In this document: positions 1-38,756 of the stretch, piece after piece | How positions within the stretch are numbered: the stretch's first letter is position 1 | Layout of the letters: every line of letters begins with the position of its first letter | From: a virus | Strand: one strand, 5' to 3' | DNA length: 38,756 nucleotides | IMG/VR virus record: IMGVR_UViG_3300036857_000360 | Span: 1-38,756 of that record | The notes under the pieces: model-generated | What the model saw: only the letters and a program-made list of their open reading frames with translations | What the model was told of the DNA's origin: nothing | Database searches by the model: none | Position numbers and translations under genes: made by a program

Positions 1-39
1 GATCGAGAAGTCGAGGGACAAGGTCACGACCGCCATGGA
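1..39. repeat. Left copy of terminal overlap
   Basis: These 39 bases match positions 38718-38756 except at position 15 (G here, C at 38732). The tape-measure frame that leaves the right end with two bases of a codon is completed exactly in phase at position 40. This fits an assembly overlap of a circular or circularly permuted genome of about 38717 bp. The single mismatch (Arg versus Thr codon) could be a population variant or a read error. Confidence 0.85.
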
Positions 40-1891
40 GAAGATGGCGGACGCGTCGATCACCGGCGCCCAGGCCCGCTTCGACCGGGCCTGGAACACC
101 TGGTCCGGGTCGATCTCCTACGCCTTCCAGCAGGTGCAAGGAGCGCAGCAGACCGCGGCCGAGAAGTCACTGGCCGGGTTCGAGGACCGGCAGCAGCAGG
201 CGGAGCGGGTGTTCGAGAAGACCTGGGCTGACCGCAAGGCCGCCGCCCAGCGGGCGGAGGCGGACGCGGACTCGAAGGCGGAGAAGGCCCGGGCGCAGGC
301 GGAGTCGAAGGCGGTCGCCGCCGCCGAGACACGGGCCAAGCAGGTGTTCGACGCCCGCTGGAACGCGCAGAAGGCGGCGCTGGAGAAGGAGGCGGCCGGC
401 GAGCGGCGGATCCTGGACGCGCAGCAGCAGATGCGCTCGACGGCGTTCCAGAACGCCCTCGACAGCCTGCAGAAGTACCTGCAGTCCTCCCAGGCGACCG
501 CGCAAGGGGCGCAGACACGGCTGGCCGCTTTGATGGGCCAGTTCGGTGTCTCGCTCTCCCAGGTCGGGGCGCTGCTCGGCCAGAAGTTCGCGGACGGGGT
601 CAGGACGATGGGCACGGCGGTCGCGAGCGCCGGGGCGGAGCTGGGACAGAAGACCGCCGCCGCGGCCGCGCAGACGAAGGTCACCGACCAGCTGGCGGCG
701 CAGATCACCGCCGGCACGCAGAAAACGATCGTGGCCGCCCAGCAGATGGCCCAGCGGACGATCGACGCCGGCCGCACCGTCCTCGACGGCGCCTTCGGCA
801 ACTGGAGCTCGGCCCTGTCGTACGCGTTCGACAAGGTGCAGGACGCCCAGCAGACCCGCTCCGAGAAGCTGATCGCCGACCTGCAGGCCCGCAACGAGAA
901 GCTGAAGTCGTCGTTCAACGACACCCTGACCACCGCGGAGAAGCAGCTGCAGCAGCTCGAGGCCGCCCGCGCCGAGGCCGAGCGGGCCGGCGCCCTCCAG
1001 TCGGCGCAGGCCGCGGTCGCGAAGGCGCAGCAGGACATGGCCGCCGGCGCCGAGGGCGCCAGCGAGGAGCTCCTGGCGGCGCAGAAGCAGCTGGCGGACG
1101 CGCAGTACGCGATCCAGGTCGCCGCCCTGCAGAAGCAGGCCGAGGCCGAGAAGGCTGCCCGGGCCCAGAAGCAGGCGGCGCAGGAGACCGCCTACCAGAA
1201 CGAGCTGACCCGGCTGCAAGGGCAGGCCACGAAGGAACGGGCCGCGCTCGACGCCCGCCAGCAGATGCAGCAGCAGTCGTTCAACAACGGCCTCGCCAAC
1301 CTGCAGAAGTACCTCGACTCCGCGCAAGCCACAACCGAGGGCGCCCGCAAGCGGCTGACCACGTTCATGAACAAGTTCGGGATCGACTTCCAGACGCTCG
1401 GGTCGCTCCTCGGTGAGGGCTTCGAGACCGGCATCAAGGGCATGACCCAGCGTGTCTCGAACGCGGCCGGTGATCTGAGGAAGATCGCCCTCGACGCGGC
1501 CGCTGACATCGAGGAGATCGAGCAGGCGCTGCTGGAAGCGTTGAAGAAGTTGCGCGGCCAGAAGGCCGCGGCCGGCGGTGGGGGCGGCGGGGCGAAGGCC
1601 GCCGCCCCCCAGTCGGCGTTCATGCCCGCCGTCGCCGCCACCAGCACCGCCGCAGCCGGGATGCTGGGTGCCCCCACCGCCTACGGGGCAGGTGGCGGCG
1701 GCGTGGTCGGCTACCGGGCCCCCGTCACACCGAAGATCCAGCTGCAGCCACCGGCCGGGTTCCAGCAGGTCGAGCCGCAGTTCGAGGTGAAAGTCTTCAT
1801 CGGCGACCAGGAGCTGAAAGGCATGGTCCGCACGGAGATCCGGGGGGCGAACCGGGAAACCGTGCGCGTCGTCCGCGGAGGCCGAGCCTAA
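2..1891 (+). CDS. Tape measure protein, C-terminal part
   Basis: The frame is open from the left edge and continues the gene that begins at 36343; joined through the terminal overlap the protein would be about 1421 residues. The tape measure sets tail length and fills the tail lumen before DNA ejection. This part is Ala/Gln/Lys-rich, strongly helical and probably coiled coil. It contains a diverged internal duplication: a first unit around bases 80-610 and a second around 782-1444. Both carry an aromatic segment of the type W-S-x-(S/A)-(L/I)-S-Y-A-F followed by a shared L-Q-K-Y-L helix and a G-x-L-L-G motif. A Gly/Ala-rich linker near 1570-1700 precedes a short C-terminal domain. The ATG at 35 is internal and is not the real start. 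The stop overlaps the next gene's start region, showing tight coupling. Confidence 0.85.
   Translation: MEKSRDKVTTAMEKMADASITGAQARFDRAWNTWSGSISYAFQQVQGAQQTAAEKSLAGFEDRQQQAERVFEKTWADRKAAAQRAEADADSKAEKARAQAESKAVAAAETRAKQVFDARWNAQKAALEKEAAGERRILDAQQQMRSTAFQNALDSLQKYLQSSQATAQGAQTRLAALMGQFGVSLSQVGALLGQKFADGVRTMGTAVASAGAELGQKTAAAAAQTKVTDQLAAQITAGTQKTIVAAQQMAQRTIDAGRTVLDGAFGNWSSALSYAFDKVQDAQQTRSEKLIADLQARNEKLKSSFNDTLTTAEKQLQQLEAARAEAERAGALQSAQAAVAKAQQDMAAGAEGASEELLAAQKQLADAQYAIQVAALQKQAEAEKAARAQKQAAQETAYQNELTRLQGQATKERAALDARQQMQQQSFNNGLANLQKYLDSAQATTEGARKRLTTFMNKFGIDFQTLGSLLGEGFETGIKGMTQRVSNAAGDLRKIALDAAADIEEIEQALLEALKKLRGQKAAAGGGGGGAKAAAPQSAFMPAVAATSTAAAGMLGAPTAYGAGGGGVVGYRAPVTPKIQLQPPAGFQQVEPQFEVKVFIGDQELKGMVRTEIRGANRETVRVVRGGRA
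80..1444 (+). repeat. Internal duplication in tape measure
   Basis: Two diverged protein-level repeats lie about 700 bases apart, roughly 80-610 and 782-1444. Each starts with an aromatic S-Y-A-F segment followed by Q-D/G-A-Q-Q, continues through charged coiled coil, and ends with S-L-Q-K-Y-L-like and G-A/S-L-L-G motifs. The second unit is longer by a Glu/Ala/Gln-rich insertion. Duplication of helical units is a plausible way to lengthen a tape measure. Confidence 0.7.
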
Positions 1892-3856
1892 GTGGCCTAC
1901 CGGGACGTGATCATGGCCGACAGCCCCGTCGCCTACTGGCGGCTGAACGAAGCCTCCGGGAACTTCATCGACCAGGTCAGCAGCCGGGCGGCGGTGCCGA
2001 CCGGCTCCCCCACCCGGCAGGTGACCGGCGCCCTTGGCGGCGACACCGACACGGCAGCGCAGTTCAACGGGACGACGCAGTACGCGGAGGCCGCCTACGC
2101 CGCCGCGATCAACCCGGTGGCCCCGTTCACTGTCGAGGCCTGGGTGTACCTGACCGCTGTTCCGACAGCCTCGGCGTCCGTCCTCGCGTCACGGAGCCCG
2201 TGGTCGTCCTCGTCCCGGGCCGGGCTCGAGCTCGACGTGCTCCCGACCTCGGCCAAGCTCTCGTTCCAGTGGGGTGACGGGTCGAACACGACCATCTACT
2301 CGGCCGCCAGCCCCTCCGGGCTGAACCTGAACCAGTGGTACCACGTCGTCTGCACCCACGACGGCTCGACCGGCCGCCTCTACCTGGACGGGCTGCTGGT
2401 CGCCTCCACGAACGCCGTCTACGGCCGGACAACGTCGGCGCCGATGCGCCTGGCCGCCGGCCGCACCGAGAGCACCGCCGCCTTCTTCTTCCCCGGCCGC
2501 CTCGACGAGATCGCCGTCTACGCGACGGCTCTCTCGTTGACGAAGGTGCAGGCTCACCACAACGCCGGCCTCACCCCACCGGACACAACCCCGCCGACCG
2601 CCCCAGCCTCCTTGACCGCGACCGTAGCGGGGCCGACGGGGATCAACCTCTCCTGGCCGGCTGCCACCGACGCGGTCGGGGTGGCCGGCTACCGGGTCGA
2701 GCGGAAGACCGGTGCCGGCGCGTTCGCGGAGGTGGCGCAACCGACCGGACTGTCATTCTCCGACTCGGGACTGACCCCGTCCACCGCCTACGACTACCGG
2801 GTCAGGGCGATCGACGCGGCGAACAATCTCGGGCCGTACTCGCCGACCGCCTCGGCGACAACGGCCGCCCCCGGCCCCGACAGCACCCCCCCGACAGCAC
2901 CCGCGTCGCTGACCGCCACCCCGGTCAGCCAGACCCGCATCGACCTCTCCTGGCCGGCAGCGACGGACAACGTCGGCGTCACCGGCTACCGGGTCGAACG
3001 GTGCACCGGCAGCGGGTGCACGACGTTCACCGAAATCGCCCAACCTGCGGGGCTCAGCTACTCGGACACGACGTTGAGCGCGGGGGTGACGTACCGCTAC
3101 CGGGTGCGCGCACGCGACGCTGCTGGGAACCTCGGCCCCTACTCGCCGATCCAATCAGCGACCACCGTCTCACCGGACCTGGCCGTGTCGCTCGACACCG
3201 CCCACGACGCCGCCGTGGTCGCGGTCAAGATCCCGGCCGGGTACAGCAAAGTCAACGTCTGGCAGGACTGGCCGTGGGGCCGCTGGTACGTCCGTGGCGC
3301 AGCCCCGCTCGCCGGCACCGCCGGCCAGGTCGTCACGGTCACCGACTACGAAGCACCGCTCGGCACGCCCTATGCGTACAAGGCGGCTGGCGTCAACGCG
3401 TCCGGTGTCGAGGGCACACCGTTCGGCCCCGTCTCGTTCATCGTCCCCTCGACCCCGTACGACTACCCGTGGCTGCAGGACCTGACGAACCCCAGCACCA
3501 ACGTGCAGGTGATCGGCGAGGCCGTCACATCAGTCGAGTACGAGGTGCCGACCGGCGTCCACTGGATCCTCGGCCGTGCCGACCCGGTCACGACCAGTGA
3601 CCTCGCTCACCTCCCCGTGTTCGAGATCGTGTTCACCGTCCTGACCGTCGACGACTGGTACAAGGCCCACCAGACCCTCTCGACCGGACGGCCGATCCTG
3701 TTCCGCACCGTCCCGCAGCAGATGATCTCGAACTTGTACCTGCAGGTGACGGGCTGGTCGCTCGAGCACATCAGCCGCATCCGTCTGCACGAGCCGCAGC
3801 GGTTCACGATCCGCGCGGTGCAGGTCGCCCGTCCCGACGCGACCGTCCTCTACTGA
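1892..3856 (+). CDS. Tail tip protein with LamG-like and FN3 domains
   Basis: 654 residues from a GTG that directly follows the tape-measure stop. The N-terminal ~220 residues look like a LamG/concanavalin-type jelly roll: V-A-Y-W-R-L-N-E at the start, F-T-V-E-A-W-V-Y in the middle, W-Y-H-V-V and L-Y-L-D-G later, and G-R-L-D-E-I-A-V-Y near the end. Two closely similar fibronectin type III domains follow (about 230-325 and 330-425), each with L-x-W-P-A-A-T-D and G-Y-R-V-E-R, and perhaps a third. The C-terminal ~180 residues resemble distal-tail or baseplate proteins. LamG and FN3 modules on tail tips usually bind cell-surface glycans. The position after the tape measure fits a distal-tail or receptor-proximal role. 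The fold calls are by pattern only. Confidence 0.7.
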   Translation: MAYRDVIMADSPVAYWRLNEASGNFIDQVSSRAAVPTGSPTRQVTGALGGDTDTAAQFNGTTQYAEAAYAAAINPVAPFTVEAWVYLTAVPTASASVLASRSPWSSSSRAGLELDVLPTSAKLSFQWGDGSNTTIYSAASPSGLNLNQWYHVVCTHDGSTGRLYLDGLLVASTNAVYGRTTSAPMRLAAGRTESTAAFFFPGRLDEIAVYATALSLTKVQAHHNAGLTPPDTTPPTAPASLTATVAGPTGINLSWPAATDAVGVAGYRVERKTGAGAFAEVAQPTGLSFSDSGLTPSTAYDYRVRAIDAANNLGPYSPTASATTAAPGPDSTPPTAPASLTATPVSQTRIDLSWPAATDNVGVTGYRVERCTGSGCTTFTEIAQPAGLSYSDTTLSAGVTYRYRVRARDAAGNLGPYSPIQSATTVSPDLAVSLDTAHDAAVVAVKIPAGYSKVNVWQDWPWGRWYVRGAAPLAGTAGQVVTVTDYEAPLGTPYAYKAAGVNASGVEGTPFGPVSFIVPSTPYDYPWLQDLTNPSTNVQVIGEAVTSVEYEVPTGVHWILGRADPVTTSDLAHLPVFEIVFTVLTVDDWYKAHQTLSTGRPILFRTVPQQMISNLYLQVTGWSLEHISRIRLHEPQRFTIRAVQVARPDATVLY

Positions 3857-5046
3857 TGGAACCCCTGACCCCCAGGATGGCCGCCGCCCTCCGCAACACC
3901 CACCAGGTGAAGGTCGTCTGCCAGTTGATCCTGCCAGGCCAATCACCGGTGACGGTGCAGGTGACCGGCGGGCAGGTGACCGGCGACCGCACATCGCAGA
4001 TACGTCGCACAGGGACGGTCACGCTGCCGTGGCGGCCCGACCTGCCGGCAGGGATCCTCCCCGTCGACCTCAGACAGTTGCCGTTCGGCTCCTACTGCGA
4101 CCTCCGCCGAGGCGTCGCCTACCCGGACGGGACCAGTGACGTCGTCCGTCTCGGCTACTTCCGGGTGAACACGGTCAGCTACGGCACCGACGACGCCGAA
4201 GCCGAACTGTCGATGAGCGACCGCATGGTGCAGGTGCAGGACGAGCCGTTGCAGTGGCCGCTGACCGCGAACGGGAAGCTCCCCGCCCGCTACGCCGGCC
4301 ACCTGGCCGTCGAGTCGACGTCGCTGAACGGGCAGGCGACGATCACGATCAACGTCCCCGACGCCGCCCAGCCGACGTTGCAGGACGTCACGTTCGACCA
4401 GGACCGGGCCGGCGCGGTCGCCACCCTGTGCAGGGCTGTCAGCGCTGAGGGGTACTTCGACACGGCCGGGAACTTCCGCGTCGACCCGATCCCCGACCCG
4501 AACGTCAGACAGCCCGTATGGGTGATCGACGCCGGCTCGGACGGCATCCTCGTCTCAGCGGACGAGTCGTACGACCGCTCCGGGGTGTTCAACGGCGTCC
4601 TCGTACGCGGCCAGGCCACCACCGACAGCGTCCCCTACCGGGCGCTCGTCACCGTCAGCGACCCGTCCAATCCGATGCGCTGGGGCGGCCCGTTCGGGAA
4701 CGTCCTGCACATCGAGGACTCGAACGCCTATCACCACTACGCGCAGGCGGTGAACGCGGGCACGACGATGCTCTACCAGCAGCTCGGCCTGCAACGCTCG
4801 ATCACGTTGCACGCCGTCCCTAATCCCGCTCTCGCACCCTCCGACTGTGTGCAGGTCGAGTTCCCCGACGGCCGGATCGAGAACCACGTGATCGACGTCG
4901 TCCGCATCCCGCTCGGCCCGGAAGAACCGATCGAGCTCGCGACCCGGCTCGTCTACACCCCCGCCTCGACCATGTTCACCGCCCTCTCAGGATCAGAAGC
5001 CATCACGGAGGCAGCGAAAGCGACGGAGGTGCTCGTTGGCGCGTGA
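3856..5046 (+). CDS. Minor tail protein, DUF5047-like
   Basis: 396 residues, overlapping the previous stop by one base (TGATG). The N-terminus has the V-x-V-x-V-T-G-G-x-V-T-x-D-R-T pattern and an early R-R-T-G-T-V-T-L-P stretch typical of the DUF5047 proteins found after the tape measure in actinobacteriophages. The rest alternates short beta strands and loops, as expected for a tail-hub or baseplate protein. No enzymatic motif was seen. Gene order (tape measure, distal-tail-like, this protein, small protein, fibre) supports a tail-tip assignment. An endosialidase-like or prophage-endopeptidase tail protein is an alternative, but its hallmark residues are not visible. Confidence 0.7.
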   Translation: MEPLTPRMAAALRNTHQVKVVCQLILPGQSPVTVQVTGGQVTGDRTSQIRRTGTVTLPWRPDLPAGILPVDLRQLPFGSYCDLRRGVAYPDGTSDVVRLGYFRVNTVSYGTDDAEAELSMSDRMVQVQDEPLQWPLTANGKLPARYAGHLAVESTSLNGQATITINVPDAAQPTLQDVTFDQDRAGAVATLCRAVSAEGYFDTAGNFRVDPIPDPNVRQPVWVIDAGSDGILVSADESYDRSGVFNGVLVRGQATTDSVPYRALVTVSDPSNPMRWGGPFGNVLHIEDSNAYHHYAQAVNAGTTMLYQQLGLQRSITLHAVPNPALAPSDCVQVEFPDGRIENHVIDVVRIPLGPEEPIELATRLVYTPASTMFTALSGSEAITEAAKATEVLVGA

Positions 5047-5311
5047 CCCGCTCCCGCAGACGTTCCCCTACGTCCTCCGCGCCGAACTGGCCGCCGGCGC
5101 CCCCTGCACGCTGCAGGTCGGCACCGCCGTCAACATGAACAGCAGCACCGGCCGCATCCAAACCGATTTCGGCGGTGGGGCCGGCACCTACGTCGACGTC
5201 GTCGTCCCCTTCGGCATCCAAGACCGGGCACCGGCCCCCGGCGACATCGTCTTCTGCCTGGCCTTCAACGACAACCTGCTCTGCATCGGCAGCTCCAAGC
5301 CTGCGTCCTGA
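5036..5311 (+). CDS. Small tail-tip protein
   Basis: 91 residues from a TTG start that sits 5 bases after a GGAGGT ribosome binding site at 5025-5030, overlapping the end of the upstream tail gene by 11 bases. The sequence is beta-rich and Gly/Asp-rich with no membrane segment or signal peptide. It has three cysteines. It resembles short baseplate or fibre-connector proteins that precede the receptor-binding fibre, but no family was recognised with certainty. The function is inferred from position only. Confidence 0.6.
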
Positions 5312-5325
5312 GAGGAGGCACCCCC

Positions 5326-7905
5326 TTGCCCAACACCGACACCTACCAGCTCCCCTACCCTGCTGAGGGCGACCTCGTCGACGTCCCGGAGGACATGCAG
5401 GAGCTGGCCGCCGCCGTCGACGCCGCGCTCGACGAGCTCGACGTGAAGATCGCGACCACCCCCGGCCCCAAGGGCGACAAGGGCGACAAGGGCGACACCG
5501 GCCAGCAAGGCCCCACAGGGGCGACCGGGCCTGCGGGCCCTCAGGGGCTGACCGGTGGCACGGGGGCGCAAGGCCCGAAGGGGGACACCGGCTCCACCGG
5601 TGCCACGGGGGCGACGGGGGCGACAGGCCCACAAGGCGCAGCAGGGGTTGCAGGCCCGCAAGGCGTCACCGGGGCGCAAGGGCCGCCCGGGCCGGCGATC
5701 CGCATGCGCGGCCAGGTGCCCACCATCGCCGACCTGCCGCCCACGGGGAACCAGGTCGGCGACGCCTTCGTCGTCGAGGCCGACGATGACCTATACGCCT
5801 GGGACGGCACCAACTGGGTCAACTGCGGGCCGATCCAAGGACCGCAAGGACCGCAAGGAATCCAGGGGCCGCAAGGGCCGCAGGGGTCGAAGGGCGACAC
5901 CGGCCCGACCGGCTCGACAGGTGCGCAAGGGGCGCCTGGCCCCACGGGGCCGACGGGGTCAACCGGCTCCCAGGGCCCGCAGGGGCTGACCGGCTCAACC
6001 GGCCCGCCCGGGCCGACCGGCAGCACCGGAGCCAAAGGCGACAAGGGCGACACCGGCGCGCAGGGCTCCCAGGGCGCGCAGGGACCAACCGGCCCGCAAG
6101 GGCCGCCCGGCCCGAACATCGACGCCTCCGTCTACACCCTGTACGTGTCCGCGAACGGCCTCGACACGAACAGCGGCCGGGGTGACACGATGCAGAAGAA
6201 GACGATCCAGGCGGCGATCGACGCGCTCCCTGACGACGGCGGCCGGGTTGTCCTCGACGCCTCCAACTTCTTCATCACCGCGCCGATCACGGTCAAGAAG
6301 AACGTGCACATCGTCGGGCCGGAGGCGAGCTCGGCGGTGCCCGGGTCGGCGAACATCATGGGCGCCCGCATCGTCGCCAACGCCGCCCAGACCACCCCGT
6401 GTATCAAGAACACCGACAACGCGGCCTGCTGCGTCACCATCGAGAACCTGACCATCTACGGCAGCTACCAGCAGGGCTGTATCGGCATCCACCAGGCCGC
6501 CACCGGCGCCTACGGCTGGAAGCTGAAGGACGTCAAGGTCATGCACTGCGGCTCCGAGGGGATGCTGCTCGAGGGGCAGGCCCACCACGTCGTCGACTGC
6601 ATGGTCAACGACGTCCTCCGCGCCGAAACGTCCCCGTCCGACTACAGGGGCGCGTTCACCCTGAACGGCGTCGACCACTGGGTACGAGGCAGCGAGTTCG
6701 GCTGCGGCGGCTGGCTCACCAGCTACGGCACAGGCTGGTACGTGGGCGCCCTGATCAACGCCTCCAACTGTTGGCTGTCGGACACGAACGGGGAGCTGTC
6801 CTGCTCCGGCTGGCGGATCTACGGGACGCTGCACAAACTGTCCCAGCTCCGCGGCGACCGTAACTACGGGCACGGGTTCGTGATCGACTGCAACTCGTCC
6901 ACGTTCCTCGGCTGCCACGCTCACGACGGCTGGATCGACGCCACCAACACCTACGACGCCTTCCGTCTGAACACGGCGGCGCAGACGAACACATTCGTCG
7001 GCTGTTACGCGATCAAGGGCGTGTACACCACGAACGGCCCCAAGTACGGGTTCAACGACCTCTCGAACGCCGGCCTCGGGCTCACGCACTCGAACAAATT
7101 CATCGGCTGCGAGTCATACGGCCATGTGACCGCCGCGTTCAACTTCGCCGCCACCAACGACAGCGGCGGGATCAAGGTCACGAACCGCGACCTGGAGCTC
7201 CTACGCGGCGGTGTCCTGCTCCCCGAGGTCAGCTCGCCGGCCGCCCCCCCGGCGGATCAGGCCAAGCTGTTCGCGCAGGACAACGGATCGGGGAAGACCC
7301 AGCTGGCGGTGCGGATGCCGACCGGGTCGGCGATCGTGCTCGCCACGGAAGGCGCCGGGGCTGCCGCGGGTGGCACGAGCCTGCTCGACCTGCAAGTAGA
7401 CGCGCTCGGCTACAAGGCCTGGACGGCCCCGCCGTGGGCTTGGACGGTCGCCCAGGGCTCGCTCGTCAGCGGCACCGTCTACATGAGCGCCGCCTACTGC
7501 CGGGCCGGGGTGCAGCTGACCGGCCTGTCGATCATCGTCAACCCCGTCGGGACGCTGACCCTGGCCCGGCTCGGCATCTACGAAGGCAAGTCGAACAGCG
7601 CGGTGTTGCTCGCGTCGACGGCGGAGCTGGTCGGCGGCGGGCTGTGGACCGCGGGCGGCAAGCTGTTCCCGCTGCAGACCGCCTGGACACCGTCCGCGGA
7701 CGGTCTCTACTACTTCGCGATCATCATGGTCGGCTCGACGATGCCGACCGGCCTGTACGGCGTCGGCACGGCGTCGGCGGTCGGGCCGGCCACCGTCGCC
7801 GGAAAGATCGCCTACGCGGGCTCGGTTGCTGCCCAGACCGACCTGCCAGCGACCCTACCCACGCTCAGCGGCCCGTCCCGGATCGTCGGCGTCGCCGGCT
7901 ACTGA
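5326..7905 (+). CDS. Tail fibre: collagen-like shaft with beta-helix tip
   Basis: 859 residues from a TTG preceded by AGAGGAGG at 5311-5318. Residues 1-45 are a likely attachment domain. Residues ~47-123 and ~171-263 are uninterrupted Gly-X-Y repeats with G-P-Q-G, G-D-K-G and G-P-T-G triplets, which form a trimeric collagen-like rod. Between them is a ~45-residue globular linker ([15 protein letters not shown] ... W-D-G-T-N-W-V) of a kind common in phage fibres. From ~268 the protein has [12 protein letters not shown] and [10 protein letters not shown], the typical opening of a right-handed beta-helix of the pectate-lyase or tailspike type, running to ~660. The last ~160 residues form a separate domain. 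It is probably the receptor-binding and possibly polysaccharide-degrading fibre. Confidence 0.85.
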
Positions 7906-8225
7906 TGACGTCCGACCGCCGAACCCATACTCCCGAGATGGGCGAGGATCGCCCGCCGAACGCGATCGGCCGGGCCGAGCTCCTCAACTGGCTCGACGCC
8001 CACCTCGACGCCTGGCTCGAAAAGCAACGCCGCGAGCTGCACGACTCCATCATGGAGCACGTACACGGATCTGAGGAACGCGCGGAAGAGATCGAGCGGC
8101 TGATCCGCTTCGTCGTCTGGCGCACCGCCTACCGCATCGTCGGCGAACGAGTCCGGCTCGGCCCCTGGCTCGAACCCCCGTTCCCCGAATACGACGATCC
8201 GGCGGAGGCCAGTCATGGCGCCTAA
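7905..8225 (+). CDS. Hypothetical protein before the endolysin
   Basis: 106 residues; its ATG overlaps the fibre stop (TGATG). The N-terminus is polar, followed by amphipathic helices rich in Glu, Arg, Leu and Trp, for example L-N-W-L-D-A-H-L-D-A-W-L. There is no signal peptide or membrane span. Its 3' end carries the GGAGG ribosome binding site of the endolysin and overlaps it by 11 bases, so the two are translationally coupled. It could be a fibre chaperone or a lysis accessory protein. The family is not recognised. Confidence 0.65.
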   Translation: MTSDRRTHTPEMGEDRPPNAIGRAELLNWLDAHLDAWLEKQRRELHDSIMEHVHGSEERAEEIERLIRFVVWRTAYRIVGERVRLGPWLEPPFPEYDDPAEASHGA

Positions 8226-9054
8226 GTGGGCGTACGACAAGCCCTACCCGACCAGCCCGAGCCCGCCCGACTGTGAGCTGACCCGGGTGCTCGTCGTCGG
8301 CTGCCCGGACGCCCCGGACGTGGAGGCCCTGAAGCGCGGCGTCAGCCGCGGCGGCCGCTGGCCCTGGCAGGCCTTCGACGACACCTACTCGAAGAGCTTC
8401 GCGAACGGCAAGGACGGCGGCAACGTCGGCGACTCAGGCGTCAAGGGCGTGCAAAGGCAGATGGGCCTCGACGTCGACGGGCAGGTCGGCCCGGACACGT
8501 TCGACGCCATCCGCGTGTCGGTCGTCCCCGAGGGGCTCCCCCATGCGGGCGAGCCGCTCCTTGACGCCACCGCCTTAAAGCTGCTCAAGGAGGCGGCGAA
8601 GAGCCCACCGGCCCCCGAGGGTGGCGGCGCCTCGGCGCTTGCGCAGTACGCCCGCGACTCGTGCGCGAACGAGCCGCGGATCCACTACTCGCAGGCCCGG
8701 CCGATGACCCACCTGGGCGTCCCCCCGAGCCAGGGGTTCACGGCCGACTGCTCCGGCCACGCCACCGGCTGCTACTACGAGGCCGGCTGGCCCGACCCCA
8801 ACAAGAGCGGCTACAACGGCTACGGCTGGACCGGAACGCTCGTCAACAACCCGAAGGTCAACTCGCCCTACCAGGTCGGCGACCTCGCTCTCTACGGCAC
8901 CTCCACCGGCAACACAACGCACGTCGTCACCTGCTTCGTCGCCGGCGACAGCCAGAGCAGCCAGTGGGTCAGCCACGGCTCCGAGGCCGCCCCCTACCCG
9001 GTCGCCCTCCACTACCGCGACGACCTCGTCTGCGTCGTCAGGCCGGCCAAGTGA
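8215..9054 (+). CDS. Endolysin: peptidoglycan-binding plus NlpC/P60-like
   Basis: 279 residues, ATG start after GGAGG. Residues ~35-100 look like a peptidoglycan-binding_1-type domain (G-V-K-G-V-Q-R-Q-M-G-L-D-V-D-G-Q-V-G-P-D-T-F). A Pro/Gly linker follows around 130-140. The C-terminal domain carries A-D-C-S-G with the predicted catalytic Cys179, and T-T-H-V-V with His236, the arrangement of NlpC/P60 or CHAP cysteine peptidases that cut peptidoglycan peptides. There is no signal peptide, so it would need a holin, consistent with the membrane proteins at 10697-11229. The domain order (binding domain first) is the reverse of many endolysins. Confidence 0.85.
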   Translation: MAPKWAYDKPYPTSPSPPDCELTRVLVVGCPDAPDVEALKRGVSRGGRWPWQAFDDTYSKSFANGKDGGNVGDSGVKGVQRQMGLDVDGQVGPDTFDAIRVSVVPEGLPHAGEPLLDATALKLLKEAAKSPPAPEGGGASALAQYARDSCANEPRIHYSQARPMTHLGVPPSQGFTADCSGHATGCYYEAGWPDPNKSGYNGYGWTGTLVNNPKVNSPYQVGDLALYGTSTGNTTHVVTCFVAGDSQSSQWVSHGSEAAPYPVALHYRDDLVCVVRPAK

Positions 9055-9161
9055 CGACCGTCGTCGTGACGAGCGCGCAGCCGCTCGTACTGCCCTGGGA
9101 CGAGGCCGACGACGGCTTCCCGCTTCGCGGCCGCCCCCGCCGTCGCACACGGGTGCGCTGA
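9051..9161 (+). CDS. Small ORF between the lysins
   Basis: 36 codons from a GTG overlapping the endolysin stop (GTGA). The product starts hydrophobic and ends in a basic Arg-rich tail (R-P-R-R-R-T-R-V-R). It ends three bases before the next GTG start, so translation may pass through it to couple the two lysin genes. No homology was recognised. It could be only a translational bridge. Confidence 0.4.
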   Translation: MTTVVVTSAQPLVLPWDEADDGFPLRGRPRRRTRVR

Positions 9162-9164
9162 GCC

Positions 9165-10304
9165 GTGAACCCCGCCGCTTGGGTTGGCTTAGTTTTCTGC
9201 GCTTCGAGCGAGAACGTGCACCTCGACGAGTGCGACCCCTGCATCCGTGTCGTTGCCCTGCAGATCTGCTGGGGATGCGGGTACCCGTCGATCGACCCGA
9301 ACCTCGACCACGCGAAACGGGTGATCCGGGACACGATCAACTCGGGGCGGACGCCGGCCGGCTGGGCGTGGTGCGACGGGCCGAACGCGAGCGCCGCCGA
9401 CGCGGAGGCCCGCTACCACGCCCAGACCGTGCTCGAGATCGGGTTGCAGCTCTTCGTCGCGAACTGCGAGGAGCCCTACGACGCGCACGGCAACGCAAGT
9501 GATCCCAGGTTCACGATGGCGAACACGTACGCGGCCGCGTTCCGGCAGGTCGCCCCCAATGTCGAGCTCGGGCTGACGACAACCCCACGCTGGGCCTCCG
9601 ATGGGACGGGGATGCGCCAGGCGGGGGCGACGATGATGCCGCAGTGCTTCACCGGGGCGATCAGCGACGGGTCGGCGGAGATCCAGGCGGCGGTGCCGTT
9701 CATGGAGTCCTGGGGCTGGGACCGCTCCCGGCAACGCCCACTGGTGCAGACCTACGCGACCAACGGCGTCTACCCCGACCCGGCCGTCTACAACCTCGAA
9801 TCCGACGCCTACGACGTCGGTGTCGTCCCCTACACCCTCGAGCAAGCGCCGGGGAACATCATCAAGCAGCTGTCCGGGTCGATCAGCCGGCCGCCGTTCA
9901 CCCCCGACCCGCCCGACCCGGAACCACCGGAGCCGGTCGCGCCCCCACCTGACCTGCCGTTCGCCCGCGCGTTGTACCCACCCGACGCGCAGGCGAAGGG
10001 CAAGACCCCGTCGAAGGACGGCAAGGACGTCCAGGCCGTCAAACGAGCCTGCTGGCGCGCCGGGTTCTGGACGGGCCCCTCCTACTCGAACACGTACACG
10101 AACGAGTTCTCGCACGGCAACGCCACGTACGGTGGCGTGCAGGGCTTCCAGGTCGCGCACGTCGCCTGCCAGCCAACCGGGTATTACGGGAAGACGACGC
10201 ACGAAGCCCTGGTCGCGTTCGTGATCCCCTCGGGACCGAACAAGGGCCAGTACGCGTTCGACGCCTACGCCATCGACCTCTACAAGCAGGCGCCGGCGGC
10301 CTGA
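9165..10304 (+). CDS. TIM-barrel glycosidase-like protein with peptidoglycan-binding domain
   Basis: 379 residues from a GTG start. Residues ~10-245 alternate beta strands and helices with W-G-C-G-Y-P-S, G-W-A-W-C-D-G, F-V-A-N-C-E-E-P-Y-D and V-Q-T-Y-A-T-N, which reads as a TIM-barrel glycoside-hydrolase-like fold (GH25 or DUF1906-like). The E-E pair in the fourth strand is a candidate for catalytic acids. A Pro-rich linker at ~245-265 joins a C-terminal domain with V-Q-A-V-K-R-A-C-W-R and F-S-H-G-N-A-x-Y-G-G-V-Q-G-F-Q, closely parallel to the binding domain of the endolysin at 8215. It is probably a second muralytic enzyme or a wall-binding structural protein. Confidence 0.65.
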   Translation: MNPAAWVGLVFCASSENVHLDECDPCIRVVALQICWGCGYPSIDPNLDHAKRVIRDTINSGRTPAGWAWCDGPNASAADAEARYHAQTVLEIGLQLFVANCEEPYDAHGNASDPRFTMANTYAAAFRQVAPNVELGLTTTPRWASDGTGMRQAGATMMPQCFTGAISDGSAEIQAAVPFMESWGWDRSRQRPLVQTYATNGVYPDPAVYNLESDAYDVGVVPYTLEQAPGNIIKQLSGSISRPPFTPDPPDPEPPEPVAPPPDLPFARALYPPDAQAKGKTPSKDGKDVQAVKRACWRAGFWTGPSYSNTYTNEFSHGNATYGGVQGFQVAHVACQPTGYYGKTTHEALVAFVIPSGPNKGQYAFDAYAIDLYKQAPAA

Positions 10305-10332
10305 TGCTCGGTGAAGCGGAGCGTTCCCGGCA

Positions 10333-10698
10333 CTACTGGATCGTCTCGCGCGATTTCTCGATCAGCTCTCTCCGCTGATGCGGCGCTACCGCGACGAGAT
10401 CCAAAAGCGCCGGGAAAACTCGAAGAACAGGCGAGCATGCCTCCCAGAAGCGCTCCACGTCGTTTACTTCCGTCTCCCGGCCTGTCGAGGGATACGTCTC
10501 GTTCCGCAACAGCGTCTTTGTGCGCACCCACCACTCCTCGCCGTTCCAGAACACGTCGACCACCTCAACGATCTCACGCGCCGCCGGCGAGTCGATTTCC
10601 CAGACCCAGCGTGTGCCGAGCTTTGGCAGCGGGGCATCTATGTCGTAGCTATTCACGTGCACGATCGACGAACCATACTTGCCTTGTCCGGCTGGCAT
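10333..10698 (-). CDS. Leftward hypothetical protein in the lysis region
   Basis: 121 residues, ATG at 10698 reading left. It has a convincing protein character: G-T-R-W-V-W-E-I-D, then strands ending in W-N-G-E-E-W-W-V-R-T-K-T-L-L, then N-D-V-E-R-F-W-E-A-C. This reads as a small beta-barrel with a terminal W/F-rich motif, which I associate with uncharacterised actinophage proteins. The rightward frames over it are low-quality. Its start codon shares the CATG palindrome with the presumed holin start, so the two genes diverge without any intergenic space. A leftward gene among rightward late genes suggests a moron or a gene expressed in lysogens. The Cys-free N-terminal start and lack of a clear ribosome binding site leave the start uncertain. 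Confidence 0.65.
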   Translation of the reverse strand: MPAGQGKYGSSIVHVNSYDIDAPLPKLGTRWVWEIDSPAAREIVEVVDVFWNGEEWWVRTKTLLRNETYPSTGRETEVNDVERFWEACSPVLRVFPALLDLVAVAPHQRRELIEKSRETIQ

Positions 10699-10882
10699 GA
10701 CGTGCTCGGCGCTGACCGTTGAGCACCTCAAGCAGCTGTTCGCGTTCGCGATCTGCCTGATCTGGCTGATCGCGATCCTGGTCAGCCTCTTCACCCACGA
10801 ATACGCCGTCGTGACCGCGATCAGCCCCGTCATGCTCACCGTCAGCGGCTTCCTGTTCGGCAGCAAAGAGGCCCCGGCATGA
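10697..10882 (+). CDS. Holin-like small membrane protein
   Basis: 61 residues from the ATG at 10697; a TTG six codons upstream is possible. Two hydrophobic segments are visible, L-F-A-F-A-I-C-L-I-W-L-I-A-I-L-V and a weaker one around V-T-A-I-S-P-V-M-L-T-V-S-G-F-L-F, with a short charged tail. The size, two membrane spans and position after two lysins fit a class II holin that releases the endolysin. No good ribosome binding site precedes either start. It overlaps the next gene by four bases (ATGA). Confidence 0.6.
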   Translation: MTCSALTVEHLKQLFAFAICLIWLIAILVSLFTHEYAVVTAISPVMLTVSGFLFGSKEAPA

Positions 10883-11229
10883 GCCGCCTGGTCGTCTGGC
10901 TCGACCGGCTCAGCCGCACCGCCTACATCACGATCGTCGTCCTCGCCACCGTCGCGTTCACGATCATCGGCCTGCTCGTCCTCAAGAACACCGCCGAGCT
11001 CAACGACCAGCAGGACAAACTCGAGACGCAGGTCGAGCGCACCCGCCGGGCGCTCGTCTACACCTGCGAGACAACAACGACCGTCCGCGAGCTGACGATG
11101 ACGACGATCCTGCTCCTCAAGTCGCAGCCGCCGACCCCTGCCCGGCAGGCGACGATCGAGACGTTCCAGCAGCTGCTGATCACGTTGCAGGACGACTCCG
11201 CCTGCCAGGAGGTGACCGACAATCCCTAG
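10879..11229 (+). CDS. Membrane-anchored lysis protein (second holin or spanin-like)
   Basis: 116 residues, ATG overlapping the holin-like gene stop. The N-terminus is basic and followed by one long membrane span (I-T-I-V-V-L-A-T-V-A-F-T-I-I-G-L-L-V-L). The rest is a polar, probably coiled-coil domain with two cysteines, predicted outside the membrane. Many actinophages place two membrane proteins after the lysins. One acts as holin and the other as regulator or spanin-like disruptor. The 3' end of this gene contains AGGAGG at 11207-11212, which serves the next gene. Confidence 0.6.
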   Translation: MSRLVVWLDRLSRTAYITIVVLATVAFTIIGLLVLKNTAELNDQQDKLETQVERTRRALVYTCETTTTVRELTMTTILLLKSQPPTPARQATIETFQQLLITLQDDSACQEVTDNP

Positions 11230-11659
11230 GCTGTTCCTCATTTTCGCGCTAGTCGCGACTGTGTTCGGCGCGAATTCGTCCGCTGGCATTCAGGGGCCGG
11301 CCGTGATCAACGTGACCGATCGGGTGCTCGGCCAGACCACCAGCGGCCGGCTGACGATCATCCAGGCGGCGCTCGTCGACGGCAAGAAACAGATCGGGAA
11401 CAGCGCGACGGTCTGCACCTATCTCGGGAAGGGCAAGACGCTCGGCGCCGGCACCAGCCTGTGCACGGTCGTCTACCGGCTGCCGAAAGGGCCGATCGTC
11501 GCCACCGGCCTCGTCGCCCGCAACTCGCTCGTCTACGTGCTGACCGTGACCGGCGGCAGTGGTTACTACACCGGGATCAGCGGCACCGTCACCAGCACCA
11601 TCGTGTCGATGCGGCCGAAGAAGTCACGGCTGTTCTTCCAGCTCGTCGGGCCGACGTGA
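11222..11659 (+). CDS. Secreted dirigent-like beta-barrel protein
   Basis: The frame is open back to a stop at 11213. No ATG, GTG or TTG precedes the hydrophobic stretch R-L-F-L-I-F-A-L-V-A-T-V-F-G-A, which looks like a signal peptide with an A-N-S-S-A cleavage region. The AGGAGG at 11207-11212 is spaced nine bases from an ATC at 11222, so I propose a rare ATC start (145 residues). The conventional GTG at 11261 would remove the signal peptide. The mature part has G-T-S-L-C-T-V-V-Y-R-L-P-K-G and T-G-G-S-G-Y-Y-T-G-I-S-G-T-V, the strand and G-G-x-G-x-Y-x-G pattern of dirigent or allene-oxide-cyclase-like barrels. The role is unknown, perhaps lysogenic conversion or surface modification. Confidence 0.6.
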   Translation: MPRLFLIFALVATVFGANSSAGIQGPAVINVTDRVLGQTTSGRLTIIQAALVDGKKQIGNSATVCTYLGKGKTLGAGTSLCTVVYRLPKGPIVATGLVARNSLVYVLTVTGGSGYYTGISGTVTSTIVSMRPKKSRLFFQLVGPT

Positions 11660-11799
11660 TAGCAAGGCGCCACCTGCGTGTGCCCGACCACGGGTGAGCC
11701 TGGGTGAATGGCGTTTATCGAGGAGATGCTCCCCACGGTCCGAAAAAAATCTACGACCTCCCGAACCGTCGTCGACGTCGCGATGCCGGCGGAGGTGTT

Positions 11800-11817
11800 C
11801 TGGCTTAGGATCCCGGC
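11800..11817 (+). promoter_or_regulatory. -10-like element before a leaderless start
   Basis: TAGGAT at 11806-11811 ends six bases before the ATG of the next gene. There is no convincing -35 and no ribosome binding site. The spacing suggests a leaderless transcript starting at or next to the ATG. The 150-base stretch 11660-11800 before it holds no convincing gene. Confidence 0.35.
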
Positions 11818-12108
11818 ATGTTCGTTGAAACGATCTCTCTACCACGGGCGGAGTGGGAGCGTTGGCACGAACGCTTGCGCTACTCGACCGATCCACCGAA
11901 GGAGCTGATCGCCACGATCGTGTGGGACTCAGGCGATGGCCAAGTGACAGGCGTCAACCTTTGGGACACACCTAAGGCCATCGCCGACTTCTATCTGGAG
12001 CGAGTCCAGCCGATCGTCGAGGCCGAGGGCGAGCCAACCAACAAGCCACAGCGACACGGCGAACCGCTCGCCGTCTACCTGCGCGACGCCCACTCCCTCC
12101 CGGGTTAG
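11818..12108 (+). CDS. Conserved small protein, ABM-barrel-like
   Basis: 96 residues, ATG at 11818 (leaderless by context). Motifs such as L-I-A-T-I-V-W-D-S-G-D-G-Q-V-T-G-V-N-L-W-D and A-I-A-D-F-Y-L-E-R-V-Q-P-I-V-E, ending with R-H-G-E-P-L-A-V-Y-L-R, resemble uncharacterised actinobacterial proteins with a dimeric alpha-beta barrel (antibiotic-biosynthesis-monooxygenase-like) fold. No cofactor residues are evident. It stands alone between the late and lysogeny regions, so it is probably a host-derived accessory gene expressed independently. Confidence 0.65.
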   Translation: MFVETISLPRAEWERWHERLRYSTDPPKELIATIVWDSGDGQVTGVNLWDTPKAIADFYLERVQPIVEAEGEPTNKPQRHGEPLAVYLRDAHSLPG

Positions 12109-12172
12109 GATCTGACTGAAGGGCGGAGGTGGCATGCCAGCGCGGCGTGGCCTGAGACCCACCCCTAGGTGA
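12106..12172 (+). promoter_or_regulatory. -10-like element and possible leader peptide
   Basis: A second TAGGAT (12106-12111) overlaps the stop of the preceding gene. It is followed by GGAGGT at 12124-12129 and a 12-codon frame from the ATG at 12134 ending at 12172. This could be a leader ORF, but it is short enough to arise by chance. I see no other gene in 12109-12283. Confidence 0.25.
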
Positions 12173-12195
12173 AAGGCAGCGCGGATCGCGCTGTG

Positions 12196-12225
12196 TTGAT
12201 GATTGTGCTGCTCTTCGCGTAGGGT
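12196..12225 (+). promoter_or_regulatory. Predicted rightward sigma-70-type promoter
   Basis: TTGATG (12196-12201) and TAGGGT (12220-12225) are separated by 18 bases. It lies 58 bases before the ATG at 12284, which has its own GGGAGGG ribosome binding site. The match is moderate and unverified. Confidence 0.35.
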
Positions 12226-12283
12226 CGCCAAGATCGGGGGGAGGGCATGGCCCTGTCGCTGCGGCTTGAGGGAGGGAACTGCC

Positions 12284-12517
12284 ATGACTCCGGACGAGCG
12301 CGCCACGCTCGAAGACCTCGCCTACATGCTCGGACTCACTGCGCGTGCTCTCGTTCAATCTCAGCGTCTGCTGGCGCGGCATCTAGGCGATCGCCCTCCG
12401 CCGCTGCCTCCTCGGCCAGTGCGCTATCGAGGTGCTCATCTTCGCCTCGTGAACGCTGCTCCAGAGTGCTCACACGATGCTGCAACTCGAGGACCTCTCT
12501 CGCAAGGTTCTTTCTAA
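12284..12517 (+). CDS. Small helical protein convergent with the repressor
   Basis: 77 residues, ATG preceded by GGGAGGG at 12270-12276. The first ~38 residues (M-T-P-D-E-R-A-T-L-E-D-L-A ... Q-R-L-L-A-R-H-L-G) look like real amphipathic helices. The remainder is Pro/Arg-rich and lies antisense to the C-terminal coding part of the leftward regulator (12336-12761), overlapping it by 182 bases. It may be a real short protein whose tail is unconstrained, or the frame may be fortuitous. I favour a real N-terminal part because of the good ribosome binding site. Confidence 0.4.
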   Translation: MTPDERATLEDLAYMLGLTARALVQSQRLLARHLGDRPPPLPPRPVRYRGAHLRLVNAAPECSHDAATRGPLSQGSF

Positions 12518-12761
12518 TCTCCTTCTCCTCCTCGGCGAAAGCGTCGAGCTCTTCCATGAGAGGTCGGAAGTCCTCATGTAATTCGATCATCCGATCGCGA
12601 TACCGGCCGCTTGGTTTGTTTTGGGCAGTCTCCCATCTGGAGACCGTTCTGCGATCGGTTGAAATCCTGGCCGCAAACGTGTCTTGGGCCGGATAGATCT
12701 TCTTCCGGACGGCCGCGAAGCGCTTATGCCAGGTGCCCCACGGACTCGCAGGTGGTGTCAC
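12336..12761 (-). CDS. XRE-type HTH regulator, candidate immunity repressor
   Basis: 141 residues reading left from a GTG at 12761. Residues ~10-60 contain an XRE helix-turn-helix: Q-D-T-F-A-A-R-I-S-T-D-R-R-T-V-S-R-W-E with the usual W-E. The rest is a Glu/Arg-rich coiled coil probably used for dimerisation. There is no peptidase-type (LexA-like) C-terminal domain, so induction would not be by RecA-stimulated autocleavage. The region has visibly lower GC and more A/T-ending codons than its neighbours. A copy of the CACGGGACAT box overlaps its start codon, so it is likely autoregulated. It diverges from the Cro-like gene at 12849. Confidence 0.75.
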   Translation of the reverse strand: MTPPASPWGTWHKRFAAVRKKIYPAQDTFAARISTDRRTVSRWETAQNKPSGRYRDRMIELHEDFRPLMEELDAFAEEEKEIRKNLAREVLELQHRVSTLEQRSRGEDEHLDSALAEEAAAEGDRLDAAPADAEIEREHAQ

Positions 12762-12851
12762 GGGACATACGGTGACAAACGATCCGGTCCGGATCTAGGG
12801 GACAGCTTTAGTTGACACGGGACATCACGGGACATATGGTGCTGTCCCGTG
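12758..12851. promoter_or_regulatory. Lysis-lysogeny control region with repeated operators
   Basis: CACGGGACAT occurs at 12759-12768, 12816-12825 and 12826-12835, the last two directly abutting. The inverted form TGTCCCGTG is at 12843-12851. A near-consensus rightward promoter is embedded here: TTGACA at 12812-12817, a 17-base spacer and TATGGT at 12835-12840. The two central boxes fill the spacer, so a bound protein would block the promoter. One box covers the start of the leftward regulator and one covers the start of the rightward regulator. A clear leftward promoter was not found. Confidence 0.75.
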
Positions 12852-13085
12852 ACAACATCGAGGGCCGACAGGGGCCTACCGGTCAAGGCCAGGATCAGAT
12901 GGGCCAGAACCGAGGCGGGATTCTCACAGGAGGGCTTTGCAGCGGCGCTAGGAACGTCGCGTCGGCACGTCATGCGTTGGGAGAACGGCTCCGTGCGTCC
13001 CGGTGCTCGTTATCTGGCTCGCATAGCTGAACTCACAGGACAGCCAGTCGAGTTCTTCGACGATGACGATGAGGAGGGCGACTGA
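12849..13085 (+). CDS. Cro-like XRE regulator
   Basis: 78 residues from a GTG that begins eight bases after the -10 box of the divergent control region, so the transcript is probably leaderless. Residues ~15-70 form an XRE helix-turn-helix: R-I-R-W-A-R-T-E-A-G-F-S-Q-E-G-F-A-A-A-L-G-T-S-R-R-H-V-M-R-W-E without a signal or membrane segment. It ends in an acidic tail of six D/E residues. Its small size and opposite orientation to the regulator at 12336-12761 fit a Cro-like early repressor. Part of an inverted operator copy overlaps its start codon. Confidence 0.75.
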   Translation: MTTSRADRGLPVKARIRWARTEAGFSQEGFAAALGTSRRHVMRWENGSVRPGARYLARIAELTGQPVEFFDDDDEEGD

Positions 13086-13098
13086 CGCGTTGTCCTCC

Positions 13099-13167
13099 AT
13101 GTCGCTCGACCAGATCCTCCAACTGCGCATCCGACAGGTCTTGCGCGAGATGGGCATCGCTCCATGA
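13099..13167 (+). CDS. Very small ORF after Cro-like gene
   Basis: 22 codons, ATG at 13099, ending in ATGA overlapping the next ATG at 13164. The peptide is a single predicted helix (L-D-Q-I-L-Q-L-R-I-R-Q-V-L-R-E-M). The helical pattern and the coupled stop-start make it more than random, but it is too short to be sure. Confidence 0.35.
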   Translation: MSLDQILQLRIRQVLREMGIAP

Positions 13168-13313
13168 GGCTCTTCTACCTGCGCTGCGGGGCACACAGCC
13201 CCGTCCGCCGTGGTGCTGACCCGACGCCCCGACCGGGCACCGACCGGGCCGCGACGAAGTTCTCGCAAACAGCGGCCCTGTCGGAAAGGGACGGCCCGAT
13301 GACGGCCCGATGA
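13164..13313 (+). CDS. Small basic ORF
   Basis: 49 codons, ATG coupled to the preceding 22-codon frame by ATGA. The product begins M-R-L-F-Y-L-R-C-G-A-H and is Arg/Pro-rich, with two cysteine or histidine pairs at most. The C-terminal codons run into a triplicated 11-base repeat. No family was recognised and it may not be expressed as protein. Confidence 0.3.
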   Translation: MRLFYLRCGAHSPVRRGADPTPRPGTDRAATKFSQTAALSERDGPMTAR

Positions 13314-13321
13314 CGGCCCGG
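13290..13321 (+). repeat. Tandem 11-base repeat
   Basis: GACGGCCCGAT is repeated at 13290-13300 and 13301-13311, followed by a third partial copy from 13312. The short tandem array lies between small ORFs and the promoter-like sequence at 13353. It could be a regulator-binding array or a slippage product. Confidence 0.6.
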
Positions 13322-13352
13322 TTGCGGATCAGAAAGAGTCGGGTCGTGCCGC

Positions 13353-13358
13353 TATAGC
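13353..13358 (+). promoter_or_regulatory. -10-like TATAGC element
   Basis: TATAGC lies ten bases before the GTG at 13369, the same close spacing seen at 11806 and 12835. The -35 region is not convincing. It could give a leaderless or near-leaderless transcript of the membrane-anchored HTH gene. Confidence 0.35.
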
Positions 13359-13368
13359 TCGGGGAAGA

Positions 13369-13761
13369 GTGAGCGCTGTGGTCGCAGAAGCCTCATCGGA
13401 AGCCTTCGACGAGCCCCAGGTCTCGGCCGTCGGCCAGCTGCTCGAGGACTGCCGGGAGTTGGCCCAGTACAGCGTGGTCGAGGTGCTAGTCGGCATGCAC
13501 GAGTTGGCGGTCGCTGAGTCCGGCGAGGAGGCAAGTTGGGTCAATCCGAAGACCTATTATCGGTGGGTACACGGCCAGCGACAGCCGCTCCCGCGCAACG
13601 CCCGCCACCTGTGCACTGTCCTCAACATCGGTAAGGGCGCCTACCGCAAAGCCTCCCGCGCCGACCGCAAGGCCAAGAAGAACGGCCTCATCCTCGTCGG
13701 CCCGACCACGGCCCTCATCGCCCTGCTCAGCCTCTGGGGAGTCTGCGAGCTCCTACCGTGA
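13369..13761 (+). CDS. Membrane-anchored HTH-like protein
   Basis: 130 residues from GTG. The middle has N-P-K-T-Y-Y-R-W-V-H-G-Q-R-Q-P-L-P-R-N-A, which looks like the recognition-helix half of an XRE-type helix-turn-helix, preceded by helices E-D-C-R-E-L-A-Q-Y-S-V-V-E-V. A Lys/Arg-rich linker (R-A-D-R-K-A-K-K-N) then leads to a C-terminal membrane span G-L-I-L-V-G-P-T-T-A-L-I-A-L-L-S-L-W. A DNA-binding domain tethered to the membrane by its C-terminus is unusual for a phage. It might be a membrane-bound regulator. It overlaps the following gene (GTGA). Confidence 0.6.
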   Translation: MSAVVAEASSEAFDEPQVSAVGQLLEDCRELAQYSVVEVLVGMHELAVAESGEEASWVNPKTYYRWVHGQRQPLPRNARHLCTVLNIGKGAYRKASRADRKAKKNGLILVGPTTALIALLSLWGVCELLP

Positions 13762-13937
13762 TCGGCCGCCGGCTGACCGTCGTCCCCTTCGAGCCAGCAG
13801 AGCCGAAACCCGAGCCGCCGCCGATCCCGAAGCCACGGGTGCGTGTTCGTGGTGGCGAGCCGACCGGGCACTGCATCTACTGCGGCGCCCCCACCTACTC
13901 AAGGGTGTGCGTCGCCCACCGGGGCCTCGTCTCATGA
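13758..13937 (+). CDS. Small zinc-finger-like protein
   Basis: 59 residues from a GTG overlapping the preceding stop. The first half is Pro-rich and disordered. The second half has C-I-Y-C-G-A and C-V-A-H-R, a C-x2-C ... C-x2-H zinc site. It is followed by another zinc-finger protein with a four-base overlap. The role is unknown; nucleic-acid binding or a protein adaptor is typical for such finger proteins. Confidence 0.55.
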   Translation: MIGRRLTVVPFEPAEPKPEPPPIPKPRVRVRGGEPTGHCIYCGAPTYSRVCVAHRGLVS

Positions 13938-14116
13938 ACCTGCTCCGACACGAACGGGTCGCCGTCTACCACCTCAAGTGCGGCCACACGGCTCCCGCGC
14001 CAGAGCCGTCGCCGGACAATGGCGACCGGGAGCTACACCCCGACGGCGTCGTCTGCCCCGCGTGCGGCCGTCTCGACCGGCACGTCGACGCCTACGACGG
14101 CACGGGGGCCGCATGA
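13934..14116 (+). CDS. Small zinc-ribbon-like protein
   Basis: 60 residues, ATG overlapping the previous stop (ATGA). H-L-K-C-G-H near the start and C-P-A-C-G later give a C-x-H ... C-x2-C metal site. The two zinc proteins in tandem are coexpressed with the HTH membrane protein. The next ATG at 14113 opens only 17 codons. From 14117 to the tRNA I see no convincing gene, though an AGACAG/CTGTCT stem-loop enclosing a CCCGC/GCGGG stem lies around 14168-14198. Confidence 0.5.
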   Translation: MNLLRHERVAVYHLKCGHTAPAPEPSPDNGDRELHPDGVVCPACGRLDRHVDAYDGTGAA

Positions 14117-14302
14117 ACCTTCCGGGGGGCGTGGGCGACCTGGCCGTAACGGGCCCTGCGCTGTGAACAGCAGACAGGCATTCCCCGCCGCAGCGGGCTG
14201 TCTCGCGTGAACCCGTGCGCCCCCCGAGAGGCCGACCCTTGCTGAACACCCACAGACTGTCGGGGTCGTGTGATGGGTCCGCTATAGAGTCTGTACGTTC
14301 AA

Positions 14303-14377
14303 TGGCCCCGGCGGGGATCGGACCCGCGACCTCCCGCTTAGCAAGCGGGTGCTCTATCCGGACTGAGCTACGGGGCC
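14303..14377 (-). tRNA. tRNA with anticodon GCU on a class I, Arg-like body
   Basis: Read leftward, a full cloverleaf is visible: a 7-bp acceptor stem (GGCCCCG/CGGGGCC), D arm GCTC/GAGC, anticodon stem CCCGC/GCGGG with loop TTGCTAA, a five-base variable loop AGGTC, T stem GCGGG/CCCGC and discriminator A. The anticodon is GCU (Ser AGC/AGU), but the short variable loop lacks the long arm that SerRS needs. The body resembles actinobacterial tRNA-Arg(CCU). It retains A20, C35, U36 and A73, the known ArgRS identity set. The T loop is TCCGATC, with C in place of the usual T55. CCA is not encoded. The flanks extend the acceptor pairing by seven of eight bases. Confidence 0.85.
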
Positions 14378-14393
14378 ATTCAACGCCCGGAGG

Positions 14394-14440
14394 GGGAGCG
14401 GCCTCCCTTCACAAGAGCCGCTCCCTTATCCGGCCTTTTT
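14394..14440 (+). terminator. Rightward intrinsic-type terminator
   Basis: A perfect 9-bp stem GGGAGCGGC (14394-14402) and GCCGCTCCC (14417-14425) with a 14-base loop is followed 10 bases later by five T residues at 14436-14440. It would stop rightward transcription from the Cro-like operon before it enters the leftward gene at 14442-14897. It lacks a T-run for the leftward direction. Confidence 0.55.
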
Positions 14441-14441
14441 C

Positions 14442-14897
14442 TCACGTATCGAACGGGATCGTTGCCCCGCCGCTCAGCTCACTTTGGGCACGGTCCACCA
14501 CCTCCTCTCCATGGTTCGCGGGGAAGACGTACCTGCCGGGTCCGAGACGCCGGCCTTCCCCGTTGATCTTGCAAAGGCGCTTTGCAGCCGCCTCCACACC
14601 ATTGGCGGTCGTGAACCAACCACGCCGCTGCATTTCCTCGCGAAGCTCGGTCAGAGTCCAGACACCAGGGCGCTCACGAACGATCAGACGCAGCGCCTCC
14701 CGCCCACGTGGATCGGACCTCTTCGCATGGCCGTTGCCGTTCGTCTGCGACTGGCTGCCAGATGAACTCACGAACTCCAACAGCTCGTTGAGCCCTTCCT
14801 CGCCCAGCTCCTCAGCGAACTCAACCATCCTCTTCAGTCGAGCTGCCCGCCGGTCAGCCTCCTCGGCTTCCCGCCGTAGCTCGGTCAGAGAACTCAT
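14442..14897 (-). CDS. Leftward winged-helix-like DNA-binding protein
   Basis: 151 residues reading left from ATG 14897, preceded on that strand by GAGGAGG. The N-terminal half is coiled coil (L-T-E-L-R-R-E-A-E-E-A-D-R-R-A-A-R-L-K-R). After a Ser/Gln/Asn linker, the C-terminal half has R-P-G-V-W-T-L-T-E-L-R-E-E-M-Q-R-R-G-W-F and L-G-P-G-R-Y-V-F, the shape of a small winged helix ending in a basic wing. It lies between the tRNA and the integrase, in lysogeny orientation with the repressor. It may be a transcription regulator expressed in lysogens. The family was not identified. Confidence 0.65.
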   Translation of the reverse strand: MSSLTELRREAEEADRRAARLKRMVEFAEELGEEGLNELLEFVSSSGSQSQTNGNGHAKRSDPRGREALRLIVRERPGVWTLTELREEMQRRGWFTTANGVEAAAKRLCKINGEGRRLGPGRYVFPANHGEEVVDRAQSELSGGATIPFDT

Positions 14898-14963
14898 GGG
14901 AACCTCCTCTCGGCCATCAGTGATCCAACACCGTAGAGCCGTCGTCGGACGGAGAGTCCGGCC

Positions 14964-14986
14964 TGTTCGGTCCCCTGGACCCGACA
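14964..14986. promoter_or_regulatory. Dyad between divergent genes
   Basis: TGTTCGGTCC-CCT-GGACCCGACA is an imperfect 10-bp inverted repeat (8 of 10 matched) between the leftward gene at 14897 and the rightward gene at 15039. Its position suits an operator controlling both. No clear promoter hexamers were found nearby. Confidence 0.35.
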
Positions 14987-15038
14987 GTCAGGGGCGCGAT
15001 GCCGGGTCGCCGTTCCAGACCGAGACGGTCGAAGGGCA

Positions 15039-15260
15039 GTGTTCGTGACCTGGCTGGCGATCCTGATCATCACCCTGGTCTGCGTGTCGTTCTCCGCCGG
15101 GTTCGTGCTCGGCGCAGCCCTGGCGGCGGTCGGTCTCCGCGCCCGCAGGCCCCGGCCGCCCCAGGAAGGGAACTGGTCGGTCCCGACCGAGAACCCCGGC
15201 GCGACGCTTTACCACTTCGTGGGGCCGGTTGTCCCGTTCGACCAGGAGGACGCCGAGTGA
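15039..15260 (+). CDS. Small membrane protein before excisionase
   Basis: 73 residues from GTG, with GAAGGG as ribosome binding site. The first ~35 residues are one long hydrophobic span (T-W-L-A-I-L-I-I-T-L-V-C-V-S-F-S-A-G-F-V), then a basic R-A-R-R-P-R-P stop-transfer and a polar tail predicted to be cytoplasmic. It overlaps the next start by GTGA, so it shares a transcript with the excisionase-like gene and the integrase. Membrane proteins encoded with integrases are sometimes exclusion factors; here that is a guess. Confidence 0.55.
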   Translation: MFVTWLAILIITLVCVSFSAGFVLGAALAAVGLRARRPRPPQEGNWSVPTENPGATLYHFVGPVVPFDQEDAE

Positions 15261-15508
15261 GGGAGGTCGTCCCGGTCGAGGCGTACGTGGACGGGCGCAG
15301 GCTGGCCGGTTTGATGGGCGTGTCGGTGGCGACGATCAAACGCTGGACGGCGGAGGGGATGCCGTCGGAGACGTGGGGAATGACTCGTACCCGCCGATAT
15401 CTGCCCTCTCGGGCGATGGCCTGGGCACGTGCCCGGGGCGGGGCTAAGATGGGCGAGAGCCGGGATAGCGAAAGCACCGCGCCCGGGCAACAACAACCGA
15501 AGGAGTAG
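15257..15508 (+). CDS. Excisionase-like HTH protein
   Basis: 83 residues from GTG. Residues ~10-55 resemble a MerR/HTH-17 domain: Y-V-D-G-R-R-L-A-G-L-M-G-V-S-V-A-T-I-K-R-W-T-A-E-G-M-P with R-R-Y-L-P-S-R-A after the wing. The tail is Gln/Ser-rich. It ends five bases before the integrase ATG and carries its AGGAG ribosome binding site. Small HTH-17 proteins beside a tyrosine integrase typically act as recombination directionality factors, so xis function is inferred from context. Confidence 0.65.
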   Translation: MREVVPVEAYVDGRRLAGLMGVSVATIKRWTAEGMPSETWGMTRTRRYLPSRAMAWARARGGAKMGESRDSESTAPGQQQPKE

Positions 15509-15513
15509 CTTCG

Positions 15514-16608
15514 ATGCCTAGTCAGCTTCCCTCTGGCCGTTGGCGGACGCGTGTTCGCCATCCCCGTACCGGCCGGCACCTGTCCGCCAGGACGGTGATC
15601 GGCGGCCCCGACACCTATCCCGACCGCGTCTCGGCCGCCGAGGCTGAGACGCGGGCCCGTGACCTGCTGCGCCGCAACGCCCGCGCCGGCGTGACCGTCC
15701 GCGAGTTCTGGAACGACTGGACAACCGACCCGCTCTGGGCCCGTCCCGCGATGTCGACGAACCTGCACAACGCCGAACGCACCCGCGGGTTCGTGCAGGC
15801 GTACGGTGACCTGCCGATCCGGGCGATCGACGACGAGCACGTGGCGGCCTGGCTGAAAGGCGGCCGGAACATCGGCACCGTCACGACGCTGAAGACGTTC
15901 TTCAACGATGCCGCCAGCGTCCAGGCAGGTCGGCTCGTCGAGCGGAACCCGTTCGCGAAGCTCAAGCTCAGGCAGAGCCGGGGCCGGCGGGACACGCAGC
16001 CGCCGACGCAGCCGGAGATCTCCGGGTTCGTTCGCCTCGCCGATGAGCTGACCCCACCGTCGTTCGGTGCCTACCTCGACGTCGCCGTCCACGAAGGGAT
16101 GCGTCCCGGCGAGCTCGACGCTCTGCGTTGGGACAGGATCGACTTCCAGGCCGGGACGATCCTCGTCGATCAGCAGTGGTGCGCGAAGGTCGCGGAGTTC
16201 ACGCTCCCCAAGCACGGGGTCATCCGCGAGATTGCTCTTACCGACCCGGCCAGGAAACGGCTCCTGTCTCTCGCGAGGGAGACGGAGTTCGTGTTCACGA
16301 CCTTGCGCGGCTCGCACTACCGGCCGTCCTCACGGGCGCATCACTGGAACCGGGTGCGTTGCACCGCAGGTCTCGGCCAGGTCGACCTGTACACCGCTAC
16401 CCGGCACTTCTTCGGCTGGTACGCCTGGAACATCCTCGAGCTCGACCCGCGTGACATCGCCCTCCACTTCGGCCACCAGGACGGCGGCGAGCTTGTGCGG
16501 AAGCTGTACGGACACGCCGACGCCGCTTTGGCCCGGGAGCGTGTCCGGGAGGCGTTCCGGCAGGCCCCACCGGCGCCCGTGCCGATCCGGGCGGCGGCGG
16601 TTTCGTGA
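15514..16608 (+). CDS. int: Tyrosine-recombinase integrase
   Basis: 364 residues, ATG after AGGAG at 15501-15505. The N-terminal part has an arm-type and SAM-like DNA-binding region (T-V-R-E-F-W-N-D-W ... L-P-I-R-A-I-D-D-E-H-V-A-A-W-L). The catalytic domain shows the first Arg in H-E-G-M-R-P-G-E-L, a Lys in the following beta region, T-R-H-F-F in place of the usual H-x-L-R-H (so the first His is replaced and Arg-His retained), L-H-F-G-H-Q and the nucleophile Tyr in R-K-L-Y-G-H-A-D. It should integrate the phage at a host attB. The stop overlaps a GTG of an uncertain frame running over the attP-like region. Confidence 0.9.
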   Translation: MPSQLPSGRWRTRVRHPRTGRHLSARTVIGGPDTYPDRVSAAEAETRARDLLRRNARAGVTVREFWNDWTTDPLWARPAMSTNLHNAERTRGFVQAYGDLPIRAIDDEHVAAWLKGGRNIGTVTTLKTFFNDAASVQAGRLVERNPFAKLKLRQSRGRRDTQPPTQPEISGFVRLADELTPPSFGAYLDVAVHEGMRPGELDALRWDRIDFQAGTILVDQQWCAKVAEFTLPKHGVIREIALTDPARKRLLSLARETEFVFTTLRGSHYRPSSRAHHWNRVRCTAGLGQVDLYTATRHFFGWYAWNILELDPRDIALHFGHQDGGELVRKLYGHADAALARERVREAFRQAPPAPVPIRAAAVS

Positions 16609-16963
16609 CACGTGCTGTGCCACGACCCGTGGGTTTGCAGGGGTTCTTTCCTATCGGGCCCATAGCGAACCCGTTTGGCTCCCCCCGGGTCGGGTGGGGT
16701 CAGGAGAGGTCAGAAACCGGGGCTGTGCGGGGACTTCACCGCCGGCGCCGGGCGCAACCGCCGCAGCCGTGCCGGGTCCCGACGGGGCCGTTTCCGGGGG
16801 TGTGTGCCACGAAAACGTGCCACGACCGGTCCGTGGCACACGACTGCGACACGACCCGCCCGCTGTGCGCCACGATGCTCCCGCGGGCGGGCTACTCCCC
16901 GGCCGCCGGGCCCCCGGGCGAGTGCTTCGCCGCGGGGGCCATTTCTGTTCAGGGGCCGGTGTG
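16609..16963 (+). other. attP-like region downstream of integrase
   Basis: About 355 bases without a convincing gene. GTGCCACGA occurs at 16617-16625, 16804-16812 and 16817-16825, with an inverted CCGTGGCAC at 16831-16839 and a related GCGCCACGA near 16867. Such clustered direct and inverted boxes next to int look like arm-type integrase sites. An imperfect dyad CTATCGGGCCCATAG near 16651-16667 is a possible core. A frame spanning 16605-16964 overlaps both neighbours neatly but its product looks non-coding (Pro/Arg-rich, no pattern). The host attB is unknown. Confidence 0.45.
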
Positions 16964-17164
16964 ATGCGGCGCCGCCGCACCCGGGCGCAGCTCGATCGTG
17001 ACCTCCAAGCTGGTTACGCCAGCCTTGAGTACCGCGCCTACGGGGTCTGCCCCGACTGCGGCCAGGAGGGCTACCACCACGGCCGTACGTCCCGGGGGCG
17101 GCGCTGCTTCGAGTGCTGGGCCACGCGTAAGCGCGGCCGCCACCCCCGGGAGGTTTCCGCATGA
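16964..17164 (+). CDS. Small zinc-ribbon protein
   Basis: 66 residues, ATG at 16964. The N-terminus is highly basic (M-R-R-R-R-T-R). C-P-D-C-G-Q and R-C-F-E-C-W form a C-x2-C ... C-x2-C zinc ribbon with G-R-T-S-R-G-R-R between. It overlaps the next ATG by four bases. The basic zinc ribbon suggests nucleic-acid binding. It starts the early rightward operon after the integrase and attP-like region. Confidence 0.55.
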   Translation: MRRRRTRAQLDRDLQAGYASLEYRAYGVCPDCGQEGYHHGRTSRGRRCFECWATRKRGRHPREVSA

Positions 17165-17436
17165 ACAACCCGCCTCCTCTCGGCTACCGCGAGGAGTGGG
17201 TGCCCGAGGACCCGGAGTGGTTCCGGCCACTCCAGCCCGGGGAAGGTGAGGGGCACCCCTGCCGCGGCAAGAACCCGCGCCGTTGTCCGAACGAGCCGGT
17301 CGCGGTCATGTTCCGCCGTGTCTACAGGCGCGGCAGAACCACGCAGGCACGGTGGTTCTACTGCGCTGACCACTTGTTCGGCCGGCGGATCGAAGACGGC
17401 CAGCTCCTCGCCCGGCGGCTGGTGCCCGAGACGTGA
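17161..17436 (+). CDS. Small Cys/His-rich protein
   Basis: 91 residues, ATG overlapping the previous stop. H-P-C-R-G-K-N-P-R-R-C-P-N-E-P-V-A and W-F-Y-C-A-D-H-L-F-G-R together give a C ... C ... C-x2-H metal site. The C-terminal I-E-D-G-Q-L-L-A-R-R-L is a conserved-looking end that I associate with uncharacterised actinophage proteins. The function is unknown; its place upstream of the annealing protein suggests an early accessory role. Confidence 0.55.
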   Translation: MNNPPPLGYREEWVPEDPEWFRPLQPGEGEGHPCRGKNPRRCPNEPVAVMFRRVYRRGRTTQARWFYCADHLFGRRIEDGQLLARRLVPET

Positions 17437-17449
17437 CCGAGGCCTGGGC

Positions 17450-18136
17450 GTGAGGTTCCAGCAGGGCGACGAGGTGTTCGTCACCAACCTTGGCCGGGGG
17501 CGGATCGTTGGCTGGTCGAACCGCGGCACCGTCGTGCGTGGCCACGGGGTGCGTGTCCCCGGCTGGCAGACCGTGATCGTCGAGCTCGACAGCGGCCGGC
17601 GTGTCAACGCGCGGCTGCAAGACCTGAGACCCATCGACCTGGAGGAGGAACCCGTGAACGACGCTGCACCATCGCTCGAGCTCGTCTCGACAGAAGCCGA
17701 GCCCAGACCACGCGAGGAGCTCGTCCTGCCCTGGACGGGGGAGGCGTTCGACATGACCGTCCTCGGCGGCAAGGGCGCGGCCCTCGTCGCCGCGCTCGAC
17801 GTCAGGGAACAGGTCGAGCTGCTGATCGAGTACGTCAGCGGCGAACTGTGGGAAGAGGCCGAGCGGCTCGGCACACAGACCTTGCACCTAGGCGACTACG
17901 ACGTCGTCTTCTCCGGCGGCCCTGTGGACGACTACGACGTCGACGCGATCGCCGCCGACCTGCAGGAGGCCGGCTGCCCGGCCGACCGCGTCCAGGACAT
18001 CTACCGCAAGCCACGGCCGCAGCTGAACAAGACGGTCGCGAACGCCCTGGCAGCGGCGAACCCCGCCTACGCCGCCGTGGTCGAGAAGCACCGGACGACC
18101 CGCATCCTTCCACGCCGCGCCCGGGTGAAGCGATGA
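17450..18136 (+). CDS. KOW-like N-domain plus helical domain, possible dual start
   Basis: 228 residues from GTG 17450. Residues ~1-60 form a small beta barrel (Q-G-D-E-V-F-V-T-N-L-G-R-G-R-I-V-G-W and V-I-V-E-L-D-S-G-R-R-V-N-A-R-L-Q-D-L), KOW or Tudor-like. An acidic/Pro linker follows. An in-frame GTG at 17654 is preceded by GGAGGAGG at 17641-17648, so a 160-residue short form lacking the barrel may also be made. The C-terminal part (E-Q-V-E-L-L-I-E-Y-V ... L-N-K-T-V-A-N-A-L-A-A-A-N-P-A-Y) is helical and unrecognised. It overlaps the RecT-like gene by four bases, suggesting a recombination or replication partner. Confidence 0.6.
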   Translation: MRFQQGDEVFVTNLGRGRIVGWSNRGTVVRGHGVRVPGWQTVIVELDSGRRVNARLQDLRPIDLEEEPVNDAAPSLELVSTEAEPRPREELVLPWTGEAFDMTVLGGKGAALVAALDVREQVELLIEYVSGELWEEAERLGTQTLHLGDYDVVFSGGPVDDYDVDAIAADLQEAGCPADRVQDIYRKPRPQLNKTVANALAAANPAYAAVVEKHRTTRILPRRARVKR

Positions 18137-18795
18137 GCGAGACCCAGCCCGAGACGGGCCAGGAGCTCGTCCCCAGGTCGGACCTGGATGACGTCGCCCG
18201 TGTCGGCAAGTGGCTGGCCCTCTCCGAGGGAGGCGACGGCGAAAACGCCCGCATCGCCTCAGGAATGCTGCGTGTCTATTACGCCCGCGAGCTCCAGCTT
18301 GGCCCGCTGGCCGCGTCCGAGATGCACGTGCGCAAGGGCAAGCTGTATCCGAGCACACGGCTGCTGCATGCGCTTGCCCGCCGGCGCGGCTACGACGTCG
18401 CCCTCGTCGACATCAACGACGAGGGCTGCACCGCCGCCGTCGTCGACAGGAACGGTGAACAGATCGGCCAGACGGCGACGTTCACGATGGAGCAGGCGGA
18501 ACGGGCGAAGCTGGTCAAGCCCGACTCTGCCTGGGTCACCTACCCGCGACGGATGTTGTGGTCGAAGGCGGCGCGGCATGCCCTGATCGACGCCGTCCCG
18601 GAGATCATGCTCGGCATCGGCACGGAGGACTCCGAGGTCGTCGTCGCCGAAGCGATCGAGCTCGAGGAGCACGACGACGACCTGGAAGGCGTCGAGTTCG
18701 GCGAGCCGCCGCAACCGAACCTGGACACGACGGCCGAGTACGACGCCCAGCAGGAGCTCGAGGACACCAACGGTGTCGGAACTCACGCCGACTGA
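18133..18795 (+). CDS. RecT-like single-strand annealing protein
   Basis: 220 residues, ATG overlapping the previous stop. The core resembles actinophage RecT-like proteins: Y-Y-A-R-E-L-Q-L-G-P-L-A-A ... V-R-K-G-K-L-Y-P-S-T-R-L-L-H-A-L-A-R-R-R-G-Y, then F-T-M-E-Q-A-E-R-A-K-L and W-V-T-Y-P-R-R-M-L-W-S-K-A-A-R-H-A followed by V-P-E-I-M-L-G. The C-terminal ~50 residues are acidic and disordered. RecT-type proteins anneal complementary strands during phage recombination and repair. No exonuclease partner (RecE or YqaJ-like) is recognisable nearby. The gene is shorter than typical RecT (about 270 residues), so the assignment is tentative. Confidence 0.6.
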   Translation: MSETQPETGQELVPRSDLDDVARVGKWLALSEGGDGENARIASGMLRVYYARELQLGPLAASEMHVRKGKLYPSTRLLHALARRRGYDVALVDINDEGCTAAVVDRNGEQIGQTATFTMEQAERAKLVKPDSAWVTYPRRMLWSKAARHALIDAVPEIMLGIGTEDSEVVVAEAIELEEHDDDLEGVEFGEPPQPNLDTTAEYDAQQELEDTNGVGTHAD

Positions 18796-18971
18796 GATTC
18801 GACGTCATCCCCGACGCACTCACGGTTGGGGATCAGGCCGAGGGCGGGCAGGAACCCCCCACCGCCCCGGCGGGGGCGACGGGCACACGCCGGCGCCGCC
18901 GCACACACCCCACAGGAGTGGCGGCGCCGGCGCCCCCCGAATCCGAGAAGCCCAAGCGAAGGAGGAAGCAA

Positions 18972-19199
18972 ATGCCGGAGGAGAGTGACCGGATCATGGA
19001 GGCGTTCAAAGGCGTGATCGACACGCTCGAGGACCTGACCGTCGCCGTCGCCCTGCTCTGCGACATGGTCAAAAACGACGGCGAGCAATACGTGCGCACG
19101 CTCGTCAGCGACGAGTGCGCCCGCGAGCGCGAAGGGTTCATCACTGACCTCCGCCGCGAGCTCGAGATCCTGGCCCCCACCGAAGAAGCGGTCGCATGA
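18972..19199 (+). CDS. Small helical early protein
   Basis: 75 residues, ATG six bases after AAGGAGG. The product is almost entirely helical and acidic (I-M-E-A-F-K-G-V-I-D-T-L-E-D-L-T-V-A-V-A-L-L-C-D-M). The frame stays open upstream into Arg/Pro-rich sequence but without a start codon, so I use the ATG with the good ribosome binding site. The gap 18796-18971 otherwise holds only G/C-rich low-complexity sequence, crossed by a frame from GTG 18773 of poor quality. It overlaps the next gene by four bases. Confidence 0.6.
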   Translation: MPEESDRIMEAFKGVIDTLEDLTVAVALLCDMVKNDGEQYVRTLVSDECAREREGFITDLRRELEILAPTEEAVA

Positions 19200-19372
19200 C
19201 CCGCCCCCGTCCGACCAGCCCACCGGACTACCGGCGGCTGGTGGAGACCGCCCTCGCGAACGCCAACACGGCCAGCAGCGGCTCCGGCGCCCGCGCGGTC
19301 GCCTACGCCGTCCTCGCCGTCGCCGACCGCCTCGACCAACTCCTCACACTCGAACAGCAGGCAGCCCGATGA
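19196..19372 (+). CDS. Small helical ORF before the Rpf-like gene
   Basis: 58 residues, ATGA overlaps at both ends. The sequence (Y-R-R-L-V-E-T-A-L-A-N-A-N ... A-Y-A-V-L-A-V-A-D-R-L-D-Q-L-L) forms two short amphipathic helices. It has no membrane span, metal site or signal peptide. Its overlap on both sides supports a real translated frame. The function is not recognised. Confidence 0.5.
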   Translation: MTRPRPTSPPDYRRLVETALANANTASSGSGARAVAYAVLAVADRLDQLLTLEQQAAR

Positions 19373-19962
19373 CGCGGCCTGAGACAGCGTGGCTGCTCGC
19401 TCTCACCCTCGTCGCCGCCGTCATCGCCGCCCTGATCCTCGTCACCGACGGCCGAGGCACACCCGCCAGCCAACGGATGCTCGTCCTCCAGGCCCGCATC
19501 ACTACGCACCAGACACGGATCACGGGGGCTCGGCGGATCCTCCTCTTCTTCCACCAACACCCGAAGCTGCTGTACGCGGGTGGCATGCGAACCCATCGGC
19601 GGGAATGGCGGATCGTCCTGCGGGCCCGGGCAACGATCAGCGCCCACGGGTGGGCGCTCCTGCGTGACCGGGTCGCCCTCGAAAGGGCCACCTGGGCGAA
19701 CGAGGGCTGGACGACACGGCCGTGGTGGATGGACCCGGAATGGTGGTGGATAGCGCGTTGCGAAAGCGGCAGCAACCCGCCGAACTGGCGACACAATTCC
19801 GGCACATATCAGGGCGGCCTCGGCTTTTACCGCGGATCCTGGGACCAGTTCAAACCAGCGGGTTATCCCGCCGAGGCATATCAGGCGACACCATGGCAGC
19901 AGGTTGTCGTCGCTGAACGGATACGGGCCCGGTACGGGTACACCGGCTGGGGCTGCGCCTGA
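19369..19962 (+). CDS. Membrane-anchored Rpf-like transglycosylase
   Basis: 197 residues. A short N-terminus leads to one membrane span (residues ~7-26, A-W-L-L-A-L-T-L-V-A-A-V-I-A-A-L-I-L-V), then a basic stalk. The C-terminal ~75 residues match the transglycosylase-like domain of resuscitation-promoting factors: W-W-W-I-A-R-C-E-S-G with predicted catalytic Glu132, Y-Q-G-G-L-G-F-Y-R-G-S-W, then A-T-P-W-Q-Q-V-V-V-A-E-R-I. Cys131 and Cys196 probably pair as in Rpf domains. It cleaves peptidoglycan glycan strands. It is encoded among early genes, not with the tail or the lysis genes, so it may act on the host wall during lysogeny or growth. Confidence 0.8.
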   Translation: MTRPETAWLLALTLVAAVIAALILVTDGRGTPASQRMLVLQARITTHQTRITGARRILLFFHQHPKLLYAGGMRTHRREWRIVLRARATISAHGWALLRDRVALERATWANEGWTTRPWWMDPEWWWIARCESGSNPPNWRHNSGTYQGGLGFYRGSWDQFKPAGYPAEAYQATPWQQVVVAERIRARYGYTGWGCA

Positions 19963-20183
19963 TGAGCTTCAACGTCCCCTGTTTCTACTGCGGTGACCCC
20001 GTCGACGTGCAGGCACGAACCACCTACCGGCGCGTCACCGGCTGGGAACGGAAAGCACTCGCCGCCACTCGCAAAAGCGGCAGCGACATCACGCTCCGCG
20101 AAACGCTGGACGAGTACGCCTGCCCGGTCTGTATCAGCCTCCGACGAGACGGCATCCAACCCGGGCAGGAGTCCCTGCTATGA
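19962..20183 (+). CDS. Small zinc-ribbon protein
   Basis: 73 residues, ATG overlapping the Rpf-like stop (TGATG). F-Y-C-G-D near the N-terminus and Y-A-C-P-V-C-I near the C-terminus give a C-x2-C-type ribbon (C-F-Y-C and C-P-V-C) separated by a basic helical insert. It is probably a treble-clef or rubredoxin-type knuckle protein. The function is unknown and it is coupled to the next gene. Confidence 0.55.
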   Translation: MSFNVPCFYCGDPVDVQARTTYRRVTGWERKALAATRKSGSDITLRETLDEYACPVCISLRRDGIQPGQESLL

Positions 20184-20386
20184 CAGGTCAGCGACCGCAG
20201 CTGTTCGACCCTGACCCGCTTGGCCGCCGGTGCCCGACCTGTCGTGGCACCGGCACAGCTCGCACGTTCGCCGGTCAACACGTGAGCTGCAGACCCTGCA
20301 ACGGCACCGGCCGCCTCGGCGGCCCACCCCGACCCGTCCGACCGCGGCACGACCCGGCGACCGCACCGTTCCCGGAGGGCTTCTAG
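20180..20386 (+). CDS. DnaJ-type zinc-motif protein
   Basis: 68 residues, ATG overlapping the previous stop. C-P-T-C-R-G-T-G and C-R-P-C-N-G-T-G are two C-x2-C-x-G-x-G repeats as in the zinc domain of DnaJ. The flanks are Pro/Arg-rich and disordered. A stand-alone DnaJ-like zinc motif occurs in many phages without known function. It ends four bases before the convergent leftward operon begins at 20390, with no terminator recognised between them. Confidence 0.6.
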   Translation: MTGQRPQLFDPDPLGRRCPTCRGTGTARTFAGQHVSCRPCNGTGRLGGPPRPVRPRHDPATAPFPEGF

Positions 20387-20389
20387 ATG

Positions 20390-20602
20390 TCAGCCGGTCC
20401 GGTAGTCCCGGCCCGACTGGCGTGCCCACTCCGCGACGTCGGCGTCTCGCCACACTGTCGCCCGGCCGAGCTGGCCGAGTGGCTCCGGGAACCCCGGCCG
20501 CGCGGCCAACTGGCGGAGCCGCTCACGCGACACGCCAAGCCGGCGCGCGGCTTCGGCGCCTGTGACGAGATCGGCGATCGCCGATGGCGTCGACGTGGTC
20601 AT
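20390..20602 (-). CDS. HTH-17/MerR-like regulator of the leftward operon
   Basis: 70 residues reading left from ATG 20602. The sequence (L-V-T-G-A-E-A-A-R-R-L-G-V-S-R-E-R-L-R-Q-L-A and G-F-P-E-P-L-G-Q-L-G-R-A-T-V-W-R-D-A-D-V-A-E-W-A) is a compact winged HTH of the AlpA/MerR type. It is the last gene of the leftward three-gene operon and overlaps the preceding gene by four bases. It is a reasonable candidate to bind the repeated boxes at 21103-21145 and control the operon. An excisionase-like role is the alternative. Confidence 0.65.
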   Translation of the reverse strand: MTTSTPSAIADLVTGAEAARRLGVSRERLRQLAARPGFPEPLGQLGRATVWRDADVAEWARQSGRDYRTG

Positions 20603-20892
20603 GCGGGGACGAGCTCGCGATCGTCGGCCGGCTCGACGCGGATCGCGCCAAGCTCGACACGCAAGCCCATCACCTCGAGCGCGCGCAGCATCACATCGGC
20701 GCCCTCGTCCGCGGCCGTCTGTGCGCGTGAGGCGGGAAGGCAGAACGTCGCCGCGAGCAGCTGGCCGTGGATCGCTACCGCCGCGCCGAGCGCGGACTGC
20801 TCCTCGAGCCGGCTGCGCAGGATCGGAAGCAGCTCCTCGTCCGGTGTCGCCGGAAGCGGGAGTGTGTCAATCGAGATCGTCCATTCAGGCAT
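20599..20892 (-). CDS. Putative antitoxin-like partner of HicA-like protein
   Basis: 97 residues reading left from ATG 20892, overlapping the HicA-like gene by eight bases and the regulator by four. It is a small alpha-beta protein: W-T-I-S-I-D-T-L-P-L-P at the start, A-A-V-A-I-H-G-Q-L-L-A-A-T-F in the middle, and A-L-E-V-M-G-L-R-V-E-L-G near the end. The fold pattern resembles the ferredoxin-like or HicB-like partners placed after HicA-like genes. It lacks a DNA-binding tail, which the third gene could supply. The antitoxin role is inferred from the operon only. Confidence 0.5.
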   Translation of the reverse strand: MPEWTISIDTLPLPATPDEELLPILRSRLEEQSALGAAVAIHGQLLAATFCLPASRAQTAADEGADVMLRALEVMGLRVELGAIRVEPADDRELVPA

Positions 20893-21088
20893 TCGGGTCG
20901 AAGCCTCCTCTCTTCAGTTCCGAGAGCGCGTTTTTGAGCGCTCGATGGTCGCTTGGGGTCTTGTGCAGAAGCACTTTCGTGACTCGGTCGGGGCTGTATG
21001 CCATGTAGCCGTGTCGTGTTTCCTCGACGCGCCAGCCCTGCTCGCGGAGCTTGCGGATCAGGTTGGCGGTTTCTTTCTTCTGACTCAT
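20885..21088 (-). CDS. HicA-like toxin
   Basis: 67 residues reading left from ATG 21088, with GAGAGG upstream. L-I-R-K-L-R-E-Q-G-W-R-V-E-E-T-R-H-G-Y-M-A-Y leads to T-P-S-D-H-R-A-L-K-N-A-L-S-E-L-K, the dsRBD-like alpha-beta layout of HicA mRNA interferases, with His26 in R-H-G matching the catalytic G-S-H or R-H-G position. Stand-alone HicA-like proteins are common in actinophages. Here the downstream gene could be the antitoxin. It is expressed from a consensus promoter at 21116-21144. Confidence 0.65.
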   Translation of the reverse strand: MSQKKETANLIRKLREQGWRVEETRHGYMAYSPDRVTKVLLHKTPSDHRALKNALSELKRGGFDPNA

Positions 21089-21102
21089 TCTGCCTCTCTC
21101 TC

Positions 21103-21145
21103 TTGCGATATGTCAAGTATAGGAGAGGGGTTGCGATATGTCAAG
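21103..21145 (-). promoter_or_regulatory. Consensus leftward promoter with duplicated operator
   Basis: Reading left, TTGACA (21144-21139), a 17-base spacer and TATACT (21121-21116) form a near-perfect sigma-70 promoter for the HicA-like operon. TTGCGATATGTCAAG is present as an exact direct repeat at 21103-21117 and 21131-21145. One copy covers the -35 and the other the -10 and start region, an ideal arrangement for repression by a protein that binds the repeats. Confidence 0.75.
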
Positions 21146-21162
21146 GGGCCACGGGCTGAGCA

Positions 21163-21780
21163 GTGACCTACCTGATCGTCCGCAACTGGAAGAAGTTCCA
21201 GCACTACAAAGACCGCACACCACCCTGGATCAAGAACTACCTCGAGCTCCTCGACGACGAGAACTACACCAGCCTTCCCCCCAGGTGCCGAGCAACTCTC
21301 CACGGACTCTGGATCGCATACGCCGCAGCACGCGAGCGACTCCCCGACGACACTCGCACACTATCCCGGCGACTATCCCAGCAAGTGTTCCGTACAGACC
21401 TCGAACGGCTCAGTGATGCGGGTTTCATCCAGCTCGGTGCTAGCAAGCCGCTAGCGTCTCGCGCGCACGCGCGAACGCGCTCGCGAGAGGCAGAGTCAGA
21501 GACTGACTGTAAGAGGCAGTTCTTAGCTAAAGGGAATAGCGTGCCGCCGGCGAAAAGCGAGCGCCGGCGCCGACTGCCATCCGACGTCAAGCAAGAGCTC
21601 GACAAGCTGATGCCGCTGCTACGGGATGCAGACAACGGATCCCGTGGCGTGATCGAGGCGGAAGCCCACGGCCTGCCACTCGCGGCGGTCGCCCGAGTGC
21701 GTGAGTCGGTCGAGCTGATGGGCGGCGCCGTCGGCCCAGGCTACGTCGTCAATGCGCTCCGCTCGGAGCGGAATGATTGA
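21163..21780 (+). CDS. Replication initiation protein, DnaD-like N-terminus
   Basis: 205 residues from GTG. The N-terminus (N-W-K-K-F-Q-H-Y-K-D-R-T-P-P-W-I-K-N-Y-L-E-L-L) is the hallmark start of phage replisome-organiser proteins with a winged helix, followed by L-H-G-L-W-I-A-Y-A. The middle is a basic disordered linker encoded by CGCG-rich DNA. The C-terminus is a small helical domain. It precedes the helicase and is divergent from the toxin operon. As in lambda O, the replication origin may lie inside the gene. It would bind the origin and load or recruit the helicase. Confidence 0.7.
   Translation: MTYLIVRNWKKFQHYKDRTPPWIKNYLELLDDENYTSLPPRCRATLHGLWIAYAAARERLPDDTRTLSRRLSQQVFRTDLERLSDAGFIQLGASKPLASRAHARTRSREAESETDCKRQFLAKGNSVPPAKSERRRRLPSDVKQELDKLMPLLRDADNGSRGVIEAEAHGLPLAAVARVRESVELMGGAVGPGYVVNALRSERND
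21438..21540 (+). other. Candidate replication origin within initiator gene
   Basis: The linker segment contains two GCTAGC palindromes (21439-21444 and 21450-21455), a CG-alternating run at about 21460-21485, and a 7-bp dyad TCTCGCG/CGCGAGA (21457-21463 and 21482-21488). A comparatively A/T-rich stretch follows to about 21540. Repeats inside an initiator gene resemble lambda-type origins. There is no experimental support. Confidence 0.35.
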
Positions 21781-22279
21781 GCCTGTGCCGGCCCCGGCCA
21801 GGCGGATCGTCCCCGGCCGGACGTGCGATACGTGCATCGACATTCCGCGGTGCACCCGTGACCGGTTGTGCTGGCGGGCGGAGAAAGACCAGATCCGAAA
21901 GGAGCGACTGATGCACGAACTAACCACCGTCAAAGAGCCGCCGGCTGTGGGCAACGGGACACCCGGTGATGAGGCCCGCGAGCGCGTGCTCAAGGAGATC
22001 CGCGCCTACCACGCGGAGCACGGCAGGACACCGAGCTCGAGCCTGCAATCATCCCTCGCCGGTCGCGCCGCCCGGCTGTTCGGGAACTGGGGGAACGCGG
22101 TCGAAGCGGCAGGGTTCCCGCGGCCGAAGCGTGGCGGCACCGGCCACCGCCGGCCCCGCCGACCGCTATCGCTGGTCGAGCTCGCCCAACGAGTTGAGAC
22201 CGCCAAGGCCAACCTCGCCACCGCCCAGGCTGAACACGACCAGGCGCTAGGCGCACTGCGGCACGCGATCGGGGAATGA
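21773..22279 (+). CDS. Protein with homing-endonuclease-associated repeat, no nuclease domain
   Basis: 168 residues, ATG within the end of the initiator gene. The N-terminus has a cysteine cluster (C-D-T-C-I-D-I-P-R-C-T-R-D-R-L-C), possibly a zinc-binding knuckle. The centre (V-L-K-E-I-R-A-Y-H-A-E-H-G-R-T-P-S ... A-A-R-L-F-G-N-W-G-N-A-V-E-A-A-G-F) matches the repeat commonly fused to HNH homing endonucleases, a helical DNA-binding unit. The C-terminus is coiled coil. No catalytic HNH was seen. It may be a DNA-binding accessory protein or a degenerate homing-endonuclease derivative. It lies just upstream of the HNH-helicase gene. Confidence 0.6.
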   Translation: MIEPVPAPARRIVPGRTCDTCIDIPRCTRDRLCWRAEKDQIRKERLMHELTTVKEPPAVGNGTPGDEARERVLKEIRAYHAEHGRTPSSSLQSSLAGRAARLFGNWGNAVEAAGFPRPKRGGTGHRRPRRPLSLVELAQRVETAKANLATAQAEHDQALGALRHAIGE

Positions 22280-22384
22280 AGACGTCGCCGTCGACTGCGG
22301 CGCGAAACGCTCGCCGGTCAGGCCCGACCCGGAGAAAGCGTAACCCCCGACCGAAATCCGAAAAAGTCGCGACTTGTTCGGCGC

Positions 22385-22423
22385 TATGCTGCCAATCTGA
22401 CCCTCGGTCGTCTCGGCCGAGGG
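22385..22423 (+). promoter_or_regulatory. Possible promoter and 5' hairpin for helicase gene
   Basis: TATGCT at 22385-22390 is a -10-like element without a clear -35. A 7-bp stem CCCTCGG (22401-22407) and CCGAGGG (22417-22423) would sit at the 5' end of the transcript. The hairpin lacks a T-run, so it is not a terminator. AAGGA at 22435-22439 precedes the ATG at 22448. The 168-base gap 22280-22447 holds no other gene. Confidence 0.35.
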
Positions 22424-22447
22424 AACGTTCACGAAAGGAACGACCCC

Positions 22448-24511
22448 ATGTCCACACCGAGGCCGCGTCCCTCACAGGCAGACCGGGACGCGCTCTACCT
22501 CCGCTCAGGCGGCAACTGCGAACACTGCGGCAAGCCAATCCACCCGAACGCGTTCCACGTCGCGCACATTCGCGCCCACGCCCACGGCGGCGGACTGCAC
22601 GACCGCAACACCGCCGCCTGGTGCAACGCCTGCAACCTCACTCAGGGGGCCAGGGACGCCGGCGACCCTCGGCTCCCACCCCGCGGCTGGCAGGCCCGCG
22701 AGCTCGACCGGATCGTCGAACGCATCGTCGGCACCCAGGTCGCCACCGTCGTCGCCGCCCCAGGCGGTGGGAAGACGATCTTCACCGGGCTCGTTTTTGA
22801 AGCGCTCCGCGACCTCGGCATCGTCGAGCGAATGCTTGTCCTCGTCCCACGCAAGACGCTTGTCGAGCAGTGGGCGGAGGCGCTCTACAAGGCTCGTGAT
22901 CTGCAGCTCCGCCCGAACAGCGTCTTCGAGCGCGACCGGCAACGCCAGGCCGGGGTCGTCTGCACCTACCAGTCGCTGCTCGCCCCGGGTGTGGCCGAGA
23001 ACCACCGCGAGTACGCCGCCATGCGACCGACCTTGCTCGCCCTCGACGAGGTCCATCACCTCGGCGAGTCCGTCCGTGGTGAAGAAGCCCGCGCCTGGGC
23101 GAAGCGCGTCCGCGAGCTGGCCGGCGACGTCCGCGGGCAGATCAACGTCGCCGCCGTCCTCAACCTCTCCGGCACCCTCTGGCGTACCCACAAGGCCGAA
23201 CGGATCTCGACCGTCCGCTACGTCCGCGACTCCGACGGGAAGCTGCTCTCGGACAGCGACGTCGACGTCGAGCCGCCCGAGCTGATCGCCGAAGGCAACT
23301 TGCGGCCCGTCGACCTGTACCGGGTCGAGGGCGTAGCCCAACTGATCGACTGGTCGAACCTGACCCGGCACGTGTCCGCGATCGCTGACCTAGACGAGGA
23401 GGCCGGCCGGGCCGCCGTCCGCAATCTGCCCACTGTCAGCGAATGGCGCGAACCGTTCGTCGCCGCCGTCCTCGACAGGCTCGAGGAAGCGCACCGATCG
23501 CTCGGCAACGGGCCCGTCCCGACCAAGGCCCTGGTCGTCGCCGCCTCTCAGGAGCACGCCCGCGCGTTCACCGAAACCGCAAACCGGCAAATGCGCTCCC
23601 GCAACCTCGAGCCACTCGCGGTCGTCGCCACCGTCGACGACCCCAACGCCCACCGCACGCTCGAAGACTTCCGGCGTGCTCGCCGCGTCGGCGTCCTCTG
23701 CGCCGTCGACATGGCCTCCGAGGGCTACGACTGCCCCGAGATCGCCGTCATCGGGTTCGCCTCCAACAAGTGGACGCCCCTCTACGTCCGGCAGATCGTC
23801 GCCCGCGGCCAACGCGTCACCAACCACGAACGCGCAACCCATGTCATCCCCACCGCCGTCGTGCTCCCCAACGTCCCCGCCCTCGTCGACACCGTTAGCG
23901 CCATCCTCGAGTCCGTCCGCCACGAGCTGACCGAGGAGGAGGCGCGCGAACGCGAACGCGTCGGCGGCGGCGTCCGCACCCAACGCTGGGAGCTCGAGGG
24001 CGTCGACCAAGTCGCTGAGGGCGACGGCCGCGTCGTCGGCGAGGACGAAGGCGACGTGGCTCAGGGGCTCATGCAACGACTTCGCCCAGAACTGCGCGAT
24101 GTCGGTCTCGAGTCGTTCCAGGTCAAGATCGGCCTCGCCGTGCAACGCGCCACTCGTCGCAAACGCGAGACGCAACCGTTCGACCCGCCCGACGAACTCG
24201 ACGAGCTCGTCGGCGGCAGATCCGACCTACCGGTGTCCACCTCGACGCCGGTCGAGGTCGAACGCGTCGCCGAGAAGCTCCGAAAGGACCTCGCCGCGGA
24301 CGGCGGCTGGTGGGCCAAGTTCGGCGACACCCCCGTCGACTACTTCAACAACGAGATGAACAGGGCCGGCGGCTGGGGCGCCCGCGGGAGGAAGAACGCC
24401 TACATCGAGGAGCTGCAACGTGCCGAAGCATGGTCGCGGAAGACCATCGTCGACTACTGCAACCACACCGGCCAGCCGCTCCCCCGTCGCCTGCGCGGAG
24501 GCAAACCATGA
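22448..24511 (+). CDS. HNH nuclease fused to SF2 DEAD/DEAH-type helicase
   Basis: 687 residues, ATG after AAGGA. Residues ~20-65 are an HNH domain: C24-E-H-C27, H37-V-A-H40, N54 and C59-N-A-C62. Residues ~80-480 are a superfamily 2 helicase with Walker A A-P-G-G-G-K-T (104-110), the D-E-V-H box (200-203), S-G-T as motif III, and R-Q-I-V-A-R-G-Q-R-V-T as motif VI. The C-terminal ~180 residues include an acidic segment and a W-W-A-K-F-G-D motif. SF2 helicases of this type act in phage replication or restriction. The HNH fusion is unusual and could nick or cleave DNA in concert with unwinding. It follows the initiator gene, so a replication role is likely, but a defence or host-DNA-attack role is possible. 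Confidence 0.8.
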   Translation: MSTPRPRPSQADRDALYLRSGGNCEHCGKPIHPNAFHVAHIRAHAHGGGLHDRNTAAWCNACNLTQGARDAGDPRLPPRGWQARELDRIVERIVGTQVATVVAAPGGGKTIFTGLVFEALRDLGIVERMLVLVPRKTLVEQWAEALYKARDLQLRPNSVFERDRQRQAGVVCTYQSLLAPGVAENHREYAAMRPTLLALDEVHHLGESVRGEEARAWAKRVRELAGDVRGQINVAAVLNLSGTLWRTHKAERISTVRYVRDSDGKLLSDSDVDVEPPELIAEGNLRPVDLYRVEGVAQLIDWSNLTRHVSAIADLDEEAGRAAVRNLPTVSEWREPFVAAVLDRLEEAHRSLGNGPVPTKALVVAASQEHARAFTETANRQMRSRNLEPLAVVATVDDPNAHRTLEDFRRARRVGVLCAVDMASEGYDCPEIAVIGFASNKWTPLYVRQIVARGQRVTNHERATHVIPTAVVLPNVPALVDTVSAILESVRHELTEEEARERERVGGGVRTQRWELEGVDQVAEGDGRVVGEDEGDVAQGLMQRLRPELRDVGLESFQVKIGLAVQRATRRKRETQPFDPPDELDELVGGRSDLPVSTSTPVEVERVAEKLRKDLAADGGWWAKFGDTPVDYFNNEMNRAGGWGARGRKNAYIEELQRAEAWSRKTIVDYCNHTGQPLPRRLRGGKP

Positions 24512-25293
24512 CCACCAACGACCAGATCGACGACCACGGTCATGCCGTCATCGAGTTCATCAGCGCCCTGCGGAACGCCAGCCGCCTCGGCGTTTATGCC
24601 GACACCATCGTCGGCATGTTCCAATCGGGTGATTGGCGCGACTACAAAACCGCGGCCGGTCATGATCAGTGGCGCGAATGCGAGTTTGACTATTTCCTGA
24701 TCGCTCAGGACGCCCGGCACGAAGACGTGCAACGCATCCTCAACTGGGCCAATGTCAAAGCCGTCGACGTCGGTCAGGCCATGAACCACGACGCCGACCC
24801 GTCGAAACGACGGACACTCGAAGAGGCAGACGCCGACTGGGCAACTGGCCACACACTCGGCACCACCCTGATCCGCCGCGCCGAAGCGAACGGATGGGTT
24901 AACACCAGAACGGGCCGCATGATCCGTCCGCCCGTGTCGAAACGTGTTGTCGCCAAGGTACGTCATGGCGAGACCTGGGACACGATGGCCGAGCGCAGTC
25001 GAGCAGAGCGGATCACCGCCGGCCGGCGCCGCCACCTCGACCAGCTGGCGAAACGAATCAGTGACGAGATGGAGACCGACGACGAGAGGCGCTACCTGAT
25101 CGACAAGCTACGTTCCCGTGACACCGGCAGGCCGCCTGCTGAGGCCAAGCACCGCGCCGACGCGGAGCGGCTCAAATGGGACACTGCCGCGCTCGCGAAA
25201 CACTGGAAGCTCTCGAGAGACAGAGCCCAGGAGAGGGTCGAGCGCTTACGCGAAGTCGCTGGAAGTGGGCGCGGCACGAACCGAGGTCGCTGA
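24508..25293 (+). CDS. Hypothetical protein coupled to helicase
   Basis: 261 residues, ATG overlapping the helicase stop by four bases, with GGAGG upstream. The N-terminal ~100 residues contain aromatic/acidic stretches (D-W-R-D-Y-K-T-A-A-G-H-D-Q-W-R-E-C-E-F-D-Y-F). The middle has R-R-A-E-A-N-G-W-V-N-T-R-T-G-R and the end has A-A-L-A-K-H-W-K-L-S-R-D-R-A-Q-E-R-V-E-R-L, which could be a helix-turn-helix. It has no signal peptide, membrane span or obvious enzyme motif. It probably works with the HNH-helicase because the two are translationally coupled. Confidence 0.65.
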   Translation: MTTNDQIDDHGHAVIEFISALRNASRLGVYADTIVGMFQSGDWRDYKTAAGHDQWRECEFDYFLIAQDARHEDVQRILNWANVKAVDVGQAMNHDADPSKRRTLEEADADWATGHTLGTTLIRRAEANGWVNTRTGRMIRPPVSKRVVAKVRHGETWDTMAERSRAERITAGRRRHLDQLAKRISDEMETDDERRYLIDKLRSRDTGRPPAEAKHRADAERLKWDTAALAKHWKLSRDRAQERVERLREVAGSGRGTNRGR

Positions 25294-25407
25294 GAACCGT
25301 AGGAGGCCGCGCCCACGGTGAAGCGTACCCCGACCCGAGGTTTGCGCCAGCCACCGACCTGGGTCACAGTTCGACTGCTGAGAACCACCAACCAAGGAGT
25401 CGAACCG

Positions 25408-25761
25408 ATGACCAAACGTACTCTCATCCGCCTCATGGGGCTTGCCGGCACGGCCGCGATCGCCATCACCCTTGTCCCTGCCGCGTCGAGCGCTCCGGCA
25501 GGCAATCCGTACCGGTTCCAGAATCGGGCGCTGCTCGAACGGCAAACGGCCGCCGAGTTCGTCGCAATTGCGCGTCGGAAAGAACACGTCCGCTACCGGG
25601 TGCGCTCGATCGGTTGCGCGAAGGCCGGTGTCGGCCGGGCGATCTGTGCTGTGGTGGCCGATGGTCCAAACGGCGCTGAGCGCTTCGCGATCACGATCTC
25701 CTGCCCCAGCGACAAGGGGATCAACTGCACGCTGCGCTACAACGAGTGGCCGACCGCCTAG
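25408..25761 (+). CDS. Small secreted protein with four cysteines
   Basis: 117 residues, ATG after AAGGAG. The start K-R-T-L-I-R-L-M-G-L-A-G-T-A-A-I-A-I-T-L-V-P with A-A-S-S-A is a classical signal peptide. The mature part of ~85 residues has four cysteines (I-G-C-A, A-I-C-A, I-S-C-P and I-N-C-T) that could form two disulfides, and the R-Y-R-V-R-S-I-G-C strand pattern. It is probably exported. An exported protein in the early region suggests a moron acting at the host surface. The upstream gap 25294-25407 holds no gene. Confidence 0.65.
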   Translation: MTKRTLIRLMGLAGTAAIAITLVPAASSAPAGNPYRFQNRALLERQTAAEFVAIARRKEHVRYRVRSIGCAKAGVGRAICAVVADGPNGAERFAITISCPSDKGINCTLRYNEWPTA

Positions 25762-25815
25762 ACTCCCAGACCGAACCCGCTGGTCGCTGAGGCCCAATAC
25801 CCGAACGGGGGAACT

Positions 25816-25887
25816 GTGAGCACGACCGACCAGCCGCAGCCCGCACCCGACCCGCAGCCCGACGACGACAACGGAGACGACGAATGA
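25816..25887 (+). CDS. Very small acidic ORF
   Basis: 23 codons from a GTG, almost entirely Pro, Asp and Gln. It overlaps the following ATG by four bases (ATGA). It may be a real tiny acidic peptide or a translation-coupling leader. Confidence 0.3.
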   Translation: MSTTDQPQPAPDPQPDDDNGDDE

Positions 25888-26234
25888 GCAACGTCGACGA
25901 CAGCCCGCACCCCGAACACCCGATCGAGCTGCCCGACGGTGATGAGGGCGAACCCGTCGACCCGCCGGACACCGGTGGTGCTGGCGAGCTCTCGTTCTGG
26001 GAACGCCTCGTCGAGGGATTCAACTGGGACGCCGAGACGGTGGGCAGCCCGGACTCGCACGTCGACATCTACGTGACCGTCCCCGGCGGCGACACTCTGC
26101 GCGTGCGCACCGTCCCGAACACCGGGTCGAGCTACGTCACGTTCCCCGGTGACTTCGAGGGCGACCGGCGGATCACAGTCGTCGGGGGCGAGGGTGCCGC
26201 GACCGGAGAGCTGACGGTTCCGCAGCACGAGTGA
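25884..26234 (+). CDS. Acidic hypothetical protein
   Basis: 116 residues, ATG at 25884. The first ~35 residues are Asp/Pro-rich and disordered. Residues ~35-115 form a beta-rich domain (V-D-I-Y-V-T-V-P-G-G-D-T-L-R-V-R-T and V-T-F-P-G-D-F-E-G-D-R-R-I-T-V-V-G-G-E-G). There is no signal peptide. It overlaps the next tiny membrane ORF (GTGA). The acidic character and small size suggest a possible DNA mimic or inhibitor, but nothing specific is recognisable. Confidence 0.55.
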   Translation: MSNVDDSPHPEHPIELPDGDEGEPVDPPDTGGAGELSFWERLVEGFNWDAETVGSPDSHVDIYVTVPGGDTLRVRTVPNTGSSYVTFPGDFEGDRRITVVGGEGAATGELTVPQHE

Positions 26235-26317
26235 AGGTCAGCCTTAGCCTGGGCGAGCTGGCGCTGGTCGCGATCGTGATCCTGCTCTTGTGGGCCAAGG
26301 TCGACGGGTGGGGTTAG
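26231..26317 (+). CDS. Tiny membrane peptide
   Basis: 28 residues from a GTG overlapping the preceding stop. L-A-L-V-A-I-V-I-L-L-L-W is a single hydrophobic segment between charged ends, so it could be a one-span membrane peptide. Such small phage membrane peptides are often regulators or holin-like. The frame is coupled to the acidic protein, which supports expression. Confidence 0.4.
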   Translation: MKVSLSLGELALVAIVILLLWAKVDGWG

Positions 26318-26627
26318 CGGTCCCGGTTCGCCGACAGTTCCCCGCCCCCAGTCGGGTAACCCGTGGCCGCAGGAACCCGGGGGGCGGGGGTGTCAACCCG
26401 GGGGCGGGGGTCAGCCAGCACCCGCCCCGGGGGGGATCCTCGCCCCGGCATGCCGGGGGGTGGCAGACCGGGGGGGGTACGCCGGGAGGGGGTGGGGCCT
26501 GCTGCCCAGGGGGGAGCACCAAGCCTGGTGTGCGGGGGGCAGGGGATGTGGGAGTGCAGGGGGGGTGTGACCCGGAGGTGTGCTCGTCTCGGACAGACCG
26601 GGAGGGGGATGCCGGGCGGGAAGTCGG
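26318..26627 (+). other. G-tract-rich non-coding stretch before HNH gene
   Basis: About 310 bases without a convincing gene. The plus strand carries many runs of five or more G. A 21-base-spaced direct repeat starts AACCCGG at 26374 and 26395, each followed by G5-C-G5. Strong strand asymmetry, multiple G-tracts and the position upstream of the HNH nuclease and terminase suggest a packaging (cos or pac) region or a G-quadruplex-forming control element. Confidence 0.5.
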
Positions 26628-26993
26628 GTGAGTAGCCCCGGCCGGACGCGGGCCGCCCAGGTCTGCAACATCCCCGGCTGCCCCAGCATCGCCGTCAGGG
26701 ACGGCCGCTGCCCCACCCACCAACGACCAGCATGGCAAGGCTCAGCTCAACACCGTCGAGCGCTCGGCCATGACCGCAACAAATGGAAGACCCAGCGCCG
26801 TCAGGCTCGAGCTCGTGCCCACCACCGCTGCCAGGCCTGCGGCACCCGCCTGCAACGGGGGCAAGGCGCAGTCGATCACATCCTGCCCCTGGCCGACGGC
26901 GGCCACACTGACCCGCGCAACCTGCAGCTGCTCTGCGACCGATGCCACCACGAGAAGACGACAGCAGAACAGAAGACACGACGGTCGACGTGA
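26628..26993 (+). CDS. HNH endonuclease of the packaging module
   Basis: 121 residues from GTG. An N-terminal knuckle (C-N-I-P-G-C ... C-P-T-H) precedes the HNH domain: C-Q-A-C-G, D-H-I-L-P-L-A-D-G-G, then N-L-Q-L-L-C-D-R-C-H-H-E-K-T. An HNH protein immediately before the terminase is a known feature of many phages, where it works with the terminase in DNA cleavage during packaging. It overlaps the next small gene by GTGA. Confidence 0.8.
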   Translation: MSSPGRTRAAQVCNIPGCPSIAVRDGRCPTHQRPAWQGSAQHRRALGHDRNKWKTQRRQARARAHHRCQACGTRLQRGQGAVDHILPLADGGHTDPRNLQLLCDRCHHEKTTAEQKTRRST

Positions 26994-27136
26994 CCGGCCG
27001 CGTGGAGATCGAATGGCATCACGACTCGGTCGAGATAGCGATCGTCACCGCAGACGACGAACGGTTCTATCTCGGTGATGTGCTCGAGCGGCTCGACCGT
27101 CGCATCGTCCGTGTCCGTGTCGACTTGCTCGATTGA
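26990..27136 (+). CDS. Small protein after HNH endonuclease
   Basis: 48 residues from a GTG overlapping the HNH stop. The sequence (V-E-I-E-W-H-H-D-S-V-E-I-A-I-V-T and F-Y-L-G-D-V-L-E-R-L-D-R-R-I-V-R-V-R-V-D-L) alternates strands and a helix. It has no recognised family. Its position suggests a small packaging accessory protein. Confidence 0.5.
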   Translation: MTGRVEIEWHHDSVEIAIVTADDERFYLGDVLERLDRRIVRVRVDLLD

Positions 27137-27267
27137 ACGGGACCGATGACTGCTCGGTCGGCAACAGGACGATCGTCTGCGGCGGGGGAGGACCCCCCTC
27201 GGGGGCGTGCCGCACCCCCGGCGGGGTCAGTAGCTGTGGAGAACAGCGCGTAGTCTGAAGCGCACGG
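27137..27267 (+). promoter_or_regulatory. Terminase upstream region with GC palindromes and -10-like box
   Basis: Runs such as GGGGGAGGACCCCCC and GGGGG ... CCCCC form GC-rich hairpins around 27185-27225. TAGTCT at 27251-27256 lies eleven bases before the ATG of the small terminase and could be a -10 box. This stretch, between HNH and terS, is a second candidate for cos. No -35 is convincing. Confidence 0.35.
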
Positions 27268-27642
27268 ATGGCAGCCCGGCCGCGACTTGAGGAGGCGATG
27301 ATCCCGGGGTTGGCGATCTCGGTGGTCATGGATCCGAAGCAGGAGGCTGCCGGCCGGGTGGGGGTGCATCCGATGACGTTGCGTCGTTGGTTGCGCCGCG
27401 GCCGGGAGGAGCCGGAGAGCGTGTACGGCCGGTTGGTCAGGGCGGTCGAGGAGTTGGAGGCGTCGAGCCCGGGGCCGTTGTCGGAGCCGGAGCTGGTGGT
27501 GTTGCTGGAGCGGCAGGCGCGGAAGGGGCATGTGCGGGCGATCGAGCTGTTGTTGCAGCGGCCGTGGCAGCGGAAGCAGGAGCCTGCCGTGTCGGGGTCG
27601 AAGATCGACGAGTTGGCGTCGCGTCGTGCCCGGCGGGCTTGA
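27268..27642 (+). CDS. terS: Small terminase subunit
   Basis: 124 residues from ATG 27268. An ATG at 27298 with GGAGG only two bases upstream is less likely. The N-terminal half contains a helix-turn-helix (K-Q-E-A-A-G-R-V-G-V-H-P-M-T-L-R-R-W-L-R) that would bind the packaging site. The second half is helical and basic, ending R-R-A-R-R-A. It overlaps the large subunit by 17 bases. The size and order (HNH, terS, terL) are typical for cos-type actinophages. Confidence 0.75.
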   Translation: MAARPRLEEAMIPGLAISVVMDPKQEAAGRVGVHPMTLRRWLRRGREEPESVYGRLVRAVEELEASSPGPLSEPELVVLLERQARKGHVRAIELLLQRPWQRKQEPAVSGSKIDELASRRARRA

Positions 27643-29059
27643 CGAGTTCGACGAGTTCGAGGAGTTCTGTGCTGAGCTGACGTTGGACTCCGGCGCTCGG
27701 CTGTTGCTTGAGCCTTTTCAGCGGGAATTGTTGGTCGGGTATTTCGCCGGCACCCGGGAGACGTTGATCTTGCTGCCGAAGAAGAACGGTAAGACGACGT
27801 TGTTGGGCGCGTTGGCGCTCTTCCACCTGTTGGTGACGGCGGATGCGGAGTGTGTGGTCGCGGCCGCGTCGCGGGATCAGGCGACGATCCTCTATGACCA
27901 GGCTGTTGGGTTCGTCCGCCGGTCCCAGTCGTTGGGGCGTCATGTGTTGATCAAGCGGGGGACGCGGGAGCTCCGGTCAGCCGTGGACGCGGGCCGGATC
28001 CGGGTGCTGGCCGCTGATGTCGACACCGCTGACGGTGTGATCCCAACACTCGCACTGGTGGACGAGCTGCACCGGCATCGTTCCGCTGACCTGTACGGGG
28101 TGTTCCGGGACGGGCTGCCGGCACGTCGGGGGCGGATGATCACGATCTCGACGGCCGGCGATCATGATCAGACACCGCTGGGGTTGATGCGGCAGCAGGC
28201 CCGGCGGCTGCCCTACCAGCATCGTGACGGCCTGCATCTGGAGGCCCGCTCGCAGGATGGGGCGTTCGTGATGCATGAGTGGGCGCTCGACCCGGAGGAT
28301 GACTCGGACGACATGGGCACGGTCAAGCTTGCTAACCCCGCGTCGTGGCAGACCCTGGGGCTGCTCGCCGAACGCCATGACAGCCCGAGCATGCTGCCCT
28401 GGCAGTGGAAACGGTTCGCCTGCGGCTTGTGGGTGGGGGCGGAGAACTGGTGGTTGACCGGGGAGGAGTGGCGGCAGCTGGAGTCTGGGGAGCGGCTCGA
28501 GACCGGTGACGAGATCACGGTCGGTTTCGACGGTGCCCGCTATGGTGACGCGACCGCCCTGGTTGGTTGCCGGGTGCGGGACGGGCTGCTCGAGCTGCTC
28601 GGCTGCTGGGAGGCTCCCGAGGGCGCCGGTGACTGGGAGGTCGACCCGTTGGCGGTCGATCTGACGGTGGCCTCGGTGATGGAGCGCTTCCGCGTACGGC
28701 GCGGCTACTTCGATCCGCCTTTGTGGCAGACGCAGATCGACGAGTGGGCGCGCGAGTACGGTGAGCCGGCGGTGATGCGCTATCCGACTGCGAGGGCGAG
28801 GATGATGCTCGCGAATGATCGTTTCCGCACTGACCTGGCCGGCGGCCAGGTGCTGCACGTCCCGGATGAGCGGTTGGACCGGCACATGCTGAACGCTCAG
28901 GTCAGGGAGACCCGGGGCGGCTACTGGTTGACGAAGTCACGGCCCGGGTCGCCGGACAAGATCGACGCCGCTGTCGCTGCCGTGCTCGCTTATGAGGCTC
29001 GGGCTGACGCGCTCCAGGCTGAGCCCGTCCGGGAGCCTGGCCGGCTGCTCACGTTCTGA
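27626..29059 (+). CDS. terL: Large terminase subunit
   Basis: 477 residues from GTG 27626 inside the end of terS. The frame is open further upstream, but only as out-of-frame terS sequence. Walker A is L-L-P-K-K-N-G-K-T (about residues 49-57), Walker B L-A-L-V-D-E (about 142-147). The RNase-H-like nuclease domain starts with V-G-F-D-G-A-R-Y-G-D (Asp302), continues with Y-F-D-P-P and ends with D-K-I-D-A-A-V-A near the C-terminus. It drives ATP-dependent DNA packaging and cuts the concatemer. Confidence 0.9.
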   Translation: MPGGLDEFDEFEEFCAELTLDSGARLLLEPFQRELLVGYFAGTRETLILLPKKNGKTTLLGALALFHLLVTADAECVVAAASRDQATILYDQAVGFVRRSQSLGRHVLIKRGTRELRSAVDAGRIRVLAADVDTADGVIPTLALVDELHRHRSADLYGVFRDGLPARRGRMITISTAGDHDQTPLGLMRQQARRLPYQHRDGLHLEARSQDGAFVMHEWALDPEDDSDDMGTVKLANPASWQTLGLLAERHDSPSMLPWQWKRFACGLWVGAENWWLTGEEWRQLESGERLETGDEITVGFDGARYGDATALVGCRVRDGLLELLGCWEAPEGAGDWEVDPLAVDLTVASVMERFRVRRGYFDPPLWQTQIDEWAREYGEPAVMRYPTARARMMLANDRFRTDLAGGQVLHVPDERLDRHMLNAQVRETRGGYWLTKSRPGSPDKIDAAVAAVLAYEARADALQAEPVREPGRLLTF

Positions 29060-29081
29060 TCGGCAAGGGTACTCTGCGCCG

Positions 29082-29387
29082 ATGGCGCTTACCGCCGCCC
29101 AGCGGAAGAAGCTGCCGAAATCGGCGTTCGTGTACAGCTCGGGGCCGAGGTCGAACTGGCGCTATCCCGTCCCGACCAAGGCCCAGGCTCGGAAGGCCGG
29201 GATCAGCGAGAAGGAGCGGGTGAAAGTGCACCGGGCGGCGAAGTCGTACGGGGCGCGCAAACAAACCCGTGGCAGCTCGTCGAAGATCAATGCGGTCGTG
29301 CATAAGCGTGGCCCGCTGAAGCCGTCGGGGCGGAAACGCAAGTCCACGAGGGGCAGCAGCCGGAAAGTCGCGGGCAAGCGCCGGTAA
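29082..29387 (+). CDS. Small basic phage protein
   Basis: 101 residues from ATG 29082. The start A-L-T-A-A-Q-R-K-K-L-P-K-S-A-F-V-Y, then P-V-P-T-K-A-Q-A-R-K-A, is a motif I have seen in small phage structural-region proteins (DUF6582-like). The remainder is very rich in Lys and Arg and probably binds nucleic acid. It sits between terminase and portal. It may be a small capsid-associated or packaging protein. Confidence 0.6.
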   Translation: MALTAAQRKKLPKSAFVYSSGPRSNWRYPVPTKAQARKAGISEKERVKVHRAAKSYGARKQTRGSSSKINAVVHKRGPLKPSGRKRKSTRGSSRKVAGKRR

Positions 29388-29406
29388 TCCGTTTATTCTT
29401 CGGGCG

Positions 29407-30819
29407 GTGACGGTCGCGCCCGAAGCATCAACGGCGGTCGCGGAGAGCGAGGACGTCGCCGTCGCGTTGCGGGACAGCCTGCTCGACCGCCTGCGGGCGC
29501 AGCGTGAGTACGCGCTGCCGTTCTACGCCTGGTACTCGGGGCAGCAGCCGAAACCGGCGGTGCAGGCCCGCTACCGCCAGGCCTACGAACTGCTCCTGGA
29601 CATGTCGACCCGCGGCTGGGCTCGCCTTGTCATCGAGGCCATCTCCGAGCGGCTCGAGATCCAGGGTGTCCTGTCCGGCGCCGGTGACGAGCAGGTGGAG
29701 CAGGACGCCTGGCGGATCCTGCAGGCCAACCACATCGACGCCGACCAGCGGCTCGTGCACCGTGAGGTGCTGATCGCCGGCCGTGGCTACGTCGGCGTCA
29801 GCGACCTGGCCGGCGAGCCGCGCCTGACGCCGGAGAGCATGCTGCAGGTCACGCACGCCGCCGCCCCCGGCGACCCGCGCCGGATCGTGGCCGCCCTGAA
29901 AGTGTTCGTCGACGACCTGGCCGGCGAGACACGGGCCGAGCTGTACACGCCCGCCTCCGTGTGGGTCTGGCAGGCTGACGTGCCCCACCAGGGCGCCGGG
30001 TTGCGCTACACCGTCGACGAGTGGAACGGTGCCCAGGCCTTGCGGGCCGACAACGAGCTCGGCGTCGTCCCCTTCGTCCCGTTCGAGAACCGCCCTTTGA
30101 TCCTGGTGCCGGGCCGCTCGGAGCTGCACGAGTTGACGCCGATTTTCCGGTCGATCGACTTCATGATCATGAACCTGCTGCTCGCCACCGAGACGGCCGC
30201 CTTCCGGCAGAAGTGGGTGACCGGCCTGGAAGTCCCGAAAGACCCGGCCACCGGAAAGGACGTCGAGCCGTTCAAGGTCGCCCTCGACCGGCTCTTCGTC
30301 GGCACCTCCCCGGACATACGGTTCGGGAACTTCGACGACTCCGACCTGTCGCAGTACATCAAGGTGATCGACTCGTTCGTGGCCGAGCTGGCCGCCATCT
30401 CCCGGGTGCCCGCCCACTACCTGCTCTCGCAGACGCTGGCGAACCCGCCGAGCGCCGAGAGCCTCGTCGCCGGCGAGTCCGGCCTCGTCTCCAAGGTGCA
30501 GGACCGTCAGGCGCAGTTCGGCGAGAGCTGGGAACGGGTGACACGCATTGCCCTGGCGATCGCCGGCGCCGAACCGGAGGCCCTCGAGCTGCAGGTGCTG
30601 TGGCGTGACCCGGCGCAGCGCTCGCCGGCGCAGACCGCGGACGCCGCCGTCAAGCTGCAGGCGATCGGCGTCCCAACGGAGGCCCTGTGGGAGTACGTCG
30701 GCTACACGCCGCAGCAGGTCGACCGTATGCGCTCGCAGGCCGCCGAGCAGGCGTTCCTGAGCGCCGCCGCGCCGGCGGCGCCGACCGGGACGCCCGCCAC
30801 CTCTGGTGCCTCCGCCTAG
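29407..30819 (+). CDS. Portal protein
   Basis: 470 residues from GTG. Typical portal traits are visible: an N-terminal helical region, L-I-L-V-P-G-R-S-E-L-H-E-L-T-P-I-F, I-D-F-M-I-M-N-L-L-L-A-T-E-T, V-P-A-H-Y-L-L-S-Q, N-P-P-S-A-E-S-L-V-A-G-E-S-G-L, and a C-terminal helical domain rich in Ala and Gln. It is of the SPP1 gp6-like family. The dodecameric portal forms the packaging channel and head-tail connection. It overlaps the next gene by 14 bases. Confidence 0.85.
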   Translation: MTVAPEASTAVAESEDVAVALRDSLLDRLRAQREYALPFYAWYSGQQPKPAVQARYRQAYELLLDMSTRGWARLVIEAISERLEIQGVLSGAGDEQVEQDAWRILQANHIDADQRLVHREVLIAGRGYVGVSDLAGEPRLTPESMLQVTHAAAPGDPRRIVAALKVFVDDLAGETRAELYTPASVWVWQADVPHQGAGLRYTVDEWNGAQALRADNELGVVPFVPFENRPLILVPGRSELHELTPIFRSIDFMIMNLLLATETAAFRQKWVTGLEVPKDPATGKDVEPFKVALDRLFVGTSPDIRFGNFDDSDLSQYIKVIDSFVAELAAISRVPAHYLLSQTLANPPSAESLVAGESGLVSKVQDRQAQFGESWERVTRIALAIAGAEPEALELQVLWRDPAQRSPAQTADAAVKLQAIGVPTEALWEYVGYTPQQVDRMRSQAAEQAFLSAAAPAAPTGTPATSGASA

Positions 30820-31420
30820 CGCCGTCAAGGCCGCGCACCGGCGGGCGCAGCAGGCGGTGCAGGCCGCGCTGGAAGCGCAGCTGAACGGGCTCGTGCTCAG
30901 CCTGCCCGACCTGTCCGAGGAGACGCTGCACGGCTACTCGCTGGCCGCCTCCGCCCGCACCGCCGGCGCCCAAACGCGGGCCGGCCGGCTCGCGGCCGGG
31001 TTCCTGCTCGCCCTGGCCGACCGCCGCCGCCGCCGCCGCCAGCCGGTGCGCCTCGACGAGGCCCTGCACGAGGTGCTCGTCACCCCGGCCAGCCCTGTCG
31101 CGTACAGCCCCGTGTTGCGTGCCCGCAAGCTCGAGCCCGACCTGGGCCTGCCCGCCGCCCTGGCCGCGGCCGGCTCGTACGCGGCCGGCCTCGGCTCCGG
31201 GGACGTACAGGCGGCGCAACGTGCGGGCCTGGACGCCGGCGCCGCGGCGACCGGGGAGCACATCATCGGCTGGCGCAAAGAGCTCGACCCGGCCTGCTGC
31301 GACTGGTGCCAGCTCGTCGGCGCCGAACGGGTCTACCGGGCCGCGGACAGCGTGCCCTTCCATGAGCGTGACAAGTGTTCGGTGAGCCCCGTGCTCGCCG
31401 GCGACGAAGAGGAGGAGTGA
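30806..31420 (+). CDS. MuF-like minor capsid protein
   Basis: 204 residues from GTG overlapping the portal stop. The N-terminal part is helical and Ala-rich. The C-terminal motif C-C-D-W-C-Q-L-V-G-A-E-R-V-Y-R ... F-H-E-R-D-K-C is the cysteine/histidine-rich MuF-type signature of capsid morphogenesis proteins beside the portal. It may act in head assembly, be injected with DNA, or both. The stop is TGATG with the scaffold start. Confidence 0.75.
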   Translation: MPPPSAVKAAHRRAQQAVQAALEAQLNGLVLSLPDLSEETLHGYSLAASARTAGAQTRAGRLAAGFLLALADRRRRRRQPVRLDEALHEVLVTPASPVAYSPVLRARKLEPDLGLPAALAAAGSYAAGLGSGDVQAAQRAGLDAGAAATGEHIIGWRKELDPACCDWCQLVGAERVYRAADSVPFHERDKCSVSPVLAGDEEEE

Positions 31421-32001
31421 TGGCCGACAACGATCCAACCCCGGCACCCGACCCGACGCCGCCGACGCCTGACCCGGCCGCACCTGACCCGCAGCCTGGT
31501 CCGCCCGCCCCCGGGGGCGAAGACGCGAATGAGGTGCGCCGGCTGCACAACGAGGCCGCCAAGATGCGCCGCGAGCTCCGCGTCCGTGACGAGCGCATCA
31601 CCGAGCTGGAACGTGCCTCGCAGAACGAGCAGGAGCGGGCCGTCGCCGACGCCCGCAAAGAGACGGAGGCGCAGGTGCGAGCCGAGCTGGACACCGAGCG
31701 CCGCGCCGACGCCCTGCGTGTCGCCGGCGCCGCCGCGCAGATGCACGATCCCGAGGACGCCGTGCACCACATCGACGCGGCGCAGCTCGGCGACGACCCG
31801 GCACAGTGGGCGGCCCGTGCCAAAGGCCTCGTCACCAAGCTCGTCGAGGAGCGCGACTACTACGTCAAGGCCCCCGAGAACGGTGGCGGCGGCGTGCGTG
31901 GCGTGCTCTCCCCGGGCGGCCGCGGCCAGTCCGCCACGGGTGGCATCCCGGCCGGGGAGGTGGACGACGCATGGCTGCGGAAGGCGGCACGGAGACGCTA
32001 G
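31420..32001 (+). CDS. Scaffolding protein
   Basis: 193 residues from ATG 31420 overlapping the MuF-like stop. The N-terminal ~35 residues are Pro/Asp/Thr-rich and disordered. The middle is a coiled coil (E-V-R-R-L-H-N-E-A-A-K-M-R-R-E-L). The C-terminus has Gly-rich segments and a basic tail, as in GPO-type scaffolds that bind capsid subunits during assembly. No protease motif is visible. It contains, in another frame, the start of a small membrane protein at 31971. Confidence 0.75.
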   Translation: MADNDPTPAPDPTPPTPDPAAPDPQPGPPAPGGEDANEVRRLHNEAAKMRRELRVRDERITELERASQNEQERAVADARKETEAQVRAELDTERRADALRVAGAAAQMHDPEDAVHHIDAAQLGDDPAQWAARAKGLVTKLVEERDYYVKAPENGGGGVRGVLSPGGRGQSATGGIPAGEVDDAWLRKAARRR

Positions 32002-32120
32002 GCCGGCTGCTGCGGGTGACGACGCAGGCGGCCATGCTCGCCGTCGTCGTCGCCGTCGGCGGCGCGGTCGTGTTCCTGCTCTGCCTGGCCTGCTTCGTGC
32101 TCACCCGGGCTGTCACGTAG
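31971..32120 (+). CDS. Small membrane protein nested in scaffold end
   Basis: 49 residues from an ATG 30 bases before the scaffold stop, in a different frame. Residues ~22-46 form a membrane span (A-M-L-A-V-V-V-A-V-G-G-A-V-V-F-L-L-C-L-A-C). A long hydrophobic stretch with clean ends argues it is real. Its position before the capsid gene is unusual for a membrane protein; no role is recognised. Confidence 0.45.
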   Translation: MAAEGGTETLGRLLRVTTQAAMLAVVVAVGGAVVFLLCLACFVLTRAVT

Positions 32121-32166
32121 CCTTCGGGCTTCTCTCCTCCGTCTGCCGAGTCGAGAGGCACCACCC

Positions 32167-32200
32167 TGGGGGGCCGTTCGTAGCGGCCCTCCGGGCTTCT
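32167..32200 (+). terminator. Hairpin upstream of capsid gene
   Basis: A 9-bp stem (32167-32175 with 32183-32191, one G-U pair) with a seven-base loop is followed by GGGCTTCTT. The T-run is weak. It may attenuate transcription between scaffold and capsid, or stabilise the capsid mRNA 5' region. The 205-base gap 32121-32325 holds no convincing gene. GGGAGG at 32314-32319 is the capsid ribosome binding site. Confidence 0.4.
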
Positions 32201-32325
32201 TGGTAGCGTTCGCCGTCCGGGCCAGCCAGCGGCGCCCGTGAGCCCCCAGCGGGGGACCGGCACAAGCTCCAGCGGAGCCGCCGGGTTGACCAACCAAGCA
32301 GTCCGTCAACCCTGGGAGGCCCCCT

Positions 32326-33258
32326 GTGGCTACGAACTACGAAGACCTACTGCCGGTGTCCGTGTCGAGCGAGGTGATCGAGGCGGTCGCCTACCAGTCC
32401 GCGATCATGAAGCTCTCGCGGACGATCCGCATGCCCGCCGGCGTCGAGAAGATCCCCGTCGTCTCCGTCGCCCCGCAGGCCGGGTTCGTGAACCCCACCT
32501 ACGGCGGCCACAAGCCGCAGACGACCGTCGAGTGGACGTCGATGCAGATCGTCCCCGAGGAGATCGCCTGCATCGTCCCTGTTCCGAACGCCTTCATCGA
32601 CGACGCCGGCTTCCCGGTCTGGCAGGAGATCCGTGACCTGATCGCCGGCTCGATCGCGTTCACGTTCGACGACGCCGCCCTGAACGGCAACGGGGCCCCC
32701 GCCACCTACCCGGCCGGTGGGCTGATCGCCGCCGCCGGCGGGCCGGCCCCCGCGACCGGTGGCGCGAACGAGTGGGACAACATCTCCGCCGCCCTCGGCC
32801 AGCTCGAGGCGCAAGGGTTCACGGCCGACGGCATCCTCGGCGGGGCCGCCCTGGCCGGGGTCATGCGCTCGATGTTCGGCTTCGCCGGCGTGATGCCGAC
32901 GACGGCGGCGCCGACGACGATCTTCGGGCTCTCCTACGCGACCACGTCCGCCTGGGACTACACGAAGGCGCAGGAGATGGTCGGCGACTTCGACTACAGC
33001 CTGGTCGGCATCCGGCAGGACATCCGCTTCGAGATGTCGACCGACGGTGTGATCACCGACGTGGCCGGCAAGGTGCTCGTCAACGCGTTCCAGGACGACA
33101 CGACGCTGATGCGTGTCTATACCCGGGTCGGGTACGCGATCGGCAAGCCGCTGGGTGCGATCCAGTCCGACGGCACCCGGACGGCGATGGCGCCGTTCTG
33201 GCTGGCCGGCGCCCCGGGCACCATGACCCTGGCCGCCCCGGCAGCGAAGAAGAGCTAA
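32326..33258 (+). CDS. Major capsid protein, HK97 fold
   Basis: 310 residues from GTG six bases after GGGAGG. The sequence pattern fits HK97-like capsids without a protease-processed delta domain: R-T-I-R-M-P-A-G-V-E-K-I-P-V-V-S near the N-arm, E-W-T-S-M-Q-I-V-P-E-E-I-A-C-I-V-P-V-P-N-A-F-I-D-D in the E-loop and spine region, and F-T-F-D-D-A-A-L-N-G-N-G at the usual position. The C-terminus has V-L-V-N-A-F-Q-D-D-T-T-L-M-R-V-Y-T-R-V-G-Y. The length and gene order are standard. Confidence 0.9.
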   Translation: MATNYEDLLPVSVSSEVIEAVAYQSAIMKLSRTIRMPAGVEKIPVVSVAPQAGFVNPTYGGHKPQTTVEWTSMQIVPEEIACIVPVPNAFIDDAGFPVWQEIRDLIAGSIAFTFDDAALNGNGAPATYPAGGLIAAAGGPAPATGGANEWDNISAALGQLEAQGFTADGILGGAALAGVMRSMFGFAGVMPTTAAPTTIFGLSYATTSAWDYTKAQEMVGDFDYSLVGIRQDIRFEMSTDGVITDVAGKVLVNAFQDDTTLMRVYTRVGYAIGKPLGAIQSDGTRTAMAPFWLAGAPGTMTLAAPAAKKS

Positions 33259-33263
33259 AGCCC

Positions 33264-33758
33264 GTGGCGGCGAGCGTCAAGAGCCTGCCCGACCCGCTGA
33301 TCGACCCCGCGGACGTGATGGCCGCCTCCCCCGGCCTGTCCGAGGAGGACGCGACACGCGGCGCGCAGCTGGCGACGCTCGCCGTCACCGCCTACCTCTA
33401 CCCGACCCCTGTCCCCGACCCGCTGTCCCCACCGGTCTACCTGGCCCTGCTCGAGCTGAGCGTGGCGATCGGGAACGCCCCCGAGGGTGGCAGCCCGATC
33501 GTCTCGGAGAGCCTGGGTGCCTACTCCTACCGCAAGGCCGACCCGGCCACCGTCGACGAGCTGATGGGCCTCTCCGAGCAGCTGCGGCGCCTGCTCGAGC
33601 CCTGGGCCAGGAAGTCCTGCGGCACGACCCGCATCTGGCCCGGCGAGCCGGCCGTCGACTGGCCGGTCGACTGGTGGCAACGCGACCTCGACAACCGGGA
33701 GGCGGCAGCCGACGCCGAGCTCGAGGTGGCAACCGGTGTGCCCGGGGTGGCCGGATGA
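33264..33758 (+). CDS. Head-tail connector (adaptor)
   Basis: 164 residues from GTG 33264, just after the capsid gene. Helical protein with L-I-D-P-A-D-V-M-A-A-S-P-G-L-S, Y-L-A-L-L-E-L-S-V-A-I and S-E-S-L-G-A-Y-S-Y-R-K-A, the helical-bundle pattern of gp15/HK97 gp6-type adaptors that sit on the portal. It overlaps the next ATG by four bases. Confidence 0.75.
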   Translation: MAASVKSLPDPLIDPADVMAASPGLSEEDATRGAQLATLAVTAYLYPTPVPDPLSPPVYLALLELSVAIGNAPEGGSPIVSESLGAYSYRKADPATVDELMGLSEQLRRLLEPWARKSCGTTRIWPGEPAVDWPVDWWQRDLDNREAAADAELEVATGVPGVAG

Positions 33759-34270
33759 GCAGCCTGCTCATCGACCATCTACTCGACCGGGACGGCACCC
33801 TGCTCGTCCGCTCGCAGACCGGGGAGGACGAGTACGGCGACCGCACCTACGGGGTCGTCGAACAGCAGGTGCGCTGCACGATCCAACCCGGGGGCAGCCG
33901 GGAGGAGAACCAGACCGGCACCCAAGTTTCGACCTGGCAGGTGTTCCTGCCCGCCGACACGTCCACACTCAGGGGCTGGGACGCGGTCGAGATCGACCAG
34001 GGCTTGTACGAGCTGAACGGTGACCCGCAGGTGTGGCGCTCACCTGTCACCGGGTTGCAGTACGTACAGGCCTACACCGTCCGCACCACGTTCACGAGCA
34101 CTGTCCGCTACACCGAGCTGGGCACCGAGTACCGCACCTACCAGGAGCTGACCGACACCCGGCAGCCGTACTCGCAGCTCAGCCCGGAGGACGACTACAG
34201 CGCCAGCCTCGACGCCGCCGCGTCCGCCGCACCCGCGGCGGCCGGCCACGACGACTGGGCGGCCCGGTGA
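33755..34270 (+). CDS. Head-tail stopper protein
   Basis: 171 residues, ATG overlapping the adaptor stop. A beta-barrel-like core (L-L-V-R-S-Q-T-G-E-D-E-Y-G-D-R, V-R-C-T-I-Q-P-G-G-S-R-E-E, W-Q-V-F-L-P-A-D-T) fits gp16/HK97 gp7-like stoppers that close the capsid until the tail joins. The Ala-rich tail is disordered. The assignment is based on gene order and fold pattern. Confidence 0.7.
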   Translation: MSSLLIDHLLDRDGTLLVRSQTGEDEYGDRTYGVVEQQVRCTIQPGGSREENQTGTQVSTWQVFLPADTSTLRGWDAVEIDQGLYELNGDPQVWRSPVTGLQYVQAYTVRTTFTSTVRYTELGTEYRTYQELTDTRQPYSQLSPEDDYSASLDAAASAAPAAAGHDDWAAR

Positions 34271-34575
34271 AAGGCGTCCGCACCCGGTTCGTGCTCGACC
34301 GGGACGCCGAGCAGACGATCGCCAGGATCGCCAAGCCGCAGACCGAGACCCTCGGCGAGGCGATCGCCGGCGGCATCGTCGGCAACGTCCCCGTCCACCA
34401 CGGGGTCATGCGCCGCTCCTACAGCCCCACGGTCGAGGGGTCAGACGACGGGGCCCGGGTCTACCCGAACTCGTCCTTCTGGCACTGGCTCGAGTACGGC
34501 ACCCGCAACAACCCCGCCTACCGTCCGATCGAGAACACCGTCCGCTCGCTCGGCGTCAAGTACGAGGCGCACTAA
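34267..34575 (+). CDS. HK97 gp10-like tail-completion protein
   Basis: 102 residues from GTG overlapping the stopper stop. H-W-L-E-Y-G-T-R-N-N-P-A-Y-R-P-I is the hallmark of the HK97 gp10 family, which acts at the head-tail interface. The N-terminus is helical with a Thr/Ala-rich segment. It ends two bases before the tail terminator start. Confidence 0.8.
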   Translation: MKGVRTRFVLDRDAEQTIARIAKPQTETLGEAIAGGIVGNVPVHHGVMRRSYSPTVEGSDDGARVYPNSSFWHWLEYGTRNNPAYRPIENTVRSLGVKYEAH

Positions 34576-34577
34576 CG

Positions 34578-35051
34578 GTGGCAGCCATCCTGCCATCCGA
34601 GGTGCTCCCCGACCCGCAACGGGTCCTCGCAGGCTGGCTCAGATCACAGCCAGAGCTGCGTGACCTGATCGGCTACCGGGTCTACACCGTCTTCCCCCGC
34701 AAACCCGGCGGTGACACGTTCGTGCTGCTTGACCTGATCGGCGGCGAACCGGTCGTGCAACGCCCGAACGTCTACTACCTGGGTCGCGTCCAGGCCAACG
34801 TCTACGGCGGCCGGCACTCCCAGATCTGGGATGTCGTGCAGACGATCCTCTGGCTGGCCTGGAAACGCGGCACCGGGACAGACGGGAACCCGACCGTCCG
34901 CGTCGGCGCGATCCGTGATCTGCCCGACGAAACCTACGACTCTCCACGGCCGCGGTACGTGGTCGACCTGGAGGTTTTCGTCCGGCCCGGAACGATCGAT
35001 TCCGTGCCGGTACCACCATCAGAGGAGGTTGCCTCTCATGCCCGGTCTTGA
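34578..35051 (+). CDS. Tail terminator protein
   Basis: 157 residues from GTG. Beta-strand and helix pattern (V-L-A-G-W-L-R-S-Q-P-E-L-R-D-L-I-G-Y-R-V and V-Q-A-N-V-Y-G, then Y-V-V-D-L-E-V-F-V) fits the tail terminator family (lambda gpU/gp17-like) that caps the tail tube. It overlaps the major tail gene by 14 bases, and its end contains that gene's AGAGGAGG ribosome binding site. Confidence 0.7.
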   Translation: MAAILPSEVLPDPQRVLAGWLRSQPELRDLIGYRVYTVFPRKPGGDTFVLLDLIGGEPVVQRPNVYYLGRVQANVYGGRHSQIWDVVQTILWLAWKRGTGTDGNPTVRVGAIRDLPDETYDSPRPRYVVDLEVFVRPGTIDSVPVPPSEEVASHARS

Positions 35052-35670
35052 TGCTTCCGAAGTCCGTGTCGCCGGTAGCGGCGGCGTTTTCGTCGCCCCC
35101 GAAGGGACCACCCTGCCGACCGACGTCGCCACCGACCTGCCCGCCGCCTGGATCAATCTCGGCTACATCAGCGAGGACGGTGCGACGGTCACCCTGTCCC
35201 GTGACCAGGAGGAAGTGAACGCCTGGCAGGCCAGTGACCCGGTGCGGGTGCTGGTCACGAACGAGCCGAAGACGGTCACGTTCGAGCTCTTGCAGTTCGA
35301 GCCGGTCACGATCCAGCTCGCCTTCCGCGGCGGCGAGGTGACCAGCGCCGGAACCGGCGAGTGGAAGTTCACCCCACCCGATGCGGGTGCGACCGACATC
35401 CGGGCGATGGTCGTCGAAGGGATCGACGGCAGCATCACGACCAGGTACGTGTTCGCCCGCGTGCAGCTGCAGGGCGACGTCGAGACCGCCCTTGTTCGCT
35501 CCGATGCGCAACGGCTGCCGATGGAGTTTGGCGTGCAGGCCGCCGAGCCGATCTGGGGGTACATCCTCAGTAACGACCCGGAGTGGGAGGTCCTGGCCCC
35601 GGTCACCATGTCCGCGAACGGAAGCTCGACCCGCAAGTCGTCCTCGTCCTCGTCGTCGAGCTCGAGCTAG
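35038..35670 (+). CDS. Major tail protein
   Basis: 210 residues from ATG 35038, nine bases after AGAGGAGG, the strongest ribosome binding site in the structural region. Motifs D-A-S-E-V-R-V-A-G-S-G-G-V-F-V-A-P-E-G-T and L-G-Y-I-S-E-D-G-A-T fit the lambda gpV-like tube fold. The C-terminus is a run of ten Ser after K, which is probably an exposed flexible tail. It forms the tail tube in many copies. Confidence 0.8.
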   Translation: MPGLDASEVRVAGSGGVFVAPEGTTLPTDVATDLPAAWINLGYISEDGATVTLSRDQEEVNAWQASDPVRVLVTNEPKTVTFELLQFEPVTIQLAFRGGEVTSAGTGEWKFTPPDAGATDIRAMVVEGIDGSITTRYVFARVQLQGDVETALVRSDAQRLPMEFGVQAAEPIWGYILSNDPEWEVLAPVTMSANGSSTRKSSSSSSSSSS

Positions 35671-35681
35671 GGGAGCTGGTC

Positions 35682-36056
35682 ATGGACATGGAGGTCGCCG
35701 TCCAGCGCGGCGACACGTGGAAGCTGATCGACATCCGGCTGCCGCTGAAGACCCTGGTTGCATTCGAGGAAGAGTTCGGGGTCTCCGTCCCCGACTCCGG
35801 GGAGACCGGGCATATGTGGCGGCACCTGGCCTGGATGGCCCACCGCGCCGACAACCCGACCGTTCCGCTTGCCGAGTGGATGGAAGGCATCGACGACATG
35901 CGGGTCGGCGAGGAAGCGATCGACGAGATCCGCGACCAGCTGCCACGGAAACCGGGCGACCCCGTCCCGCTGCCGGTCAGAGAACCGGCCGACCAGGCAG
36001 CAGAAACGGAGCCGGGGAGTCCGATCCCGTACACCGTCTCTGGCGGAACGAGCTAA
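35682..36056 (+). CDS. Tail assembly chaperone (gpG-like)
   Basis: 124 residues from ATG 35682. Helical N-terminal domain (L-K-T-L-V-A-F-E-E-E-F-G-V-S-V) with H-M-W-R-H-L-A-W-M-A-H-R-A typical for the short product of the tail assembly chaperone pair. The end is Pro/Glu-rich and disordered. A second frame at -1 stays open over its 3' part and continues to 36343, so a fused longer product is expected. It chaperones the tape measure during tail assembly. Confidence 0.75.
   Translation: MDMEVAVQRGDTWKLIDIRLPLKTLVAFEEEFGVSVPDSGETGHMWRHLAWMAHRADNPTVPLAEWMEGIDDMRVGEEAIDEIRDQLPRKPGDPVPLPVREPADQAAETEPGSPIPYTVSGGTS
36012..36018 (+). other. Candidate -1 frameshift site
   Basis: CCGGGGA at 36012-36018 in the zero frame reads ccg-ggg-a. 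A tRNA-Gly on GGG can slip back one base and still pair with GGG. The -1 frame then reads G-E-S-D-P-V-H-R-L-W-R-N-E-L. It is the best slippery sequence I see in the overlap, though not a classical XXXYYYZ heptamer. Confidence 0.45.
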
Positions 36057-36343
36057 ACCGGGTGGCGGTCGCGAGCGGGATCCCGCCCGACACGCTCGGG
36101 CGTCTCACGCTGCGCGACTTCTACGCCCTGGACGGGGCCGTCGCCGAACGCTGGACAACCGTCGAGGAGCTGCTCGCCCAGCAGGTGGAGATGCTGCACT
36201 GGCTGTGCTGCATCCAGATCGCCCGCGGCGGCCGCAAACCACCCAAGCCCTACCGGATCAACCGGCCCGGTGAGAAGACGGAGAAGCCCGCCCTGGTCGG
36301 CCCGGCGGCGTTTGCTGCCCTGACCCAGCCCAAGGTGGCCTAA
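36017..36343 (+). CDS. Tail assembly chaperone, -1 frame extension (gpGT-like)
   Basis: The -1 frame continues the chaperone to the TAA at 36341-36343, which overlaps the tape measure ATG. Its product after the slip (W-R-N-E-L-N-R-V-A-V-A-S-G-I-P-P-D-T-L-G-R-L-T-L-R-D-F-Y) resembles the C-terminal half of tail chaperone fusions. A GTG at 36062 in this frame would allow separate expression of a 93-residue protein, but no good ribosome binding site precedes it. The fused form is expected in low amounts relative to gpG. Confidence 0.6.
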   Translation, partial: ESDPVHRLWRNELNRVAVASGIPPDTLGRLTLRDFYALDGAVAERWTTVEELLAQQVEMLHWLCCIQIARGGRKPPKPYRINRPGEKTEKPALVGPAAFAALTQPKVA

Positions 36344-38756
36344 TGGCCGGCGGAAGTATCGGCACGGCGTTCGTCGACGTCGTCCTCGACCCGTCGAAGG
36401 CGAAGACCGAGCTCTCCGGCCTGAGCTCGATGATGACCTCGTCGCTGGGCGGGGCCGGGCAGGCGATCGAGGGGATCGCGACCAAGCTGGGGCCGGCCGG
36501 CCTGATCGCCGGGGCGGTTGCCGGCACCGCCGTCGTCGTCGGCAAGCAGCTCTACAACATCGGCGCCGAGTTCGACGCCATGTCGGACACGATCCAGACG
36601 AAGACCGGCGCCACGGGGAAGCAGCTCGACTCGTTCGTCGAGTCAGCGAAGAACGTCGGCAAGGAAGTACCCGACAGCTTCGAGACCGTCGGGGAGGCAG
36701 TCGGCGGCCTGGCCAAACGCACCGGCCTGACCGGCAAGCCCCTCGAGCAAATGTCGAAGCAGATGCTCGACCTGTCCCGGATCACCGGCACCGACCTGTC
36801 GAAGAACATCGAGTCGGCAACCCGGGTGATCGGCGACGCCGGCCTGAAAGGCACCGAGGCCGCCAAGGGCCTGGACGAGATCTTCCGGGCCTCCCAGGCC
36901 ACCGGCACCGAGTTCTCACGTCTCGCTGATCTAACGACGAAGTTCGGCGGGCCGATGCGCCAGCTCGGGTTCTCGTTCGAGGAAGAGGTCGCCCTGCTCG
37001 GGAAGTTCGAGGCGCAGGGCGTGAACACCGAGCTGGTGATGGGCTCGATGCGGATCGCGCTGGGGAAACTGTCGAAGGCCTCCGGCGACACGGGCAAGGC
37101 GCAGGACAAGGTCTCCAAGGCGCAGGCCGCCTACCAGAAGGCGATCAAGGACTCCGGCAAGGGCTCACAGGAGGCCGCGGTCGCGTTCGGGAAGCTGAAG
37201 TCGGCCCAGGAGGACCTGGCGTTCGGGAAGGCGGCCAAGGACGCCCCCGAGGCGCTGCGCCTGTACATGCAGCGGATCAAGGACGCGAAGACCGCGTCGG
37301 AGGCGACGGCGATCGCGATCAAGCTCTTCGGCGCCCGGGCCGGGCCGGACATGGCCGCCGCCATCCGCGAGGGCCGCTTCGAGGTCGACAACCTGGTCAA
37401 GACGATCAAGGACGGCAAGCAGACGATCACCGGCACCGCCGACGCGACCGCCGACGCGGCCGAGAAGTGGGCGACCTTCGGCAACCGGGTCAAGGTCGCC
37501 CTCGAACCCCTCGGCACGGCGGTCTTCCAGGGGATGGGGCAGCTGGCCGACATGCTCAACAACGACCTCGGCCCGGCCCTCGACCAGATCGGGCCGACGC
37601 TGAGCAGCCTGAAACCCGTCGTGGACGCGCTCGGCCCGGCACTGCTGCTGCCGTTCAAGCAGTTCGCCGCCGGCTTCAAGGTCGAGATGGCGACCGTGCA
37701 GGGGGTCATCAGCGTCGTCGGCGACCTCTTGCGCGGCGACTTCTCCAAGGCCTGGCAGGACGCCTCCGCAACCATGGGCAAGGTCGCCTCCGCGGTCGGC
37801 GGGTACATGAAAGACCTGCTGAACGCTGTCACCGGCGGGAACGCGCAGGCCGTGATCGACGGGGCGAAGAAGATCGGCAGCGGCATCTACGACGGGATCG
37901 TGAACGCGGTCAAGGGCGTCGGCAGCGCGATCACGGGAGCGATGCGCTCCGTGACGGGGGCGATCACCGGGGCGGCGACGACGGTCGCGGCGGGGGCGAA
38001 GAACATCGGCACGGCGATCGTGAACGGGATCGTGACCGGGATCCGCACGGCGACCCGGGCCGTCACGACCGGGGTCAGCGCGCTGCGGGGGATCGTCGAG
38101 CAGGCCGCCTCCGCGGCCGGCCAGTGGCTCCTGAACGCCGGCAAGGCGGTCGTCACCGGACTGGCCGCCGGGATCAAGGCGAACTACAACGCCGCCCGCG
38201 GCGTCGTCTCCGCGATCAAGGGCGTGATCACCGGCGCCGCCGGCTGGGCGACCAGTGTGCTCAGCGCCGCCGGGGCCGCGGTCGTGAACGGGTTCGTCGC
38301 CGGGATCAAGGGCGCCTACGGGGCCGTGACGTCCGCCGTCTCCGCGATCAAGGGCGTGATCACCGGCGCCGCCGGCTGGGCCGCGAGCGTGCTCACCTCG
38401 GCCGGGTCGGCGGTCATCAACGGGTTCGTCGCCGGTATGCGGTCCGCGTTCGGCGCGGTCAGCGGCGCCGTCGGCTCCCTGGCCGGGATCGTGCAGGGAG
38501 CGGTCGGGAACGCCGCCTCCTGGCTCTACTCCGCGGGGCGGAACGCGGTGCAGGGATTCATCAACGGCGTCAAGAGCCTGGCCGGCAGCGCCGCCTCCGC
38601 CGTGGCCGGGATCGGCAAGGGCGCCGTCAGCGGCGTCAAGAGCTTCCTCGGGATCCACTCCCCGTCGAAGGTCATGTTCGAGATCGGGCAGGACACGGTG
38701 CAGGGGTTCGTCGACGGGATCGAGAAGTCGACGGACAAGGTCACGACCGCCATGGA
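36343..38756 (+). CDS. Tape measure protein, N-terminal part
   Basis: Runs from ATG 36343 (TAATG with the previous stop) off the right edge and continues at the left end after the 39-base overlap. The N-terminal region has G-T-A-F-V-D-V-V-L-D-P-S-K and membrane-like segments (L-I-A-G-A-V-A-G-T-A-V-V-V-G), then the PhageMin-tail-type core with T-G-A-T-G-K-Q-L-D-S-F-V. From ~500 the sequence is Gly/Ala/Val-rich with repeated N-G-F-V-A-G-I/M units, and ends F-L-G-I-H-S-P-S-K-V-M-F-E-I-G, a frequent tape-measure motif. It sets tail length and is ejected with the DNA. Confidence 0.9.
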   Translation, partial: MAGGSIGTAFVDVVLDPSKAKTELSGLSSMMTSSLGGAGQAIEGIATKLGPAGLIAGAVAGTAVVVGKQLYNIGAEFDAMSDTIQTKTGATGKQLDSFVESAKNVGKEVPDSFETVGEAVGGLAKRTGLTGKPLEQMSKQMLDLSRITGTDLSKNIESATRVIGDAGLKGTEAAKGLDEIFRASQATGTEFSRLADLTTKFGGPMRQLGFSFEEEVALLGKFEAQGVNTELVMGSMRIALGKLSKASGDTGKAQDKVSKAQAAYQKAIKDSGKGSQEAAVAFGKLKSAQEDLAFGKAAKDAPEALRLYMQRIKDAKTASEATAIAIKLFGARAGPDMAAAIREGRFEVDNLVKTIKDGKQTITGTADATADAAEKWATFGNRVKVALEPLGTAVFQGMGQLADMLNNDLGPALDQIGPTLSSLKPVVDALGPALLLPFKQFAAGFKVEMATVQGVISVVGDLLRGDFSKAWQDASATMGKVASAVGGYMKDLLNAVTGGNAQAVIDGAKKIGSGIYDGIVNAVKGVGSAITGAMRSVTGAITGAATTVAAGAKNIGTAIVNGIVTGIRTATRAVTTGVSALRGIVEQAASAAGQWLLNAGKAVVTGLAAGIKANYNAARGVVSAIKGVITGAAGWATSVLSAAGAAVVNGFVAGIKGAYGAVTSAVSAIKGVITGAAGWAASVLTSAGSAVINGFVAGMRSAFGAVSGAVGSLAGIVQGAVGNAASWLYSAGRNAVQGFINGVKSLAGSAASAVAGIGKGAVSGVKSFLGIHSPSKVMFEIGQDTVQGFVDGIEKSTDKVTTAM
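38205..38381 (+). repeat. Exact 45-base direct repeat in tape measure
   Basis: Bases 38205-38249 and 38337-38381 are identical and lie 132 bases (44 codons) apart. They encode the segment A-I-K-G-V-I-T-G-A-A-G-W in each of two tandem protein units. The perfect match in a GC-rich gene suggests a recent duplication or ongoing recombination. Confidence 0.8.
38718..38756. repeat. Right copy of terminal overlap
   Basis: Matches positions 1-39 with one difference (C at 38732 versus G at 15). See the left copy. Removing one copy joins the two tape-measure halves in frame. Confidence 0.85.

What the first reader, a model, noticed from the sequence alone, without database searches (positions are those of the whole stretch)
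14303..14377. tRNA with an Arg-type body but a Ser-codon anticodon (GCU)
The cloverleaf is intact and the anticodon loop TTGCTAA gives GCU, which reads Ser codons AGC/AGU. Yet the five-base variable loop rules out a class II Ser tRNA. The body resembles tRNA-Arg(CCU). It keeps A20, C35, U36 and a purine at 73, the identity elements known for E. coli ArgRS; only base 34 differs. If ArgRS charges it, Arg would be inserted at AGC/AGU codons, a possible missense-recoding tRNA. The T loop (C at position 55) and the flanks that extend the acceptor stem are also odd. A host-derived, decaying attachment-site copy is the plain alternative.
Basis: partly seen in the sequence, partly recalled or inferred. 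Interest (0 to 1): 0.75.

Follow-up and report, generated by a model that had tools for sequence, protein, structure and literature searches.

The report
Arg-like phage tRNA with serine anticodon
A soil-bacterium phage carries an arginine-type transfer RNA whose anticodon reads serine codons, and it sits just behind a small DNA-binding-type protein gene in an arrangement (protein gene, hairpin, odd tRNA) that recurs beside jumping genes in bacteria, so it looks like part of an undescribed mobile cassette rather than a stray tRNA copy.

Summary
In detail: 14377-14303 (minus strand) is an intact class I tRNA with anticodon GCU, an Arg-type body, A20 and an abnormal C55. The phage uses AGC freely (28% of its Ser codons). 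The acceptor stem also continues into leader and trailer (8 of 9 positions pair; at most 6 of 9 in 66 normal tRNAs).

Following the gene upstream gave the main result. Sixty-four bases upstream ends an unnamed coiled-coil + winged-helix protein gene (14897-14442, minus), with a strong hairpin between. Homologues found by protein sequence alone in Thermoleophilia genomes have the same order: protein gene, hairpin, then a divergent tRNA-like gene on the same strand (4 of 5 testable loci; 0 of 11 control wHTH genes). The anticodon differs each time (CUG, CCU, UAG, UUA), and three copies neighbour IS1- or IS1595-type transposases. Separately, a bacterial contig holds a second GCU + C55 class I tRNA (84% identical, compensatory stem changes), next to an IS1595 transposase.

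Best reading: the RNA half of a mobile accessory cassette, a tRNA mimic more than a decoder. The mechanism is inferred, and the family is small.

The parts
14303..14377 (-). class I tRNA, Arg-type body, anticodon GCU, C55 in T loop
14296..14385 (-). leader and trailer that pair beyond the acceptor stem (15-nt arms, 93% complementary)
14394..14425 (-). hairpin GGGAGCGGC-N14-GCCGCTCCC between the protein gene and the tRNA; no T run after it
   Evidence: no promoter or terminator consensus there
14442..14897 (-). ORF of 151 aa: long N-terminal helix (predicted coiled coil) and C-terminal winged helix; no named family
   Evidence: homologues; model (mean pLDDT 69.5); no family above cut-off
15514..16608 (+). 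tyrosine integrase; shows a temperate phage and places the cassette in the lysogeny region
   Evidence: PF00589; relatives
15113..15505 (+). probable excisionase / MerR-like HTH protein

Best explanation
The tRNA is the RNA half of a small mobile accessory cassette: a coiled-coil + winged-helix protein gene, a hairpin, then a tRNA-like RNA on the same strand. In this phage the cassette sits on the minus strand, against most neighbouring genes, beside the integrase, like a lysogeny-expressed accessory gene. I infer that protein and RNA are made from one transcript, because the 64 bases between them hold the hairpin and no recognisable promoter. I infer that the RNA acts mainly as a tRNA mimic (partner or target of the winged-helix protein, or decoy for a tRNA-binding or tRNA-cutting host factor) and not as an ordinary decoder. 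Reasons: across the family the anticodon changes every time and the D/T-arm contacts are often broken, while protein gene, hairpin and tRNA-like fold stay together. Shown: the tRNA, the hairpin, the protein homology and the recurring order. Inferred: co-transcription, the decoy or partner role, any benefit to the phage.
For: Homologues of the window ORF were found by protein sequence alone, blind to tRNA (E 1e-11, 1e-6, 3e-5; profile adds L097, E 1e-5, and L098, E 3e-4). L091, L092, L093 and L097 all have a hairpin and then a same-strand tRNA-like gene: Gln-CUG, CCU, Leu-UAG, UUA. ARAGORN calls L091 and L093 at default strictness with 0/100 shuffles; L097 at 95% and L092 at 85% with about 1-2/100 shuffles. 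L098 has the hairpin only. Controls: 0 of 11 other wHTH ORFs (L098 counted among them) have a same-strand tRNA within 300 nt. Window and L091 share the same leader/trailer pairing pattern, 8 of 9, against at most 6 in 66 controls. Mobile context: IS1-like transposase right after the tRNA-like gene in L099 and L100, IS1595 transposase near L101.
Against: Few members, all from one bacterial class except the window. The window and L012 tRNAs are near-canonical, while the other family tRNAs are degenerate, so they may not do the same job. L012 has a tRNA and a hairpin but no wHTH gene. In L093 the open frame runs through the hairpin into the tRNA-like gene. In L043 a phage wHTH gene also precedes a GCU tRNA, but its five relatives have none, so such neighbours can arise by accident. 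No expression data. The structural search found no significant match.
Confidence: 0.45

Rival explanations
1. A missense tRNA: ArgRS charges it and Arg is inserted at AGC/AGU Ser codons, as tRNA-ProX inserts Pro at Ala, Asn or Thr codons in Streptomyces.
For: Arg-type body, A20, C35, U36 and A73 kept; no long variable arm, so SerRS is unlikely; GCU kept in L012 with compensatory stem changes; hybrid-identity tRNAs with a matched synthetase are known in actinomycetes (PMC11415595).
Against: The phage uses AGC/AGU freely; C55 and a stem continued into the flanks may impair maturation and decoding; no partner synthetase seen near the gene (only selected ORFs were profiled); related cassettes carry unrelated anticodons.
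Confidence: 0.2
2. A decaying copy of a host tRNA-Arg gene at or near the attachment site, with no function.
For: It lies 1.1 kb from the integrase; C55 and a changed anticodon fit relaxed selection; L041 is a decayed Arg-like tRNA with C55 next to a transposase.
Against: All stems are intact; GCU and C55 recur in L012 with compensatory changes; no block longer than 16 nt shared with any fetched tRNA locus; integrase relatives L002-L004 have no tRNA nearby.
Confidence: 0.15
3. tRNA-dependent lysogeny: the phage destroys a host tRNA gene on integration and supplies a replacement.
For: Temperate phage with a tyrosine integrase and one tRNA close by, as in PMC10865867.
Against: The replacement must match the lost isotype; a class I body with a Ser anticodon matches neither Ser nor Arg. 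The cassette also occurs in bacteria without an integrase.
Confidence: 0.06
4. An ordinary phage tRNA that happens to follow an unrelated small gene.
For: Phages often carry lone tRNAs; the L043 case shows accidental neighbours occur.
Against: Four of five testable homologues of the neighbouring protein show the same order, against 0 of 11 controls.
Confidence: 0.12

Closest known systems
tRNA-ProX of Streptomyces/Kitasatospora (PMC11415595)
   Same: Body of one amino acid with the anticodon of another, rare positions changed, found in soil actinobacteria.
   Different: Arg/Ser instead of Pro/Ala, Asn or Thr; no partner synthetase seen; in a phage; follows a winged-helix gene and a hairpin; charging untested.
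Phage tRNAs that evade anticodon nucleases and other tRNA-targeting defences (PMC10264068; PMC11555353)
   Same: Phage-borne tRNA with a changed anticodon loop; a decoy or evasion role is conceivable.
   Different: Those keep matching isotype and anticodon; here the anticodon itself no longer fits the body.
tRNA-dependent lysogeny (PMC10865867)
   Same: Temperate actinobacterial phages with a tyrosine integrase and a tRNA gene near it.
   Different: Those tRNAs replace an isotype-matched host tRNA; this one cannot, as far as its sequence shows.
IS1595/IS1-type elements with passenger genes (own knowledge)
   Same: Bacterial copies of the cassette lie directly beside such transposases.
   Different: No tRNA-like passenger was found described in the papers searched; the phage copy has no transposase.

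Membership tests
canonical tRNA (RF00005) | cloverleaf scoring above the family threshold | tested here: met
   67.5 bits against 29
canonical tRNA (RF00005) | U55 in the T loop | tested here: not met
   C55; all 38 tRNAs of G187 have U55
tRNA-Ser (class II) | long variable arm | tested here: not met
   5-nt variable loop; the genuine G187 tRNA-Ser-GCU has a long arm
tRNA-Arg | body most similar to tRNA-Arg, A20, C35, purine 73 | tested here: met
   narrower margin; identity elements from own knowledge of E. coli ArgRS
tRNA-Arg | Arg anticodon | tested here: not met
   GCU
mistranslating tRNA (tRNA-ProX kind) | charged by the synthetase of its body and used on the ribosome | not testable with these tools
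   needs aminoacylation and proteomics
mistranslating tRNA (tRNA-ProX kind) | co-encoded special synthetase | tested here: inconclusive
   none apparent in the ORF list; only selected ORFs were searched against families
attachment-site tRNA | long exact block shared with a host tRNA gene | tested here: inconclusive
   longest 16 nt in fetched loci, but the host is unknown
tRNA-dependent lysogeny | phage tRNA isotype equals the disrupted host tRNA | not tested
   attB unknown; body and anticodon disagree
wHTH-hairpin-tRNA cassette (proposed here) | homologous coiled-coil/wHTH ORF, hairpin, same-strand tRNA-like gene | tested here: met
   window plus L091, L092, L093, L097; L098 lacks the tRNA

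The most novel reading that the evidence does not exclude
An undescribed mobile two-part system, carried by temperate phages and by IS1/IS1595-type elements, that pairs a coiled-coil winged-helix protein with a divergent tRNA mimic of freely changing anticodon; in this phage the mimic is an Arg-type tRNA with a Ser anticodon.
Probability: 0.35. Interest if true: 0.8.

Novelty: new variant of a known kind. Interest (0 to 1): 0.62.

Why it matters
If the cassette is real, tRNA-like RNAs have a non-decoding (or deliberately misdecoding) job in mobile elements, tied to a specific protein, and many low-scoring 'pseudo-tRNAs' in bacterial genomes and phages would deserve a second look. If the recoding reading is right, it would be a phage-borne Arg-for-Ser missense tRNA. 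Either way it gives one small locus on which to test why phages carry tRNAs that do not fit the code.

Tried and rejected
The integrase as a guide to homologous attachment sites: relatives L002-L004 have no tRNA nearby. Searches of annotated phages and plasmids with the 151-aa protein and L091: no match. Viral scans with the protein or its alignments: none. The L043 phage wHTH gene next to a GCU tRNA looked like a second phage case, but five relatives have no tRNA, so it was dropped. L049 was a chance pattern match. The idea that IS1-like elements as a rule carry the tRNA was rejected: most other copies have other neighbours. Generic wHTH proteins in the phylum do not precede same-strand tRNAs. 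L137 is a further homologue, but its contig ends just behind the gene, so it cannot be tested. Inverted repeats around the window cassette (14250-14264 / 14980-14994) may be chance; no equivalents in the other loci. The PDB fold search gave nothing significant.

Full report
Observation. The window is a whole IMG/VR virus record of 38,756 bases, a temperate siphophage-type genome (integrase, terminase, portal, capsid) of 68.8% G+C. The nearest integrase relatives lie in Solirubrobacter soli and a soil actinobacterial MAG, which suggests a thermoleophilian host; the host itself is not known. ARAGORN and Rfam both find one tRNA, on the minus strand at 14377-14303, with anticodon GCU, a 5-nt variable loop and 67.5 bits. 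The sequence shows A20, C35, U36 and A73, and C at position 55 of the T loop. Body comparisons place it with tRNA-Arg: the best hits over 299 Thermoleophilia genomes are nearly all tRNA-Arg. In one complete tRNA set the margin over Lys is small.

A second, related tRNA. The best hit of all, L012 (G187:C135:723-796), is also a class I tRNA with GCU and the same T loop with C55, 84% identical, with the same acceptor stem, about 54 nt upstream of an IS1595 transposase start codon. Its anticodon stem (CCGGC/GCCGG against CCCGC/GCGGG) and T stem differ from the window's by compensatory pairs. G187 also has its own class II tRNA-Ser-GCU and several tRNA-Arg genes, all with U55. A pattern scan of IMG/VR gave seven further class I GCU tRNAs, two of them with C55 (L043, L045); 397 Actinomycetota genomes gave none. 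In six class I GCU tRNAs 96% of cells pair and 11 of 21 pairs change on both sides, more than in any of 500 shuffles. The D-arm, anticodon and T-loop letters were fixed by the search pattern and are not evidence; the acceptor, anticodon and T stems were free.

The cassette. Sixty-four bases upstream of the tRNA ends an ORF of 151 aa on the same strand (14897-14442). A model shows a long N-terminal helix and a winged-helix domain (single sequence, mean pLDDT 69.5). No Pfam, PHROGs, NCBIfam or PADLOC family covers it. A blind tblastn search of 299 genomes found three homologues, and a profile two more. In L091, L092, L093 and L097 the ORF is followed by a strong hairpin and a same-strand tRNA-like gene. 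ARAGORN finds those of L091 (Gln-CUG) and L093 (Leu-UAG) at default strictness, L097 (UUA) at 95% and L092 (CCU) at 85%, where shuffled sequence gives a call in about 0-2 of 100 trials. L098, the weakest homologue, has a hairpin but no tRNA. Eleven other wHTH ORFs (L098 among them) have no same-strand tRNA within 300 nt. L137, a later homologue, stops at a contig end. The tRNA-like genes are often degenerate: L091 lacks G18G19 and has G55; L092 and L097 have much reduced D arms. In L093 the open frame runs on through the hairpin into the tRNA-like gene.

Extended stem. In the window and in L091 the leader and trailer continue the acceptor stem with the same pattern, 8 of 9 positions with the mismatch at the fourth. 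In 66 ordinary tRNAs of the same class the maximum is 6 of 9. Other members do not share this. Such a stem should hinder normal 5' and 3' maturation (inference).

Mobile context. Right behind the tRNA-like gene of L099 and L100 lies an IS1-like transposase; in L101 an IS1595 transposase follows on the other strand. L113 has a tRNA-like Ile-UAU gene behind a hairpin, with a HARE-HTH-like ORF fragment upstream and an IS1-like transposase downstream. Most other IS1-like copies carry other neighbours, so the cassette is one passenger among several.

Function. Recoding of AGC/AGU as Arg is possible on identity elements, but the phage uses these codons freely (139 of 448 Ser codons), and the related cassettes carry unrelated anticodons. 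An attachment-site copy is unlikely on present data: no shared block longer than 16 nt, intact stems, recurrence of GCU + C55; it stays open because the host is unknown. tRNA-dependent lysogeny (PMC10865867) needs an isotype match that is missing. The simplest account of the whole family is a tRNA mimic made together with the winged-helix protein, as an accessory module of phages and transposons. That the RNA is a decoy or partner is inference, and I give the full account 0.45.

Known relatives. Closest in concept are tRNA-ProX (PMC11415595) and phage tRNAs altered in the anticodon loop (PMC10264068, PMC11555353). None has this protein-hairpin-tRNA order. The literature searched is open-access only, and the searches were few.

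Noticed in passing
L046:5867-5941 and L048:1130-1203: Two AT-rich phages carry a near-identical class I GCU tRNA, in L046 with nine other tRNAs; again a Ser anticodon on a class I body, with U20.
   Followed up: no
L044:4797-4870: Class I GCU tRNA directly upstream of a serine recombinase gene.
   Followed up: no
L041:1498-1572: Decayed Arg-like tRNA with C55 and a 6-nt anticodon loop, right behind a transposase, with its own promoter- and terminator-like flanks.
   Followed up: partly
L113:861-947: tRNA-like Ile(UAU) gene that Rfam scores as tRNA-Sec (44 bits, below cut-off), behind a hairpin, near an IS1-like transposase.
   Followed up: partly
L045:6356-6431: Class I GCU tRNA with C55 and no G18G19, inside the structural gene cluster of a phage contig.
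   Followed up: no
L100:4446-6181: DNA methylase fused to an Mrr-type nuclease domain, and a small GGLKGG/KAA-repeat protein, upstream of the cassette; a similar small protein lies in L108.
   Followed up: no
window 14250-14264 and 14980-14994: 15-nt inverted repeat (87%) that brackets the protein-hairpin-tRNA cassette; could be a mobile-unit end or chance.
   Followed up: partly
window 1-60 and 38700-38756: Both ends lie in similar tape-measure repeats without an exact terminal repeat; the record may be a circular genome cut inside a repeat.
   Followed up: no
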